Source: Phyllobacterium bourgognense (GTDB taxonomy: Bacteria > Pseudomonadota > Alphaproteobacteria > Rhizobiales > Rhizobiaceae). From it: a DNA stretch of 64,000 nucleotides. The notes under the pieces were generated by a model. The model was not told where the DNA came from, did not search any database, and saw only the letters and a program-made list of their open reading frames with translations. Positions 1-64,000 of this stretch are shown here, in pieces (within the stretch, counting starts at the first letter, position 1; each line of letters starts with the position of its first letter). Where the stretch lies: contig NZ_QPJM01000001.1 of assembly GCF_003337575.1 (NCBI RefSeq), positions 62,001 to 126,000 of the forward strand, written 5' to 3'. The position numbers and the translations under genes were made by a program.

Positions 1-445
1 AGTTCCCCCCGCCAGAGCGTATGCCGATGTCGGCGTCCTGGCGGGCGAAGTCTATCACCTCTCGCGTTGCCTGCAGACGAACTGCAAGAGATGGGTGCGC
101 CAATTGAAACGAACCGAGCCGGGGGACAAGCCAGTTTGCTGCAAACGTCGGAATGGTCGTGATCGTAAGGATGCCGTCGGCGTTTTCACGCGTAGCGGCA
201 ATGGCCGCTCTTATCATGTCAAAAGCCTCGCTGATTGCCGGTGAAAGCCGCGCTCCGACTTCTGTCAGGATCACCTGCCTCGGCCGGCGAAGAAAAAGTG
301 ACGCACCTATCCGCTCCTCAAGAAGTTTGATCTGATAACTCACTGCTGCCTGCGTCATTCCGAGTTCTTCTGCAGCATTGGTAAAACTGCCGTGACGCGC
401 GGCAGCTTCAAAGACGCGAATGGCGGCTAGGGGAGGCAGATTCAT
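1..445 (-). CDS. LysR-family transcriptional regulator, GcvA type (3'-truncated by window edge)
   Basis: The minus-strand frame opens with ATG at 445 and stays open to base 1, so about 148 N-terminal residues are present and the C-terminus lies outside the window. Residues about 1-60 form the winged helix-turn-helix of LysR proteins: MNLPPLAAIRVFEAAARHGS, then FTNAAEELGMTQAAVS and a linker starting QIKLLEERIG. The following segment (LTITTIPTFAANWLVPRL, then VIDFARQDADIGIRSG) is the start of the substrate-binding domain as seen in the GcvA/AmpR subgroup. It is divergent from a DUF1127 gene, and a perfect inverted repeat sits 11-29 bases upstream of its start codon, consistent with autoregulation. 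The ligand cannot be told from the sequence. Confidence 0.9.
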   Translation of the reverse strand, partial: MNLPPLAAIRVFEAAARHGSFTNAAEELGMTQAAVSYQIKLLEERIGASLFLRRPRQVILTEVGARLSPAISEAFDMIRAAIAATRENADGILTITTIPTFAANWLVPRLGSFQLAHPSLAVRLQATREVIDFARQDADIGIRSGGGN

Positions 446-455
446 CAACGATCTC

Positions 456-474
456 GCATAAGCTGTCCTTATGC
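456..474. promoter_or_regulatory. Perfect inverted repeat, candidate LysR operator
   Basis: GCATAAG-N5-CTTATGC is a perfect 7+7 inverted repeat in the 129-bp intergenic region between the divergent LysR gene and the DUF1127 gene. Its size and AT-containing arms fit an LTTR recognition site. Its position close to the LysR start suggests autoregulation with control of the DUF1127 gene. This role is inferred. Confidence 0.5.
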
Positions 475-574
475 ATGCTACTCGGCGTTTTGTTGGAAAA
501 CAAGCGGGGAAGAGCGCATCTTCAGGTCAACATATCAAGGCAGAAATTGCTGCCGACACCTTGGAGTTGAGGCT

Positions 575-817
575 ATGAACCCTGTATCAGCATCTCTATC
601 GCACGTATCAAGCCACGCTTCGTGGTGGAGCCGGATTGCAAATCCATGGAAGCAGGAGAAGGATGAGAGTGAACTTGTTCGTATCGATACCGAGGATTTT
701 TCCGATCATATGCTCAGGGACATCGGCTTACGTGATGGCCGAACCACAAGAGGCCAACGGACAGACCACGACGATCTGAGCGATCTGCTCAGAGACCATC
801 CCAAGCGCTTTCTATAG
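575..817 (+). CDS. DUF1127 small protein
   Basis: This 80-residue protein has the DUF1127 (YjiS-like) signature near its C-terminal half: a short stretch ending DHMLRDIGL after an acidic linker, where the family normally reads L.DIGL. The N-terminus carries Trp/Arg-rich WWSRIANPW. Small DUF1127 proteins are common in rhizobia, and some bind RNA or affect phosphate/carbon metabolism; the role of this longer version is not known. It is transcribed divergently from a GcvA-type LysR gene, a frequent pairing, so that regulator may control it. The start ATG at 575 is the only one that includes the whole conserved part. Confidence 0.75.
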   Translation: MNPVSASLSHVSSHASWWSRIANPWKQEKDESELVRIDTEDFSDHMLRDIGLRDGRTTRGQRTDHDDLSDLLRDHPKRFL

Positions 818-825
818 TGAGATGA

Positions 826-1014
826 TCAAGAGTCGAAGTCGGTTTCCAGGCGTTTTTCGAGCGCAACAAGGTCATCGGGCAGGGGCATGCCCATGGCCTT
901 CAGCTCGTTGAGGTGCTCGCGCAGTGTCTCGTGAATCTCATGGGCGTCAGTCGGTCGCCTCACCATCTCTTCGACCAGAAGCGCGATCCGGGCCTTGATG
1001 TCTTCGAACGCCAT
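826..1014 (-). CDS. Small conserved-type hypothetical protein
   Basis: A 62-residue, soluble, charged, probably all-helical protein (starts MAFEDIKARIALLVEEM). No signal peptide or membrane segment is visible. It lies between the convergent DUF1127 gene (9 bp apart) and the cupin gene. The codon use and amphipathic helical pattern look coding, and similar short helical proteins occur in rhizobial genomes, but I do not recognise a named family. The function is unknown. Confidence 0.6.
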   Translation of the reverse strand: MAFEDIKARIALLVEEMVRRPTDAHEIHETLREHLNELKAMGMPLPDDLVALEKRLETDFDS

Positions 1015-1057
1015 GGTGGGTTCCTTTCACATGCACTGCATACCCTATGTTAGCAGA

Positions 1058-1459
1058 TTAATCGTGGCCGGAATATTGCGTATCGGAGACCTTTTCCAGC
1101 CATTCGACGGTTTTACCGTCCAAGGCTTCCTGCATGGCGATATGCACCATGAAATTTTCGGGACCAGCGCCGTGCCAGTGTTTTTCGCCAGGCGGAATCC
1201 AAACCGTATCGCCGACCTTGATCGTTTGTATCGGCCCGCCCCAGACTTGCGCCAAACCAAATCCGGACGTTACGTGCAATGTCTGGCCGAGAGGATGTGT
1301 ATGCCACGCGGTCCTGGCTCCAGGCTCAAAGCGTACGACAGCTGCTTGCAGTCGTGCTGGTGCGCCTGCATCGATAATCGGGTCTATCCAGACGGTGCCG
1401 GAGAACCACTCGTACGACGCGCGACGCGACGGGACCGATCCGGATGGTTTGATATCCAT
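1058..1459 (-). CDS. Cupin-domain protein (single-domain, quercetinase-like)
   Basis: This 133-residue protein is a single conserved-barrel cupin. Motif 1 is seen as the stretch around TAWHTHPLGQTLHV (two His, later Gln in place of the usual Glu region) and motif 2 around IPPGEKHWHGAG (His ligands). Small cupins of this type, often annotated as (R)-mandelonitrile lyase-like or carboxymuconolactone-associated proteins, bind a divalent metal, and many act on quinones or small aromatics. It is the second gene of an operon with an ArsR regulator: the ArsR stop codon is two bases before this start. The MFS gene on the other side of the regulator is probably controlled with it. The precise substrate is unknown. 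Confidence 0.85.
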   Translation of the reverse strand: MDIKPSGSVPSRRASYEWFSGTVWIDPIIDAGAPARLQAAVVRFEPGARTAWHTHPLGQTLHVTSGFGLAQVWGGPIQTIKVGDTVWIPPGEKHWHGAGPENFMVHIAMQEALDGKTVEWLEKVSDTQYSGHD

Positions 1460-1461
1460 TT

Positions 1462-1839
1462 CTATTCTCCTGCGAATTGAGCCGCTTCCAGCATGCCAGG
1501 GCTGTTATACGCTTCTGACTGCAATGTTGCTGTAGTTGAGGCGATCACTGTGTCGAGAAAACCGGGAAACCGGCTTTCAAGATCGCTGCGCCGAAGTGTC
1601 AGTAGCCGTTTGGTACCGTCGGGACGTACGTGGATGATGCCGGCTTCACGCAACTTTGCTACGTGATAGCTGATAGCGGTCTTCGAGCCGAACTGCAGAA
1701 ACTGGCCGCAAGTCATGGCCCGCTCGCCATTACGGGCGAGAATGGCAATGATCGCAAGGCGCGTTTCATCGCCGAGCGCGGTCAAGACGGCAGGAAGCGC
1801 GATGTCCCCAACGGCGGGATGCGGGAGATAATCAGTCAT
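1462..1839 (-). CDS. ArsR-family HTH transcriptional regulator
   Basis: A 125-residue winged-helix repressor. The HTH region (ALGDETRLAIIAILARNGE, then KTAISYHVAKLREAGII and a wing VRPDGTKRLLTL) is typical of ArsR/SmtB-like proteins. No metal-binding CxC motif is evident; one Cys (MTCGQF) precedes the recognition helix, so it probably senses something other than arsenic. I chose the ATG at 1839 (MTDYLPHP). Longer upstream readings would run through the operator and promoter region of the divergent MFS gene. It heads an operon with the downstream cupin gene, and two GTTCAA-N6-TTGAAC palindromes in the divergent intergenic region are its likely operators. Confidence 0.85.
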   Translation of the reverse strand: MTDYLPHPAVGDIALPAVLTALGDETRLAIIAILARNGERAMTCGQFLQFGSKTAISYHVAKLREAGIIHVRPDGTKRLLTLRRSDLESRFPGFLDTVIASTTATLQSEAYNSPGMLEAAQFAGE

Positions 1840-1875
1840 GGATCTGTAATAGCAATTGGCAGGAGAGATTTCAAT

Positions 1876-1893
1876 GTTCAATATTTGTTGAAC
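1876..1893. promoter_or_regulatory. ArsR operator candidate 1 (GTTCAA-N6-TTGAAC)
   Basis: A perfect 6+6 inverted repeat with a 6-bp spacer, centred 45 bases upstream of the ArsR start codon. It lies where the regulator's own promoter would be. It has the same half-sites and spacer length as the second site at 1929-1946; the two centres are 53 bp apart, close to five helical turns. Confidence 0.65.
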
Positions 1894-1900
1894 TTTATTC

Positions 1901-1929
1901 TTGACACCCGGAGAGACTGGGTTCATTAG
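1901..1929 (+). promoter_or_regulatory. Putative sigma70 promoter of the MFS gene
   Basis: TTGACA at 1901-1906, a 17-base spacer, then CATTAG at 1924-1929. The -35 box is perfect and the -10 box is weak. The proposed start point falls inside the second operator palindrome, so ArsR binding there would block transcription. Confidence 0.5.
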
Positions 1930-1946
1930 TTCAAGGATCATTGAAC
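1929..1946. promoter_or_regulatory. ArsR operator candidate 2 (GTTCAA-N6-TTGAAC)
   Basis: A second perfect 6+6 inverted repeat with the same half-sites and spacer length as the site at 1876-1893. It overlaps the -10 box edge and presumed start point of the MFS promoter, and lies 15 bases before the MFS start codon. Confidence 0.65.
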
Positions 1947-1960
1947 ATTAAGGTGATCCC

Positions 1961-3133
1961 ATGGATATTCGTCTCGTCGGATTGGCTCTCGGCACATTTG
2001 CGATCGGCATTGAGGGTTTCGTTGTCGCCAGCCTCCTGCCGCAGATCGCCGGGGACACGGGCGTAACCTTGGTGCAGGCCGGTTACCTCGTCGTGACCTA
2101 TGCCTTGGCTTATGCAATCGGCGCCCCCATCGCTGCTGCGCTCACAGGTGCATTGGAGAGGCGTAATGTTCTTACAGGCAGCGCTCTCATATTTGTGGCG
2201 GGAGCAATTCTTGCGGCCGTTTCACCGACATACTTCCTCCTTGTGGCCGCACGTGTATTGATTGCTGTGATGGCGGGGCTTTACGCAGCTACGGCTCAGG
2301 CAACGGCAGTCGCCATTTCCGAACCGCATCACCGCGCCCGCGCCATTGCCGCAATTGTCGGTGGCACGACGCTGGCAGTTGCCTTTGGCGCACCGCTTGG
2401 CGCCTTCATCAGCGACTTGGCAGGGTGGCGCGGCACCTATTTCTTCATCGCTTCGATAGGAGCGGTGGCTACCATGATCGTCTGGTTCCTGGTACCGCGG
2501 GGGCTCTATGCAGATCGATTGAGCCTAGCGCAACGTCTTGGCGTCATTCGTCATCCCGGGCTGGCGCCGGCGCTCGTAACGATGCTGCTTTACATGACCG
2601 GCGCATTCGCGGTTTACACCTATATAGCGGCTATCGCCGTCGAAGGCGTCGGACTCAGCCATTCGATGATGCCAGTTGTATTGCTGACGTTCGGGATTGG
2701 TGCTGCGCTTGGAAATATCCTGGGAGGACAGCTTTCGGATCGTTTCGGAGCGACGAAAACTGTCATTGCAGCATCGGTGCTCAACGCCATCGTGCTGATG
2801 GCCGTGAGCTGGATCATGCAATTGCCTGATAATATTGCCGGTCCGGCTCTCATCGCAATCATGGTGATCTGGGGTGTCATCGCCTGGATGTTCCCGCCAG
2901 CACAGGCGAGCCGGGTTCTCGCCATCGCACCGGAAAGCGCGCCATTGGCTTTGTCGCTCAACTACTCGGCGCTTTATCTCGGCGTTGCACTCGGTTCGAT
3001 GATCGGCGGGCTGGTCATTGCCCATGTCGGCCTCGAATATCTCGGTTGGATCGGCGGTATATTCCCGCTTATGGGCCTGATGGTCATGCGGCTGGCAGGA
3101 TCGCCAAACAAGGAGCAACTGTCTATTGCCTGA
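1961..3133 (+). CDS. MFS transporter (AraJ/YdhP-like drug or metabolite exporter)
   Basis: A 390-residue, 12-helix major facilitator with the DHA1/arabinose-efflux layout. It starts MDIRLVGLALGTFAIGIEGF, with a G/A-rich helix 5 region (GGTTLAVAFGAPLGAFI) where drug-proton antiporters carry motif C-like glycines. The loop between helices 2 and 3 has GALERRNVL. The ATG at 1961 is preceded by AAGGTG. It is divergent from the ArsR-cupin operon and has a repressor palindrome over its promoter, so it is probably derepressed by the compound that releases ArsR. Efflux of a small toxic compound is the likely role; the substrate is unknown. Confidence 0.88.
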   Translation: MDIRLVGLALGTFAIGIEGFVVASLLPQIAGDTGVTLVQAGYLVVTYALAYAIGAPIAAALTGALERRNVLTGSALIFVAGAILAAVSPTYFLLVAARVLIAVMAGLYAATAQATAVAISEPHHRARAIAAIVGGTTLAVAFGAPLGAFISDLAGWRGTYFFIASIGAVATMIVWFLVPRGLYADRLSLAQRLGVIRHPGLAPALVTMLLYMTGAFAVYTYIAAIAVEGVGLSHSMMPVVLLTFGIGAALGNILGGQLSDRFGATKTVIAASVLNAIVLMAVSWIMQLPDNIAGPALIAIMVIWGVIAWMFPPAQASRVLAIAPESAPLALSLNYSALYLGVALGSMIGGLVIAHVGLEYLGWIGGIFPLMGLMVMRLAGSPNKEQLSIA

Positions 3134-3162
3134 CCGATTAACAATATTGCTGGTTACACGGT

Positions 3163-3615
3163 CTATTCGCTTTTGACGGCCTTGTGCCCGGTGGTTTCCA
3201 GTATCGAAATACGGAAGTAAACCGGCTCCAGGGCCCGTTCATGGTCTCGAATGACGGTCTTCACATAAGCAGGCTGCCACCATTCGGCTCTCTTGTTCAA
3301 AAGCGCATGGGCTGTGTTTCTGCTGTCGATATGATCTGGTTCCTTCGTAAGTTCTTCGAACTTGCCCGTCACAATGACACTTTGCCAATTGTTCGTCGCG
3401 GATATCTCATCAAATTCGACGCAGACATGCGGATTTGCGCGCATGAAGTCGACTTTCTGCCCGGCGGTCGTGAACGAATAGAGAAACACGGTATGATAGG
3501 CGAAAGTCAGCGGCACGATGTAGGGTCGATCGTCCTTTGCACAGGCCAACCTGCCGATCGTCGCTCTTTCGAGCAACCCCCGGATTTCCTGCTGTGTCAT
3601 TTCTTTGATAATCAT
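3163..3615 (-). CDS. Pyridoxamine 5'-phosphate oxidase-like flavin-binding protein
   Basis: A 150-residue split-barrel protein of the PNPOx-like/FMN-binding group. Visible family traits are RGLLERATIGRLACA, then PYIVPLTFAYH, a buried FLYSFTTAGQKVDFMRANPHV strand-helix unit and VIVTGKFEEL. This group (nitroimidazole-resistance-like and general flavin-binding stress proteins) binds FMN or heme as a dimer, and true vitamin B6 activity is unlikely at this length. It converges with the MFS gene. The start is MIIKEM at 3615; a second possible ATG lies five codons further in (MTQQEI). Confidence 0.8.
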   Translation of the reverse strand: MIIKEMTQQEIRGLLERATIGRLACAKDDRPYIVPLTFAYHTVFLYSFTTAGQKVDFMRANPHVCVEFDEISATNNWQSVIVTGKFEELTKEPDHIDSRNTAHALLNKRAEWWQPAYVKTVIRDHERALEPVYFRISILETTGHKAVKSE

Positions 3616-3908
3616 TTGCCCACCGTTTCCGGAGTTAGAATTTCAGCATCCGAACCGGCCGTCAACATTCTTCTGTCTCAGCGAAACCGCCCACGCATGG
3701 CTGAAACCGATCTCCGTCAGATTCTAATCTTTGGAAGGAAAGCGTGGACCGGATGGGACAGGCGCTCGTCTGCCGTTTCGTTGGCCAGGACTGGAAACCG
3801 GAAAAACGTTCCTGTTCGCCTTGCCATCGCGTCCGGTTGACACGGCCATCACACTTTCCATGATGTCAACGGCACGACCAGAATATCGTTCCCAGCTTTT
3901 CCCTCGCG

Positions 3909-4940
3909 TCAAACCAGCTTTTTGGCCTCTCGAAACGAGATGAGCTTGCGGCGATTCTCATCCCAAAGGACGAGGTCAACGCAGCGAAGACTTTCCATGA
4001 TGGTGATGCGCCCTACATCGCCGAGCTCCGGATAATCTTTCAGCACTTCCGGAAGCCGGTAACAGGGAACCCTTGAGGACAAGTGGTGCACGTGATGAAT
4101 GCCGATATTGCCGGTCATCCAGCGCAGGACGCCTGGCATCACGTAATGCGACGAGCCATGAAGTGCGGCCTCCGCAAATTGCCATTCGGGACCCGATGAC
4201 CAGTGGGTTTCTTCGAACTGGTGTTGCACGTAGAACAGCCAGATACCGGCGGCGCCGGCCAGAGTGACGATCGGCAGATGGATCAGGAGAAACGGGCCGA
4301 CGCCAACCAGCCACATAAGAAATATCGCCAGAACCGCTATTCCGAGATTGGTCGCCATCGTCGAAACCCATGGCTCCATGCCGGAACGCATCATGCCGAA
4401 AGGTAGTCGCTGTTTGAAAATGAAGAGCCAGATGGGTCCGATACCGAACATTACGGCTGGATGCCGATACAATCTATACCCAAGCCGGCCCCAACGCGAC
4501 AGGGCGCGATATTCGGCAACCGTAAGCGTAGTAATGTCACCATCGCCACGCTCGTCGAGATTACCGGCCGAAGCGTGATGCAAAGCGTGGGTACGACGCC
4601 AGTAGTCATAAGGGGTCAGTGTCAACACGCCGATCACCCTGCCGGTCCAGTCATCCGTATGACGATGCGCGAAAAAAGAGCCGTGGCCGCAATCGTGCTG
4701 GATCATGAACAGCCGAAGCAGGAAGCCAGCTGCGGGTATAATCAACACCAGACCCCACCAATATCCGTAGTGCACGGCGGCCCAGGTCAGTGCCCAGAAA
4801 AAAGCGAACGGAATGACGGTAACAGCGAGTTCGAAGGCGCTGCGTCCTCTGTGTGGTTTACGGTAGCTGGAGAGAATCTTGAGCCAAGGACGTTCGCCCG
4901 AGCCAATTGCAGGTAAAATTTTAGCGGAAGTGGTTTTCAT
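3909..4940 (-). CDS. Membrane fatty acid desaturase (delta-12/omega-6-like)
   Basis: A 343-residue integral membrane di-iron desaturase. The three histidine boxes are present and ordered: HDCGH near residue 90, RTHALHH near 125, and HVHHL near 285, which supply the di-iron ligands. About four hydrophobic segments flank them (FELAVTVIPFAFFWALTWA, GLVLIIPAAGFLL and a pair near residues 195-240). The family oxidises acyl chains of membrane lipids with O2, raising unsaturation and membrane fluidity. It is monocistronic. A perfect 19-bp inverted repeat sits 37-55 bases upstream of the start codon, suggesting repressor control. Confidence 0.88.
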   Translation of the reverse strand: MKTTSAKILPAIGSGERPWLKILSSYRKPHRGRSAFELAVTVIPFAFFWALTWAAVHYGYWWGLVLIIPAAGFLLRLFMIQHDCGHGSFFAHRHTDDWTGRVIGVLTLTPYDYWRRTHALHHASAGNLDERGDGDITTLTVAEYRALSRWGRLGYRLYRHPAVMFGIGPIWLFIFKQRLPFGMMRSGMEPWVSTMATNLGIAVLAIFLMWLVGVGPFLLIHLPIVTLAGAAGIWLFYVQHQFEETHWSSGPEWQFAEAALHGSSHYVMPGVLRWMTGNIGIHHVHHLSSRVPCYRLPEVLKDYPELGDVGRITIMESLRCVDLVLWDENRRKLISFREAKKLV

Positions 4941-4976
4941 TGGCTATCATACCCTTGGCGTGCCAGCGCGCGCAAG

Positions 4977-4995
4977 ATGTTTCGGGAAGAAACAT
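4977..4995. promoter_or_regulatory. Perfect inverted repeat, candidate repressor operator
   Basis: ATGTTTC-GGGAA-GAAACAT, a perfect 7+7 palindrome just upstream of the desaturase start. It is typical in size for a TetR- or similar dimeric repressor site. No regulator gene is adjacent, so a regulator encoded elsewhere would have to bind it. Confidence 0.5.
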
Positions 4996-5247
4996 TTGGT
5001 GAGTTCACAGCCTGTGATTTCTATTTGGTTGCATGCGCGACACCAACCCTCCGACGTCAGTTTCGGGTCCGTGGCTGGCTAGCGGCGAGGCCCGACGAAT
5101 GACCTTTCTGATTGGGGTCAAGCGCCGAACCTCTGTACCCAGGGGAGGGCAGGATACATCGTGTCTTTCGGCAACCCATTCGTCAAATCACATTCGGGTG
5201 CGCCACGCTTTGCAATTTGATGGCAATGATGTCCCGATTGCATAGAA

Positions 5248-5279
5248 GCCAAGAAAAATGCAGCATGCCATTTCTTGGC
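5248..5279. repeat. 9+9 bp inverted repeat upstream of the cyclase gene
   Basis: GCCAAGAAA (5248-5256) and TTTCTTGGC (5271-5279) are exact reverse complements separated by 14 bases. No T-tract follows, so it is not a classical terminator. It may be an operator or a transcribed hairpin in the cyclase leader. Confidence 0.45.
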
Positions 5280-5369
5280 GCGGCGGCAGGCCATCAGATC
5301 GGACTTACTCCTCCGGATGAGACCTCCTAGTCGTCAGGCTTTCGATAGAAGGGGTCTGATACGGCATCC

Positions 5370-7541
5370 ATGACGCGCGCGCAGCAAGTTGGCGTACTTA
5401 TCGGCCTGGCGATCGTAGCGGCGCTCACGATCCTGCGGGCAAGTGACCCGCCGCTGCTCAAGCAGGCCCGCGACCTCACATTCGACGAATATCAGCGCAT
5501 CGCGCCACGGACGTTCGAAAACCTGCCCGTCAAGGTTGTCGATATAGATGAAGCCTCGCTGCGGGAGTTCGGTCAGTGGCCATGGCCGCGAGACCGGCTC
5601 GCCACCCTGGTCGACAGGCTCGGTGAAATGGGAGCATCGGCGATCGCGTTTGATGTTCTTTTCGCCGAGCCGGACCGTCTATCGCCACGTACGGTCGTGC
5701 GCGACGTTGCCGGAATTGATCCCTCGCTGCTCGGTCAACTGCCTGATAATGATGAGATTTTTGCTCAAGCGATTACCGGGAAACCTGTCATCCTGGGCTT
5801 TGGTTTGTCCAATGAAGGCAATTATCGCCCACAGGTGAAGGCCGGCTTTGCCTTTACAGGTGAAAATCCTGCTGGCGCGCCTCCACGCATCAAGGCCGCG
5901 ACACCGCTGCGGCCGGAACTTGAAGCGAATGCCGCCGGCATCGGGCATATCAGCCTCAATCCCGGTGACCCATCGGCGGTCGTTCGCGCGGTTCCGCTTT
6001 TCCTGAGCGATGGCGAGCAGCTTTACCCTAACCTTGCACTTGAAGCGCTGCGCGTAGCCCAAGGCGCTTCCACCTATGTACTGGCAGGCGCAACAAATGT
6101 GCCCAACACCATAACCATGGTCAAAATCGGCGAATTCGAAGTTCCGGTGACTGCCGAAGGTGAACTATGGCTCTATATCACCCCTGATACCGCCGAGAGA
6201 TATATTTCAGCCAAGGATGTACTGGCGCAGGGAGGCGCCACTCCCGAGATAAAGAATGCTATCGACGGCAGTATCGTGTTTATCGGGACATCCGCAGCAG
6301 GGCTTCAGGATATCCGTACCACTGCCCTTGGACAGAACGTGCCTGGCGTGTCGCTGCACGCGCAAACTGTCGAGCAAATATTGTCGGGACGCTTTCTCTC
6401 GCGCCCGGATTGGGCAAACGGGCTCGAAATCCTGTCGATCGCAGCGATGGGAAGTCTGCTGGTGATATTGACCACGTTCGTTAGTCCGGCTGTCGCCCTG
6501 GTTTGCGGGCTGCTGATCACGGTCATGGCGCTTGTCGCGTCGTGGCTTGCCTTTTTCTACGCGGGCCTCTTGTTTGATCCCTTGGCGCCAATTGTCAGCG
6601 GGTCGATAACCCATTTTGCAGCGACTTCATTTCGCTTTCTGGTGATCGACCGCGAACGCCGGGAGGTCAGACGCGCATTTGGCCACTATCTTTCACCTTC
6701 GCTGCTGTATCGCATCGAGCATACGCGCAATGCATTGCGCCTTGGGGGAGACGACCGGGAACTCACGGTTATGTTTGTCGACGTTCGCAATTTCACCGAA
6801 ATCAGCGAACGCCTGACCCCGGCAGAAGTCGTGTTGTTCCTTAATACGCTTCTTGATGCGCTTAGCCGTCACGTCATTGCCAACGAGGGGACTCTCGACA
6901 AGTTTATCGGCGACTCGATAATGGCCTTCTGGAACGCTCCTGTAGACGTAGCCAACCATGCCAACAAGGCGGTCCATGCCGCCTTGGCCATGCGTGAGAC
7001 ACTCGCGCGCCTCAATCAGGATAATGCGTTTGGCTTTGGCGACGAACAGAAAGTCGGAATAGGTATTGGTATCCATACCGGGCTCGCATGCGTCGGAAAC
7101 ATGGGTGCGGAAACACGCTTCAATTATTCCGCCATCGGTGATGCAGTCAACATTGCCGCGCGCATCGAATCCTCCTGCAAGGAGGTCAGCTTCGACATTC
7201 TTGTTTCAGACAGCACCGCCGAAATGCTGCCGGGCTATGCTTTGCTTGAAGCAGGCGCCCTGGCCTTGAAAGGGAAAAGTATGCGGACCAGGCTTTACGC
7301 GGTAGTCGGTGGCGAAAAGCTCGGCGGGTCTGCCGAATTCATGCAACTGCAGGCCATTCACGCCCAACTCATCGAAGCCTTGCGTTTGCGGTCTTCAAGC
7401 AGTCGTAGATTCTTGCGCATCGCAAAATTGCAGGCGGTAGAAATCACAAGTGGTCTGCCGGAATTCTATCGTCGGATATCGCGGCGAGCCGACCACTTCG
7501 TCGATCAGCCGGCAGCGAAGGACCGATCCTTCGGCATTTGA
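5370..7541 (+). CDS. CHASE2-domain class III adenylate/guanylate cyclase
   Basis: A 723-residue membrane cyclase. An N-terminal helix (residues about 6-22) is followed by a periplasmic CHASE2 sensor domain (about 30-335; VVDIDEASLREFGQWPWPR is a hallmark). Two or three further membrane helices occupy about 350-425, and a cytoplasmic class III catalytic domain about 455-645. The metal-binding aspartates are in VMFVDVRNFT and FIGDSIMAFW, and the transition-state Asn/Arg pair is in AIGDAVNIAARIE, so the enzyme looks active. A substrate-determining Lys (TLDKF) favours ATP and a cAMP product. It converges, nine bases apart, with a secreted FecR-domain protein, a neighbour often seen with CHASE2 cyclases. 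What the sensor binds is unknown. Confidence 0.92.
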   Translation: MTRAQQVGVLIGLAIVAALTILRASDPPLLKQARDLTFDEYQRIAPRTFENLPVKVVDIDEASLREFGQWPWPRDRLATLVDRLGEMGASAIAFDVLFAEPDRLSPRTVVRDVAGIDPSLLGQLPDNDEIFAQAITGKPVILGFGLSNEGNYRPQVKAGFAFTGENPAGAPPRIKAATPLRPELEANAAGIGHISLNPGDPSAVVRAVPLFLSDGEQLYPNLALEALRVAQGASTYVLAGATNVPNTITMVKIGEFEVPVTAEGELWLYITPDTAERYISAKDVLAQGGATPEIKNAIDGSIVFIGTSAAGLQDIRTTALGQNVPGVSLHAQTVEQILSGRFLSRPDWANGLEILSIAAMGSLLVILTTFVSPAVALVCGLLITVMALVASWLAFFYAGLLFDPLAPIVSGSITHFAATSFRFLVIDRERREVRRAFGHYLSPSLLYRIEHTRNALRLGGDDRELTVMFVDVRNFTEISERLTPAEVVLFLNTLLDALSRHVIANEGTLDKFIGDSIMAFWNAPVDVANHANKAVHAALAMRETLARLNQDNAFGFGDEQKVGIGIGIHTGLACVGNMGAETRFNYSAIGDAVNIAARIESSCKEVSFDILVSDSTAEMLPGYALLEAGALALKGKSMRTRLYAVVGGEKLGGSAEFMQLQAIHAQLIEALRLRSSSSRRFLRIAKLQAVEITSGLPEFYRRISRRADHFVDQPAAKDRSFGI

Positions 7542-7550
7542 TCAGACCGG

Positions 7551-8618
7551 CTAGTTGTTGTTCCAGCCTGATCCATTGCCATTCCGGTTATTGCGGCCTC
7601 CATCGTGATCGTGACGATCTTTACCGCGCCGATCATCATCATGTCTGTCGTGATGATGACGGTCTTTATCATGGTGCCTGTCGTGATGATGATGCTTGTC
7701 ATGCTTGTGCGGCCGATCCGGCTTGTCTGGTTTGTCCGGCTTGGATGGCACGTCAGGCGTCCTTGGCGTGGCCGGCGGTGAGGGCGAATCGGGGGCGGCG
7801 GCAGGCGGATTGGGGGCTGCGGCAGGCGGATCAGAGGCCCGAGGACTCTGAGGAGCAGGCGGATCAGGAGCTCGCGGACTTTGCGGGGCGGGGCCGGGAG
7901 CCCTGGCTGGAAGCGAGCCGTTATCCGTGGGCTCCGCTGCTGCCATCGAAAGACCGCACCCTGTGCCAGTTATTCCCAATCCTCCTGAGAGCTTCTGATT
8001 GCCCGACAGGAAGGGGAGTGCCTTCGTACTGCCCAACGTCTTGAATATATTCCGGTCAACGCGGCGGGTATCGGTAATTTGACCGTTGGGCTTGGCAACG
8101 ACGCAATCGCAGCGGCGCTTCAATTCCTTGCAGCCGCCCGCACCGCAAAATCGCGCTGAACCGTTCAAAAGGACGACTGCTGTCGTTCCGTCTGGGCCTA
8201 CATAGAAATCGAACGCGGTTCCACGCACACCGATCGTCCCAGCCGGGGTCAAGATATTATAGGCCGACGATTTTGAATTTCCGCTGACCCAGCGAAACGT
8301 TCCCTTGGCAGCTTTGATCGTCAACTTCTTGACGGAGTCCGCGTCATCATAGACGAACTTGTCGATCGTCACAGACGAACCCCAGCCCACCGCCAGCTTG
8401 GTACCATCGCGGAACAGGAATTGACCAAGGCCCGACCGAGAGGTCTTGATCCTTTCGTCCCGATGGACCGGCGTATCCACCGCTATGGGACCACCTCCGC
8501 CAGTTACTTCCGTTTTGATGAGGACGGCCTCGCCAATGGGCTCCGCGGCCATTGTCGGCAGCGGGCTTAAAAGTGTCATACCAAGCGCCGCTACGGCGGC
8601 AGCACGCGAGTACGGCAT
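7551..8618 (-). CDS. Exported FecR-domain protein with Pro-rich linker and His-rich tail
   Basis: A 355-residue secreted or periplasmic protein. I chose ATG 8618 because GGGGGT precedes it and a signal peptide follows at once (to about residue 25, ending PTMAA). A FecR-like beta domain spans about 40-165, with the core TPAGTIGVRGTAFDFYVGP, then a four-cysteine segment (ARFCGAGGCKELKRRCDC). After about residue 215 comes a low-complexity Pro/Ala region. The last 50 residues are dominated by His, Asp, Lys and Arg, then Gly/Asn. The tail could bind metal ions or polyanions. The gene converges with the CHASE2 cyclase gene, and a perfect 13-bp tandem repeat lies upstream. Confidence 0.88.
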   Translation of the reverse strand: MPYSRAAAVAALGMTLLSPLPTMAAEPIGEAVLIKTEVTGGGGPIAVDTPVHRDERIKTSRSGLGQFLFRDGTKLAVGWGSSVTIDKFVYDDADSVKKLTIKAAKGTFRWVSGNSKSSAYNILTPAGTIGVRGTAFDFYVGPDGTTAVVLLNGSARFCGAGGCKELKRRCDCVVAKPNGQITDTRRVDRNIFKTLGSTKALPFLSGNQKLSGGLGITGTGCGLSMAAAEPTDNGSLPARAPGPAPQSPRAPDPPAPQSPRASDPPAAAPNPPAAAPDSPSPPATPRTPDVPSKPDKPDKPDRPHKHDKHHHHDRHHDKDRHHHDRHDDDRRGKDRHDHDGGRNNRNGNGSGWNNN

Positions 8619-8714
8619 CGGACCCCCCATCAGAAGCCGGAGATAGTACATGCGATAGTGACAAGTGTCCCTTCATCCTTATTGGTTAGAGAGGTTTGGA
8701 GTAAAGGCTCGCCC

Positions 8715-8740
8715 TGATCTCGTATTTTGATCTCGTATTT
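8715..8740. repeat. Perfect 13-bp tandem direct repeat upstream of fecR-like gene
   Basis: TGATCTCGTATTT occurs twice with no gap (8715-8727 and 8728-8740). It lies about 100 bases upstream of the FecR-like start codon and 20 bases after the end of the neighbouring small membrane protein gene. It may be a regulator binding site or a simple duplication. Confidence 0.85.
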
Positions 8741-8760
8741 GAAGGGAGTCGGTGGAGGCC

Positions 8761-9147
8761 CTAGCCGTCGTTCCTTGCGCCGGAAGAATAGGTCAACCAG
8801 CCAAGCACCACCGCCACGAACAGCAAGGCCGGTACGTCGCCCATCATATGACCCATATGCGTACCGGGGCTGAAGGACTGGACCGCCATGATCAGTGCGT
8901 GCACGACACTCGACCAAATCGTGAACTCTATTAGCGACCGATGTACCACGGGGTCGCGCGATGCACGGATCAGAAATATTCCAAGCGTTGCGTATATGCC
9001 CACGATCATCATGAAATAGTGCGAAGCGGTGGGCGGGCCATCATGCCAAGCCCAACCCGAAGGCCAGATAATCGCAAGCGGATAGACCAGACAGAATGCA
9101 ACACCGAAGGCAATCAAAGCGATCCGTAAAAGTTTTAGCCGGGACAT
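8761..9147 (-). CDS. Small four-helix membrane protein (DUF6632-like)
   Basis: A 128-residue integral membrane protein starting [18 protein letters not shown], with four predicted membrane helices (about 8-28, 45-65, 75-95 and 105-122). The [11 protein letters not shown] segment before the last helix is the most distinctive part, and resembles the family named DUF6632. No catalytic residues are evident. The ATG at 9147 places the first membrane helix right after a short basic N-terminus; an upstream in-frame ATG would add eight residues. The function is unknown. Confidence 0.7.
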
Positions 9148-9301
9148 AGCGCCACTTTCTTGAGGGACCAAACGGCATTGTTCGCCGGAGCATATTTAAA
9201 ACCAGCCAACCATAAAATGTGTTTTGCTCCAAAGCCAGCGGATAAGCGGCACGTCGTCTCGATTGGAAATCGGTATATATGGCTGAATTTAATGGGTATT
9301 T

Positions 9302-9378
9302 TGGCGCACCCGACAGGATTCGAACCTGTGACCTCTGCCTTCGGAGGGCAGCACTCTATCCAGCTGAGCTACGGGTGC
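9302..9378 (-). tRNA. tRNA-Arg (anticodon CCG), CCA encoded
   Basis: The minus strand folds as a complete tRNA. The acceptor stem GCACCCG pairs with CGGGTGC, followed by G73 and an encoded CCA. The D arm is GCTC/GAGT, the anticodon stem CTGCC/GGCAG encloses loop CTCCGAA, and the T arm is ACAGG-TTCGAAT-CCTGT. The anticodon CCG reads CGG (Arg). Confidence 0.96.
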
Positions 9379-9672
9379 TGATACAAGGCATCGGCCTTAC
9401 ATGCGCGAAGCGTTTCTAACCGATGCGAGCCAAGGCTTCAATGGCGAATTTTGGTTGTGCGCAAGGAAGCTGTGCGGTTTCGGAAGGGCGCAGGTCACAG
9501 CTTCCAATCCTGTCATGCGCCTGACGCGTGGGAAGTATAATGTCCCGAACCGATGCAGCCTTGGGCCAAAAGGCGAACTTTGCGTTGATTCCCACCTCGC
9601 ATGGCGTAATGATGTCTCACAGGTGCTTGGCTAGGCTATAAAGGCCTTATTGACAGAAAAGGGAAAATTCCC

Positions 9673-10173
9673 ATGGCGACCAAGACAGATTTCACCGCAG
9701 AGGAATGGAGCGAAGTGCTCGGCAGCGTCATGATGGCGGGGATGGCCGTTACGCTGGCTGATCCAAGCGGCCTCATCGGCATGACCCAAGAAGGGCTGGC
9801 CAGTGGCAGCGCGCTGGTCGCGGCCAAGACCGATCCGAATTCAAACACCTTGATCAAGTCGGTGGTATCCGACTTCGAGACTTCCGAGGGTCGCACAGCC
9901 GCGCGCGGACTGATCAAAAGCAAGCTTGCGGGCAAGCAGGCTGCCGAAATGAAAGGGGCTATCCTGGAAACGCTCAGCCAAGCCGTTGCGCTCGTTGGCG
10001 CGAAAGCTCCAGATGACGCTGCCGGATTCATGGCTTGGCTTTATAGCATCAGTGAACGCGTGGCGAATGCAGCCAGCGAAGGTGGTTTCCTGGGTTTTGG
10101 CGGCGTGCGGGTGAGCGACGCGGAAAAGGCCACTCTGGACGAGATTTCGAAGGCGCTCAATCTCACGGCTTGA
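9673..10173 (+). CDS. Hypothetical soluble helical protein, partner of DUF533 gene
   Basis: A 166-residue acidic-to-neutral protein with no signal peptide or strong membrane segment. It is Ala/Gly-rich and mostly helical (MATKTDFTAEEWSEVLGSVM, later KSKLAGKQAAEMKGAI). An AAAAGGGAAAA ribosome binding region precedes the ATG. The next gene, a DUF533/TerB-like protein, starts 35 bases downstream, so they are probably cotranscribed. The domain pattern (helical segment EEWSEVLGSVMMAGMAV near the N-terminus) suggests its own all-helical fold. I do not recognise a family with certainty. Confidence 0.75.
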   Translation: MATKTDFTAEEWSEVLGSVMMAGMAVTLADPSGLIGMTQEGLASGSALVAAKTDPNSNTLIKSVVSDFETSEGRTAARGLIKSKLAGKQAAEMKGAILETLSQAVALVGAKAPDDAAGFMAWLYSISERVANAASEGGFLGFGGVRVSDAEKATLDEISKALNLTA

Positions 10174-10208
10174 ACGGCCAGATCAACATCAACGGGAGGG
10201 ACGTTTCA

Positions 10209-11066
10209 ATGGCCAGCAGCCAATCAGTGCTAGAGCAGATGCTTCAAGCTGCCCTGCAGGGAGGTGGACTCCGCGCGGGCTCAGGAACAAATACGCCTAG
10301 CCAGCCGGCGCCCGGCGGGCCGGGCAATCTTAGCGATATTTTGGGAAGCCTGTTGGGCGGTAGCCCAGCAGCGGGTGCGGGCGGCGCAACCATGGGCCGA
10401 TCGGTTCCTGCTGGCAACGGTGGGCTTGGCGACATTCTGGGCAGTCTCCTGGGAGGTGCAGCGGTCGGCAACGGCGCGAGCACTGGCAGCGTTCCAACGA
10501 GATCACCCCAGCCGCAGGCCCAAATGCCACAAAAGGCAGGAACGAACGATCTCGTCCGCTATGGCGGCATGGCGGTGCTCGGCGTGCTCGCCTACCAGAC
10601 GTTCAAGCGATATCAGGCACAGCAGGCAGGAGAATCGGGGGTAAAGTCGCCAGATGCGGCTGCAGTGGTGCCGCCGGCCGACAATGGTTTTCATCCAGCG
10701 CAGGCGCCTGGTGGTGCCGATGCCCTCTCCGGTGTGTTCGTCAAGGCAATGGTGGCTGCGGCACAGGCCGATGGCGTCATCGACGAAGATGAACAGCGCA
10801 ACCTGGCCGGGCGCCTTGATCAGCTCGGTATCAGTTCCGCCGATCGCCGCGGCTTGGCCGAACAGCTGACGACGCCTGTGGATCTTCGCGAGATACTGAA
10901 CGCAGCAACTTCGCCGGAGGTAGCACTCCAGATTTACATGGCTTCAGTTCTGGCGATTGCGGCCGATACACCCGCTGAGAGAAATTATCTCGACGGGCTC
11001 GCGCGTGCTCTTAAGATCGATCCAAGGCTAAAAGTACAGGTCGAGCAAACTCTGGGGCGCGCCTGA
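10209..11066 (+). CDS. DUF533 / TerB-like membrane-anchored protein (YebE-like)
   Basis: A 285-residue protein. The ATG at 10209 has GGGAGG about ten bases upstream; the longer frame would need a TTG start overlapping the previous gene. The N-terminal 110 residues are Gly/Ala/Ser-rich and contain the unit DILGSLLGG twice. A single hydrophobic helix (YGGMAVLGVLAYQTF) follows at about residue 125. The C-terminal 115 residues match the DUF533/TerB-like helical domain, with KAMVAAAQADGVIDEDEQRN as the acidic signature. E. coli YebE has the same domain layout and is envelope-stress induced; the biochemical role is unknown. Confidence 0.85.
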   Translation: MASSQSVLEQMLQAALQGGGLRAGSGTNTPSQPAPGGPGNLSDILGSLLGGSPAAGAGGATMGRSVPAGNGGLGDILGSLLGGAAVGNGASTGSVPTRSPQPQAQMPQKAGTNDLVRYGGMAVLGVLAYQTFKRYQAQQAGESGVKSPDAAAVVPPADNGFHPAQAPGGADALSGVFVKAMVAAAQADGVIDEDEQRNLAGRLDQLGISSADRRGLAEQLTTPVDLREILNAATSPEVALQIYMASVLAIAADTPAERNYLDGLARALKIDPRLKVQVEQTLGRA

Positions 11067-11212
11067 GCGTCCCGTTGGAGCTGCGGTCTATAGGCCGCAC
11101 GTGATTTATCAGGAACGGCGCGCGCTCTCTGCATCGCGCCAGTTCGACATAGTTCGGCCATTTGGCATCGCGCTCCGTTTGCATGAAGATAGCTCCAAAA
11201 GGATCGAGCTAT

Positions 11213-12103
11213 ATGAATCTGCGCTTCGTCGAAACATTCCTCTGGATCGTCCGCCTCGGCAGTTTCAGTGCCGCTGCGGAGAAATTGAATACAACTCAGG
11301 CTTCGATCTCCAACCGCATTGCCACACTGGAGCGCGAACTTGGCGTTCAGCTGTTTGATCGCGACATGCGCACTGTAAAATTGACGCCTGTTGGTCAGCA
11401 GGCGGTGTCCAAAGCTGAAGAAATTGTGAAAGCTGTTGGAGAATTTCGTGAGGCGATAGCCGATCCCACCAGCCTGAAAGGTTCAGTCAGCATCGGCACG
11501 ATCGACTCAATCGTCCACTCGTTTCTGCCACGCCTCGTAGAGCGCGTCCAAGAGCGCTATCCGGGGATTGCCATCGATCTCAACGTCGACACCAGCCTCA
11601 ATATGGCGCGGGAAATCATTGAACGAAAAATTGACCTGGCGTTGATCATGGGACCGGCGCTTGATCATGGATTGGTCAATATCGATCTTGGAACCTATCG
11701 TTGCGTCTGGGTCGCGAGCCCCAAATACGGCTTGGCAGGCAAGAAACTCACACTCGCCGATCTTGCGAGCTACCCCCTGCTGGCCTTCTCAAAAGGCAGT
11801 GTTCCCCATCATGGGCTGTTGCAGCAGTTTCGTGAAGCCGGGCTTGAAGCGCCGGCGATATCGAACTCCAACTCGCTTGCCACCATCATGCGCCTTGCCA
11901 AAGATGGCCTTGGCGTTGCGCCTTTGCCGCGCGTCATTCTTGCCGAATATGTCGATGCAGGTGCACTGGAGATTCTTGACGTTTCACCAGCGTTTCATCC
12001 GCTGACATTTCATGCGGTCTATGCCGATCACCCGGACAGTCTCCTTCCGTCGATCATTGCCCAGATGGCAGCTGAAGCCTCGCTCTGTATGGCGGACGCC
12101 TGA
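11213..12103 (+). CDS. LysR-family transcriptional regulator of the nitrilase/ABC unit
   Basis: A 296-residue LTTR. The HTH region is FVETFLWIVRLGSFSAAAEK, then TTQASISNRIATLERELG; the effector domain (about 90-290) begins GSVSIGTIDSIVHSFLP. The ATG at 11213 aligns the family N-terminus (MNLRFVETF); the reading frame continues upstream but adds non-family residues. It is on the same strand as the nitrilase gene, 133 bases away, and is the natural candidate to regulate the nitrilase-RraA-ABC transporter genes. The effector is presumably the transported substrate or its hydrolysis product. Confidence 0.9.
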   Translation: MNLRFVETFLWIVRLGSFSAAAEKLNTTQASISNRIATLERELGVQLFDRDMRTVKLTPVGQQAVSKAEEIVKAVGEFREAIADPTSLKGSVSIGTIDSIVHSFLPRLVERVQERYPGIAIDLNVDTSLNMAREIIERKIDLALIMGPALDHGLVNIDLGTYRCVWVASPKYGLAGKKLTLADLASYPLLAFSKGSVPHHGLLQQFREAGLEAPAISNSNSLATIMRLAKDGLGVAPLPRVILAEYVDAGALEILDVSPAFHPLTFHAVYADHPDSLLPSIIAQMAAEASLCMADA

Positions 12104-12236
12104 GCGCATGCTCGCGGGACACAAACAGCCCATCACGAATGCATAAGAAAATTCTATAGGACCGCTCAAGTATTTCGAGTTTGTCTCACCACGATATTTT
12201 GCGCACGATCCCTTCATCGAAAATGGAGGTACGAGC

Positions 12237-13040
12237 GTGAAAGTCAGTCTGGTGCAAATGAACTCGCAAGACAGCAAGGCCGCAAATCTGGAAATCGCGG
12301 CACGTTTGGTCAACGAAGCCGTTGAGAATGATGCCCCTGATCTCATCGTGTTGCCCGAATACTATGCATTCCTTGGCGAGGGCCGGGACAATATCTACGC
12401 CAATGGCGAGACGTTTCCGGATGGCGACGGCTATCGGCTGATGTCGGGACTGGCCGCGAAACACAGTGTTACGATTCATGCCGGGAGCATCGTCGAACAG
12501 GATGGCAACAAATATTACAACACGACGATTGTGTTTGGTCCTGACGGCAAGGAACTGGCGAAATACCGCAAGATTCACCTGTTCGATGTGGATACGCCAG
12601 GCGGCACGGTCTACCGCGAGTCAGATACGATTAGCCGCGGCGAGGACATTGTGACCTACCAAGTCGGCGACACGAAAGTCGGCTGTGCCATCTGCTATGA
12701 CGTGCGCTTTCCCGAATTGTTCCGCAAATTGCGTGATGAGGGTGCCGAAGTCATCGTTCTTCCTGCAGCCTTCACGCTGATGACCGGCAAGGACCATTGG
12801 GAAGTGCTTGCCCGTGCCCGCGCCATCGAAACGCAGACCTATTTCCTTGCTGTTGGGCAGACGCTTTCCCACGCCGAGGGACGCAAATGGTGCTGGGGTC
12901 ATTCCATGGTCATCGACCCATGGGGCCACGTCGTGGCGCAATGCTCGGATGGTGTCGGAACCACCAGTTCAAAACTGGATCTCGGCTATGTCACAAAAGT
13001 GCGCGGCGATGTCCCAGTTGCACGCCACCACGCACTTTGA
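12237..13040 (+). CDS. Carbon-nitrogen hydrolase (nitrilase superfamily amidase)
   Basis: A 267-residue cytoplasmic amidase of the Nit/omega-amidase-like branch. The catalytic triad is present: Glu in IVLPEYYAF, Lys in KYRKIHLFDVD, and Cys in VGCAICYDVRFPE. Translation starts at GTG 12237, eight bases after a good GGAGGT site. The protein lacks extra domains, as expected for a stand-alone enzyme hydrolysing small amides or N-carbamoyl compounds. It is followed after 11 bases by an RraA-like gene and then by an importer, so it probably hydrolyses the imported compound. Confidence 0.9.
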   Translation: MKVSLVQMNSQDSKAANLEIAARLVNEAVENDAPDLIVLPEYYAFLGEGRDNIYANGETFPDGDGYRLMSGLAAKHSVTIHAGSIVEQDGNKYYNTTIVFGPDGKELAKYRKIHLFDVDTPGGTVYRESDTISRGEDIVTYQVGDTKVGCAICYDVRFPELFRKLRDEGAEVIVLPAAFTLMTGKDHWEVLARARAIETQTYFLAVGQTLSHAEGRKWCWGHSMVIDPWGHVVAQCSDGVGTTSSKLDLGYVTKVRGDVPVARHHAL

Positions 13041-13051
13041 GAGGTCAGACC

Positions 13052-13723
13052 ATGTTTGAAGTCAATGAAATGCCACGTCAGATCGATGCCGATTTGATCA
13101 AGCTCATGGAACGGGTCGAAACAGCCACGATTGGACACTTCCTGCATTCGGGGTTCGTCGATCGGGAAATTCGTGCTGTCCTGCCGGAAAAACGTGTAGC
13201 CGGAACGGCCGTCACCATCCGGATTCCGCACGCGGATTCGACTATCCTGCATTACTTGACCAAGATTGTCCGTCCTGGCGATTTCGTCGCAATAGAACGG
13301 TGCGGTGATAATCGCCATGCCTGCTGGGGCGGCGTTGTGACACATGCAATGAAACTGGCGGGCGTTGTCGGCGCGGTCATCGATGGTCCCGCGACGGATT
13401 TCTCCGAGATACGCAAGGTGGAAATGCCCATGTGGTGCCGAGGGCCGTCACCGATAACGACCAAAATTCTGGGCCTGGAAGGGGCGATTAACGTCCCGGT
13501 TACGGTCGGTGGTCAAGTTATCAAGCCAGGCGATGCTATCATCGCCGATGAAAGTGGTGTCGTAGTCCTAGCACCATCCCACGCACGGGCTGCCGCGGAG
13601 AAAGCGCTCGGCATGCAGGAAAACGAAATCTTATTGCTCGAACGCTTGCGTAAAGGCGAATTTCTTCCCGACATTTCGGGAGCTACGAAAATCGTGGAGG
13701 GCCAGAAGCGCCAGGTCGCCTGA
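13052..13723 (+). CDS. RraA-like family protein (aldolase/decarboxylase type)
   Basis: A 223-residue protein of the RraA-like fold (RraA/HMG aldolase superfamily). The active-site signature is visible as GAVIDGPATDFSEIRKVEMPMW, where the family normally has G..DG..RD. An Ala-Thr-Asp replaces the usual Arg-Asp, so the HMG/CHA aldolase Arg appears altered. Family members act as 4-hydroxy-4-methyl-2-oxoglutarate aldolases, oxaloacetate decarboxylases or hydrolases in small-acid catabolism; RNase E inhibition is limited to a few. The start is ATG 13052, after GAGGT. It is in the nitrilase-ABC operon, suggesting a step after hydrolysis. Confidence 0.8.
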   Translation: MFEVNEMPRQIDADLIKLMERVETATIGHFLHSGFVDREIRAVLPEKRVAGTAVTIRIPHADSTILHYLTKIVRPGDFVAIERCGDNRHACWGGVVTHAMKLAGVVGAVIDGPATDFSEIRKVEMPMWCRGPSPITTKILGLEGAINVPVTVGGQVIKPGDAIIADESGVVVLAPSHARAAAEKALGMQENEILLLERLRKGEFLPDISGATKIVEGQKRQVA

Positions 13724-13758
13724 TCCATAACAGTCAACTCATAAAAACAGGGAACGAG

Positions 13759-14799
13759 ATGATGTTTGCAAGACTTTCAATTGCTGTTTCAGCACTCACA
13801 ATCGCTGCGATCAGTGGCGCTTCGGCGGAGACTGTAACGCTGACGGCTTATAGCGGTATCTTTCAAGAACACTATACGAAGGCCGTCATCGAGCCGTTTA
13901 TGAAAAAGTATCCCGATATCACCGTGCAGTTCTATGGCATGCCGAACTCGGCGCAGATGCTCGGGACCCTGCGTGCGCAGAAGAGCAGTCCGCAGATAGA
14001 TGTGGCGATCCTTGATGTGAGTGTAGCGAAGGCGGGCACGGATGAGGGGCTGTTCGACAAGGTCGATGAACGTGTTTCTGCAAACGTCAAGGATCTTTAC
14101 CCGAACGCTCGCGCCGAAGGTGTTGCAGGCGTCGGCGTTACCTTCGATAATCTGGTGATCATCTATAACACTGACCAGGTGAAGACAGCGCCGACCTCCT
14201 GGGACGCCCTTTGGGACAAGCAGTATGAAGGGAAGGTGATCATACAAGCCGCCCCGGATATTCAGGGAACAACGTTTACGATCATTTCGAACAAGCTTGC
14301 CGGCGGCGAAGACTACAAGACCGACGTTTCGGCAGGCATTGCCAAGATTGGCGAACTGGCACCGGGCGTCCAGACCTGGGATCCCAAGCCGGATGTTTAC
14401 GCTCCAATCGCCAATGGACAGGCCGCCTTGGGGATCGGCTGGAATGCGCGTGCTCAGATCTATTCCGGAACCTCTGGTGGAAAACTGGGCGTTGCCTTGC
14501 CTAAAGAGGGAAGCGGCTTCCAGATCAATACGATCAATCTCGTCAAGAACGCCCCGGCGGGCGAAGCTGCGAAGAAATTCATCGATTACGCGCTCAGCCC
14601 TGAAGCCCAGGCAGCTTTCACGAGCGAAATGTTCTACGCTCCCACAAATTCCAAGACTGTCATCGCACCCGATGCTTTGAAGCGTACGGCCGCGGACGAT
14701 ATGGACAAGATGATCGATATCGATTGGCTGGCAGTGGCCAAGGTTCGTGATGGCATCACCGAGCAATGGCGTCGTCGCATCATTCCGCTCAGCCGCTAA
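13759..14799 (+). CDS. ABC transporter periplasmic substrate-binding protein (spermidine/putrescine-like)
   Basis: A 346-residue secreted binding protein with a signal peptide (about 1-24, ending SGASA|E). The mature start VTLTAYSGIFQEHYTKAVIEPF is of the family 1/PotD-like kind. Further family traits are GVGVTFDNLVIIYNTDQVK and APTSWDALWDK. This class binds polyamines, iron complexes or small carboxylates. A GGGAA site precedes two alternative ATGs (13759 and 13762). It heads the transporter genes and lies 35 bases after the RraA-like gene. Confidence 0.9.
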   Translation: MMFARLSIAVSALTIAAISGASAETVTLTAYSGIFQEHYTKAVIEPFMKKYPDITVQFYGMPNSAQMLGTLRAQKSSPQIDVAILDVSVAKAGTDEGLFDKVDERVSANVKDLYPNARAEGVAGVGVTFDNLVIIYNTDQVKTAPTSWDALWDKQYEGKVIIQAAPDIQGTTFTIISNKLAGGEDYKTDVSAGIAKIGELAPGVQTWDPKPDVYAPIANGQAALGIGWNARAQIYSGTSGGKLGVALPKEGSGFQINTINLVKNAPAGEAAKKFIDYALSPEAQAAFTSEMFYAPTNSKTVIAPDALKRTAADDMDKMIDIDWLAVAKVRDGITEQWRRRIIPLSR

Positions 14800-14829
14800 A
14801 GTTCAAGCCGCGAAAATTTGGAGGCTACC

Positions 14830-15945
14830 ATGATGCATCAGACCATCAAACGCGATGGCGTTGAAACGATTGGCGATCCGTATCTCAGCCTGGAAGGTAT
14901 CAACAAGAAGTATGGCCTTGTCGAAGTTATCTCAAATCTGAATCTCGAGGTCCGCAAAGGGGAGCTGATCGCTCTGCTCGGCCCTTCTGGATGCGGCAAA
15001 ACCACCACTCTCCGTATGATTGCCGGGTTGATTTCTCCGTCTGCTGGAAAGATCACTGTCGAGGGACGCGACGTTACCCAAATTGCACCTCATGGCAGGG
15101 ACATGGGGCTGGTCTTTCAAAGTTATGCGCTGTTTCCGCATATGACCGTAGCGAAGAATGTCGCGTTCGGTCTGGAAATGCGCGGCCTGTCGCGTGCCGA
15201 TATTGCCAGCAAGGTGGCCAAGGCGCTCGCCATGGTCCAGCTCGGCCATCTTGCCGAGCGAAAACCACGGGAACTTTCCGGCGGCCAGCAGCAACGCGTT
15301 GCCTTGGCTCGCGCTCTCGTCATTGAACCGTCGATACTTCTGCTCGATGAGCCGCTCTCGAATCTCGACGCGAAACTGCGCGATGAAATGCGGACGCAAA
15401 TACGGGACATACAGCAGCAGCTGGGCATTACGACAGTTTTTGTGACGCATGATCAGGTCGAAGCCTTGAGTATGTGTGATCGCATCGTGGTCATGAAAGG
15501 CGGGCTGATTGAACAAGTTGGCACGCCGCACGAGATCTACGAGCGGCCGGCAACGCCCTTCGTAGCTTCCTTTGTCGGTCGCACGAACCGCGTCAAGGGC
15601 AGGCGTATGGCAGACGGTTTTATACGAATTGGTTCATCGACTATCAGGTCGACCAAACCGGCCGGGCAGGACGACGTTGTGGTGATGGTGCGCCCGCACC
15701 GAATTCATATCGATTGGAACGCAGCGTCCACGGAGCAACCAGGTGAAACGGCGAACCAAACGGCCGCTGTGCTCTCGCGGATTACCTTTGTCGGCGACGT
15801 CATCCAGTATCATTTTGATGTCGACGGTTCCGAATTCATCGTTGAAGAGTCGACCAAAAAGTCTCAAGCCAGCCATCGCCAGAGGGACAAAGCCGTCCTC
15901 TCCTGGAGCGTCGAGGACACGCTCGTCTTCGGAGCGGATCAATGA
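14830..15945 (+). CDS. ABC transporter ATP-binding protein (PotA-like, with TOBE domain)
   Basis: A 371-residue ATPase. The Walker A GPSGCGKTTTLR, signature LSGGQQQRVALARAL, Walker B ILLLDEPLSNLDAKLR and switch His in VFVTHDQVEAL are intact. The C-terminal part from about residue 250 is a TOBE/OB regulatory domain. The layout fits importers of spermidine/putrescine, Fe3+ or other small solutes. The ATG at 14830 follows GGAGG by five bases; ATG 14833 is also possible. It overlaps the next permease gene by four bases (ATGA), so translation is coupled. Confidence 0.93.
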   Translation: MMHQTIKRDGVETIGDPYLSLEGINKKYGLVEVISNLNLEVRKGELIALLGPSGCGKTTTLRMIAGLISPSAGKITVEGRDVTQIAPHGRDMGLVFQSYALFPHMTVAKNVAFGLEMRGLSRADIASKVAKALAMVQLGHLAERKPRELSGGQQQRVALARALVIEPSILLLDEPLSNLDAKLRDEMRTQIRDIQQQLGITTVFVTHDQVEALSMCDRIVVMKGGLIEQVGTPHEIYERPATPFVASFVGRTNRVKGRRMADGFIRIGSSTIRSTKPAGQDDVVVMVRPHRIHIDWNAASTEQPGETANQTAAVLSRITFVGDVIQYHFDVDGSEFIVEESTKKSQASHRQRDKAVLSWSVEDTLVFGADQ

Positions 15946-16823
15946 CGACGGCAACCTTCGACATTCCTGTCGGCTCACAGAAACCCTCCAGCACTGCCGG
16001 TATCGCTGTTGCCCTGCTGTTGCCAATCGCCCTGGTCAACGCCATCGGATTTATTCTTCCGGTTTTCAATCTGGCACGGATGTCCTTTAACGAAGCCTTG
16101 CCTGGCGGCGGGATTGCAGAGGCGTTCACGGGCGCCAACTGGACGGAACTGCTTCAGGACAGTTTCTATATCGAACTGATCCTGAATTCGATCATGGTCA
16201 GTTTGGGGATTACCCTCGCAACCCTGTTGGTGAGCTATCCGATAGCGCTATATCTTCATCGCGCGTCCGGTGCGTGGCGGACGTTCTTGACGGTTCTCGT
16301 CATTTCACCGCTTCTGACCTCAGCCGTCGTGCGGACCTATGGCTGGATCGCGCTCCTTGCCGAACAAGGACCTGTTGCCAATGTGATTGCATCGATGGGC
16401 TTTCAGCCGCCGCGCATGATGTTCAACACCACAGGGGTCGTCATTGGACTGACCGAGATCTTGATGCCCTATATGATCTTGTCGTTGATGGCCGGATTCG
16501 GCCGGCTCGACCCCAAGGTAGAAGAGGCGGCCCGAACGCTCGGCGCGACACCTTTCAGGACGTTCTGGCGTGTGATCCTGCCTCTTACGTTGCCGGGTAT
16601 CGCCCTTGGCTGCCTTCTTTGCTTTGTCCTGGCCATCTCCTCCTTCATTACACCAAAGCTGATGGGCGGCGGACGGGTGTTCTTGCTGGCGACGGAAATC
16701 TACGACCAGGCAATCGTGACATTGAACTGGCCGCTGGCTGCGACACTGTCAATGCTCGTGCTCATCATTTTTGGAGCTGCATTGGCTGTTTACTCGCGCG
16801 TGCTGCGCATGATTGAAGGGTAA
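15942..16823 (+). CDS. ABC transporter permease (PotB-like)
   Basis: A 293-residue inner-membrane permease with six predicted helices. The conserved EAA loop that contacts the ATPase reads EEAARTLGATPFRTFWRVILPL near residue 190. The first helix (AVALLLPIALVNAIGFILPV) is preceded by a cytoplasmic tail. It is translationally coupled to the ATPase gene by ATGA, and the second permease gene starts five bases after its stop codon. Confidence 0.92.
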   Translation: MTTATFDIPVGSQKPSSTAGIAVALLLPIALVNAIGFILPVFNLARMSFNEALPGGGIAEAFTGANWTELLQDSFYIELILNSIMVSLGITLATLLVSYPIALYLHRASGAWRTFLTVLVISPLLTSAVVRTYGWIALLAEQGPVANVIASMGFQPPRMMFNTTGVVIGLTEILMPYMILSLMAGFGRLDPKVEEAARTLGATPFRTFWRVILPLTLPGIALGCLLCFVLAISSFITPKLMGGGRVFLLATEIYDQAIVTLNWPLAATLSMLVLIIFGAALAVYSRVLRMIEG

Positions 16824-16828
16824 CGGTA

Positions 16829-17623
16829 ATGGAAGACAATCCCACCTCCTGGTTTATGCGTATCGCCGTAACCATCCTGTTCCTGTTTCTTCTGGCACCG
16901 GTCCTGCTTGTGTTTCCGATCTCTTTCAGTGGCGATCAGATTCTCGCCTTTCCACCAAGCTCGTGGTCATTCCGGTGGTATGAGGCCCTCCTCGGAAACA
17001 ACGTCATGATGTCGGCGTTTCTGACAAGCCTCGGGCTTGCAAGCGTTGTTACCGTCCTGTCGTTGATCATCGCGATTCCTGCTTCGTATGCGATCGTCCG
17101 GTTAAAGGTCACCGGGTCGGAATTCCTGTTCAATCTTTTCACCGCCCCGTTGCTGTTGCCGACAATCGTTCTGGGGCTGGCCATACTGATCATTTTTGCA
17201 TCCATGGGTTTGCTGGCGACGTTCACAGGCCTTGTGATCGGCCATCTGGTGATCACGCTTCCCTATGCGTTGCGGGTGCTCTCCGTGTCGCTTGGCAATC
17301 TCAACCTTGCATGCGAAGAGGCGGCTTCGTCGCTTGGAGCCAAGCCGCTGGCCGTGTTCGGGAAGGTCACCCTGCCTATGATGGCGCCGGGCATAGTCGC
17401 CACGACCGCGCTCTGTTTCCTAGTTTCATTTGATGAAGTGGTCATCACGCTGTTCCTGACCGGCCCGAGAATGACGACATTGCCGGTCGAGCTATTCCAT
17501 CACGTCGAGAGCCAGGCTGACCCGTTGGTTGCAAGCGTTTCGGTTCTTCTGATTCTGATGACACTGGCAGTGGTCATGATCGTAGACCGGACAATGGGTC
17601 TGACGAAAGCCTTCGTGAAGTAG
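16829..17623 (+). CDS. ABC transporter permease (PotC-like)
   Basis: A 264-residue permease, the second half of the channel. It has six predicted helices, and the EAA loop is CEEAASSLGAKPLAVFGKVT near residue 165. The N-terminal WFMRIAVTILFLFLLAPVLL helix and the FPPSSWSFRWYEALL segment are typical of PotC/YdcV-type permeases. It is the last gene of the importer unit; I see no strong terminator directly after the stop codon. Confidence 0.92.
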   Translation: MEDNPTSWFMRIAVTILFLFLLAPVLLVFPISFSGDQILAFPPSSWSFRWYEALLGNNVMMSAFLTSLGLASVVTVLSLIIAIPASYAIVRLKVTGSEFLFNLFTAPLLLPTIVLGLAILIIFASMGLLATFTGLVIGHLVITLPYALRVLSVSLGNLNLACEEAASSLGAKPLAVFGKVTLPMMAPGIVATTALCFLVSFDEVVITLFLTGPRMTTLPVELFHHVESQADPLVASVSVLLILMTLAVVMIVDRTMGLTKAFVK

Positions 17624-17996
17624 GGGATTTCTCATGCGAGGCTTTGCGGTGCGAATGCATCATGACACGTCTCCAGGAATGCGTGTTGTGTGAGCCTGAC
17701 TCCCAACAGCGATAGGCGAGAAGAAAAGCCAGAATCCCCGGCGGCAAATTGACGAGGAAGATTGTCCGCTACCACGCTGACCCGGCGCATCTTGGCTGCG
17801 TGGGGTCGCGCGGGATATTTGTGCGGAGTAACAATCCAGCAATTCGTCGATTGAGAACGAATGTCGGCTTGGCCAAGGAACCATGCACTGACCAGGTCGT
17901 TTAACGCTGCGCCATCACGAATATTTTTAAGGGCTCCAGATGCCATTTGTGAGATATCTAATGGCACTGCACCGTAGACTAGCCAAGGAGATCGAC
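17624..17996. other. Intergenic region (373 bp) before sod, possible gene remnant
   Basis: No certain gene here. A 111-codon minus-strand frame (17632-17967) ends in a segment resembling the last part of a LysR effector domain (CWIVTPHKY, with basic residues after it). It has no HTH and no clear ribosome binding site. The region also carries the sod leader with AAGGAG at 17985-17990. Confidence 0.4.
17632..17967 (-). pseudogene. Possible LysR C-terminal remnant
   Basis: A 111-residue frame whose residues about 24-75 follow the end-of-domain pattern of LTTRs: a small-Gly start, a two-hydrophobic spacer, then a strand CWIVTPHKYPAR. No upstream HTH can be found on this strand because sod occupies the region. 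The resemblance is weak and judged only by eye; this may be non-coding. Confidence 0.22.
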
Positions 17997-18677
17997 ATGC
18001 AGATGAACCGACGCCATGTGTTGGCGCTTTCCGGAGCCGCAGCCGCGACTATCCTGTTCGCACCAGCCATCCGGGCTCGCGCAGCCGCGCCCTTCAAACA
18101 GCCCGAACTACCCTACGCGGAAGGCGGGCTTGCGCCGGTGATTTCAGCAAGGACGGTTGGCCTCCACTATGGAAAACACCATGCCGGTTACTTCAAAAAG
18201 CTCAATACCTTGGTTGATAAGACACCTTATGCGGATCTCCCACTTGAGGAGGTGGTCGTGCGTGCCAAAAAGGATGGAGATACCGCGATCTTCAACAACG
18301 CCGCACAGGCGTGGAATCACAATCTCTATTGGCAACAGTTCAAGGGCGGATCTGCCGCACCCAAGGGCGCATTTCTCCAAGCCATCGAAAAGGACTTTGG
18401 CGGGTTTGACGAACTGAAGAAGAAGATGACCGCCGAGGGCGACAATGTGTTCGGCACAGGATGGGTATGGCTGGTCAAGGACGGTGACAAGCTCTCAATC
18501 GCTGGCATGCAGGATGCCGGTGATCCGCTCGCAGAGGGCAAGAAAGCGCTGCTCGGTATCGATGTCTGGGAACATGCCTACTATCTCGACTACGAGAACC
18601 GCCGCCCGGAACACGTCGCGGCAGTTCTCGGCAAGCTTGTTAACTGGGAATTTGTCGGCGAACAATTTCAGGCATGA
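17997..18677 (+). CDS. Fe-type superoxide dismutase with Tat-like export signal
   Basis: A 226-residue Fe/Mn superoxide dismutase that converts superoxide to H2O2 and O2. The metal ligands are in LHYGKHHAGYF, AWNHNLYW and DVWEHAYYLDY. The NNAAQAWNH motif with Gln is Fe-type rather than Mn-type. An N-terminal extension MQMNRRHVLALSGAAAATIL carries a twin Arg followed by a hydrophobic stretch and an RARAAA cleavage-like site, so it is probably exported by Tat to the periplasm. The start ATG at 17997 follows AAGGAG by six bases; a second ATG is two codons later. The strong hairpin after the stop ends transcription. Confidence 0.9.
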   Translation: MQMNRRHVLALSGAAAATILFAPAIRARAAAPFKQPELPYAEGGLAPVISARTVGLHYGKHHAGYFKKLNTLVDKTPYADLPLEEVVVRAKKDGDTAIFNNAAQAWNHNLYWQQFKGGSAAPKGAFLQAIEKDFGGFDELKKKMTAEGDNVFGTGWVWLVKDGDKLSIAGMQDAGDPLAEGKKALLGIDVWEHAYYLDYENRRPEHVAAVLGKLVNWEFVGEQFQA

Positions 18678-18692
18678 TATTACGTGCACAGT

Positions 18693-18722
18693 GCCGTCCC
18701 CCGTTTCCGGGGAACGGCTTTT
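18693..18722 (+). terminator. Rho-independent terminator after sod
   Basis: GCCGTCCCCCG-TTTC-CGGGGAACGGC forms a GC-rich hairpin with one internal mismatch, followed by TTTT. It starts 15 bases after the sod stop codon. The amaB-like gene ends at 18732 from the other side. Confidence 0.8.
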
Positions 18723-18731
18723 GAAATCTGA

Positions 18732-20243
18732 TTAGTCGATGTCGAAGGATACGCCCTGAGCCAATGGAAGGGCTGACGAATAGTTCACCGTATTCGTGGC
18801 ACGGCGCATATAGGCCTTCCATGCGTCCGATCCGGATTCGCGCCCGCCACCCGTTTCTTTCTCGCCGCCGAAGGCTCCGCCGATTTCAGCGCCGGATGTG
18901 CCGATATTGACGTTGGCGATACCGCAATCTGATCCATCAGCGCTGAGGAAACGTTCGGCTTCCTGTAAATTGAGCGTGAAAATCGAGGATGAAAGCCCCG
19001 CTCCGACGGCGTTGTGATCGGCAATCGCTTTATCGAAATCGCTGTATTTCATGACGTAGAGGATAGGCGCGAAGGTTTCTTCGGTAACCGGCCCATCCTG
19101 TTGCGGCATTTCGACGAGAGCGGGACGGACATAATAGGCATTGGCGTATCCGGTATCGATGCGCGCACCGCCCGTTACCTTGCCACCATGATCGATTGCT
19201 TGCCTAAGCGCCTTTTGCATATTGTCATAGGCTGCCTTGTCGATAAGTGGGCCGACCAACGCCGATGTATCGAGCGGACTGCCGACGGAAACACTCTCAT
19301 AGGCTTTTTTCAGGCGGGGCACGAGCGTTTCATAGACGCTTTCATGTACGAAAAGACGGCGAAGGCTCGTGCAACGCTGACCGGCGGTTCCCATTGCACC
19401 GAAGGCAATTGCACGCAGTGCCATGTCGAGATCGGCCGAGGGGCAGACGATGCCGGCATTGTTGCCACCAAGCTCGAGAATCGAGCGGGCGAAACGCTTG
19501 GCGAGACGCGGTCCGACCTCACGGCCCATGCGGGTCGATCCTGTTGCTGATACGAGCGCGACCTTCGGATGGTCGACGAGTGTCTCGCCAACGGTGCGGT
19601 CGCCCATCAGCACCTGGGTAAGGCCGGCGGGAACATCACCAAAACGCTTGGCGGCGCGCTCAAAGATAGCTTGGCATGCAAGCGCGGTTAGAGGTGTTTT
19701 TTCCGATGGCTTCCACACAACAGCATTCCCGCAGACGAGTGCAAGCGCCGTGTTCCACGACCAGACGGCAACCGGGAAATTGAAAGCGGAAATAACCCCA
19801 ACGACACCAAGGGGGTGCCAGGTTTCCATCATGCGATGTCCGGGACGTTCGGTTGCGATGGTCAGGCCGTAGAGCTGGCGCGACAAGCCGACAGCAAAAT
19901 CGCAAATGTCGATCATTTCCTGGACTTCGCCGAGGCCCTCGGACGGGATCTTGCCAGCTTCGATCGAAACGAGGCGGCCGAGTTCACTCTTCAGCGCGCG
20001 CAACTCTTCACCGAACAGACGCACGAGTTCGCCGCGCCTTGGGGCAGGAACAAGCCGCCATTCGCGGAACGCTGCATCAGCCTGTTCGATGGTCTTTGCC
20101 GTATCATCTGCTGAATGAACCACGACATCGGCGATTTTCTCTCCGCTTACGGGACTAAAAGAAGGCATATTGCCTCCGGTATAGGCGGATTCAGCTACAC
20201 CGAGCTTGGAAAGGAGTGTTTTCACTTCTTGAGCAATGGTCAT
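18732..20243 (-). CDS. amaB: L-aminoadipate-semialdehyde dehydrogenase (ALDH7, AmaB-like)
   Basis: A 503-residue NAD-dependent aldehyde dehydrogenase. The catalytic Cys is in TAGQRCTSLRRL, the general-base Glu in SILELGGNNAGIV, and the C-terminal GEKETGGGRESGSDAWK is the ALDH7/antiquitin trait. It oxidises 2-aminoadipate 6-semialdehyde (in equilibrium with piperideine-6-carboxylate) to 2-aminoadipate. The start is ATG 20243 (MTIAQEVKTLL); longer frames run upstream without family similarity. It lies downstream of the HglS-type gene on the same strand, 83 bases away, and close to an amaA-like oxidase, supporting the lysine/pipecolate assignment. Confidence 0.88.
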   Translation of the reverse strand: MTIAQEVKTLLSKLGVAESAYTGGNMPSFSPVSGEKIADVVVHSADDTAKTIEQADAAFREWRLVPAPRRGELVRLFGEELRALKSELGRLVSIEAGKIPSEGLGEVQEMIDICDFAVGLSRQLYGLTIATERPGHRMMETWHPLGVVGVISAFNFPVAVWSWNTALALVCGNAVVWKPSEKTPLTALACQAIFERAAKRFGDVPAGLTQVLMGDRTVGETLVDHPKVALVSATGSTRMGREVGPRLAKRFARSILELGGNNAGIVCPSADLDMALRAIAFGAMGTAGQRCTSLRRLFVHESVYETLVPRLKKAYESVSVGSPLDTSALVGPLIDKAAYDNMQKALRQAIDHGGKVTGGARIDTGYANAYYVRPALVEMPQQDGPVTEETFAPILYVMKYSDFDKAIADHNAVGAGLSSSIFTLNLQEAERFLSADGSDCGIANVNIGTSGAEIGGAFGGEKETGGGRESGSDAWKAYMRRATNTVNYSSALPLAQGVSFDID

Positions 20244-20326
20244 CTTGCTTTCCTTTTTATCTGTTTGCCTGCCGATTTGGGGGGCAGCTTTTATCAGGCG
20301 GTTCGAATTTGTAATACAGGCGCTGC

Positions 20327-21733
20327 TTAGCTTGCGAGCGCGATGGGTTTGAAGTGTCTCAGGCATGCATCGATAGATGCTTTTTCAAGACTTTCATAAT
20401 GCGCGAATTCATCGAGAACCGGCACGCCAAGCTGGTCCTCGAATTCCCGCTGACTGGGGCTAGCTGCGAATTTTTCGCTCGCGTCGTCGCCGAGATTGGA
20501 TTGGAAAATTCCGGCGGCACTCACCGGCAGAAAATCCTCATAGACGATCGGGTCGAACTGGACGGCGCCCATCGCGATGAGGGTTTCGATGTTGGCGGCT
20601 TCGCGAGGCGACAGCGTGTTCAGCGGAAAGCACTCGACGACAGAATAGCGGAAATAACCGAGCCCATTGACGCGGATATCATCCCAATCATCCGGGAAGG
20701 CATTGAACGCACCAGCCAGCGCAGCAATGTAGGCTTCGGCGTTCGAGCCATCTGCGGCAGGGCGAACTACTTCACGCGATCTGGCGAGGAGCTGGTCGTA
20801 TAGCGCACGTCCTTTAGGTGTCAGCGCGATGCCGCGCTGCTCGATTTCGCCGAAGCGGGCCGTATGCGAGCCCGCTTCCCATTGGCCTAGGGTGTTGCGG
20901 AACGATACATTTTCCTCAAGTGCCTTGAAGGAGGTCTGGCGCAAGAGAATGGGGCAGGCCCGGGTAGGAGGGCCTTCGATCACCGCCTTTGGCGAAATAC
21001 CGTGTGCAGGCATCAGGTCCTGAACGGCATCGATATTCAATGTGCGCGGCGTCAGATGATTGATGTGCGGCCCCTTAAAAGACACGACATCGGCGATCAG
21101 CCGGTGGGCATCGTGCAGGCGATAATAAAGGTCAGTATTGACACACGCATGGTCGTGCCAACGGAAAGTCTCGAGGATTTCCTGTACGAAAAGCGCCGCA
21201 TCGTCCACGTTGAGGCCGCCATCAGCCTCGGCCTTCTCGATGAGAGAAATCGCCTCGTCGGTGAAAATCTGCCGTGCTTCGAGGATCTTCCGGGCTTCAT
21301 CGCGAAGCTCACGATCCGCAACGAGATCAAGCCGCAGCAATGAGGTAAAAACCCGAAATGGATTGATCTTCAACGCCGCATCGCTTGACGGCCGGAAGGC
21401 GGTGGAATGGACGGGAACGCCGGCCTCACTCAGATCGTAATAACCGACCGGATACATGCCCATGATGGCGAACACACGGCGTAACATTGAGAGTTCGGCG
21501 GCGGTGCCGACGCGGATAGCACCGTGCCGCTCTTCCGAAATCCGGTCAAGCGTGTCGGTTTTTTCCAGGCGGTGTCTTAGTTCCGGCGATGCGCCAAGCG
21601 TTTGTGCGTTCACTTTCGCGACAAGCGACAGAAGTGTTCCATAGGCGGGAACTTCCGTCCGGTACATGGATGACATGGCTGAAGAAAAAGATGCGCGGAT
21701 AGCATCTGTCGAGACAAAACTTGTTGATTTCAC
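20327..21733 (-). CDS. hglS: 2-oxoadipate dioxygenase/decarboxylase (HglS, DUF1338)
   Basis: A 468-residue DUF1338/VOC-fold enzyme resembling Pseudomonas putida HglS, which converts 2-oxoadipate, O2 and water to D-2-hydroxyglutarate with Fe(II). Conserved stretches are ERHGAIRVGT, VGYYDLSEAGVPVHSTAFRP, GPHINHLTPRTL and ARFGEIEQRG; the His, His and Glu of these are the likely metal ligands. I chose GTG 21733 since it begins MKSTSFVSTDAIRASFSSAM, aligning with the known protein. A longer frame from a TTG adds 11 unrelated residues. It is probably cotranscribed with amaB and divergent from a LysR gene. Confidence 0.88.
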   Translation of the reverse strand: MKSTSFVSTDAIRASFSSAMSSMYRTEVPAYGTLLSLVAKVNAQTLGASPELRHRLEKTDTLDRISEERHGAIRVGTAAELSMLRRVFAIMGMYPVGYYDLSEAGVPVHSTAFRPSSDAALKINPFRVFTSLLRLDLVADRELRDEARKILEARQIFTDEAISLIEKAEADGGLNVDDAALFVQEILETFRWHDHACVNTDLYYRLHDAHRLIADVVSFKGPHINHLTPRTLNIDAVQDLMPAHGISPKAVIEGPPTRACPILLRQTSFKALEENVSFRNTLGQWEAGSHTARFGEIEQRGIALTPKGRALYDQLLARSREVVRPAADGSNAEAYIAALAGAFNAFPDDWDDIRVNGLGYFRYSVVECFPLNTLSPREAANIETLIAMGAVQFDPIVYEDFLPVSAAGIFQSNLGDDASEKFAASPSQREFEDQLGVPVLDEFAHYESLEKASIDACLRHFKPIALAS

Positions 21734-21786
21734 AATGATGGTTCCGTTGCAGTGATGCGACAGCAAATTTCATCGCCGTCATGCTT

Positions 21787-21839
21787 AAACTGGATTATAG
21801 ATAAGATAATGGCCCGCGGATTGCGATGATTCAAACTGG
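21787..21839. repeat. Paired AAACTGG direct repeats in LysR/hglS intergenic region
   Basis: AAACTGG occurs at 21787-21793 and 21833-21839, each followed by NTT, 46 bp apart. They lie in the divergent promoter region of the LysR and hglS genes. They could be regulator half-sites; this is by-eye evidence only. Confidence 0.3.
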
Positions 21840-21856
21840 GTTGATGCGAGACACGA

Positions 21857-22771
21857 ATGAAGTTAAGCCGCAGATTGATCCCGGACATCGATATTCTGCA
21901 GACATTCGAATGTGCGGCGCGGCATGGCAGTTTTACCCAAGCGGCGAGAGAGCTCAATCTTACGCAAAGTGCTGTCAGCCGGCAGATGAGTGAACTCGAA
22001 GGCCAGATCGGCGTGCTGTTGTTCGAACGTATCCGCCAACGTGTCGTCCTTTCCGATGCCGGGCAGAAGTTTCTTCCGGAAGTACGGCGCCTGCTCGGTA
22101 TGACTGAAGAGACGATGCTCCGTGCCATGGCGGCGTCACAGTCGGCATCCTCCCTGAATATCGCCACGCTGCCTACCTTCGGCAGCCGCTGGTTGATGCC
22201 AAGGCTTCCCGATTTCTTGCGCCGCCATCCCGAAATGGCGCTCAGCGTCGCATCGCGGTCGCAACCCTTCGATTTCGAGGAGGAGCCTTTTGATCTGGCC
22301 ATCCACTATGGACAGCCGGTCTGGGCGCATGCCACATGCACGTATCTCTGCAGTGAACTGATTGTACCCGTGGGGAGCCCGGAGCTTTGCACAGCCAACC
22401 CCGTAAACACGCCGGCTGAACTGGCAAGCTCCGCGCCGTTACTGCATCTCTCGACACGGCCCAAGGCTTGGGCCTCCTGGTTCGAAACAGTGCAGGCAGA
22501 GATTGCCACGCCCTACAAGGGGCATCGTTTCGAACATTTCTCCATGGTTATAGAGGCAGCGCTTGCCGGTCTGGGCTTCGCGTTGCTGCCCCGTTATTTG
22601 ATTGAGCAAGAAGTCGCATTAGGGCGCTTGCTCGTGCTGTTCGAGCAGCCACTCCAGACCGAGAATAGCTACTATCTTGTGGTGCCCGACCACAAGAAGG
22701 AGAACGTTTTGGCACAAAGCTTCTTCACCTGGATAGCCGATCAGGTCACCGAACGACCGACGCGACCCTAA
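21857..22771 (+). CDS. LysR-family regulator of the pipecolate/aminoadipate genes
   Basis: A 304-residue GcvA-type LTTR. The HTH is ILQTFECAARHGSFTQAARE, then LTQSAVSRQMSELEGQIG; the effector domain begins LNIATLPTFGSRWLMPRLPD, shared with the GcvA group. It is divergent from hglS-amaB and 113 bases upstream of amaA, so it is placed to control both arms of the lysine/pipecolate route. The ATG at 21857 is the family start. Confidence 0.9.
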   Translation: MKLSRRLIPDIDILQTFECAARHGSFTQAARELNLTQSAVSRQMSELEGQIGVLLFERIRQRVVLSDAGQKFLPEVRRLLGMTEETMLRAMAASQSASSLNIATLPTFGSRWLMPRLPDFLRRHPEMALSVASRSQPFDFEEEPFDLAIHYGQPVWAHATCTYLCSELIVPVGSPELCTANPVNTPAELASSAPLLHLSTRPKAWASWFETVQAEIATPYKGHRFEHFSMVIEAALAGLGFALLPRYLIEQEVALGRLLVLFEQPLQTENSYYLVVPDHKKENVLAQSFFTWIADQVTERPTRP

Positions 22772-22777
22772 TCATTC

Positions 22778-22860
22778 GATAACCGCATCATGTCTTCAAG
22801 AAATTTCATTTCCGTTGGCAAGATCACATCCTATAACGACATGATAATGCGCCGGTTATC
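22778..22860. repeat. 8-bp inverted repeats flanking the amaA promoter region
   Basis: GATAACCG (22778-22785) and CGGTTATC (22853-22860) are exact reverse complements, 67 bases apart, in the spacer between the LysR gene and the amaA-like gene. The right arm lies 24 bases before the amaA start codon. Possible paired regulator sites. Confidence 0.3.
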
Positions 22861-22884
22861 TCTGGCCGACCTGACGGTGATCCC

Positions 22885-24168
22885 ATGCTGAATGATGAGC
22901 GTTCCCACGGCCTGTGGGAAAAGACCGCGCCGCCTGCGCCGACGACGGAACGGCTGCAGGGCAACATATCTGTAGACGTCGCAGTGATCGGTGCGGGCTT
23001 CACCGGACTTTCCGCCGCGTTGCATCTGGCCGAAGCAGGAACGAAGGTGGCGGTCGTTGATGCCGTCGAGATTGGGTTCGGCGGCTCAGGCAGAAATGTC
23101 GGCCTCGTTAACGCGGGCATGTGGGTTATGCCAAATGATCTGCCGGGGGTATTGGGAGAGCTTCATGGTGAGCGCCTCCTGGAGCTGCTAGGAAACGCGC
23201 CGCAATCGGTTTTCAATCTTGTCGATAAGTACAAGATTGACTGCGAACTCGAGCGCAAAGGCACACTGCACTGTGCGGTTGGCCAAGATGGGCTGAGACA
23301 GCTGGAGCAGCGCGCCGAACAGTGGCTCACCCGTGGCGCTGCGGTTCGACTGCTGGATGCAAAAGAAACCGCCGCCAAGGTGGGTTCAAATGCGTTTGCT
23401 GCGTCGCTTCTCGATAACCGGGCGGGCACGATACAGCCGCTGGGCTATGTTCGCGGGCTCGCGGCAGCTGCTCTGGGGGCCGGCGCTGCTGTTTATACCG
23501 GGACGCCGATAATGGCGACGGAGCGTTCGGGTGAGCGTTGGGCTTTGCGAGCACCTTCAGGCACGATTACCGCTGATTGGGTGGTCGTTGCCACTAACGC
23601 CTATACGACATCACCTTGGCCGGAATTGCGGGCGGAACTTCTGCATCTCCCCTATTTCAATTTCGCCACAGCGCCGCTGCCGGAAGAAGTGCGGAAAACT
23701 GTCCTTCCCGAAAGGCAAGGCGGCTGGGATACGAGAGAAATATTGAGCTCCTTCCGCATGGACCGGGCAGGGCGACTGATTTTCGGCAGCGTCGGTTCAT
23801 TGCGCGGCACCGGCATGGCCGTGCACAAGGCCTGGGCCGCGCGCTCTATCCGTAAGCTTTTTCCGCAGATCAAGGATGTAAGATTTGAAGCTGGATGGTA
23901 CGGCAAGATCGGCATGACGAGTGACAGTCTGCCGCGCTTCCATACGCTCGCACCGAACATCATAAGTTTCAGCGGTTATAATGGCCGCGGCATTGCGCCG
24001 GGCACAGTATTCGGGCGTCTTCTTGCTGAGCATATAGTCGGCAAGATCACCGAGGCTGACTTGCCACTACCGGTAACCGCGCCAAAGGATCAGGGCTTGC
24101 GGGGAATTAGAGAAGGATACTATGAAGTCGGTGCGCAACTTGCGCATCTTGTTGGAAATAGGTTCTAA
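22885..24168 (+). CDS. amaA: L-pipecolate oxidase (AmaA-like FAD-dependent oxidoreductase)
   Basis: A 427-residue DAO/GlyOx-family flavoenzyme. The FAD-binding Rossmann motif is VAVIGAGFTGLSAALHLAEAG near residue 32, and a GFGGSGRNVGLVNAG stretch and the C-terminal GYNGRGIAPGTVFG loop are family hallmarks. It is the size of P. putida AmaA, which oxidises L-pipecolate to piperideine-6-carboxylate, the substrate of AmaB. The neighbouring amaB and hglS genes support this assignment. Other secondary amines cannot be excluded by sequence alone. The ATG at 22885 is the natural start. Confidence 0.82.
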   Translation: MLNDERSHGLWEKTAPPAPTTERLQGNISVDVAVIGAGFTGLSAALHLAEAGTKVAVVDAVEIGFGGSGRNVGLVNAGMWVMPNDLPGVLGELHGERLLELLGNAPQSVFNLVDKYKIDCELERKGTLHCAVGQDGLRQLEQRAEQWLTRGAAVRLLDAKETAAKVGSNAFAASLLDNRAGTIQPLGYVRGLAAAALGAGAAVYTGTPIMATERSGERWALRAPSGTITADWVVVATNAYTTSPWPELRAELLHLPYFNFATAPLPEEVRKTVLPERQGGWDTREILSSFRMDRAGRLIFGSVGSLRGTGMAVHKAWAARSIRKLFPQIKDVRFEAGWYGKIGMTSDSLPRFHTLAPNIISFSGYNGRGIAPGTVFGRLLAEHIVGKITEADLPLPVTAPKDQGLRGIREGYYEVGAQLAHLVGNRF

Positions 24169-24190
24169 ACAAGCATTGTTATTGCTTGTT
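24168..24190 (+). terminator. Possible terminator hairpin at the end of amaA
   Basis: AACAAGCA-TTGTTAT-TGCTTGTT is an exact 8+8 hairpin starting at the last base of the amaA stop codon. No T-tract follows, so a role in termination or 3'-end stabilisation is only possible. Confidence 0.35.
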
Positions 24191-24587
24191 GTGCCGTTCA
24201 TTCAACAACACGATCAGTCAACGCCCGGCAGCGCCACGCAAGCCTCGGCCACCAAGGACCGAGGCCTGCTCCATCACGGGGACGGTCATCGCCAGTGGTT
24301 CATCAACTTTTTGTCGACCTGAACCGGTGCCTCATGCATCCCCCTTTTGCCTTCCGTAAAATTTCGGAAATCGACTGCGCTGGGGGCGGATCACTTGGAG
24401 CTTGTGCCTTTACCTTTTGCAAAAGCTCCGGCGGGGCGGGCCGTTTGCCCGGTGGGTTAAAATTCGTAGCTTGCATGTTGCATCTCTCCCAAGAACAACA
24501 AAACGCACATGGACTGCGGTGCCTCCTATGCTCCGTCTCCCGCCCCAACGATCCGAGGCGAGAGGCGGCCCCACTTGGCTCTAGCGA
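24169..24587. other. Spacer (419 bp) between amaA and hsp20 with one small candidate gene
   Basis: Outside the 57-codon candidate gene on the minus strand (24303-24476), I see no coding frame. The region contains the amaA hairpin and the 3' flank of hsp20, which has a TCACGC-G-GCGTGA palindrome at the stop codon. Confidence 0.5.
24303..24476 (-). CDS. Small hypothetical protein
   Basis: A 57-residue basic, Pro-rich frame that starts at ATG 24476 with GGGAGAG seven bases upstream. It begins MQATNFNPPGKRPAPPELLQ and has a short amphipathic helix (SISEILRKAKGG). It has no membrane segment. Its good ribosome binding site and protein-like composition make it plausible; it might be a small accessory protein. 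It lies downstream of hsp20 on the same strand. Confidence 0.45.
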   Translation of the reverse strand: MQATNFNPPGKRPAPPELLQKVKAQAPSDPPPAQSISEILRKAKGGCMRHRFRSTKS

Positions 24588-25064
24588 TCACGCCGCGTGA
24601 CTATCCTCAACCTGCCTGGAACTTTCGCCAACGATAGTGTCGCCGGTACCGCCGATCGCAATCCGACGTGGCTTCATTTCCTCCGGAATCTCTTTCTTGA
24701 GTTCGATCACTAGTAATCCATTGTCGAGACGTGCATCGATAACTGTCACGTGGTCGGCAAGTTCGAAGCGGTGAACGAACGGCCGCAGTGCCAATCCGTG
24801 ATGAAGATACTGCAACTCCTCTTCGCCCGACTTGTCGCCCTTGACCACAAGCATGTTGGGCTCATGGGTGATCGACAGATCATCTTGCGCAAAACCGGCC
24901 ACAGCGATGATAACCCGGTATTTGTCTTCGCCGAGTTTGACGATGTCATAAGGTGGCCATTTGTCCGAACCCTGAGGCTGGGCAGAGTTTTCAAGCAGGT
25001 TGAAAATGCGGTCGAAACCGACGCTCGACCGGTAGAACGGGGAAAAATCGACGTTGCTTCTCAT
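24588..25064 (-). CDS. Small heat-shock protein, Hsp20/IbpA family
   Basis: A 158-residue alpha-crystallin-type chaperone that holds unfolded proteins in soluble oligomers. The N-terminus (MRSNVDFSPFYRSSVGFDRI) leads into the core domain from about residue 35 (PPYDIVKLGEDKYRVIIAVAG); the C-terminal core motif is RLDNGLLVIELKKEIPEE, and a short basic tail follows. Start ATG 25064 has a perfect AAGGAGG eight bases upstream. The frame continues upstream, but the leader folds as a ROSE-type RNA thermometer, so those codons are non-coding. It is probably heat-induced at the level of translation. Confidence 0.92.
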   Translation of the reverse strand: MRSNVDFSPFYRSSVGFDRIFNLLENSAQPQGSDKWPPYDIVKLGEDKYRVIIAVAGFAQDDLSITHEPNMLVVKGDKSGEEELQYLHHGLALRPFVHRFELADHVTVIDARLDNGLLVIELKKEIPEEMKPRRIAIGGTGDTIVGESSRQVEDSHAA

Positions 25065-25153
25065 AGCTAAGTCCTCCTTTGAGCAACATAGAAATGAGGC
25101 GCGCCAAGAAGCTTGGCGCTCCCTGACTGTCGGCCCACCAGTGCGACCGACGG
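25065..25153 (-). promoter_or_regulatory. ROSE-type RNA thermometer in the hsp20 leader
   Basis: The leader upstream of the start codon has the ROSE hallmark. A TTGCT box (25082-25086) can pair with the AGGA of the Shine-Dalgarno (25073-25078) leaving a bulged G, extended by CTATG pairing with CTTAG. A second, strong hairpin (GCGCCAAG-CTT-CTTGGCGC, 25101-25119) lies upstream, as in other ROSE leaders. ROSE elements control hsp20 genes in rhizobia by melting on heating. The distance to the predicted start point gives a leader of about 90 bases, which is usual. Confidence 0.8.
25101..25119 (-). promoter_or_regulatory. 5' hairpin of the hsp20 leader
   Basis: A perfect 8-bp stem with a 3-base loop, GCGCCAAG-CTT-CTTGGCGC on the transcript strand. 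It forms the upstream stem-loop of the proposed ROSE thermometer. Confidence 0.75.
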
Positions 25154-25159
25154 CGAAAA

Positions 25160-25188
25160 ATTTGGTTATCGTGTTGTACGCTGTCAAG
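25160..25188 (-). promoter_or_regulatory. Putative promoter of hsp20
   Basis: On the minus strand: CTTGAC (25183-25188), a 17-base spacer, then CCAAAT (25160-25165). The -35 box is the rhizobial sigma70 form. The -10 box is weak. It is not a clear RpoH-type promoter. Confidence 0.45.
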
Positions 25189-25396
25189 GTTTTTGGGAGG
25201 AACCAGAACAAAAAATATGCGGAGTGCCGATGACACACATCAGTCCGTCGTTCCACCCCGCCCTGATCCATGCGGGGACGAGGTGGACGAAGGTTAACAG
25301 GTCATCTCTATAGAGAGGAGTATACGGTTGGCGATGGCTTGAACTCCATCTACTCATTCGCTTGCCATTCTTGGCATCCCGACATATCTCTAGGTG

Positions 25397-26260
25397 ATGG
25401 ACAGTAAGAAGCCGATGCGGCATACCAGACCCAGCGTCTCCGCCAGCATTTTCGCCGCGGTCAGGAACCGTAACAAACGCCCGGCTGGCATCACCCGCGT
25501 CGTGCGCAATGATCTGCTGATCGCTTCCTATAATGTCCACAAATGTGTCGGGATCGACAAGAAATTCGATCCAGATCGCGTTGCCCACGTGATTGGCGAA
25601 ATCGGAGCGGACGTGATCGCCATCCAGGAGGCAGACAAGCGTTTTGGCGAAAGGACAGGCTTGCTTGATCTTGCCCGTCTCCATCGCGAGAACAGCCTTG
25701 TTCCGGTTCCGGTGACTTCGCTTTACCCAAAAGGTCATGGCTGGCACGGCAATCTGCTGTTGTTCCGCGAGGGCGTCGTTCGCCGTGTCCAGCAACTTGT
25801 ACTACCTGGCCTTGAGCCGCGCGGTGCACTAATGGTCGATATCGATCTGGAAGCGGGCCCACTTCGCATCATTGCCGCACATCTCGGCCTCCTCAGACAC
25901 TCGCGGCAACAACAATCGGAAGCAATTTTGAATGCCGTGAAGGCGGATCCATCGCGTCCAACTTTGCTATTGGGCGATTTGAACGAATGGCGCGTGGGCA
26001 AAGGTTCGTCATTGCACTTTCTTCGCCCGGTCTTCGACCCGGCAAAAAATGCGGTGCCAAGCTTTCCGTCGCGGTTTCCTGTCCTGGCCCTGGACCGGGT
26101 TCTTGGCCACCCGCACAGCCTCGTTACGACGATCGAGGTTCACGACACACCCTTGGCCCGTGTTGCATCCGATCATCTGCCGATCAAGGCCTATGTCGAT
26201 CTGAAATCGGCATTGGCCGAGACGGGAGAAATCAAAGATAGGGCGAGCCTAGCCAGATGA
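25397..26260 (+). CDS. Endonuclease/exonuclease/phosphatase family protein
   Basis: A 287-residue EEP-superfamily enzyme (DNase I/AP endonuclease/phosphatase fold). The motifs are IASYNVHKCVG near the start of the domain, ADVIAIQEADKRFG (catalytic Glu), TLLLGDLNEW (Asp/Asn), and the final SDHLPIKAYV (Asp-His pair). About 35 basic residues precede the domain. The gene begins GTG-ATG; I chose the ATG. Its substrate (nucleic acid or phosphoester) cannot be told. It overlaps the convergent phospholipase D gene by 29 bases, and the two are often neighbours in rhizobia. Confidence 0.85.
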   Translation: MDSKKPMRHTRPSVSASIFAAVRNRNKRPAGITRVVRNDLLIASYNVHKCVGIDKKFDPDRVAHVIGEIGADVIAIQEADKRFGERTGLLDLARLHRENSLVPVPVTSLYPKGHGWHGNLLLFREGVVRRVQQLVLPGLEPRGALMVDIDLEAGPLRIIAAHLGLLRHSRQQQSEAILNAVKADPSRPTLLLGDLNEWRVGKGSSLHFLRPVFDPAKNAVPSFPSRFPVLALDRVLGHPHSLVTTIEVHDTPLARVASDHLPIKAYVDLKSALAETGEIKDRASLAR

Positions 26261-27692
26261 TTCGCTCTATCAGGCGTACCCAGAACGACCTGGCGCGCAG
26301 GTTTTGAAGCAGAACCGGTTTCGCTGAAGTCATCGCCTTCTCGACAAGCGCTTCCACTTCGGACGCAAATGCCGCATCCATTACCTCGAGATCGACTTCG
26401 AAATTCAGCCGTAACGATCGCGGATCAAGATTCGACGATCCGACATAGGACCACTGTCCATCAACTACGAGTAACTTGGAGTGGTTGAAGTTGCCGGTCG
26501 CACGCCAGATGCGGCAGTGACCCTTGAGGATCTGGTCGAACTGTGCCGTCATGGCGCGGTCCACCAGTTTGAGGTTGTTGATTGAAGGCACGACAATGTC
26601 GACCTCGACCCCGCGGCGTGCCGCCGTTACCAGAGCGCTGATCAATTCGCGGTCCGGCAGAAAATAGGGCGACATGATGCGAATGCGTGACTGCGCGATG
26701 GAAAAGGCCCCCATAAGCATCCGGTGATTGGCTTCGACACTGCGATCCGGTCCCGACGGTACGGCGCGAATGAACACAGGATCCCCCGGCTGTTTTTCCG
26801 GCGTGGCAATATGCCAAGGCTCCCCTTTAAGCGTCTCATGCGTTGCAAATCGCCAGTCCTCGGAGGCAATATGAAACAGATCCGTCACTATGGGCCCGGT
26901 TAATCGGAAATGCGTGTCCCGCGCATTGTCTTCGCCCATGACTTCCGCGGAAAAACCCGCCCTGATATTCATGCCGCCAGTAAACGCTACACGCCCGTCG
27001 ATAATCATTATCTTGCGATGGGTACGAAGATTGGCATAGGGCAAGCGTAAGCCCATGATGATATTGCCGTTGAAGACGTCGACTTTCACGCCGTGTTTGG
27101 CGAGATAGCCAACGATGCTTGGAATGGAATATCGAGCACCCACAGCGTCGATCAGTATTCTCACTTCGACCCCACGCTTGACAGCTGCGATCAGCGCGTC
27201 GGCGATGTGCAGGCCAAGCTTGTCGCGATCGAAGATGTACGTTTCAATCAGAATGCTATGCTTAGCTTGGTTAATCTCGGACAGCATCGCGTGATAGGCT
27301 TCATCGCCGCCTTGCAATATGTCGATGTTGTTGGCGGTCGTAAGCCGGCATCGGCTTACGCGGTCTCCAAGTGTTTTCATTGCCACAAAACGCTTTTCGA
27401 AATGCGCCAGAACCTGTTTGTCCTTGGCATCGAAACGCATGAAGACGTCTTGGCCAATCTCGTGCAGGAATTTGCGTTGCGAGGAGATGGACGACCGTCT
27501 GATGCGGTTAATCCCTGCGACGGCATAGATGAGTGCACCGATGACCGGGGAAAGGATGATCACGCCGACCCAGCCGATGGCGGCGCGAACCTCTTCCTTG
27601 GTCATTGTAGCGTGAACGGCCGCCGGGACGCCGAGAACGATCGACAGTACAAAGAAGATATGCGGCAGGTGGGTATAGAGGTAATCAGCCAT
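26232..27692 (-). CDS. cls: Phospholipase D-family cardiolipin synthase
   Basis: A 486-residue membrane protein with two N-terminal helices (HIFFVLSIVLGVPAAV and AIGWVGVIILSPVIGALIYA) and two PLD domains. The first HKD motif is HRKIMIIDGRVAFTGGMN near residue 225, the second HSKLLVVDGQWSYVGSSN near residue 410. It joins two phosphatidylglycerols to make cardiolipin, although its EEP-family neighbour could mean another phospholipid-transfer role. The 3' end overlaps the convergent EEP gene by 29 bases. The upstream histidine kinase ends 14 bases away on the same strand. Confidence 0.85.
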   Translation of the reverse strand: MADYLYTHLPHIFFVLSIVLGVPAAVHATMTKEEVRAAIGWVGVIILSPVIGALIYAVAGINRIRRSSISSQRKFLHEIGQDVFMRFDAKDKQVLAHFEKRFVAMKTLGDRVSRCRLTTANNIDILQGGDEAYHAMLSEINQAKHSILIETYIFDRDKLGLHIADALIAAVKRGVEVRILIDAVGARYSIPSIVGYLAKHGVKVDVFNGNIIMGLRLPYANLRTHRKIMIIDGRVAFTGGMNIRAGFSAEVMGEDNARDTHFRLTGPIVTDLFHIASEDWRFATHETLKGEPWHIATPEKQPGDPVFIRAVPSGPDRSVEANHRMLMGAFSIAQSRIRIMSPYFLPDRELISALVTAARRGVEVDIVVPSINNLKLVDRAMTAQFDQILKGHCRIWRATGNFNHSKLLVVDGQWSYVGSSNLDPRSLRLNFEVDLEVMDAAFASEVEALVEKAMTSAKPVLLQNLRARSFWVRLIERIIWLGSPYL

Positions 27693-27706
27693 TGCGGCGT
27701 TTCATG

Positions 27707-29206
27707 TCAGGACGCTGAGTCCCGGCGGGAACGCCATTCGGCCAAGGACACCGGCTGGTCCGGAATGCGAATTTCAAAACTTGTTCCCGCCCCATCGCCG
27801 CCGCGTAACTCAATCGTTCCCCCGTGAGCTCGTACCAGTTCATGAACAATAGCAAGACCGAGACCGGTGCCACCTGATCGCGCCGACCCTTTGAAGGCGG
27901 TGAACAGATTTTCGCGCGCTTTGGGAGGCAGACCGGGGCCGGTATCGTCAATGCCGATGATAGAGGTCGTGCCGATCTGTCCTGCAGTGATTGTCAATCG
28001 CTTGACCACGGACGGATCACTTCGGGTGTCGCTGGCCATAGCTTGAACCGAGTTGCGGCACAGATTGGAAATGACGCGGAAGAATTGGTCTGGGTCGACA
28101 TCGATTTCAAAGTCGGGCGGCACCAGGTTCTTGAATTCGATCTCCGATTTTGCGTCGAGACTAAGCATCTCCTCAACGTCGCTGATGATCGTGCGCAGCT
28201 TGACCCGCCGTCTTTGCGGCGGTGCTTCCTGTGTGCCGCCATAGGCGAGCACGGTCTGGGAATAATTGATCGCGCGATCAATGGTACGCACCAATTTAGG
28301 CACGAAACGCTGGATCGCCGGATCGCTGGTGTTTGCGAGGTGATCGGATATGAGCTGCGCCGAGGCCAGAATATTGCGCATGTCATGATTGATCTTGGAT
28401 ACCGCAAGGCCCAGATCGGCAAGGTGCTTCTGCTCCGACAACGTCCGTTGCAACTGGTGCTGCATATCTGCGAGCTCGCGCTGGGCGATGCCGAGTTCGT
28501 CTTCGCGAGGTTCCGGCTTGATAATACGTTGCGGATCGTCCGGTGCCTGGGCAAAGGCCAGCATGTTGTCACTCATGCGCTGGATCGGTCGGATGAGCAG
28601 GCGGCTGATCGTCAGGAAAACCAGGCCCGCCGTAATGAGCGAAATAAACAACGAGATCAGTGCGACATTCCTGGCATAGCGCAACATCGCATTGCGCAAC
28701 GGGGCGTCGGAGGTAAGGAGTTCGATAACCTTGCCGGTATCTCCAACCGGACCATAGACACGGATAATCCGGTGTCCGCCGTTGATGAGCGTGTCGAATG
28801 CATCGCGGATCATTGTAACCGGATCCGTGACAGTGATGTCGATGTGCTTGTCCACTTTGGAAGGCATCTCCGATACCGCAAGAAGCCGGGAGGCTCCTTT
28901 TTCGCGCAAAACAATCGCCTTCGTTCCTGTCGCAAGAAGGACGTCATTCTGCACTGATTGCGGTACATTCTCGCTATCGCTCGCAGCGAGCACCACGCTG
29001 GCCGCAGCAACGGTGTTGAGCCGGTCGGAAAGCCAGCGTACACGCATATCTGCAATGATGGGGATGAAAATCATCACTTCCGCGAGAAGGCCGAACAAAA
29101 GGGTGAGGCGCAGCAACTTGCCGGAAAGACGTTTCAGAACGGGCAAACGCCGACCGGCATGCAGAGGCACACTCGTGTTTTCTGGCTTTTGCTGCGTTGC
29201 CGTCAT
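27707..29206 (-). CDS. HAMP-domain sensor histidine kinase (orphan)
   Basis: A 499-residue membrane sensor kinase. An N-terminal helix (about 31-52), a periplasmic domain, a second helix (about 185-205) and a HAMP linker (about 205-260) lead to the kinase core. The phosphoacceptor His is in VSKINHDMRNILASAQ; the HDMRN is atypical for HisKA. ATP-lid motifs are N box NLCRNSVQAM, G1 DDTGPGLPP and G2 GGTGLGLAIVHELV, so it should bind ATP. No response regulator gene is adjacent. It faces rpmH, and its promoter region is shared with the ribosomal protein/RNase P operon. Confidence 0.88.
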   Translation of the reverse strand: MTATQQKPENTSVPLHAGRRLPVLKRLSGKLLRLTLLFGLLAEVMIFIPIIADMRVRWLSDRLNTVAAASVVLAASDSENVPQSVQNDVLLATGTKAIVLREKGASRLLAVSEMPSKVDKHIDITVTDPVTMIRDAFDTLINGGHRIIRVYGPVGDTGKVIELLTSDAPLRNAMLRYARNVALISLFISLITAGLVFLTISRLLIRPIQRMSDNMLAFAQAPDDPQRIIKPEPREDELGIAQRELADMQHQLQRTLSEQKHLADLGLAVSKINHDMRNILASAQLISDHLANTSDPAIQRFVPKLVRTIDRAINYSQTVLAYGGTQEAPPQRRRVKLRTIISDVEEMLSLDAKSEIEFKNLVPPDFEIDVDPDQFFRVISNLCRNSVQAMASDTRSDPSVVKRLTITAGQIGTTSIIGIDDTGPGLPPKARENLFTAFKGSARSGGTGLGLAIVHELVRAHGGTIELRGGDGAGTSFEIRIPDQPVSLAEWRSRRDSAS

Positions 29207-29300
29207 GTACGCTCCATCGGCATTCGATGTAGGTCAAATGCTTGTCCAGCACAATAAATCAGTTGCGTGGATTTGCCTATTTTTGAATCTTGTCAATCAA

Positions 29301-29329
29301 TTGACTTATCAGCATCCTGCCTCTATAAG
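29301..29329 (+). promoter_or_regulatory. Promoter of rpmH-rnpA
   Basis: TTGACT (29301-29306), a 17-base spacer and TATAAG (29324-29329): a strong sigma70 promoter in the right orientation 131 bases before rpmH. The -35 is overlapped by a GTCAAT-CA-ATTGAC inverted repeat. Confidence 0.7.
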
Positions 29330-29459
29330 CCGCGCACGTCCGGGCTGACCGCCCCCACGACGAATATCGACGGCATATTCGCATATGCTAACGGCGGTCC
29401 TGATATGCTCCTGTCAAGAACAGACCACAAGAAGGGCCGCACACCGCGGTATTTAACAA

Positions 29460-29594
29460 ATGAAGCGTACTTATCAGCCATCCAAGCTTGTCCGCGCACG
29501 TCGTCACGGGTTCCGTGCCCGCATGGCAACGGCAGGCGGCCGCAAGGTTATTGCAGCGCGTCGCGCTCGCGGTCGCAAGCGGTTGTCGGCATAA
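29460..29594 (+). CDS. rpmH: 50S ribosomal protein L34
   Basis: A 44-residue, highly basic protein beginning [20 protein letters not shown] and ending RKRLSA, the full-length L34 pattern. It is a structural protein of the large subunit. A strong promoter lies 131 bases upstream, and rnpA follows 47 bases later, the universal rpmH-rnpA order. The gene is too short for common cut-offs. Confidence 0.97.
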
Positions 29595-29641
29595 GGCATT
29601 CCGCGCAGACTTGTGCGGTTGGCCAGAGTTGGCACTATAGA

Positions 29642-30004
29642 ATGAATGAGCAAAAACCACTCCGCCTTCGCAAGAGAGCGGAGTTTTTGGCTGTCCGAAA
29701 CGGAGAAAAGCGCCGCGGCGTCTACTTTCTTGTCGAAGTCAAAGAGCGAGAGGACCAGGTTGGACCCCCGCGCGTCGGTTTCACGGTCACCAAAAAGAAC
29801 GGGAATGCTGCTATCCGCAATCGCATCAAGCGGCGCCTCAGAGAGGCGGTGCGCGTCAATGTTGCTGATGACATGCAAGCTGGAACCGACTATGTGATCG
29901 TTGCTCGCCGCGATGCGCTGAACGCGCCGTTCGCTGACTTGACGCGGGAACTCTCCAAACGGGTTTCCAGGAAAATATTGACCCGGCGTTCGACGAAAGC
30001 CTAG
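29642..30004 (+). CDS. rnpA: Ribonuclease P protein component
   Basis: A 120-residue basic protein that with the M1-type RNA matures tRNA 5' ends. The family RNR core is visible as [17 protein letters not shown] near residue 62, and the N-terminal [13 protein letters not shown] is typical. The ATG at 29642 is the correct start; the frame is open far upstream through rpmH but that part is not coding. It is followed by yidC after 32 bases, in the conserved order. Confidence 0.95.
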
Positions 30005-30036
30005 CAGGTAAGGCGAACCCGACCCAAGGACTGACA

Positions 30037-31890
30037 ATGGAAACCAACCGTAATTTCTTCATCACCATTGCCTTGTCCATTGTGATCCTGACGCTTTGGC
30101 AGGTGTTCTACATGAACCCCAAGATCGAAGCGCAGCGCGAACAGGCCCAGATCGAGGCCACGCGGCAAGGACAAACCCGTGTTGACGGACAGGCAAGCAC
30201 GCCGGCAGGTACTGCCACCAACGGCAATGCAACAAATAATCTTCCGTCGTCGACCCCAGCTGCTCCTGATGCCAATGTTCCAGGCCAGTCGCAAGATGCT
30301 ACCCAGGCAGGTAGTCTCACGCGTGCCGCCGCCCTTGGTCAGACACAGCGTATCAGGATCGATACACCCAGCCTGGGCGGCTCGATCAGTCTGACCGGTG
30401 CGAGGCTCGATGATCTGCAGCTGAAGCATTATCACGAGACCGTCGACGATAATTCGCCCAATATCGAGTTGCTGAGCCCTGCGCAGATGGCCGATGGCCA
30501 GTTCGTGGAGGTCGGGTTCACGGGAAATGATCTGACCGGGACCGTCCCAGGCCCGACGACCGTTTGGACTCGCGAGGGCAACAATGATTTGACGGCGTCC
30601 ACACCTGTGACGCTGTCCTATACCAATGAGAAGGGTCTGGTCTTCAAACGGACGATCAGTGTCGACGAGAACTACATGTTCACAGTAAAGGACGCTGTGA
30701 CCAACACGACCTCAGCACCTGTTTCGCTGGCCTCTTACGGACGTGTGACGCGCTTCTCGAAGCCTCTGCATGCAAGCACTTACGTGCTGCACGAGGGTCC
30801 GATAGCCGTGGTCAACGACAAACTGATCGAATACAAGTTTGCAGCGATCGAAGAAGAGCGGGAAGTTGCGCCAGACCGGTCGATCACCGGAGGATGGGTT
30901 GGAATTACAGATAAATATTGGGCTGCTGCGCTCGTTCCAGCACAGGCAACGCCGTTCAAGATACGCTTTTCATATTTCGATGACGGACGTCCGCGCTATC
31001 AAAGCGACTATCTCTCTGATCCGGCGACAGTCCAGCCGGGCCAGACTACATCGACCGACAACCTCATATTCGCAGGGGCGAAAGAGGTCGGCAAAATCAA
31101 TGCCTATATGAATGACCTGCATATTCCGCTCTTCAAGAACTTGATCGACTGGGGCTGGTTCTATTTCATCACCGAACCGATGTTCTATCTTATCGACTGG
31201 CTCTACAAGGCTATCGGAAACTTCGGCGTCGCCATTCTGGCGGTGACTGTGATCCTGAAAGCCTTCTTCTTCCCGCTTGCCAACAAGTCTTATGCCTCGA
31301 TGGCGAGGATGAAGCTGGTGCAGCCGAAGATGACGGAAATCCGTGAGAAATATGCGGATGACAAGGTCAAACAGCAGCAAGCCATGATGGAATTATACAA
31401 AACGGAGAAGATCAATCCGATTGCCGGCTGTTGGCCTGTCCTGATTCAGATTCCGGTTTTCTTTGCGCTCTACAAGGTTCTCTACGTGACCATAGAAATG
31501 CGCCACGCGCCGTTCTTTGGCTGGATCCAGGATCTGGCTGCTCCCGACCCGACATCGTTGTTCAATCTCTTCGGCCTTATCCCGTGGGCGGTCCCAGCGT
31601 TCCTGATGATCGGCGTCTGGCCTTTGATCATGGGCGTCACGATGTTCCTGCAGATGCGCATGAACCCGACACCGCCGGATCCGACCCAGCAAATGATCTT
31701 TAACTGGATGCCGCTCATATTCACATTCATGTTGGCGACTTTCCCGGCAGGATTGGTAATCTACTGGGCGTGGAACAATACTCTGTCGATTATCCAGCAG
31801 GGCATCATAATGAAGCGCCAGGGGGTCAAGGTTGAATTGTGGGATAATCTCACCGCGCTTTTCCGCAAGAAACCGAAACCCGCCGAATAG
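30037..31890 (+). CDS. yidC: Membrane protein insertase YidC
   Basis: A 617-residue insertase of the long Gram-negative form. Helix 1 (NFFITIALSIVILTLWQVFY) is followed by a disordered Ala/Gln/Thr-rich linker and a periplasmic beta domain (about 90-350). The conserved C-terminal insertase domain (about 365-600) has five helices with a basic cytoplasmic loop (MARMKLVQPKMTEIREKYAD). It inserts membrane proteins alone or with SecYEG. The gene sits in the rpmH-rnpA-yidC-yihA order and is followed by a clean terminator. Confidence 0.97.
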   Translation: METNRNFFITIALSIVILTLWQVFYMNPKIEAQREQAQIEATRQGQTRVDGQASTPAGTATNGNATNNLPSSTPAAPDANVPGQSQDATQAGSLTRAAALGQTQRIRIDTPSLGGSISLTGARLDDLQLKHYHETVDDNSPNIELLSPAQMADGQFVEVGFTGNDLTGTVPGPTTVWTREGNNDLTASTPVTLSYTNEKGLVFKRTISVDENYMFTVKDAVTNTTSAPVSLASYGRVTRFSKPLHASTYVLHEGPIAVVNDKLIEYKFAAIEEEREVAPDRSITGGWVGITDKYWAAALVPAQATPFKIRFSYFDDGRPRYQSDYLSDPATVQPGQTTSTDNLIFAGAKEVGKINAYMNDLHIPLFKNLIDWGWFYFITEPMFYLIDWLYKAIGNFGVAILAVTVILKAFFFPLANKSYASMARMKLVQPKMTEIREKYADDKVKQQQAMMELYKTEKINPIAGCWPVLIQIPVFFALYKVLYVTIEMRHAPFFGWIQDLAAPDPTSLFNLFGLIPWAVPAFLMIGVWPLIMGVTMFLQMRMNPTPPDPTQQMIFNWMPLIFTFMLATFPAGLVIYWAWNNTLSIIQQGIIMKRQGVKVELWDNLTALFRKKPKPAE

Positions 31891-31916
31891 TAGTGAATCA
31901 CTAAGCCAAGCAGATG

Positions 31917-31946
31917 GCCCCCGGCTTGATCGGGGGCTTTTCTTTT
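31917..31946 (+). terminator. Terminator after yidC
   Basis: GCCCCCG-GCTTGAT-CGGGGGC hairpin followed by TTTTCTTTT. It starts 27 bases after the yidC stop codon. It may attenuate rather than stop transcription into yihA. Confidence 0.85.
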
Positions 31947-32012
31947 GCGCGGTTGACAAGCCTCCCATAAACCTTGATGCAATCATGGCCGGCGGCAAAT
32001 GGATGGAAGAAA

Positions 32013-32693
32013 TTGAGCGAAACGCAGCAAAACATAAACAGACTTGTCGAAAAGGGCAGAATGCTCTTCGCGCAGGGCTGGGTTTTCATTCGCGGTGTTC
32101 CTGCGATGAAGTTTCTGCCGCCGGAGGGCCCGGTCGAAATTGCGTTCGCCGGACGCTCCAACGTTGGCAAATCATCGCTGATCAATGCGATCATCGGCCA
32201 AAAGGGTTTGGCGCGAACGTCGAATACACCTGGACGGACACAAGAGCTCAACTATTTCGTTCCGGATGGCCATTCTGGCGAAGACGGCGATCTTCCTCCC
32301 CTCGCGGTCGTGGATATGCCGGGCTATGGTTTCGCTGAAGCGCCCAAAGAACAGGTCGATGCCTGGACACGGCTGGTCTTCGATTACTTACGCGGACGCA
32401 CGACGCTCAAGCGTGTCTACCTGCTGATTGATGCCCGCCACGGTGTGAAGAAGAATGACGCCGAGGTGTTGGACTTGCTTGATCGAGCTGCTGTGTCCTA
32501 CCAAATCGTCTTGACGAAGATCGACAAGATAAAACCCGCTGGTGTGCCGCGTTTGATTGAAGAGACAGCGCAGGCTATCAGAAAGCGTGCCGCAGCCTAT
32601 CCGGAAATCCTGGCGACATCGTCTGAAAAAGGTGGCGGGCTGGATGAACTCCGGGCGGCAATTGCCCAGCTTCTCGAAGAACAGCGTAAATAA
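32013..32693 (+). CDS. engB: Ribosome biogenesis GTP-binding protein YihA/EngB
   Basis: A 226-residue small GTPase needed for 50S assembly. The G1 motif is [13 protein letters not shown]3 is VDMPGYG and G4 is TKIDK. The TTG start at 32013 gives [15 protein letters not shown] and the conserved [20 protein letters not shown]; ATGs 12 codons further upstream lack a ribosome binding site. It follows yidC in the conserved order. The reverse-strand fasciclin terminator begins at once after its stop codon. Confidence 0.93.
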
Positions 32694-32695
32694 AA

Positions 32696-32730
32696 AAGCC
32701 CCACGCGATCCGGCGGATCGGCGGGGCAAA
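32696..32730 (-). terminator. Terminator of the fasciclin gene, between convergent genes
   Basis: On the minus strand, GCCCCGCCGATCC-GCC-GGATCGCGTGGGGC is a hairpin with a small mismatch, followed by TTTTTT. It ends the fasciclin transcript and lies immediately downstream of engB. Confidence 0.75.
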
Positions 32731-32770
32731 AGCCTGGTTCACTCTGCGCAAATGAACCAGGCGTCTCTGA

Positions 32771-33322
32771 TTACATTTTTGGCAGAAGAACCTTGTCGAT
32801 CACATGGATGACGCCGTTCGATTGCTTGACATTGGCGATGGTGACTGTAGCCACCGTGCCGTTTTCATCGGTCAGGGTAAGCTTCTTGCCCTTGTATTTG
32901 GCGGTCCATACGCATCCACCGACCGTCTTTACCGGATGAGCGCCTTCGTCATCATCGATCATCTTCATGATGGCCTTGGATGAAGCGTCGGCAGCAACGA
33001 CGTGACAGGTCAGGATTTTCGCCAGCTTTTCCTTGTTTTCAGGCTTTAGCAGCGTGTCGACGGTTCCTTTCGGAAGCTCGGCAAATGCCTCATTTGTAGG
33101 GGCGAACACAGTAAAGGGCCCCTTGCCCTGAAGCGTTTCGACGAGGCCGGCCGCTTTGACCGCAGCAACCAGTGTCGTGTGATCCTTGGAGTTCACTGCA
33201 TTTTCAATGATATTCTTGTTCTCGTACATGGCCGCACTGCCAACAGTCGGGTTCTTGGCATACGCAGTTCCGGCAACCAGCATGGCCGAAAGTGCGATCA
33301 GGCCCAATGATTTCTTCAACAT
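32771..33322 (-). CDS. Exported fasciclin-domain protein
   Basis: A 183-residue secreted protein. The signal peptide (about 1-22, ending GTAYA) is followed by one FAS1 domain: H1 region KGPFTVFAPTNEAFAELP and the C-terminal SNGVIHVIDKVLLP. Fasciclin proteins mediate adhesion or cell-envelope interactions and are often under ECF sigma control. It is the last gene of a module with an anti-sigma factor and an ECF sigma factor on the same strand; its own start is 95 bases after the anti-sigma gene. Confidence 0.92.
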   Translation of the reverse strand: MLKKSLGLIALSAMLVAGTAYAKNPTVGSAAMYENKNIIENAVNSKDHTTLVAAVKAAGLVETLQGKGPFTVFAPTNEAFAELPKGTVDTLLKPENKEKLAKILTCHVVAADASSKAIMKMIDDDEGAHPVKTVGGCVWTAKYKGKKLTLTDENGTVATVTIANVKQSNGVIHVIDKVLLPKM

Positions 33323-33367
33323 AGTTCATCTCCATTGTTTGTTTCCCCTCAGGTGAGGACAGATGGA

Positions 33368-33395
33368 GATACGGGAGGGTGGAGGCTTAAGTTTC
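33368..33395 (-). promoter_or_regulatory. Candidate ECF promoter upstream of the fasciclin gene
   Basis: On the minus strand GAAACTT, 16 bases, then GTATC, about 46 bases before the fasciclin start. The pattern resembles the generic ECF GAAC/GTC arrangement. Similarity is by eye only. Confidence 0.3.
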
Positions 33396-33417
33396 AGGCG
33401 TCGTCAAAATTAACGCT

Positions 33418-34128
33418 CTAAATTTTGCGCACGATGCCCGCAGCGACAATTGGGCCGGTGGGCGCGCCGCCTGGTGCACCTCCAACAGGCTCTACAGTCA
33501 AGGCCAGTGTCGTACCATCACGCAATTTGGCGAGTAATAACGACGGCAGGTTGAACTCTGTCACTTGCGGGGAAACCATCAGGCCGAGCGAGACGGGCGC
33601 TTCGTTGCCGGCAATCAGCCAAAGTTCGAGCGAACGGTCCTTCGGCATGTCGCCGCTGACGACGGTTACTTTCAGTTTCTTGGTCTGGTCATCAAAAATC
33701 GCCAGCGTGTGAACGTTGCTGCCTTGTGTCTCCATCGATGCGACCAGTTGCTCGCTGATCCGGGCAGGGCGCTCGATCAAATCACGGCCAATGCCGATCA
33801 CAGCAAAAGCAAGTGCGGCGAAGGCCAGTCCGCGCCAAAAGGCAATATTGTTCCAGAACGACGAACTGGCGACCACCTCGATGGCAAACAGGCGTTGATC
33901 GATCCGGCTCTTCAGATGTTGGGGAGCCTGCGCCGCGTCGTACTCATCGTTGAGAGGGTCGAATTGTGTCTGCCAGCGTGCAACCAGTTCCGCAAACGGC
34001 TTGTCCGTTTCGATACGGCGCGCAACCTCCCGACGCTCCTGCTCGGGGAGCACACCCAACACATATTCGGCGGCGATGAAATCATCGCCCTCCGGTATCG
34101 TGTTGTCATCGGGTTCAGTCGGGCTCAT
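33418..34128 (-). CDS. Anti-sigma factor (RskA/ChrR-like family)
   Basis: A 236-residue membrane-anchored anti-sigma factor. The N-terminal sigma-binding region (DFIAAEYVLGVLPEQERREV) is cytoplasmic, a single helix (GLAFAALAFAVIGIG) lies near residue 105, and the extracytoplasmic RskA domain (DMPKDRSLELWLIAGNE, then PVSLGLMV) ends the protein. It holds the adjacent sigma factor inactive until a signal triggers release. The ATG at 34128 overlaps the sigma stop codon (ATGA), so the two are translationally coupled; ATG 34140 is an alternative. Confidence 0.9.
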   Translation of the reverse strand: MSPTEPDDNTIPEGDDFIAAEYVLGVLPEQERREVARRIETDKPFAELVARWQTQFDPLNDEYDAAQAPQHLKSRIDQRLFAIEVVASSSFWNNIAFWRGLAFAALAFAVIGIGRDLIERPARISEQLVASMETQGSNVHTLAIFDDQTKKLKVTVVSGDMPKDRSLELWLIAGNEAPVSLGLMVSPQVTEFNLPSLLLAKLRDGTTLALTVEPVGGAPGGAPTGPIVAAGIVRKI

Positions 34129-34664
34129 CCCTCCAGGCATTCCTTCAGTTTGATCAGGCTGCGGCGCAGCCAGGTCCTCATTGTATTCAACGGCACATTA
34201 TGGCGGCTGGCCAGTATTTCGTAACTGTCGCCATTCAGATAGGCGCCACGGACGGCCGCTGCTCTGTCTGCCTCCAGCTGGCCAAGGCAATCATAGATCC
34301 GTTGCGCTTCCCCACTGGCGACAGCGGCCTGTTCGGGATTGGGTGACGGCTCAAAAACCTCTGCAGCCTGATCCAATTCGACTGCGGCAGGCTTGCGGGA
34401 CCGCAATACGTCAATGCAGTGGTTGCGGGCGATCGCCACCATCCATGAAATAGGACTGGTGTCCGCGACGGCGAATCGGCCCGCTTTGTTCCAAATCTTG
34501 ACGTAGATGTCCTGTAGCGCGTCTTCTGCTTCCGTTCGATTACCCAAGACACGCAGGCATACACCAAAAAGTTTCGCGCTTGTGGCGGCATACAGCACAT
34601 CGAAGGCCGCGCGGTCCCGTAGTGAAACTCGCGAGATCAGCTCCGATATGCCTTCAGGCGTCAT
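34125..34664 (-). CDS. RNA polymerase ECF sigma factor (SigK-like)
   Basis: A 179-residue sigma-70 family ECF protein. Region 2 is seen as AAFDVLYAATSAKLFGVCLR, then EAEDALQDIYVKIWNKAGRF, and region 4 as SYEILASRHNVPLNTMRTWLRR. I chose ATG 34664, since the -10 box of a likely promoter lies at 34697 and a longer GTG start at 34691 would leave no leader. It is cotranscribed with the RskA-like anti-sigma gene and the fasciclin gene, and this order is common to SigK-RskA modules. Confidence 0.92.
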   Translation of the reverse strand: MTPEGISELISRVSLRDRAAFDVLYAATSAKLFGVCLRVLGNRTEAEDALQDIYVKIWNKAGRFAVADTSPISWMVAIARNHCIDVLRSRKPAAVELDQAAEVFEPSPNPEQAAVASGEAQRIYDCLGQLEADRAAAVRGAYLNGDSYEILASRHNVPLNTMRTWLRRSLIKLKECLEG

Positions 34665-34696
34665 ATAAATGGCGTTTCCAACTTTTATCACTCAAT

Positions 34697-34725
34697 TTAA
34701 ATCTGCCGACAGGTTGCGCTGTCAA
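34697..34725 (-). promoter_or_regulatory. Putative promoter of the ECF sigma gene
   Basis: On the minus strand TTGACA (34720-34725), a 17-base spacer and ATTTAA (34697-34702). The -35 box is perfect and the -10 is AT-rich. It points to the sigma-anti-sigma-fasciclin unit. Confidence 0.45.
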
Positions 34726-34825
34726 TGGCGGATGAAAAAAACGTCTGCCCCTGGCCTAAATCATGTTTGCCCGAAAGCGTCTTTAGCGTTAAGAACCCCC
34801 GTCCTTCCCAAGCTGGAGCTTGCGC

Positions 34826-35728
34826 ATGTCCTCCGCATCCGACGCCGACCACACTGCTGAAATTCAGGCAAGCCTGCTTTCCGCTGCTCTGCCCTATATG
34901 CAGCGCTATGAAAACAAGACCGTCGTCGTAAAATATGGTGGCCATGCCATGGGTGACGCGGCTCTAGGCAAGGCGTTTGCCCGTGACATAGCGCTTCTCA
35001 AGCAGTCCGGTATAAACCCCATCGTTGTCCACGGCGGCGGACCGCAGATCGCATCCATGCTGGCACGCATGGGCATCGAGTCCAAGTTCGAAGGCGGCCT
35101 GCGCGTAACCGACGCGAAGACGCTGGAAATCGTCGAGATGGTGCTCGCGGGCTCGATCAACAAGGAAATCGTCGCTTTGATCAATGCCGAGGGCGAATGG
35201 GCAATCGGCCTGTGCGGCAAGGATGGCAATATGGTCTTTGCCGAAAAGGCGAAGAAGACCATCATCGATCCCGATTCCAACATCGAGAAGATCGTCGACC
35301 TCGGATTTGTCGGCGAGCCGGTGGAAGTCGACCGCACGCTGCTCGATCTTCTCGCTCGTTCCGAGATGATCCCCGTCATTGCGCCCGTTGCGCCCGGGCG
35401 TGATGGCCACACTTATAATATCAATGCGGATACGTTTGCTGGCGCCATCGCCGGCGCACTTGCGGCATCTCGCCTTCTGTTCCTGACGGATGTTCCCGGT
35501 GTTCTCGACAAGGACAAGCAGCTTATCAAGGAACTTTCCGTCGCGCAGGCACGCGCGCTGATCAAAGACGGCACCATATCAGGAGGCATGATCCCGAAGG
35601 TCGAAACCTGTATCGATGCGATCAATCGCGGTGTCGAGGGTGTGGTTATCCTTAATGGCAAGACTCCTCATTCGGTTCTGCTCGAACTTTTCACAGAACG
35701 CGGTGCGGGAACGCTACTCGTTCCTTAG
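34826..35728 (+). CDS. argB: Acetylglutamate kinase
   Basis: A 300-residue amino-acid kinase that phosphorylates N-acetylglutamate in arginine biosynthesis. Motifs are [12 protein letters not shown] at the nucleotide site, [15 protein letters not shown] and [15 protein letters not shown] ribosome binding site lies eight bases before ATG 34826. In many relatives it directly follows yihA; here the sigma/anti-sigma/fasciclin module lies between them. Confidence 0.96.
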
Positions 35729-35742
35729 GTTCCTGGCCCTAA

Positions 35743-36225
35743 TCATTTCTTGAGATGATCGAGCGGGATTTTCCCGGGCCCTTTGATATTCTGCAGCACG
35801 AGTTGGGTATGCACATCGCGCACGCCCTTCAATCGCATCAGCCTGTGCATGACGAAAGCATTGAGATCGTCCACGGTGGGCACCATGACGTGCAGGAGAA
35901 AGTCATGTTCGCCGGTCATGGTCCAGCACGACGAAACCTCGTCCATTCGCTGAATTTCTGCGATAAAGCGCTCGGGAGAATCGTCACTATGGGTGTTGAG
36001 GCGCACCTGTATGAAGACTTCTACCATCAGTCCGATCGATCGTCTGTCAATGGTGGCTGCAAAGCCTTTGATAACCCCGCTTTCCTGCAACTGCTCGAAG
36101 CGGCGGGCGCAGGGCGTGGCGGACAGGCCGATCAATTGGGCGAGGTCAGTTATCGCAACGCGCCCATTGCTTTGGAGAATCTGTAGCATCTTGATTTCGA
36201 AGTCGCTGAATTGAGGTGAAGTCAC
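35743..36225 (-). CDS. Lrp/AsnC-family transcriptional regulator
   Basis: A 160-residue regulator with an HTH (FEIKMLQILQSNGRVAITDL, then GLSATPCARRFEQLQESG) and a C-terminal RAM ligand domain (DRRSIGLMVEVFIQVRLN, then MTGEHDFLLHVMVPTVDD). It starts at GTG 36225 with GGGAG nine bases upstream. It is divergent from phenylalanine hydroxylase, so a role in sensing phenylalanine or another aromatic amino acid is likely. Three AATTC elements lie in the intergenic region at 20- and 40-base intervals. Confidence 0.9.
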   Translation of the reverse strand: MTSPQFSDFEIKMLQILQSNGRVAITDLAQLIGLSATPCARRFEQLQESGVIKGFAATIDRRSIGLMVEVFIQVRLNTHSDDSPERFIAEIQRMDEVSSCWTMTGEHDFLLHVMVPTVDDLNAFVMHRLMRLKGVRDVHTQLVLQNIKGPGKIPLDHLKK

Positions 36226-36229
36226 TCAA

Positions 36230-36300
36230 AATTCTCCCTATCATTTGTTAATTCACTCATAATGATGCTTAGCGCAGCTGATTAAGTCAAATTCCCTCAT
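36230..36300. promoter_or_regulatory. Phased AATTC direct repeats in the Lrp/phhA divergent region
   Basis: AATTC occurs at 36230, 36250 and 36290, i.e. spaced by 20 and 40 bases, the second and third followed by mCTCAT. The first overlaps the Lrp gene's ribosome binding region. Lrp-type regulators often bind such helically phased repeats. The function is inferred. Confidence 0.4.
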
Positions 36301-36342
36301 TTCCCCATCGTATCCTCCTGGAAACCAATCGAGGAGGAAACG

Positions 36343-37176
36343 ATGACTATCAGCGTTGAGGCTTATGCGCGGGAGTGTGCCGAACAGGGACTTCGCGGTA
36401 ACTACGCGGTCTGCCAGGCGGATTTCACCGTTGAACAGAAATATGACTATTCCGATGAAGACCAGGAGGTCTGGCGTACTCTTTGTGATCGCCAGACGAA
36501 ATTGACATCGAAGCTTGCCCACCACAGCTATCTCGACGGCGTGGATGCCTTAGGACTTCTCGACCGAATACCGGATTTCCACGAGGTAAGCGAGCGGCTT
36601 CATAAGTTGACCGGTTGGGAAATCGTTGCCGTTCCGGGCCTTATCCCGAATGAGCCGTTTTTCGATCATCTCGCCAACCGGCGCTTTCCGGTGACGAACT
36701 GGCTGCGCAGCAAGAAGGAACTCGACTATATCGTTGAGCCGGACATGTTTCATGATTTCTTCGGTCACGTTCCTATTCTCAGCCAACCGGTATTTGCGGA
36801 TTTCATGCAGCTCTACGGCGTAAAGGGCGGAGCAGCATCACGCATGGGCGGGGAACAACTGGCAGGCCGGCTTTATTGGTACACTGCCGAGTTTGGCCTC
36901 ATGCGTGAGGGGGGAGCATCACTCAAAGCGTTTGGTGCCGGTCTTATGTCGTCGTTCAGTGAACTGCAATTCGCCGTGACGAGTCCGGACGCCCATCACG
37001 TGCCGTTTGATCTGGAAACGGTGATGCGTACGGCATATGAAATCGACAAGTTCCAACGGGCATATTTCGTGTTGCCATCCTTTGCCGCGTTGAGAGATGC
37101 GTTTGAGAAAGCCGACATGGCGAAACTGATTGCGCGCTGGAACGATGTTGATCCATTGGATCCGGCAACGGTCTGA
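36343..37176 (+). CDS. phhA: Phenylalanine 4-monooxygenase
   Basis: A 277-residue pterin- and Fe(II)-dependent hydroxylase that makes tyrosine from phenylalanine. The iron ligands are in FHDFFGHVPIL (two His) and WYTAEFGLM (Glu). The length matches bacterial PhhA. A GGAGG site precedes ATG 36343. No pterin-recycling gene (phhB) is in the window. Divergent from an Lrp-type regulator, it is probably induced for aromatic amino acid catabolism. Confidence 0.94.
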   Translation: MTISVEAYARECAEQGLRGNYAVCQADFTVEQKYDYSDEDQEVWRTLCDRQTKLTSKLAHHSYLDGVDALGLLDRIPDFHEVSERLHKLTGWEIVAVPGLIPNEPFFDHLANRRFPVTNWLRSKKELDYIVEPDMFHDFFGHVPILSQPVFADFMQLYGVKGGAASRMGGEQLAGRLYWYTAEFGLMREGGASLKAFGAGLMSSFSELQFAVTSPDAHHVPFDLETVMRTAYEIDKFQRAYFVLPSFAALRDAFEKADMAKLIARWNDVDPLDPATV

Positions 37177-37210
37177 GATAGCCAGAAACGAACCGCTATA
37201 GACGGTCGTC

Positions 37211-37966
37211 TCAGGCCGCATTCTTCATATTGGACTCGATGACCACGCGATTGCGGCCGTTGCGCTTGGCCTCATACAACCTGCGATCGGCGATCTGAAA
37301 ATGATCGGCGATCGTTCCATTTGCCAGTCCAACAATGCCCCCGATACTGACACTCAGCGCGACGCGTTCGTTTTCCGGAGTGCGGAACTCAATGCGGTTG
37401 ACCGCCGCCCGAATGTTTTCGGCGATGGATTTGACCTTGTCCTCATCATCCATTGCCAGAAAGACAGCGAATTCCTCGCCTCCGATGCGTCCGATACTGT
37501 CCTCTTTTCCAAGGCAACCAGCGATACTCTGTGCGATCGCCATCAGTGCGCCATCACCATTGTAATGGCCGTGAACATCATTGATTTTTTTGAAATGATC
37601 AGCGTCTATGATCAACAGAGAACTTGCCCGTTGGGTACGGACATCCTCAATATGGTTGAAAAACGCTTCGCGATTGAGGAGGCCCGTCATACTATCGCGC
37701 GATGACTTCTCGAACAGTTTCGCATTGGTGATCTCAAGCTCCTGCATAACCTGATGGAGTTTTTCGAGGGTCAGGCGTAGTTTTTCCGACTGACGAAAGA
37801 CGATGAAGGAAATGGCCGGAGAAATCACCAACGGGCAAATGGTCGCGATCATATATCCCCGTGCGTCATGCATATCATTAGCCGTCATGATCGCCCCGGT
37901 AATGAGCAGGGAGCACATAACGGAAACGACCATAACCATTGCACATTTGAAGAGAATTCTGGACAT
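37211..37966 (-). CDS. Diguanylate cyclase (GGDEF), two membrane helices
   Basis: A 251-residue protein with two N-terminal helices (about 5-25 and 38-58), a short coiled segment and a GGDEF domain (about 90-245). The active-site motif is RIGGEEF, an accepted active form, so it probably makes c-di-GMP. The inhibitory RxxD I-site is absent: the position reads GKED five residues before the motif. Without an I-site, product feedback would be lacking. It converges with phhA, and no partner gene is adjacent. Confidence 0.9.
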   Translation of the reverse strand: MSRILFKCAMVMVVSVMCSLLITGAIMTANDMHDARGYMIATICPLVISPAISFIVFRQSEKLRLTLEKLHQVMQELEITNAKLFEKSSRDSMTGLLNREAFFNHIEDVRTQRASSLLIIDADHFKKINDVHGHYNGDGALMAIAQSIAGCLGKEDSIGRIGGEEFAVFLAMDDEDKVKSIAENIRAAVNRIEFRTPENERVALSVSIGGIVGLANGTIADHFQIADRRLYEAKRNGRNRVVIESNMKNAA

Positions 37967-38135
37967 CGGACCTCGGAGACAGCTTTATTCAGTACGAATA
38001 ACAGGTGAAGCGGTCGTTAGCGAAAAATTTAAAAACGGTCGTAGTTCAGACTCTTTTCGTCTATTGATTCGGGATCGAAACAGAATTTTCTGAATTTGCT
38101 TTTGCCTCACTGAAACGGCGGAACCTTGATCGCGT

Positions 38136-38861
38136 ATGACAAATCAACCAGAATCCTTGAACTTTGCCCATGTGACCGATTGGGTTTTCGATCTCGACAA
38201 TACCCTCTATCCGCATCATTCAAATCTGTTTTCGCAGATAGATGTGAAAATGACTGACTATGTTGCTGATCTTCTGAAGCTGTCCCGCACCGACGCGCGG
38301 CAGATGCAGAAGCAGTTCTACAAGGATTATGGCACGACTCTCAAAGGATTGATGGACCGCTACGAGATCGATCCGGATGACTTTTTACGGAAAGTCCATG
38401 ATATCGATTATTCCTGGCTGGTGCCGGACCCCTCATTGGCCACCGCCATCCGGCAACTGCCCGGCCGCAAGTTCATTTTCACCAACGGCAATCGCGGACA
38501 CGCCGAGCGCGCCGCGCGTCAGCTTGGCGTTCTTGATGAGTTTGATGACATCTTCGATATTGTCGCGGCGGAATTGCTGCCGAAGCCTGCTCAAGAGACT
38601 TATGACCGCTTTTTAGCGCTGCACAAGATCGACGCGGCAAGCAGCGTGATGTTCGAGGATCTCGCGCGCAATCTTATCGTGCCGAAAGCTCTGGGGATGA
38701 CGACGGTCTTGATCGTCCCCAACAATTTCGAACCGACATTCTCGGAAATCTGGGAGCGCGATCCGGGTCATACCGATCACGTCGACTACGTTACGGACAA
38801 CCTGGCCTCGTTTCTCAGCGCCATCCTGCCAGGTCAGACGGCGCTGAATGTGCCTGCGTAG
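38136..38861 (+). CDS. Pyrimidine 5'-nucleotidase (HAD family)
   Basis: A 241-residue HAD-superfamily phosphatase of the rhizobial pyrimidine 5'-nucleotidase/PNS type. The nucleophile motif is FDLDNTLYP at about residue 20, motif II is FTNGNRGHAERA, and the later acidic motif is VMFEDLARNLIVPKALGM. It dephosphorylates UMP/CMP or related monophosphates. The ATG at 38136 starts it. It converges with the LOG-family gene, six bases apart. Confidence 0.88.
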   Translation: MTNQPESLNFAHVTDWVFDLDNTLYPHHSNLFSQIDVKMTDYVADLLKLSRTDARQMQKQFYKDYGTTLKGLMDRYEIDPDDFLRKVHDIDYSWLVPDPSLATAIRQLPGRKFIFTNGNRGHAERAARQLGVLDEFDDIFDIVAAELLPKPAQETYDRFLALHKIDAASSVMFEDLARNLIVPKALGMTTVLIVPNNFEPTFSEIWERDPGHTDHVDYVTDNLASFLSAILPGQTALNVPA

Positions 38862-38867
38862 AGGGCT

Positions 38868-39710
38868 CTAGGTCAGTTCGTAGAAGGTCTTGATCACGTC
38901 CCAGGCCTCCTCGGCAGTATCGACGAATGTAATCAGCTCGCGATCGGACGGCGAAATGACGCCCTGCTCCGCCAGGAAATCGAAGTTGATTGCCTTTTCC
39001 CAAAATGGCTTGCCAAACAGCAGAAAAGGAATGCGTTCCATGCGGCCAGTCTGAATGAGGGTGAGCGCTTCGAAAGTCTCATCCATCGTCCCAAAGCCAC
39101 CGGGAAAGATCGCCATAGCTTTGGCACGCATGAGGAAATGCATCTTGCGAATGGCAAAATAGTGGAAGTTGAAGCAAAGCTCCGGCGTCACGTAGGCGTT
39201 GGGCGCCTGTTCGTGTGGCAGCACAATATTGAGGCCAATCGTTGGCGCACCGACGTCCGCTGCGCCACGATTACCGGCCTCCATCACCCCGGGACCGCCT
39301 CCGGTGACGACAACGAATTCGCGATTGTAGGTCGTTGAAGAATAGGTCGAGCAAAGCTGCGCGAACTTGCGTGCCTCGGCGTAGTAGTGAGAGTTGGCTT
39401 CGAGGTTTTTCTTCTGGATTTCGTTTTTTGCAGCCCAGGCAGCACCGCCCGGCTCAGGAATGCGTGCCCCGCCGAAAAGCACGACGGTTGATCGAATGCC
39501 GCGCTCGGCCAGCGCCATCTCCGGTTTAAGTAGCTCGAGTTGTAGCCGCACTGCACGAAGTTCACGCTTCGTCATGAAATCTGGATCGGCAAAGGCCAGC
39601 CGATAGGTGGGCGATTGGGTCTGCGGCGTTTCCGGTGCGCTCTCGACGCGGCGCACAGCTTCGGAAGAGTGCGAGAACGGCGTCCAGCTGTGTTTTTCAT
39701 CAGTGTTCAA
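38868..39710 (-). CDS. LOG-family protein (TIGR00730-like phosphoribohydrolase)
   Basis: A 280-residue LOG-family protein. The signature GGGPGVMEAGNRGA and the PGGFGTMDETFE loop are clear; such proteins release free base from nucleoside 5'-monophosphates, as in cytokinin activation, or hydrolyse AMP. It begins at TTG 39710, eight bases after a good AAGGAG; the frame continues to a GTG at 39734 but that start lacks a site. It faces dapD across 157 bases. Confidence 0.85.
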   Translation of the reverse strand: MNTDEKHSWTPFSHSSEAVRRVESAPETPQTQSPTYRLAFADPDFMTKRELRAVRLQLELLKPEMALAERGIRSTVVLFGGARIPEPGGAAWAAKNEIQKKNLEANSHYYAEARKFAQLCSTYSSTTYNREFVVVTGGGPGVMEAGNRGAADVGAPTIGLNIVLPHEQAPNAYVTPELCFNFHYFAIRKMHFLMRAKAMAIFPGGFGTMDETFEALTLIQTGRMERIPFLLFGKPFWEKAINFDFLAEQGVISPSDRELITFVDTAEEAWDVIKTFYELT

Positions 39711-39867
39711 TTGTTTTTCTCCTTCTGCGGACACTTATGGCGCTTGGAGACATAAAAATCGATTCGTCATCCAACAATGTGACGCTGCGAATTGACGCTC
39801 TCGCAGACTTAACATAGTAGCCCTTGTCATTAGCCATAACCGCCCCGTTTAATGGAGTGATCCGAAA

Positions 39868-40722
39868 ATGTCCAAGCCCGATCTGACCAGTCTCGAGAAG
39901 ACGATCGACAAGGCCTTCGAAGAACGCGATGCAATCAGCACCGAAACACGCGGCGAAATCCGGGAAGCAGTCGAGGCCTCTCTTTTGCTGCTCGATAGCG
40001 GAGAAGTTCGCGTTGCGGAGAAGCAGGCGAACGGCGACTGGAAAGTCAATCAATGGCTGAAGAGGGCGGTCCTGCTTTCCTTCCGGCTTAACCCAATGGG
40101 CATTATCGAGGGCGGCCCGGGCGGTGCGACCTGGTGGGATAAGGTCCCGTCCAAGTTTGACGGCTGGGGTGCGACTGAATTTGCCAAAGCGGGTCTTCGC
40201 ACCGTTCCCGGATCGATTGTCCGCCGCTCCGCCTATATTGCCCCCGGCGTGATCCTGATGCCATCTTTTGTCAACCTGGGCGCTTACGTCGACGAGGGGA
40301 CCATGGTCGACACATGGGCGGGCGTTGGCTCCTGCGCACAAATCGGCAAAAACGTTCACTTATCAGGCGGCGTCGGCATTGGCGGTGTTCTTGAACCCAT
40401 GCAGGCCGGACCTACGATCATTGAAGACAATTGCTTCATCGGAGCCCGTTCCGAGGTGGTCGAGGGCTGCATCGTTCGCGAAGGTTCAGTTCTTGGTATG
40501 GGCGTATTTATCGGTAAATCGACCAAGATCATAGATCGCGCTACCGGTGAGATTTTCTATGGCGAAGTCCCCCCCTATTCGGTTGTCGTTGCCGGCTCGA
40601 TGCCCGGCAAGCCATTCCCTAATGGTGAACCAGGTCCAGGTCTTTATTGCGCCGTGATCGTCAAGCGCGTCGATGAAAAGACTCGTTCCAAGACCTCGAT
40701 TAATGAGCTGCTGCGCGATTGA
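39868..40722 (+). CDS. dapD: 2,3,4,5-tetrahydropyridine-2,6-dicarboxylate N-succinyltransferase
   Basis: A 284-residue left-handed beta-helix acyltransferase of the diaminopimelate/lysine pathway. Hexapeptide-repeat stretches run from about residue 110 ([20 protein letters not shown], then [20 protein letters not shown]). It uses succinyl-CoA on tetrahydrodipicolinate. The ATG at 39868 has GGAGTG upstream. A strong terminator follows at 40739. Confidence 0.96.
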
Positions 40723-40738
40723 TCCAATTCAGGAAAGA

Positions 40739-40761
40739 GGGTCGCCAGACCCCCTTTTTTT
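40739..40761 (+). terminator. Terminator after dapD
   Basis: GGGTC-GCCA-GACCC hairpin, then CC and seven T residues. It lies 17 bases after the dapD stop codon. Confidence 0.85.
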
Positions 40762-40769
40762 CCGAATGG

Positions 40770-41786
40770 TCACCCGCGAACGTCTTCGACGGAATGACTT
40801 CGCAATGGCTTGCCCTCGGCCCGTTTCACACAGGCAAGCACTTTGCGTGTGAGTGGCACGGGGACGTTTTTCGCGTCGGCCAATTGGATGATCACCCCCT
40901 GCAGGTAATCGATCTCGGTGGCGCGGCCTCGGGACAAATCTTCCCACATGGACGAGCGGGCGTGCGGGTTGATCGCGAGCATTCGCGCCGCGACGATACG
41001 AAACAGAAAATTCGGCAATCGGAGAATCCAGGGAAGCACTGAGGGCGACGCCCCTTGCACTTTTGCCGGCGTGATACCGTGCGCTCTCACAAGTTTGAGA
41101 CCTTCGCGTATCTGATCCGCTATCAGAAGCCGCCAATTTCGGTCGGCCAACTGTTCAACGAGCGGCAAATTTGAAAGGGCGTTGAGAGCATTATTGAGAT
41201 TTATCAGCAGTTTGCCCCAAAGGAGACCTTGCATGTCCGAATGCATCTGGACGGAGAGCCCTGGAACCGAAAGAACCTCTGCCAAGCCGTCCAAGATGTC
41301 GTCGATGAGAATGGTCCCTGGCATTGTCCGCCTTACATTAAGCGGGCTGACGCCAGGCTCGGACTGAACGACATTGAATGGAACCATTCCGGAGACAACC
41401 GTCGCTTCCGGAGGCAGATGTTGGCGGAGAGTACCAGCGTTTCCGACGCCGTTCTGCAGGCTGACCACAACGATATCGGATGGCGCATTTTCCCTTATCG
41501 ACTTGGCCATCTCTTCGGTTGCGCCGCTCTTGACGGTGACGAGAATAATGTCGGCTTGCCGGAACGCGATTTCAGGATCACTCGTCAGGGAAAATTGCCC
41601 GGGCTCCACCAGTTTTTCCGATCCATCGGGGTCAATGATTCTTAGGCCTTCCTGCTGAAGTCCCTCAATCATTCGAGGCCGAACCAACAAGGTCACTGCC
41701 TTGCCTGCCACAGCGAGACGCCCGCCCACGTAGCATCCGATCGACCCGGCGCCGGCTATGACGATCCGGCTATCAATTCCGATCAT
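40770..41786 (-). CDS. Ketopantoate reductase family protein (PanE/ApbA)
   Basis: A 338-residue 2-dehydropantoate 2-reductase-like enzyme. The NADPH motif is VIAGAGSIGCYVGGRLAVAG near residue 8, the middle NGVGNAGTLRQH stretch is conserved, and the C-terminal helical domain has LLINLNNALNALSNLP and SSMWEDLSRGRATEIDYLQG. It reduces ketopantoate in pantothenate synthesis or acts on a related keto acid. The start is ATG 41786 with AAGGA upstream; the longer frame is non-coding. It lies on the opposite strand between dapD and dapE. Confidence 0.86.
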   Translation of the reverse strand: MIGIDSRIVIAGAGSIGCYVGGRLAVAGKAVTLLVRPRMIEGLQQEGLRIIDPDGSEKLVEPGQFSLTSDPEIAFRQADIILVTVKSGATEEMAKSIRENAPSDIVVVSLQNGVGNAGTLRQHLPPEATVVSGMVPFNVVQSEPGVSPLNVRRTMPGTILIDDILDGLAEVLSVPGLSVQMHSDMQGLLWGKLLINLNNALNALSNLPLVEQLADRNWRLLIADQIREGLKLVRAHGITPAKVQGASPSVLPWILRLPNFLFRIVAARMLAINPHARSSMWEDLSRGRATEIDYLQGVIIQLADAKNVPVPLTRKVLACVKRAEGKPLRSHSVEDVRG

Positions 41787-41886
41787 GCTGCTGGTCCTTG
41801 GTTGAGTCGCTGGTGTCATTAAATCAGACGGAGGGACCCCCATCCAGTACGTGACAGGATCGTGCTTTTCCAGTATCGCTTTGACC

Positions 41887-43074
41887 ATGAAATCCTCAAT
41901 CGATCCCGTCCAGAACCTTGCTGAACTCATCGCATGTCCGTCGATAACACCCGCGGAGGGGGGGGCGTTGACGGTACTTGAGGCCATGTTGGCACCGTTG
42001 GGTTTCTCCGTGGAAAGACCAACTTTCGGTGAAGATGGTACACCGGATGTCGAAAACCTTTATGCGCGGCGCTCCGGCAATGGACCTCACCTGATGTTCG
42101 CGGGTCACACGGATGTCGTACCCGTCGGCGACGCAGCGGCCTGGACCTATCCGCCATTCTCGGCCGCCATCCACAATGGCGAAATGTATGGTCGCGGCGC
42201 CGTCGATATGAAGGGTGGCATTGCCTGCTTTGTCGCGGCTGTAGGGCGCCATCTGGAGAAGCACGGGGGACTCAACGGTTCGATATCCTTTGTGATTACC
42301 GGGGACGAAGAGGGTCCGTCCATCAACGGGACGGGCAAGCTTTTGGATTGGGCCAAGGCAAAAGGCGAAAGCTGGGATGCTGCAGTTGTTGGCGAACCGA
42401 CCAATCCCGAAAAGATGGGCGACATGATGAAGATCGGGCGCCGCGGCGGGCTGTCAGGCACCATCGTCGTTCATGGCGTACAAGGCCATGTCGCCTATCC
42501 GCACCTGGCGGACAACCCCATCCGAGGGCTGGTGACACTGATTGAAAGCTTGCTCTATCCCGCCTTCGACAACGGAACGAAAGACTTCCAGGCCACCAAT
42601 CTCGAATTTACAACGATCGACGTCGGCAACCCGGCGGTCAATGTGATCCCGGCGAAAGCTACCGCAACGTTCAATATTCGTTTCAACGACACCTGGACCG
42701 ACGAGACACTGATGGCCGAGATCCACAACCGTCTCGATAAGGCAGCGGGTCGTCACAAGCTGCGACCGGGCAAAATGGCGCCGGTGAACTACGAGCTGAC
42801 TTGGCGTAACCGCGTGAGCCATGTTTTTCTCACGCACGATGAAAAGCTGATCGGAACCTTGACCTCGGCGGTCGAAGCGACAACAGGAAAGCGCCCGCAA
42901 CTTTCCACATCAGGCGGGACGTCGGATGCCCGCTTCATCAAGGATTATTGCCCCGTCGTCGAGTTCGGACTTGTCGGTAAGACGATGCATATGGTTGACG
43001 AGCGGGTGGCGATTGCCGATCTTGAAACACTAACGCAAATCTACGAACGGTTCATCGCGGATTTTTTTGCATGA
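41887..43074 (+). CDS. dapE: Succinyl-diaminopimelate desuccinylase
   Basis: A 395-residue di-zinc M20 peptidase-family enzyme. Metal-site motifs are [12 protein letters not shown] near residue 65, [11 protein letters not shown] near 100, and [10 protein letters not shown] near 135. It releases LL-diaminopimelate and succinate. I chose ATG 41887 ([15 protein letters not shown]), the family start. The next gene overlaps its stop codon by ATGA, so they are coupled. The panE-like gene starts divergently 100 bases upstream. Confidence 0.95.
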
Positions 43075-43697
43075 CTACGAGTGAAATGCCGGATTTTGAC
43101 GAGATTCAGCAATATCTGTGGGGCGCCTGGCGGATGATGAATGGTCATGCCGACGGGCTTGACCAACTCGATTTCTCCGAGGATGGCTTCTGGCAGTCGT
43201 TCCATGCCATTACGATTTCCCTGCCGCCGCTCATTCTCGGCTGGATTATCTTCGCCAACGACATGATCTCATTGCAGCCGGAAACGGGTAACCGCTTTTC
43301 CATCATGGGCCGGGTGGCGTTCGTCGATCTTGCATCGTGGGTGGTACCGCTGGTGGTTCTCGCCCTCAGTGCCAAGCGGCTTGGTCTTAACAAGCGTTTT
43401 AGTCCCTATGTCGTAGCAAGCAATTGGGGAACCGCGATCGGAGCATGGCTCATGGTCCCAGCGACGCTGGCACGGCTACTGCTGCCCGGTTGGCCCGCTT
43501 TGGCCACCGGTTTTGGCCTTGTCCTCTATGGAGGCGTCATGTACCTGACCTACCGTTTGACGCATGTCGCGCTGAAGAAATCCCATGCCTATACGGCCAC
43601 GTTTTTCGTGGTCATGATTGTCGGCTCGCTGTTCCTGATGATTCTGCTTCAGAACCTGCTGGGGATTTCTCTGCCCGAACCGGCAATGATGGGATAG
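43071..43697 (+). CDS. Conserved-type hypothetical membrane protein coupled to dapE
   Basis: A 208-residue integral membrane protein with about four or five helices (about 50-66, 90-108, 128-160 and 175-195). It starts with ATGA overlapping dapE, so it is translated by coupling. Its 3' end overlaps the convergent truA gene by 49 bases, inside coding sequence of both. I do not recognise a named family; its position suggests a role near lysine or cell-wall precursor metabolism, but this is only context. Confidence 0.8.
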
Positions 43698-44434
43698 TCA
43701 ACACCGACAAGATAAAGACCGTAAGGTGGGGCTACGGGCCCGCAGGCCTTACGATCGCGGGCGACAAGCGCAGCGGTGACATCATCTGCATCCCAGCGCC
43801 CGCATCCGACCTCATTGAGTGTTCCGACAAAAGAGCGGATCTGGTTGTGCAGGAATGATCGCGCGGATGCCCTGATCTCGATGATTTCGCCGCTGCGAGC
43901 GACGCTCAGATGATCGAGCGTTTTGACCGGGCTCTTTGATTGGCATTGGGTTGCGCGAAACGTGGTGAAATCATGCGTGCCGATAAGTCGTTGTGCGGCG
44001 TCGTGCATGGCGATTTCGTCAAGCGGTTTCTTTACCCACCACGCGCGGTGCGCCTCGAGCGGAGCTGGGGGCCTGCGGTTGACGATGCGGTAAAGGTAGT
44101 GCCGGCCCGTCGCCGAAAACCGCGCATCGAAATTGTGCCCGACGAGTTCGACATTGATGATGCCGACGGTTTCCCCTGCGATGACGAGATGGGCGTTCAA
44201 CGCTTCGCGCACCTTGGAACTGGCCCAGTCTTTCGTCAAGTCAACATGCGCGATCTGTGCCGTCGCATGCACACCGGAGTCCGTACGGCCAGCGGCACCA
44301 AGGGCAACTGTTTCGCCGCAGAATTTGAAGATCGCCTGTTCGATGGCAGCCTGAACCGTATGACCGTTCTCCTGCCGCTGCCAGCCGGCATACGGCGTGC
44401 CGTCATATTCAATGGTGAGCTTGTAACGAGGCAC
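43649..44434 (-). CDS. truA: tRNA pseudouridine synthase A
   Basis: A 261-residue enzyme modifying uridines 38-40 of the tRNA anticodon stem. The motif [12 protein letters not shown] starts the protein and the catalytic Asp is in [10 protein letters not shown]. The C-terminal [11 protein letters not shown] is also typical. It is third in the conserved def-fmt-truA order on this strand. Its 3' end overlaps the opposing membrane protein gene. Confidence 0.96.
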
Positions 44435-44448
44435 TTAGGTCTTGCCGT

Positions 44449-45384
44449 TCATGGCAGGCGCGTTCCCTGTGCGATCTTGGCGCCTCGTTGGAACTCGAGG
44501 CCATCCATGACCTTGCCGCCCGCGCGCTGCAAGGAGCGCAAGCGAACCGCGCCTTCGCCGCAAGCAATGCGCAGATCGTCGCCAAGTACCGTTCCCGGAT
44601 CACCTACTCCGGTGGCCAGGATCGAACGCAGCAGTTTTACCCGTTCGAGTTCCTCGCCGATTTCCATCTCGCACCACGCACCAGGAAACGGAGCAAGGCC
44701 GCGGATGCGGTTATGAACATCAATAGCAGCTTGCGTCCAGTCGACGCGCGTTTCGGCCTTGGTGATCTTGGCGGCATAGGTGACGCCGTCTTCGGACTGC
44801 GGCGTGAGTGTAAGACTGTCGCGCTCCAGTGCCGCCATGGCGCGGACCATCAGATCGGCGCCAGCCATACTAAGCTGGTCGTGCAATTCGCCGGCGGTCA
44901 TATCAGCCGTGATCTTCACCTTTTCAGCCATGGCGACAGGGCCAGTGTCGAGTCCCTCGTCCATTTTCATGATCATGATCCCGGTCTCATCATCACCGGC
45001 CATGATCGCGCGCTGAATCGGCGCCGCGCCGCGCCAACGCGGCAGCAACGAAGCGTGTCCATTGTAGCAACCAAGCCGCGTGCCCTCGAGAATTGCGGCA
45101 GGCAAGATAAGCCCGTAAGCCACGACCACAGCAACATCGGCTTGAAGATCCCGAAACGCCTGCTGCTCTTCCTCGGACTTCAAGCTTTTTGGTGTGCGCA
45201 CTTCGATGCCGAACTGTTCGGCATTTCGCTGCACGGCGGAGGGCGTCAGCTCCAGCCCGCGCCGTCCTGCAGGACGTGGCGGCTGACTGTAAACAGCGAC
45301 AATCTCGTGACCTTGGCCGATCAAGGCATTGAGGATGGGTACCGAGAATTCCGGTGTTCCCATGAAGACAATACGCAGGCTCAT
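44449..45384 (-). CDS. fmt: Methionyl-tRNA formyltransferase
   Basis: A 311-residue formyltransferase that formylates initiator Met-tRNA using 10-formyl-THF. The N-terminus [18 protein letters not shown] and the active-site stretch [20 protein letters not shown] (Asn, His) are diagnostic. The ATG at 45384 is four bases after the def stop codon. The stop is 14 bases before truA. Confidence 0.96.
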
Positions 45385-45388
45385 CTGC

Positions 45389-45919
45389 TCACACCGCCAA
45401 CCGGCTTGGCGGGCGGTCCTTGGCAAGTTTCTTGAATTTCTTCATGACCATCTCACGCTTCAATCGCGAAATGTGGTCGATGAACAGCACACCGTTCAGA
45501 TGGTCGATCTCGTGCTGCAGGCAAGTGGCGAGGAGCCCTTCCGCGGCGACCTCGTGCTGTTTGCCATCGATGTCGACATAAGAAACGCGCACCTGTGCCG
45601 GCCGCTCGACTTCAGCGTAGTAGTCCGGGATGGAAAGGCAGCCTTCCTCATAGACGTTACGTTCATCGCTCGACGACAATATCTGAGGATTGATGAATAT
45701 CTGAGGGGCCTTGGGCTCGTCTTCCTTGGCAAGGTCGATAACCAGCATCCGCAGCGGCTCACCGACTTGAATGGCCGCGAGCCCAATACCGGGCGCGTCA
45801 TACATGGTGTCGAGCATATCGGCCGAAAACTTGCGCAAATCGGCGTCGAAACGCTCCACAGGCTTTGACACCTGGCGCAGCAATGGATCGGGAAGAATGA
45901 CAAGTGGTTTTATAGACAT
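45389..45919 (-). CDS. def: Peptide deformylase
   Basis: A 176-residue metalloenzyme that removes the N-terminal formyl group. Motif 1 is [10 protein letters not shown], motif 2 is EGCLSIPD (Cys ligand), motif 3 is [10 protein letters not shown] (two His, catalytic Glu). The ATG at 45919 is the family start. It is first in def-fmt-truA and divergent from rmuC. Confidence 0.96.
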
Positions 45920-46032
45920 GAGCATCACCTAATATCTCGGCTTTCAACCGTCAATCCGGCGTGAAAGTCGTTTATAAAAATGTTCTCGTTTTGATCTCAC
46001 ATTTGCCGTCCGAATCGGTTAGTCTGCACATT

Positions 46033-47271
46033 ATGGAAACGTCAATTTCTCTGGATCAGACTTTGTTTCAACTTGGCTCGAGCTCTGTATCGCTCGGTAT
46101 GGCCTTGCTGATAACGGGTGTCGCAACAGCGCTTATAGTATTCTGCGCTGTCATTGCAGCGTTACGCTCGACCCGGATGCGGATGGTCGCCGAGATCCAG
46201 GCAGAAGACCGGGCGCGCGATGCGGAAGCCCGTATGGGCGAAATTCTGAAAAGCCAGTCGGAGATGCAAGGCCGGATGCAGACAATGGCCGAGCTGTTCG
46301 GATCAAGACAGGCCGAACTGAATCAATCGATCCGCGAACGGCTCGATGGTATGACCAGCCGCATCGGCCAGACCATGACGGAACAGACGCAGTCCACACA
46401 CGAAAATCTGACGAAATTGCAGGAACGGCTGGCGGTCATCGATACTGCCCAAAACAACATCCAGGCGCTGGCCGGGCAAGTGGTGCAGTTACAGGCAATC
46501 CTTGCGAACAAGCAGACGCGCGGGGCCTTTGGCCAAGCCCGGATGGAGGCGATCATCGCCGATGGCCTGCCGCAAGGGGCGTATGAGTTCCAGGCGACGC
46601 TCTCCAATGGCAGCAGGCCGGATTGCGTGGTGCGGATGCCGAATGGCGCGCCAAACCTCGTTATCGACGCCAAGTTTCCACTGGAGGCATGGAATGCTAT
46701 CCGCGAGTCGGAAACACCGGATACCAAGAAGATTGCAGCCGCTCAATTTCGCCGGGACGTCGAGATTCACATCCGTGACGTGGCGGAGAAATACCTGATC
46801 AACGGCGAGACCCAGGATACGGCGTTTCTCTTTGTGCCGTCCGAATCGATTTTTGCGGAAATTCATGAGAATTTTGAGGCCGTGGTCCAGAAGGCGCATC
46901 GCTCGCGCATCGTGATCGTCTCGCCTTCACTGCTGATGCTTTCAATCCAGGTTATTCAAGCCGTCCTCAAGGATGTCCGCATGCGTGAGCAGGCGCATCT
47001 CATTCAGGGCGAAGTCATAAGGCTCATGGAGGATGTGGTGCGACTGGATGACCGGGTGCGCCGCTTGCAAACGCATTTCGGTCAGGCGAACAAGGATATC
47101 GACGACATTTTGGTCTCTTCCAGCAAGGTGACCAAGCGCGGCCAAAAGATTGAAGCCCTGGAGTTTGCCGAAGCGCCGGTTGGCGACCCTCTTAAAGATG
47201 CCGAAACGACACGTTCCGCTGCCTCGGCAACGGGTCAATTGCGCCTGCGGGTTGTAGAGGGCGACGACTAA
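46033..47271 (+). CDS. rmuC: DNA recombination protein RmuC
   Basis: A 412-residue membrane-anchored protein. An N-terminal helix (SSVSLGMALLITGVATALIVFCAVI) leads into a long coiled coil (about 45-165), then a nuclease-like PD-(D/E)XK domain (about 170-370; NLVIDAKFPLEAWNAIRE). RmuC limits DNA rearrangements between inverted repeats. I chose ATG 46033, placing the helix near the N-terminus; a GTG 72 bases upstream is possible. The C-terminal 60 residues look disordered. Confidence 0.92.
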   Translation: METSISLDQTLFQLGSSSVSLGMALLITGVATALIVFCAVIAALRSTRMRMVAEIQAEDRARDAEARMGEILKSQSEMQGRMQTMAELFGSRQAELNQSIRERLDGMTSRIGQTMTEQTQSTHENLTKLQERLAVIDTAQNNIQALAGQVVQLQAILANKQTRGAFGQARMEAIIADGLPQGAYEFQATLSNGSRPDCVVRMPNGAPNLVIDAKFPLEAWNAIRESETPDTKKIAAAQFRRDVEIHIRDVAEKYLINGETQDTAFLFVPSESIFAEIHENFEAVVQKAHRSRIVIVSPSLLMLSIQVIQAVLKDVRMREQAHLIQGEVIRLMEDVVRLDDRVRRLQTHFGQANKDIDDILVSSSKVTKRGQKIEALEFAEAPVGDPLKDAETTRSAASATGQLRLRVVEGDD

Positions 47272-47274
47272 GAC

Positions 47275-48237
47275 CTAAGCCGCGTCGATCTTCTGACGCC
47301 GTGCCTTCCACGTACTGGTCGTCTGCGGTTTGACGAATAACGTGACAACATCCGGATTGGCCTTTTTCATGGCGGCTTCGAGACGTTCCACGCAGGCTTC
47401 GATTTCGGGTGCCCGGACGCGATCCTCGAACTCGACGCTGAGGCCGGCCACGATTTGTTTGGGGCTCATGTGCACAGTCAACACACCATTGGCCTTCTGA
47501 ACGTCCGGATCGCTGTTTGCGATGTTCAGGATTTGCTGTTCGGTTTCAGGTGATGCCGATTCGCCCATGAGGAGGCCTTTGCTTTCGCGTGCCAGGAAAA
47601 TCGCTGTCGTAGCAAGGACAAACGAAATACCAATCGAAGCAACGCCATCGAGCTCCGGCATGGCAAAGATTTGCGCAGCAGAGATACCGACAAAGGCTAT
47701 GACCAGCCCCAGCAATGCCGCCGTGTCCTCAAACAGGACTGTGAAAACACTGGGATCCTTGCTCTGCCGTACGGCTCGGACATAGCCAAGGTCGCCTTTC
47801 GCTCCACGAAATTCCTTCAGGGCGACGGACCATGATGCTCCCTCGAAAACGGTCGCAAAGCCTAGCACAATGTAGTTCACGATCGGGTTGGCGACAGGTT
47901 CAGGATCCAGGATATGAATGATCCCTTCGTAAAAGGACACGCCGGCACCGACCGCAAAGACGAGCAGTGCCACGATGAAACACCAGAAATAGAGTTCACG
48001 TCCATGGCCCAGCGGATGAGTCTTGTCTGCGGGCCTCGCAGCGCGGCGAAGCCCATAAAGCAACAGCCCTCCATTGCCGGTGTCCACCAGGGAATGGACG
48101 CCTTCAGAAAGCATTGCCGAACTCCCGGTAACAAAGGCCGCAATGAACTTGGTTGCAGCAATGAGCAGATTGCCAAGGATCGCAGCGTAGATCACTTTCT
48201 TCGATCCAGCGTGCGTCGTTGCTGATTGTGATGACAT
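47275..48237 (-). CDS. Cation diffusion facilitator family transporter
   Basis: A 320-residue CDF antiporter with six helices and a C-terminal metal-sensing domain. The helix 2 HSLVDTGNGGLLLYG (His/Asp pair) and the HPLGHGRELYFW loop are typical of the family. It exports Zn2+, Co2+, Fe2+ or Mn2+ from the cytoplasm using protons. The start is ATG 48237; an in-frame ATG ten codons upstream is possible. It is divergent from the hydantoinase-family gene. Confidence 0.9.
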   Translation of the reverse strand: MSSQSATTHAGSKKVIYAAILGNLLIAATKFIAAFVTGSSAMLSEGVHSLVDTGNGGLLLYGLRRAARPADKTHPLGHGRELYFWCFIVALLVFAVGAGVSFYEGIIHILDPEPVANPIVNYIVLGFATVFEGASWSVALKEFRGAKGDLGYVRAVRQSKDPSVFTVLFEDTAALLGLVIAFVGISAAQIFAMPELDGVASIGISFVLATTAIFLARESKGLLMGESASPETEQQILNIANSDPDVQKANGVLTVHMSPKQIVAGLSVEFEDRVRAPEIEACVERLEAAMKKANPDVVTLFVKPQTTSTWKARRQKIDAA

Positions 48238-48394
48238 GGCGATTCCCTGACCTTGCGGAAACGCCATATGATTTGATTGGTTCCGGCGCGGTCACGACCA
48301 CCTGTCTTGAAAGGTTGCGGCAGAGAATGGTCGGAATGGTGCTAGCTCTCCGACCATTCATGCGATAACCCTGCCTCAAATAGTGCAGGGCATC

Positions 48395-50410
48395 ATGAGT
48401 GAATTCACAACTGAAAGTGCTATCTTCCTCGGGCTGGATACCGGCGGTACCTATACCGACGCGGTGCTTTGGTCCGAGCAGCGCGGCGTCATTGCCAAAG
48501 CCAAATCCTTGACCACACGGCATGATTTGAGCGTGGGCATTTCCGGCGCTGTCAAGCGCATCATTGCGGAGACATCGGTTAATCCTGCCGAAATACGGCT
48601 TGTTTCCATGTCGACGACACTGGCCACCAATGCACTTGTAGAGGGGCAAGGCGGCCGGATCGTACTCGTCATGGTCGGCTTCTCCAAAGCTGATCTCGAA
48701 AAGGCCGATCTTGGCACGGCCCTCGGATCTGATCCCGTCATCTTCATCCCCGGCGGACATGATGTTTATGGCCGGGCACAGCCATTCGACACGAGTGCCT
48801 TGAGCGAGGCCCTGCCACAGTTGATGCGGGAGGTAACTGGTTTTGCCGTCTGCGCTTATTTTGCCGTGCGCAACCCTGAACATGAAATCGCAGTTCGCGA
48901 TCTCGTGCGAAGAGAAACCGGTTTGCCAGTTACCTGCAGCCATGAACTTTCGGCCAAATTGAACGGGCCCCGGCGTGCTTTGACCACTGTTCTCAATGCC
49001 CGGCTCATCGCGATGATCGACCGCCTGGTGGCGGCAACGGAAGGTTTTCTCGATGGGAGCGGCATCCACGCCCCGCTCATGGTGGTGCGCGGCGACGGCG
49101 CCCTTGTCTCTGCTGTCTTTGCCCGGCATCGGCCAATTGAGACCATTCTTTCCGGTCCAGCTGCCAGTCTTGTCGGTGCGCGGTACATGACAGGGCTCGA
49201 TAATGCGATCGTCTCCGACATCGGGGGCACGACCACAGATGTCGCTGTTCTCAACAAAGGTCGACCTCGGCTCGATCCCAATGGCGCCACAGTAGGTGGT
49301 TTCCGTACGATGGTTGAGGCGGTCGCCATGCACACTTTTGGTCTTGGGGGAGATTCGGAAGTTTCCCTCGACGATAATGCCATGGTTCCAGGTATCAAGC
49401 TTGGCCCGAGACGGCTCGTGCCCTTGTCGCTGCTTGCCGCCAATCACGGCTCATTGGTCATCGACCATCTGATGCGGCAAGCAAAGGCAGGCACTGCCGG
49501 CCGATTAGATGGGCGTTTTGCGCTTCTTACCGGTGTTCCGGCCCAAATGGCATCTGGTTTGAGCAAAAATGAAGCAGAACTATATGGACGCATCACAACC
49601 GAACCGCAGCCGCTGGACAGGCTTTTGAGTTCCATCTCCCAGGCGACCACTGTCAACCGACTTGTGGCGCGGGGTTTGGTTCATCTGTCGGGTTTCACGC
49701 CGTCAGACGCTTGCCACGTTCTTGGGCTGCAAAATAACTGGAATGCAGAGGCGGCACGTTACGGTGCCATACTCTATGCACGGCGCAAGGATGGCGCGGG
49801 TCGTCCACTGTGCGATACCCCCGAGGAAGTTTCCCACCGTACCTATGATGCGTTGATCAGGCGCTCGTCCGAAGTGGTCCTCGAGACGGTTTTTGCCGAG
49901 GATGGGCTTGAGGGACCGGAAACGGTGGCTAGTCCGCTGGTTCAGCGGGCCCTTACGGGCCAGAGCGGGATTGCCGGAGCAAAGCTGGACATAGACCGGC
50001 CATTGATTGGACTAGGAGCCTCTGCGCCGGTCTATTATCCGGCCGTGGGTGACATGCTTGGCACAGAATGCATAGTCCCCGTAGACACCGACGTCGCCAA
50101 CGCTCTGGGCGCTGTCGTTGGTCAGGTCCGTGTTTCGGTTGAGGCCCATATCAGCCAGCCCGCCGAGGGCATCTTCCGCGTCATGGCTGGGGAGATCGTC
50201 AGGGATTTCCAGATTGAAGAAGAATCGATGGCCTTCGCGGAAACAACGCTGGAGCATCAAGTCGCGCAGTTGGCCCTGGAAGCTGGAACCGATGAAGCGC
50301 AGATCAGCATCACTCGTGACGTCAGCGCCGCCACAGTCGAGGATCAGCGCAAGTTCATCGAAGCGGTAGTGATAGCAACGGCTTCCGGCAGGCCGCGCAT
50401 TGCGCATTGA
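48395..50410 (+). CDS. Hydantoinase/oxoprolinase family protein
   Basis: A 671-residue HyuA-like ATPase of the hydantoinase A/5-oxoprolinase superfamily. The ASKHA-type phosphate loop is near the N-terminus (IFLGLDTGGTYTDAVLW), and an SDIGGTTTDVAVL stretch near residue 275 repeats the acidic phosphate motif. The family hydrolyses ATP to open 5-oxoproline, hydantoin or acetone/ketone ring-type substrates, usually with a HyuB partner; no hyuB is in the window. This stand-alone form may act differently. It begins at ATG 48395 after AGGG. The gene is followed by glcB, 105 bases later. Confidence 0.85.
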   Translation: MSEFTTESAIFLGLDTGGTYTDAVLWSEQRGVIAKAKSLTTRHDLSVGISGAVKRIIAETSVNPAEIRLVSMSTTLATNALVEGQGGRIVLVMVGFSKADLEKADLGTALGSDPVIFIPGGHDVYGRAQPFDTSALSEALPQLMREVTGFAVCAYFAVRNPEHEIAVRDLVRRETGLPVTCSHELSAKLNGPRRALTTVLNARLIAMIDRLVAATEGFLDGSGIHAPLMVVRGDGALVSAVFARHRPIETILSGPAASLVGARYMTGLDNAIVSDIGGTTTDVAVLNKGRPRLDPNGATVGGFRTMVEAVAMHTFGLGGDSEVSLDDNAMVPGIKLGPRRLVPLSLLAANHGSLVIDHLMRQAKAGTAGRLDGRFALLTGVPAQMASGLSKNEAELYGRITTEPQPLDRLLSSISQATTVNRLVARGLVHLSGFTPSDACHVLGLQNNWNAEAARYGAILYARRKDGAGRPLCDTPEEVSHRTYDALIRRSSEVVLETVFAEDGLEGPETVASPLVQRALTGQSGIAGAKLDIDRPLIGLGASAPVYYPAVGDMLGTECIVPVDTDVANALGAVVGQVRVSVEAHISQPAEGIFRVMAGEIVRDFQIEEESMAFAETTLEHQVAQLALEAGTDEAQISITRDVSAATVEDQRKFIEAVVIATASGRPRIAH

Positions 50411-50515
50411 AACATTCTTTCCAACTTGGCCCGAAATTCTGCTGCTATTGAAGAATTGACTGACAATGCTTCTGCGTGTTCAAGGGTAGGCCTACGAAAA
50501 TTCAAGGAACGAACT

Positions 50516-52687
50516 ATGGTTGAACGCATCGAGATCAATGGCTTGAAGGTAGCGAAGGAACTCCACGACTTCGTGGCCAATGAAGCTATCCCGGGTACCG
50601 GCGTCGATGCGGCGCAGTTCTGGTTTGGCTTTGCGCAGATCATTGAAGAATTATCCCCAAAAAACCACGCACTCCTGCAAAAACGCGATGCATTTCAGCA
50701 GAAGCTGGACGATTTTTTCAAGACCAAGCGCGACAGCGGCTACAGCCAAGAAGAGTACGAGGCTTTCCTACGGGGAATCGGCTACCTATTGCCAGAAGGC
50801 GAAGCCTTCGCCGTTTCAACCAGCAATGTCGACCCTGAAATTGCTGTTGTCGCTGGTCCGCAGCTTGTCGTTCCCGTCATGAATGCCCGCTATGCGCTCA
50901 ACGCCGCCAATGCGCGCTGGGGCTCGCTCTATGATGCATTGTATGGCACGGATGCCATTCCGGATGACGGCGGCGCTGACAAGGGCAAGGCGTTCAATCC
51001 GGTTCGAGGGTCGAAGGTGATTGCCTGGGCCAAGGCGTTTCTCGACGACAGCGCGCCGCTGGATGGTGCACATTGGGCCGATGTTTCCGGTCTGAGTATC
51101 GAAAATCATAAGCTCATTCTGAAGGCCAATGGCAAGCTTGCTGCGCTAAAGGATGAAGCACAGTTTGCCGGTTATCGCGGCTCCACAACCGCACCAACCG
51201 CAATTCTTCTCGAAAAGAATGGCCTGCATGTCGAGATCGTCATCGATGCCGATCATCCGATTGGCAAGACAGATCCCGCACATATTGCCGATGTCTTATT
51301 GGAATCGGCTCTGACCACGATTCAGGATTGCGAGGATTCCGTTGCGGCTGTCGATGCGGAAGACAAGGTTGTCATCTACCGCAACTGGCTCGGTCTGATG
51401 AATGGCGATCTCGAAGATACATTCGAGAAGGGCGGCAAGACGGTTACGCGTAAACTCAATGCAGATCGGGAGTATACAGGCAAGGACGGCAAGCCTCTGA
51501 CCGTACCTGGACGCTCGCTGATGCTGGTGCGCAATGTCGGCCATCTGATGACCAATCCTGCTATCCTCGACAGCCAGGGTAATGAGGTTCCCGAAGGCAT
51601 TATGGATGCGGCGATTACCGCATTGGCTGCGCTCCACGACATAGGACCAGGCGGCCGCCATACGAATTCCCGCGCCGGATCCATGTATGTCGTCAAGCCA
51701 AAAATGCACGGTCCGGAAGAGGTAGCATTCGCTTCGGAGCTGTTTGGCAGGGTCGAGAGGCTGCTTGGCATGCAGCCGAACACCATGAAGATGGGAATCA
51801 TGGATGAGGAGCGACGCACCACGGTCAACCTGAAGGAATCGATACGCGCCGCGAAGGAACGCGTCGTCTTCATCAACACTGGTTTCCTCGACCGTACGGG
51901 CGATGAAATCCACACATCGATGGAAGCCGGTCCCATGATCCGCAAGGGCGATATGAAACAGGCCGCCTGGATTGGCGCGTATGAGGACTGGAACGTCGAT
52001 GTCGGTCTTGAGTGCGGACTTTCAGGTCGTGCGCAGATCGGCAAGGGCATGTGGGCCATGCCCGACCTGATGGCAGCAATGCTCGAGCAGAAGATCGCGC
52101 ATCCGAAAGCCGGTGCCAATACCGCATGGGTACCATCACCGACAGCGGCAACACTGCATGCCACCCACTACCACAAGGTCAATGTCGCCGAGGTCCAAGC
52201 CAGTTTGAAAAAGCGTGGACGCGCCAAGCTCAGCGATATTCTGTCCGTACCGGTCGTCTCCCGCCCCAATTGGACACCGGAAGATATTCAGCGCGAACTC
52301 GACAACAATGCGCAAGGGATCCTTGGGTATGTCGTGCGTTGGGTCGACCAAGGCGTCGGCTGTTCCAAGGTGCCGGACATCAACAATGTGGGCTTGATGG
52401 AAGACCGTGCGACGCTTCGCATCTCCGCCCAGCACATCGCTAATTGGCTGCATCACGGCGTGGCCAGCGAGGCGCAAGTGCTCGATACGCTGAAGCGAAT
52501 GGCAGCGGTCGTCGACAAGCAGAACGCTGGCGATCCCCTTTATCACCCGATGGCCGCTGATTTCGACGGTTCGATTGCCTTTCAAGCGGCATGCGACCTC
52601 GTTTTCAAAGGTCGCGAACAGCCGAATGGCTATACGGAACCGGTCTTGCATCGCCGTCGGCTCGAGTTGAAGGCAAAGCAGACCTAG
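50516..52687 (+). CDS. glcB: Malate synthase G
   Basis: A 723-residue malate synthase of exactly the E. coli GlcB length. It makes malate from glyoxylate and acetyl-CoA in glycolate/glyoxylate use. Family stretches include [50 protein letters not shown] and [16 protein letters not shown]. The ATG at 50516 has AAGGA eight bases upstream; the longer frame is non-coding. Confidence 0.96.
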
Positions 52688-52699
52688 GTTAACGGACAT

Positions 52700-53212
52700 A
52701 TGGCTCATTACGTCAGATACCTTGTGTTCCTCACCGCTGTGATGGTGTGGAACACTGGCCTGGCTGAAGAAAGACAAACCTCGGCAGTAGAGATCGTCGA
52801 CTGGGGGCTGACGAGCCCGAAAGAAGTCGGATCCGAAGTTTCATCCGATACGCCGACGGGTGTGAACCGGCTGGTCGAAGGTCCAGTCGATGTCACGCGA
52901 ACCACGAAAATCCGGGCCTGCATCGGTACGAGTTTCGGGGTTTTATACAGAACGTCGGGTATCGGTGAAGCTGTCCTCCCAATAACGGTCGTGGTTTTCC
53001 ATCCGATGATCAAAACGGAGGACGGCAGATCGATGCTGAAAAGCAGCTGGCCTGACAGTGCGACCTCCCTGCGCCGTTACGCCGGGTGGGTTTTCGAAAG
53101 GGACTTCGAGCTCGTCTCCGGGGAGTGGACGATCTCGTTACGTGACCTGTCTGGTCGGGAACTGGTAGCAAAAAGTTTCGATGTAACTGCCGGAAGCTGT
53201 CCAATTTCATAG
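52700..53212 (+). CDS. DUF3859-like exported protein
   Basis: A 170-residue probably periplasmic protein with a signal peptide (about 1-22, HYVRYLVFLTAVMVWNTGLA). The mature part starts VEIVDWGLTSP and ends in a WTISLRDLSGRELVAKSFDV strand pair followed by a single Cys. The layout fits the DUF3859 family, an Ig-like exported domain of unknown role. It starts 13 bases after glcB and may be cotranscribed with it. Function unknown. Confidence 0.75.
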   Translation: MAHYVRYLVFLTAVMVWNTGLAEERQTSAVEIVDWGLTSPKEVGSEVSSDTPTGVNRLVEGPVDVTRTTKIRACIGTSFGVLYRTSGIGEAVLPITVVVFHPMIKTEDGRSMLKSSWPDSATSLRRYAGWVFERDFELVSGEWTISLRDLSGRELVAKSFDVTAGSCPIS

Positions 53213-53310
53213 AAGGGAGATGGGTGGGGATTGCGCGGAACGTGAGTTCTATATCCGGACTGCCACATCCGCTACTTGTGTGCTGGCTGATTCTTGTTTA
53301 GGCGAGGCGC

Positions 53311-54000
53311 ATGAAACTACTTGCGCTCGATACCGCTGCCAATCTCTGCTCCGTCGCCGTTCTCGACGTTGAAAGCGGGACTATACTGGCAGCGTCCAGC
53401 GAAGATATCGGCAAAGGCCATGCAGAGCGATTGATGACCGCGATCGAGCAAGTGGCTGCTACGGCCCGAATTTCCATTGCGGATATTGGCAAGATTGCTG
53501 TCAGCATCGGACCGGGTTCATTCACCGGCGTCCGCGTTGGCGTCTCGACAGCGCGGGGTTTCGCGCTTGCGCTGAAATGTCCGGCAGTTGGCATCAGCAC
53601 GCTTCAGGCCCTCGCTTATGATGCTGCCAAGCAATTTTCGCATAGGCCAATCCTTTCGATCATCGATGCACGGCGTGACGAGCTTTATGCCCAATTTTTT
53701 GGTGAGGATGGATCAGCGACATCGGAGCCGATGGTGACGACATTGCCCTTGATTGTGAAACAACTGGAAGAACGAGGCAGTGAACACGTGCTCGCGGGTT
53801 CGGGTGCAATTCTAATCGGAAAAGAGCTTGATCGTCCTCTCGACATTGCCGCGACCACGGCGACAGGAAGCATAGAAGCCTTCGCGCGGCTCGGCGCATC
53901 GCGGAGGGACGACGGCGAAGCGCCAAGGCCGCTTTATCTGCGTGGTCTTGATGTCAAGCAGCAGCAGGGCTTTGTTCTGAAAAGAAAGATCGTCGAATGA
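53311..54000 (+). CDS. tsaB: tRNA threonylcarbamoyladenosine biosynthesis protein TsaB
   Basis: A 229-residue ASKHA-fold partner of TsaD in t6A37 synthesis. The start KLLALDTAANLCSVAVLDVE and the VSIGPGSFTGVRVGVSTARG motif are diagnostic. It opens the conserved tsaB-rimI-plsC-miaB-phoH-ybeY-corC-lnt block. The rimI start overlaps its stop codon by four bases. Confidence 0.95.
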   Translation: MKLLALDTAANLCSVAVLDVESGTILAASSEDIGKGHAERLMTAIEQVAATARISIADIGKIAVSIGPGSFTGVRVGVSTARGFALALKCPAVGISTLQALAYDAAKQFSHRPILSIIDARRDELYAQFFGEDGSATSEPMVTTLPLIVKQLEERGSEHVLAGSGAILIGKELDRPLDIAATTATGSIEAFARLGASRRDDGEAPRPLYLRGLDVKQQQGFVLKRKIVE

Positions 54001-54500
54001 TCGGCTTTCCATTCGACGCCATGCGATCGCAATCCTTTGTAATTGAGCCGGTTCTTGCCGAGGATGCGCTACATCTTGCCAGGATCCACGAGAAGACATT
54101 TCGGCAGCCGTGGAGCGATGAGGAGTTTCATACCCTTATCGTCGACGACAAGGTTTTCGGGTTTATCGCTCGGGAGGAGGGAAACCGAAAAGCGCAACCC
54201 GGCGGGTTCATTCTGGCACGTCTCGTATTGGACGAAGCGGAAATCCTGACTATCGCCGTTGCACCCCAGTCACAGCGTAAGGGTCTTGGCCACGCTTTGA
54301 TGGATGCAGCGCTCCGTTATCTTCACAATGCGCGCGCAACCATGTTGTTTCTCGAGGTCGATGAGCTCAACATACCGGCACTTGCACTTTATCGCAGGCT
54401 TGGTTTCAAGCAGGTTGGAAAGCGGCCGGGCTACTATGAAACGGCGGCAGGACGCTCGGCTGCCTTGACGATGCGCCGTGATTTGAAAAAGAGCCGCTGA
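53997..54500 (+). CDS. rimI: Ribosomal protein S18 alanine N-acetyltransferase
   Basis: A 167-residue GNAT acetyltransferase. The acetyl-CoA loop VAPQSQRKGLGHALMDAALR and the ALYRRLGFKQVGKRPGYY tail are typical of RimI. It acetylates the N-terminus of S18. ATGA overlap with tsaB implies coupling, and plsC starts directly after its stop codon. Confidence 0.93.
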   Translation: MIGFPFDAMRSQSFVIEPVLAEDALHLARIHEKTFRQPWSDEEFHTLIVDDKVFGFIAREEGNRKAQPGGFILARLVLDEAEILTIAVAPQSQRKGLGHALMDAALRYLHNARATMLFLEVDELNIPALALYRRLGFKQVGKRPGYYETAAGRSAALTMRRDLKKSR

Positions 54501-55349
54501 ATGATCGCGTGGTTGCGTTTTCTGGTGACGGCGACGGCGTTTGTTCTCGTTATAATACTCTTGGTACCCCTGCAGTTCCTGTTTGTAAAAACGGGGTGGC
54601 GGCCGCGCACCACCACGCCAATTTTGTTTCATCGGATCGTGCGGCGTCTCCTTGGTTTTCGAGTTCATATCCATGGCGAGATGGCAAAGGGACGGCCCCT
54701 TCTGTTGACGGCCAATCATTCCTCGTGGACGGATATCGTCATTCTCGGCTCTCTGCACGAGATGGCTTTTATCGCCAAGGCGGAAGTGGCGAACTGGCCG
54801 CTGTTTGGCATGCTGGCCAAGCTGCAACGCACGGTCTTTATCGAACGGGAAAAGCGTGGCAAAACCCATCATCAGGCCAGTGAAATCGCAACCCGGCTCG
54901 CCGGAGGCGACGCCATGGTATTGTTTGCCGAGGGAACAACCTCCGATGGCAACCGCGTCCTTCCGTTCAAGACGTCACTTTTTGGCGCCGCGCAGGTGGC
55001 CATCCGCGATGCGGGTGCAGAAACGGTGACTGTACAGCCGGTGGCTATCGCCTATACGCGGGTTCACGGCATACCGATGGGACGGTCGCATAGACCACTT
55101 GTTGCCTGGCCGGGTGACGTGCCGCTAGGTCCAAGTTTGATTGGTCTTCTCAAAGATGGCGCTATCGACGTCGATGTATGGTTTGGCGAACCAGTTGTCA
55201 TCGACAGAAAAAGTGATCGCAAGGCTTTAGCACGGACGATGGAAGAGCGGGTCCGCGCAATGGTACGTTCTTCGGTGATGGGACGTGATTTTGTCAATCC
55301 GGACGCCGAAAGCGACTCAGCTATTCTCAACGACGCCAAAAAGCTTTAG
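54501..55349 (+). CDS. plsC: 1-acyl-sn-glycerol-3-phosphate acyltransferase
   Basis: A 282-residue lysophosphatidate acyltransferase for phosphatidate and membrane lipid synthesis. A membrane helix (about 5-25) precedes the catalytic [11 protein letters not shown] motif (HX4D), and the glycerophosphate-binding [16 protein letters not shown] motif follows near residue 140. It lies in the conserved block; similar rhizobial genes are often called olsA-like. Confidence 0.92.
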
Positions 55350-55359
55350 AAGCCTGCAA

Positions 55360-56799
55360 ATGGACGACATGAACATCAAAACTGAGCCGGGCGAAGCTTC
55401 CGGCACCGCTCCGCATTCGCCGGCACTCGCGAACACGCGCAAGGTCTATGTGAAGACCTATGGCTGCCAGATGAATGTCTATGACAGCCAGCGGATGACC
55501 GACAGCCTCGCCGCCGAAGGCTATAGTCCGACCGATACCGCTGATGATGCTGATCTCGTGCTGATCAACACCTGCCATATTCGTGAAAAGGCTTCGGAAA
55601 AGCTCTATTCAGCTCTCGGCCGCCTGCGCAAGATGAAGGATGCGCGGGCAAAAGAGGGTCGAGAACTGACTGTCGGTGTTGCTGGTTGTGTTGCGCAGGC
55701 AGAAGGTGATGAGATCACCCGCCGGGCGCCGGTGGTGGATCTCGTCGTCGGTCCTCAGACGTATCATCGTCTGCCCCAGGCATTGGCCCGTGTTCGCCAC
55801 GGTGAGCGCGTAGTCGAGACCGAATATGCGATAGAAGACAAGTTCGAGCATCTGCCTGCGCCTGCCAAAGAGCAGACAAGAAGCCGTGGTGTAACGGCGT
55901 TTTTGACGGTGCAGGAAGGCTGCGACAAATTCTGCACGTTTTGCGTTGTACCATACACACGTGGTTCGGAAGTTTCCCGTCCCGTCGCACAAATTCTGAA
56001 AGAAGCTGAAAAGCTTGCCGATGCCGGCGTGCGTGAACTGACCTTGCTCGGTCAGAACGTCAATGCCTGGCACGGCGAGGGTCCAGACGGACGCGAATGG
56101 GGTTTGGGCAAGCTACTCTACCGCTTGGCCGAAATCCCCGGAATCGTGCGGCTTCGTTACGTTACCAGTCATCCGCGCGATATGGATAATACACTGATCA
56201 ACGCGCACCGCGATCTTGATATGCTGATGCCCTACCTGCATTTGCCCGTGCAGTCCGGTTCCGATCGGATCCTCAAAGCCATGAACCGCAAGCACACAAG
56301 CGCCGACTATTTGCGTTTGATCGAGCGCATTCGCGCTGCCCGTTCCGATATCGCCCTGTCTGGCGACTTCATCGTGGGATTTCCGGGCGAGACGGAAGAA
56401 GATTTCGAGGCGACGATGCAGATCGTGCGCGATGCTACCTATGCTGCAGCCTATTCGTTCAAATACTCGCCACGGCCCGGAACGCCCGGTGCTGATATGA
56501 CTGGTCATATCGATGAAGCGGTGAAGGATGAGAGACTTCAGCGGCTACAGGCTTTGCTCAGTGAGCAACAATACGCGTTCCAGCGCAGCCTTGTTGGAAA
56601 GAGCATGGATGTGCTGATAGAAAAGCCCGGCAGAGTACCTGGCCAGATGGTCGGAAGATCTCCCTGGTTACAACCCGTAATTATCGATGTACACGGGCCA
56701 AGAATCGGCGACATTATCAAGGTACGAATCATCGACACCGGTACCAACAGTCTGATCGGCATTCGGGAGATGAACTCGGCGAGCAATGGGACTATATAA
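55360..56799 (+). CDS. miaB: tRNA-2-methylthio-N6-dimethylallyladenosine synthase
   Basis: A 479-residue radical-SAM methylthiotransferase acting on tRNA A37. The N-terminal UPF0004 domain has cysteines in [11 protein letters not shown] and [10 protein letters not shown]; the radical-SAM CxxxCxxC is [13 protein letters not shown]; a TRAM domain ends it. I chose ATG 55360; the reading frame upstream overlaps plsC and is not coding. Confidence 0.96.
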
Positions 56800-56828
56800 A
56801 AGGCTGAACACTTATTCAGGAGAGCCGT

Positions 56829-57848
56829 TTGAACGCCACCGAAAAACTGAAACCCGCTCCCTCAGGAGCTTCAGATCTGGCGCATATCGTACTGACATTT
56901 GATAATAATCGGCTGGCGAGTGCGCTGTTCGGCCAATTCGATGAAAATCTCGCCCGCATCGAGCAGAAGCTCGGTGTCGATGTTCGCTCAAAAGGTAATC
57001 AGCTCGCCATTCGGGGTGAACCTGGCGCAACAGAACAGGCACGCAGGACGCTCGATCAGCTCTACGAGCTTTTGCAGAAAGGCCATGACATCTCCGCGTC
57101 CGATGTCGATGGCGCATTGCGCATGGCAATTGCCGCCGATGACCAGTTGACGCTCCCGACGATGGAAAACAAAAGCAAGATGGCTGCAGCCCAGATAGCG
57201 ACCCGCAAAAAGACGATCTTTGCCCGCACACCGACGCAGGATGCTTATATGCGAGCGCTGGATCGCTCGGAAATGGTCTTCGGTGTCGGGCCAGCGGGTA
57301 CTGGCAAAACCTATCTTGCCGTCGCGCACGCAGCGATGCTGCTTGAGCGCGGTCTCGTCGACCGCATCATTCTCTCGCGTCCAGCCGTTGAGGCGGGCGA
57401 ACGACTAGGCTTCCTGCCGGGTGACATGAAGGAAAAGGTCGATCCCTACCTGCGACCGCTCTACGATGCGCTCTACGACATGATGCCCGCCGACAAGGTG
57501 GAGCGGGCGATTGCGGCAGGCGTAATCGAAATAGCGCCGCTCGCATTCATGCGCGGTCGTACGCTCGCCCATTCAGCGATCATTCTCGACGAGGCGCAGA
57601 ACACGACTGCCATGCAGATGAAGATGTTTCTGACGCGGCTGGGTGAAAACGGCCGAATGATCATCACCGGTGATCCGAGCCAGATCGATTTGCCTCCGGG
57701 ACAGAAATCCGGATTGGTAGAGGCGCTGAGAATTCTTGATGGGGTCAGCGGGATCGTCACCGTGCGCTTTACTGATGTAGATGTTGTACGGCATCCGCTG
57801 GTTGCCGCGATTGTCCGTGCCTATGACAAGGAAGGCGCCAAGCCCTGA
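56829..57848 (+). CDS. PhoH-family ATPase/RNA helicase-like protein
   Basis: A 339-residue PhoH-like protein with a KH-like N-terminus and a P-loop core. The Walker A is [13 protein letters not shown] near residue 157, and Walker B is AIILDEAQN near residue 250. It starts at TTG 56829, after AGGAGAGCC; it is the best-placed start and matches the rhizobial N-terminus. It partners YbeY in RNA handling and is followed by ybeY after 17 bases. Confidence 0.93.
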
Positions 57849-57865
57849 CACTTGGCGATACTGTC

Positions 57866-58363
57866 TTGATCGATATTGACATACTGGTTGAAACGGACGG
57901 CTGGGGCGATGAATCCATGTTGCGCCATCTGGCGACCAATGCCATCGCTGCTACGTGGCGAACACTTGAGCGAGGGGAACAGCCCGCGAGTGAGCTCAGC
58001 CTCGTCTTCACCGATGATGCTACGATCAAGGAACTCAACAATGACTGGCGTGACAAGGACAAGCCCACCAACGTCCTGTCGTTTCCAGCTTTTGCGCTAA
58101 AGCCTGGTCAGAAGCCTGGGCCAATGCTCGGCGACATTGTCATTGCACGCGAAACAGTGGCGCGCGAAGCTTTGGACGAGGGCAAGCCTTTCAATCACCA
58201 TCTCAGCCATCTCATCGTTCATGGATTTCTGCATTTGCTCGGCTATGATCATCTCAACGAGACGCAAGCGGAGGAGATGGAAGGACTTGAACGCAAAGCC
58301 CTTGAACGTCTTGCCATCCCGGACCCATATGCGCTATCCGTCATTGACGATCAATTCGATTGA
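57866..58363 (+). CDS. ybeY: Endoribonuclease YbeY (rRNA maturation factor)
   Basis: A 165-residue zinc-dependent RNase for 16S 3'-end maturation and ribosome quality control. The metal site is [18 protein letters not shown] (three His). The initiation codon is TTG 57866, since no ATG fits the family N-terminus. It is followed by corC. Confidence 0.93.
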
Positions 58364-58368
58364 GGACC

Positions 58369-59463
58369 ATGTCTGACACGTCGCACCAGAACGATTCTGC
58401 CGCCGTTCCCTCAAGGGGAATATCGGGGCAGGAGAGTGATGCCGAAGGGCAAAGTACTACCAGAGCGCAAAGTCCAGAAAAGCGCTCGCTGCTTTCCGCA
58501 ATTTTTCCATTTCTCCGCGCCCGTCCAGGAACGTCCCTGCGGGAAGACCTCGATGCTGCGCTGGCCGAGAGCCATCACGGCGACACGGCGTTTTCGCCTG
58601 AAGAACGTGCCATGCTGCATAATATCCTGCGTCTGCGGGAGTTGCGCGTGGAAGACGTCATGATCCCGCGTTCCGATATCGAGGCCGTAGAGATTTCCAC
58701 TACGCTTGGCGACCTGTTGGAGGTTTTTGAAAAGTCTGGTCATTCGCGTATGCCGGTTTTCGCGGAGACGCTCGATGACCCGCGCGGCATGGTTCATATT
58801 CGTGATGTGGTCAATCACATCACCAATATTTCTAGGATCAAACCGCGAAGGACAGCTGCCCGGGTGTCCAAGATACCTGCTGCGGCAAAGTTCAACCTGT
58901 CCAACGTCGACTTGACCAAAACCATTTCTGACCTGAGTTTGATGCGGCCGATCCTGTTTGTGCCGCCGTCGATGCTAGCCAACGATTTGATGGGCCGAAT
59001 GCAGGCGCAACGCATCCAGATTGCTCTTGTCATTGACGAGTATGGCGGAACCGACGGTCTGGTTTCACTGGAAGACATCGTCGAGATGGTCGTTGGCAAT
59101 ATCGAAGACGAGCATGACGACGACGAAGTGATGCTCATTGAAGACCCGGAAGGTGTTTTCATTGCCGATGCTCGCGCCGATCTCGATGAGGTCTCCGAAA
59201 AGATCGGCACTGGCTTCGTCATTGGTGAACACGGTGAGGATGTCGACACGGTCGGCGGACTGATCTTCTCGATCCTCGGCCGTATTCCGGTGCGCGGCGA
59301 GATGGTGCAGGCGGTCCCCGGCTATGAGTTTCACGTGTTGGAAGCTGACCCCCGCCGCATTCGCAAGGTGCGTATCGTGCCTCTACGCCATGCGGAACGC
59401 CGCCCAGCTCGCCTCGCCAAACAAGAAGATCCTGCGGATCAGCCGTCGGATCATGGCCAATGA
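58369..59463 (+). CDS. corC: CorC/HlyC-family CBS-domain protein
   Basis: A 364-residue soluble protein with two CBS domains (about 90-215; VEDVMIPRSDIEAVE and IALVIDEYGGTDGLVSLEDI) and a C-terminal CorC_HlyC transporter-associated domain (about 225-340). The N-terminal 50 residues are disordered. It is implicated in Mg2+/Co2+ handling or hemolysin-like roles. The ATG at 58369 lies just after ybeY, and lnt starts 11 bases before its stop codon. Confidence 0.9.
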   Translation: MSDTSHQNDSAAVPSRGISGQESDAEGQSTTRAQSPEKRSLLSAIFPFLRARPGTSLREDLDAALAESHHGDTAFSPEERAMLHNILRLRELRVEDVMIPRSDIEAVEISTTLGDLLEVFEKSGHSRMPVFAETLDDPRGMVHIRDVVNHITNISRIKPRRTAARVSKIPAAAKFNLSNVDLTKTISDLSLMRPILFVPPSMLANDLMGRMQAQRIQIALVIDEYGGTDGLVSLEDIVEMVVGNIEDEHDDDEVMLIEDPEGVFIADARADLDEVSEKIGTGFVIGEHGEDVDTVGGLIFSILGRIPVRGEMVQAVPGYEFHVLEADPRRIRKVRIVPLRHAERRPARLAKQEDPADQPSDHGQ

Positions 59464-61114
59464 TCGTTTTGCTCGTGTCGCGTCCGTGAATGTCACAATA
59501 TCCCGAGCCGAAAAGGAGGCAGGGGTAGTCCAGCGGCTGCCCGGAAAAATTATTCTCCTGTCGGGCTGGAGGCGGGTCGTGCTGGCGTTCCTTATGGGCG
59601 CGCTCGCAAGCTTTGCGCTTCCGCCCTATGATTTCTTTGCCGTTTGTTTCATATCGTTCCCGGTTCTTGTCTGGCTTATTGATGGGGCCGTCGACAATGC
59701 TGGCGCCGGGCCGATCCGCCGTCTCTTACCCGCCGCCATGGTGGGCTGGTGGTTCGGCTTTGGCTATTTCGTATTCGGGCTCTGGTGGATCGGCAATGCC
59801 CTGCTTGTCGACGCTGCAAATTTCGCCTGGGCTATCCCTTTTGCGATTCTCGGGCTTCCGGCCGTTCTTGCCATCTTTTACGCCTTTGCAACGGCGCTCG
59901 CACGGCTGTTGTGGAGTGATGGCCTTGGCCGGATATTCGCACTTGCCTTTGGCTTTGGCATCGCAGAATGGCTGCGATCGTTCGTTCTGACGGGCTTTCC
60001 ATGGAACGCCATAGGCTATGCGGCTATGCCGGTACCGGTTCTGATGCAATCATCCGTCATCGTCGGGCTGCTGGGGATGAATACGCTGGCTGTGATCGTT
60101 TTTTCCATGCCTGCGCTGCTGGTGGGTCGGCATGGTCTCAGAAGCGGGACCATTCTCGCCCTCGTCCTGATATCCGCCCACGTGGGATTCGGCGTATATC
60201 GGCTCAGCAATGCAAAGGTCGAAGCCAAAGGGCTGCAAGTGCGTGTCGTCCAACCATCGATCGCGCAGGATCTCAAATGGGATGCCGACGCACGGCGGGG
60301 CATAATCGACAAATATCTCGCCATGACCGGCGAGGTGCCCAAGGATGGAAAGCCCAAGCCACAGCTCGTGGTTTGGCCGGAAACAGCGGTTCCGTATATT
60401 TTGACGAAGACGCCCGAAGCACTGAAGAGCATTGCCGACGTTCTATCGGATGATCAGGTTCTGTTGGCAGGGGCTATTCGAATGGAAGAACCCGGCGGCA
60501 GCGATGCGTCGCTTTACTACAATTCGATCTATGCAATCGACTCCGAGGCAGAAATTACCGGCGCTGCAGACAAGGTCCACCTCGTCCCTTTTGGAGAGTA
60601 TGTACCACTCGAGAACATTTTACGCCGGTTCGGCATCAGCGAAGTCATCGAACTGCCCGGCGGGTTCACAGCTGCGGCAACCCGTCGTTCGCTTACCGTG
60701 AGAGACAATTTTACCGCCTTGCCTCTCATATGCTACGAGGCGATTTTTCCAGCCGAAATGTCCTATGAAGGACCGCCTGCAGATGCCATTGTCAACGTCA
60801 CTAACGATGCTTGGTATGGAGACACTCCGGGTCCTTACCAGCATTTCCGGCAGGCTCAATTGCGCGCAGTGGAGCAGGGATTGCCTCTTATAAGGGCTGC
60901 CAACAACGGAGTCTCTGGTGTTGTAGATCCGTACGGCCGAATCATCGATGCGTTGGCACTCGACGCCGTTGGCGTGATCGATGTCGCTCTTCCAACGAAA
61001 GTGGAACTACCAATTCGTGCCGGTGCGCTCCATTTTCAATTCTGGATTGTAATTGGCATTGTTCTGGTTGTAACGCTGGCTTATTTTTCTCGCCATAGAG
61101 CGAGGGTTGGTTGA
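59453..61114 (+). CDS. lnt: Apolipoprotein N-acyltransferase
   Basis: A 553-residue inner-membrane enzyme that adds the third acyl chain to lipoproteins. Several helices fill the first 230 residues; the periplasmic nitrilase-like domain follows, with Glu in VVWPETAVPY, Lys in DKVHLVPFGEYVPLE and Cys in LICYEAIFPAE, and a C-terminal helix. I chose ATG 59453, overlapping corC by 11 bases. The N-terminal 40 residues before LLSGWRR are longer than usual, so a start further in is possible. Confidence 0.93.
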   Translation: MANDRFARVASVNVTISRAEKEAGVVQRLPGKIILLSGWRRVVLAFLMGALASFALPPYDFFAVCFISFPVLVWLIDGAVDNAGAGPIRRLLPAAMVGWWFGFGYFVFGLWWIGNALLVDAANFAWAIPFAILGLPAVLAIFYAFATALARLLWSDGLGRIFALAFGFGIAEWLRSFVLTGFPWNAIGYAAMPVPVLMQSSVIVGLLGMNTLAVIVFSMPALLVGRHGLRSGTILALVLISAHVGFGVYRLSNAKVEAKGLQVRVVQPSIAQDLKWDADARRGIIDKYLAMTGEVPKDGKPKPQLVVWPETAVPYILTKTPEALKSIADVLSDDQVLLAGAIRMEEPGGSDASLYYNSIYAIDSEAEITGAADKVHLVPFGEYVPLENILRRFGISEVIELPGGFTAAATRRSLTVRDNFTALPLICYEAIFPAEMSYEGPPADAIVNVTNDAWYGDTPGPYQHFRQAQLRAVEQGLPLIRAANNGVSGVVDPYGRIIDALALDAVGVIDVALPTKVELPIRAGALHFQFWIVIGIVLVVTLAYFSRHRARVG

Positions 61115-61214
61115 CATTTCGGACGTGGACCTATCGAATAAAGCCTTATTTGGACCGTTGATACATTGATGATAAAATTCGTTTTAAGCTTCATTTCATA
61201 CGAATGAGATTTTT

Positions 61215-61628
61215 ATGACTGATACTAATAAGAAGAGACCAAACCCAGTAGACGTACACGTGGGTGCACGCATTAGGTTGCGGCGCAACATGATTGGATT
61301 GAGCCAGGAAAAGCTTGGTGAAAGTCTTGGAATAACATTTCAGCAGATACAGAAATACGAAAAGGGCATGAACCGGGTCGGCGCCAGCCGCTTGCAGGCT
61401 ATCGGGAATATTCTCAATGTTCCTGTCACATTTTTCTTTGACGACATGCCTGGCCAATCCGATAAGCCCAAGGGGTTCGAAGAGGAGAGCGAGACCACAT
61501 ATGTCGTCGGCTTTCTTAATAGTTCCGAGGGAATTCAGCTTGCTCGTGCATTCGCCAAAATCGGCGATGCCAAGATAAGGCGGAAAATTCTCGATCTTGT
61601 CCGTACATTGGGTCACGAAGAAGAATAA
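61215..61628 (+). CDS. XRE-family HTH regulator (PhrR-like)
   Basis: A 137-residue helix-turn-helix protein. The HTH is MIGLSQEKLGESLGITFQQI, followed by QKYEKGMNRVGASRLQAIG. Proteins of this type occur at the same place between lnt and metK across rhizobia, where it has been called PhrR, low-pH inducible in Sinorhizobium. It probably regulates methionine or stress genes nearby, but the target is unknown. Confidence 0.88.
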   Translation: MTDTNKKRPNPVDVHVGARIRLRRNMIGLSQEKLGESLGITFQQIQKYEKGMNRVGASRLQAIGNILNVPVTFFFDDMPGQSDKPKGFEEESETTYVVGFLNSSEGIQLARAFAKIGDAKIRRKILDLVRTLGHEEE

Positions 61629-61809
61629 TCAGCCGAAATGCGTGTTCAGAGATGAAAGCGCATTCTCACGCTTTAGAAAAAAATTCTCAAACTGCCATTT
61701 GTTTGAAAACGAAAGCAATTGACTGATCCCTTCGACCTTGGCAAAGACTACGCTGCCCAATTCAGACTTTGCTGATTGAGCATTCGTTCGCTTTCAAGAG
61801 GGGTTCCCC

Positions 61810-63075
61810 GTGACACGCAGTTCTTATCTTTTTACCAGTGAGTCCGTATCTGAAGGTCATCCAGACAAGGTCTGTGACCGCATTTCCGATGAAATCGTAG
61901 ACATGATCTACAAAGAGGCAAAGAAAACAGGCGTTGACCCGTGGACTGTGCGCATTGCTTGCGAAACGCTGGCAACCACCAACCGCGTCGTGATCGCCGG
62001 CGAAGTGCGTGTGCCTGACACACTGCTGAAGAAAGACAAGGACGGCGTCGTGCTGAAGGATGCCAAGGGACATCCGATCATAAATCCCTCGCGCTTTCGT
62101 GCCGCTGCGCGCCGCGCCATCCGCGATATCGGTTATGAGCAGGATGGGTTCAACTGGAAGACGGCAAAGATAGAAGTGCTCCTGCACCCGCAATCCGCTG
62201 ATATTGCACAGGGCGTCGATAATGCGGCCGACCGCCAGGGCGAAGAAGGTGCTGGTGATCAAGGGATCATGTTCGGCTATGCCTGCCGCGAGACACCGGA
62301 CCTGATGCCAGCTCCGATCTATTATTCCCACAAAATTTTAGAACTTCTGGCTGGTGCTCGCCACAAGGGCGAGGGCGAAGCTGGCAAGCTCGGACCGGAT
62401 GCCAAGAGCCAGGTTACCGTACGATATGTGGACGGCGTTGCAGCCGAAGCTACGCAGATCGTGCTTTCGACGCAGCATATGGATGCGAGCTGGGATTCCA
62501 AGAAGGTTCGCAAGGTCGTTGAGCCGTATATCCGCGAAGCGATGGGCGATCTGAAGATCGCGGACGATTGTGTCTGGTACATCAATCCTACCGGCAAGTT
62601 CGTTATCGGCGGGCCCGATGGGGATGCTGGTCTGACGGGCCGCAAGATTATCGTCGACACGTATGGTGGTGCAGCGCCTCATGGGGGTGGTGCATTCTCA
62701 GGCAAGGATACGACCAAGGTCGATCGTTCCGCCGCTTACGCTGCCCGCTACCTTGCGAAGAACGTCGTTGCCGCCGGGTTTGCCGATCGCTGCACGATCC
62801 AGCTCTCCTATGCGATTGGCGTTGCCCAGCCGCTGTCGGTATATGTTGATCTGCACGGAACTGGCAGCGTGAATGAGGATCAGGTGGAAGCCGCGCTGCG
62901 CAAGGTCATGGACCTTTCGCCATCTGGCATCCGCAAGCATCTCGATCTAAACAAGCCGATCTATGCCAAGACGTCCGCCTATGGCCATTTTGGCCGCAAG
63001 CCCGGTCGCGATGGCTCTTTCTCCTGGGAGAAGACCGATCTGGCCAAGCAGTTGAAGTCTGCTCTGGCCGCTTGA
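61810..63075 (+). CDS. metK: S-adenosylmethionine synthetase
   Basis: A 421-residue enzyme making SAM from methionine and ATP. The motifs [20 protein letters not shown] and [17 protein letters not shown] are diagnostic, and [19 protein letters not shown] is the P-loop-like stretch. It starts at GTG 61810, six bases after an AGAGGGG site. GGGG-TT-CCCC directly before the GTG could hide the site. Confidence 0.97.
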
Positions 63076-63092
63076 GCGGCCATTGCAATCCC

Positions 63093-63791
63093 ATGACTGA
63101 GGCACGGCGCGAGCGTTCAACTGAGGCTTTCTTCGGTAGAAGAAGCGGTAAAGCGCTGCGTCCTTTGCAGCGCTCCATCCGCGATGAGCTCTTGCCACTG
63201 CTCAAGCTTGACATTGGTGCGCGAGCACCCGGCGACCTCCGCAGTTTGTTTTCTGCGGAGGTTGAAACAGTCCGAATGGAAATTGGCTTTGGCGGCGGCG
63301 AACACCTGTTGCATGAGGCGCGGCGTTGTCCGCAATCCGGATTCATCGGCGTGGAACCGTTCATCAACAGCATGGCGAAACTCGTCGTCGATCTCCATGA
63401 AGATCCAATACTGAATATTCGGCTCTATGATGATGATGCAACACAGGTCCTTGACTGGTTGCCAGACAACTCCTTGGACGGAATTGATCTGTTCTATCCC
63501 GATCCTTGGCCGAAGAAGAAGCACTGGAAACGCCGCTTTGTCAGTCAAAAGAATCTCGACCGTTTTGCTCGCGTACTGAAGTCCGGAAGTCGCTTCCGGT
63601 TTGCTTCCGACATCGACACTTATGTAAACTGGACACTGCAACATTGCCACGCGCACGGGCAATTTGAGTGGCAGGCGGAGACTGCCGCCGACTGGCATAC
63701 GCCTTATGAAGCGTGGCCAGGCACTCGTTACGAACAGAAGGCCCATCGCGAAGGCCGTATCGGTGCTTACCTGACCTTTTTGCGCCTGTAG
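63093..63791 (+). CDS. trmB: tRNA (guanine-N7-)-methyltransferase
   Basis: A 232-residue SAM-dependent enzyme for m7G46 of tRNA. The SAM motif is [17 protein letters not shown] near residue 65, the acidic loop [18 protein letters not shown] near residue 140, and it ends at [10 protein letters not shown]. The ATG at 63093 is one candidate; a TTG that overlaps the metK stop codon is also possible. Confidence 0.95.
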
Positions 63792-63844
63792 GTCGCGACC
63801 TAATATCAATCTGCGATGCGATCGCGGTTAATTCGTCATTTCAC

Positions 63845-63873
63845 GTGACAGCTTCCTGACAGTTTCCTAGTAT
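63845..63873 (+). promoter_or_regulatory. Putative sigma70 promoter at the window end
   Basis: GTGACA (63845-63850), a 17-base spacer and TAGTAT (63868-63873). It points downstream, out of the window; no gene start is certain in the last 130 bases. In rhizobia the next gene is often the rimP-nusA operon. Confidence 0.4.
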
Positions 63874-64000
63874 CATTTTAAGGATGAGGAGACCGCTGGG
63901 AGGCTGTCCGTATATCAAAGTTGTCGAACCAAGGATTGGTATCTGCCATCCGGTTTAACACGCGTCGGCATCTTCCCGTTTTCTTCAGTGTTTAAAAAAC

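What the first reader, a model, noticed from the sequence alone, without database searches (positions are those of the whole stretch)
25065..25188. ROSE-type RNA thermometer controls the hsp20 gene
The hsp20 leader has a TTGCT box that can pair with the AGGA of its Shine-Dalgarno with one bulged G, and flanking CTATG/CTTAG pairing, the mark of ROSE elements. A strong upstream 8-bp hairpin and a sigma70-like promoter giving a leader of about 90 bases fit too. Heat should melt the 3' hairpin and free the ribosome site.
Basis: partly seen in the sequence, partly recalled or inferred. Interest (0 to 1): 0.7.

Follow-up and report, generated by a model that had tools for sequence, protein, structure and literature searches.

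The report
Ordinary ROSE RNA thermometer before hsp20
The stretch just before a small heat-shock protein gene, in what is probably a Phyllobacterium genome, looks like a standard ROSE RNA thermometer, a fold in the messenger RNA that hides the ribosome landing site until it gets hot; it is a new copy of a well-known element.

Summary
The minus-strand leader of hsp20 (window 24588-25064) matches Rfam RF00435 (ROSE) over its whole length at 25058-25150, 70.4 bits against a gathering score of 45. In its 3' hairpin, TTGCT pairs imperfectly with the Shine-Dalgarno, one G bulged. Compensatory changes in 45 distinct relatives support the fold. The gene is a Pfam HSP20. Three of the genome's five hsp20 genes carry an above-threshold ROSE, as do 17 of 20 tested named relatives. 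Relatives place the genome in Phyllobacterium (inferred).

Refinements. (1) The conserved promoter, CTTGAC-N16-(A/C)CCAA.T, has a poor sigma70 -10 and looks somewhat more like RpoH; both heat-regulated transcription and translation are plausible. (2) The single-sequence fold prefers another register for the middle hairpin. (3) Nearest-neighbour folding opens the ribosome site mainly at 45-50 C, and Shine-Dalgarno pairing alone is no tighter than in shuffled leaders.

Temperature control was not measured. New member of a known kind; low interest.

The parts
24588..25064 (-). hsp20 coding sequence, 158 aa, small heat-shock protein; ATG at 25064
   Evidence: Pfam HSP20 PF00011, E = 1.7e-16, 60.6 bits against a cut-off of 20.8; relatives begin at the corresponding ATG
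25058..25150 (-). ROSE element (RF00435), full-length match, model positions 1-94
   Evidence: 70.4 bits, gathering score 45
25130..25150 (-). 5' hairpin of the ROSE element
   Evidence: pair list; 7 of its 8 pairs show changes on both sides among 45 distinct relatives, 96.7% of cells paired
25101..25119 (-). middle hairpin, 8 perfect pairs in the Rfam-like register (GCGCCAAG/CTTGGCGC); an overlapping register (GUCAGGGAGC/GCUUCUUGGC) is predicted to be more stable
   Evidence: sequence, pairs; energies
25060..25098 (-). 3' thermosensing hairpin containing TTGCT box, Shine-Dalgarno and start codon
   Evidence: 95.3% of cells paired
25082..25086 (-). TTGCT (ROSE U(U/C)GCU) anti-Shine-Dalgarno box, G 25084 bulged
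   Evidence: invariant in the 22-sequence alignment
25073..25078 (-). Shine-Dalgarno AGGAGG
25160..25188 (-). predicted promoter: CTTGAC (25188-25183), N16, ACCAAAT (25166-25160); RpoH-like or mixed RpoH/sigma70
   Evidence: pattern conserved in relatives; start site not mapped

Best explanation
It is a ROSE-family RNA thermometer in the 5' leader of an hsp20 gene of a Phyllobacterium-like bacterium. At normal growth temperature the 3' hairpin pairs the TTGCT box with the Shine-Dalgarno and encloses the start codon, so translation is low. Heat loosens this imperfect hairpin (U-U mismatches, U-G pairs, a bulged G) and lets ribosomes bind. Shown here: family membership by covariance model, covariation, position, and conservation in orthologues. 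Inferred from the known family: temperature-dependent opening and translational control. Also inferred: the promoter responds to RpoH, so that heat acts on transcription as well.
For: Full-length RF00435 hit, 70.4 bits. HSP20 gene immediately downstream. Own genome: 3 ROSE elements, each directly ahead of an HSP20 gene, of 5 HSP20 genes. 17 of 20 tested named relatives have an Rfam ROSE match ending at the hsp20 start, and 47 of 50 loci match a model built from 22 of them, 25 of 28 if the 22 used to build it are left out. Covariation beyond shuffles and slid controls. Predicted opening of the Shine-Dalgarno-to-ATG stretch from 30 to 50 C larger than in 1000 shuffles. U(U/C)GCU facing the Shine-Dalgarno is the stated family hallmark (PMC3669281, passages).
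Against: No expression data. Nearest-neighbour folding opens the site mainly at 45-50 C rather than 42 C (ATG unpaired 0.09 at 42 C, 0.48 at 50 C), and leaves 4 of 22 related elements (L003, L006, L010, L019) almost closed even at 50 C (at most 0.16 unpaired). Shine-Dalgarno pairing alone is no tighter than in shuffles. The covariation is concentrated in the 5' hairpin: 7 of 8 pairs there, 2 of 8 in the middle and 3 of 16 in the 3' hairpin, and that alignment was fitted to the structure.
Confidence: 0.95

Rival explanations
1. Heat induction of this gene is mainly transcriptional, through an RpoH-type promoter, and the ROSE fold is a relic or makes little difference.
For: CTTGA at -35 in 47 of 52 loci and CCA in the best -10 in 44 of 52 (the set includes close relatives and some duplicate records). 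Published RpoH1 consensus CTTGAA-N15-16-CCTATAT (PMC4843759, one passage). sHsp genes with ROSE were reported as rpoH-dependent in S. meliloti (PMC3989490, passages).
Against: The window promoter fits the RpoH1 -10 at only 4 of 7 positions. The RNA fold is kept by compensatory changes, which an inert leader would not need. The two controls are compatible.
Confidence: 0.04
2. The pairing is a chance feature of a GC-rich leader.
For: Shine-Dalgarno pairing alone is matched by 259 of 500 shuffled leaders.
Against: Rfam E = 1.5e-8 in 64 kb; covariation; total folding energy z = -3.06 against shuffles; opening with heat larger than in 1000 of 1000 shuffles.
Confidence: 0.01

Closest known systems
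ROSE element, Rfam RF00435
   Same: Full-length match, three-hairpin layout, UUGCU box facing the Shine-Dalgarno with a bulged G, directly ahead of hsp20
   Different: Ordinary sequence divergence; the predicted best fold of the middle hairpin uses an overlapping alternative register
ROSE elements of Mesorhizobium loti class A sHsp genes
   Same: A ROSE element downstream of the promoter of all class A sHsp genes, several copies per genome (PMC3989490, passages)
   Different: Another genus; in most Mesorhizobium copies examined here the Rfam-like middle-hairpin register is favoured
Short ROSE-like thermometers of Pseudomonas ibpA
   Same: U(U/C)GCU motif blocking the Shine-Dalgarno in the 3' hairpin (PMC3669281, passages)
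   Different: Those have two hairpins only; this one has three
RpoH (sigma32) promoters of alphaproteobacteria
   Same: CTTGA -35 and a CC-containing -10 (PMC4843759, one passage)
   Different: -35 is CTTGAC and the -10 matches CCTATAT at 4 of 7 positions, so assignment is open

Membership tests
ROSE (RF00435) | Covariance-model score above the gathering threshold | tested here: met
   70.4 bits against 45, model positions 1-94
ROSE (RF00435) | Located in the 5' leader of a small heat-shock protein gene, reaching the start codon | tested here: met
   PF00011 protein with ATG at 25064
ROSE (RF00435) | U(U/C)GCU box paired imperfectly with the Shine-Dalgarno in the 3' hairpin | tested here: met
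   UUGCU 25086-25082 with 25072-25075 side, G 25084 bulged; motif as defined in PMC3669281
ROSE (RF00435) | Two to four hairpins, fold conserved in relatives | tested here: met
   three helices, 93.7% of 1421 cells paired, 12 pairs with changes on both sides; hairpin range from PMC4166951, passages
ROSE (RF00435) | Rfam-like register of the middle hairpin | tested here: inconclusive
   at 30 C probability 0.12 for the Rfam-like register and 0.88 for the alternative in the window leader; one pair of this helix (columns 37/87) is unpaired in 33 of 42 sequences with letters
ROSE (RF00435) | Ribosome site opens at heat-shock temperature | tested here: inconclusive
   predicted opening mainly at 45-50 C; energy model only
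ROSE (RF00435) | Heat-induced translation | not testable with these tools
   needs a reporter assay
RpoH-dependent promoter | CTTGAA-N15-16-CCTATAT or close | tested here: inconclusive
   CTTGAC-N16-ACCAAAT, 4 of 7 in the -10
sigma70 promoter | TTGACA-N16-18-TATAAT | tested here: inconclusive
   -35 6 of 6, -10 at best 3 of 6; not listed by the consensus scan, which requires 4 of 6 in each hexamer

The most novel reading that the evidence does not exclude
The three ROSE elements of this genome form a graded set of thermometers, and the middle hairpin is a two-state element: in many Phyllobacterium copies a conserved GUCAGGGAGC/GCUUCUUGGC pairing competes with the Rfam-like GCGCCAAG/CUUGGCGC hairpin and is predicted to win at 30 C, giving way on heating and tuning how the thermosensing hairpin refolds. 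The window copy and L002 are predicted to open by 46-50 C while the third (L003) stays shut.
Probability: 0.1. Interest if true: 0.35.

Novelty: new member of a known kind. Interest (0 to 1): 0.12.

Why it matters
It adds an annotated ROSE thermometer (and two sister copies) in a Phyllobacterium-like genome, fixes the hsp20 start codon at 25064 against the longer open frame, and suggests combined transcriptional and translational heat control. None of this changes the understanding of the family. The competing middle-hairpin register is a small, testable detail.

Tried and rejected
Chance fold: rejected on the Rfam score and covariation, although Shine-Dalgarno pairing alone would not have rejected it. 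Pure sigma70 promoter: not favoured, since the -10 is poor and the conserved pattern is not TATAAT-like, but not excluded. ROSE ahead of the other two hsp20 genes of the genome: no Rfam ROSE match up to E = 10 in L023 or L024; L024 has a ROSE-like TCGCT facing AGGAGG by eye, and the home-made model gave only a weak hit elsewhere in that leader (16.5 bits, E = 0.57). Phage records: no match to the leader. Terminator or other regulatory RNA at the site: none found.

Selection of sequences: one search was given 20 of the 40 loci. Searches left out 12 of those 40 (L033-L041, L043, L060, L072), judged to be the same genomic places as loci already held under G handles, mostly from equal contig lengths. 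One search's three weakest matches (E 0.12-1) were dropped before the pair count by setting a limit of 1e-6. In one search, 5 of 47 sequences could not be scored because they lack the landmark, and 3 had neither register above 0.5.

Full report
What was claimed.

Check of the observation. The sequence shows the parts named. The start codon is 25064-25062, the Shine-Dalgarno AGGAGG 25078-25073, the TTGCT box 25086-25082 with G 25084 bulged, CTATG/CTTAG pairing with one U-U mismatch, and an 8-pair hairpin at 25119-25101 (and the sequence). The downstream protein is HSP20 (PF00011, E = 1.7e-16). An open frame in the same phase begins at 25271 (227 aa), but the ROSE match, the Shine-Dalgarno and the starts of the relatives place the start at 25064.

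Identity. Rfam RF00435 matches 25058-25150 minus, full length, 70.4 bits, gathering score 45, E = 1.5e-8 for the window and it was the only match up to E = 1 in the surrounding 501 bases. Within the genome there are three above-threshold ROSE elements, each directly ahead of one of five HSP20 genes. In a sample of 59 genomes including this one, 14 have a match at E of 0.001 or less and 12 have one over the cut-off: this genome, 11 of 19 others of the genus, 1 of 15 others of the family and 1 of 24 others of the order (stricter filters, which can lose weak matches). None of 14 control genomes rings. Of the 22 matches listed, 19 are over the cut-off. Of 20 named relatives tested, 17 have ROSE ending at the hsp20 start, L068 has one elsewhere on the other strand, and L067 and L070 have none.

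Structure. A model built from 22 elements matched 47 of 50 loci, 25 of 28 if those used to build it are left out. On 45 distinct sequences, 93.7% of 1421 cells pair. 61 cells have changes on both sides, against a shuffled mean of 14.7 and 2-13 in slid controls, and the covariation score is 0.245 against 0.148 shuffled and at most 0.058 slid. Most of the covariation lies in the 5' hairpin (7 of 8 pairs); the middle has 2 of 8 and the 3' hairpin 3 of 16, where many pairs are nearly invariant. One middle pair (columns 37/87) is broken in 33 of 42 sequences with letters. The alignment was fitted to the structure, which leans towards it.

Predicted behaviour with temperature. The leader folds more stably than its shuffles (z = -3.06). 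Shine-Dalgarno unpaired fraction is 0.37 at 30 C, 0.43 at 42 C and 0.59 at 50 C; the start codon goes from 0.003 to 0.09 and 0.48. Shine-Dalgarno closure at 30 C is not special (259 of 500 shuffles at least as closed; 195 of 1000 for the stretch to ATG). The gain in openness from 30 to 50 C is larger than in each of 1000 shuffles. Predicted curves differ among copies: the window copy and L002 reach 0.58 and 0.52 at 50 C over the last AGGA to ATG, L003 only 0.14. Four of 22 elements stay at or below 0.16 at 50 C. Energy models lack the non-canonical pairs described for ROSE (PMC3669281, passages), so these temperatures are rough.

A wrinkle. The minimum-energy fold of the window leader does not use the 8-pair middle hairpin but an overlapping 10-pair one, GUCAGGGAGC/GCUUCUUGGC, favoured by 1.4-2.7 kcal/mol between 42 and 25 C. 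At 30 C the alternative is above 0.5 probability in 16 of 47 sequences, 14 of them from the genus of the window, including all three of its own copies; the Rfam-like form is above 0.5 in 23 of 47; 5 could not be scored and 3 had neither. Whether this matters is open.

Promoter. Of 52 loci examined (22 elements from G-handle genomes and 30 named loci, some of them duplicates of each other), 47 have CTTGA at the -35 place, 44 have CCA in the best -10, and only 6 have a -10 with four or more matches to TATAAT. The window has CTTGAC-N16-ACCAAAT: 4 of 7 to the RpoH1 -10 quoted in PMC4843759 (one passage) and at best 3 of 6 to sigma70. Chaperone genes of the same genome have similar sites by eye (groES loci L028 and L029, hsp20 loci L023 and L024). 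RpoH-like is therefore preferred but not proven. PMC3989490 (passages) states that sHsp genes with ROSE were rpoH-dependent in S. meliloti.

What is known. PMC3989490 (passages): all class A sHsp genes of Mesorhizobium loti have a ROSE element. PMC4166951 (passages): ROSE is probably the most abundant thermometer class, always with small heat-shock genes, over 40 found in alpha- and gammaproteobacteria. PMC11784457 (passages): ROSE elements in Rhizobium leguminosarum UPM791 sHsps. A search for ROSE, RNA thermometer and Phyllobacterium together found 0 papers, so this copy may not be described, but its kind is well known.

Verdict. Confirmed, ordinary, new member of a known family. Mechanism by family membership about 0.95; not measured here.

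Noticed in passing
window 3746-3852 (-): Rfam Atu_At1 (RF02496), Rhizobiales sRNA, 96.3 bits against 60.
   Followed up: no
window 9305-9378 (-): A tRNA gene by Rfam (69.2 bits).
   Followed up: no
L024 1340-1375 (G000:C6): A further hsp20 gene of the genome has TCGCT facing AGGAGG just before its ATG (1375), a ROSE-like core that no Rfam ROSE match covers.
   Followed up: partly
L020 1440-1597 and L021: Two related ROSE copies precede broken-off hsp20 frames (71 and 34 aa); in L020 the -35 abuts the ROSE element and the -10 appears to be missing. They look like decaying paralogues.
   Followed up: no
window 25101-25126 (-): Middle ROSE hairpin has two competing registers; the non-Rfam one is predicted to be more stable in 14 elements of this genus.
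   Followed up: partly
L028 and L029 (groES loci): Both groES genes of the genome have a CIRCE-like inverted repeat TTAGCACTC/GAGTGCTAA or close to it next to a CTTGA-type promoter, by eye (motif name recalled).
   Followed up: no
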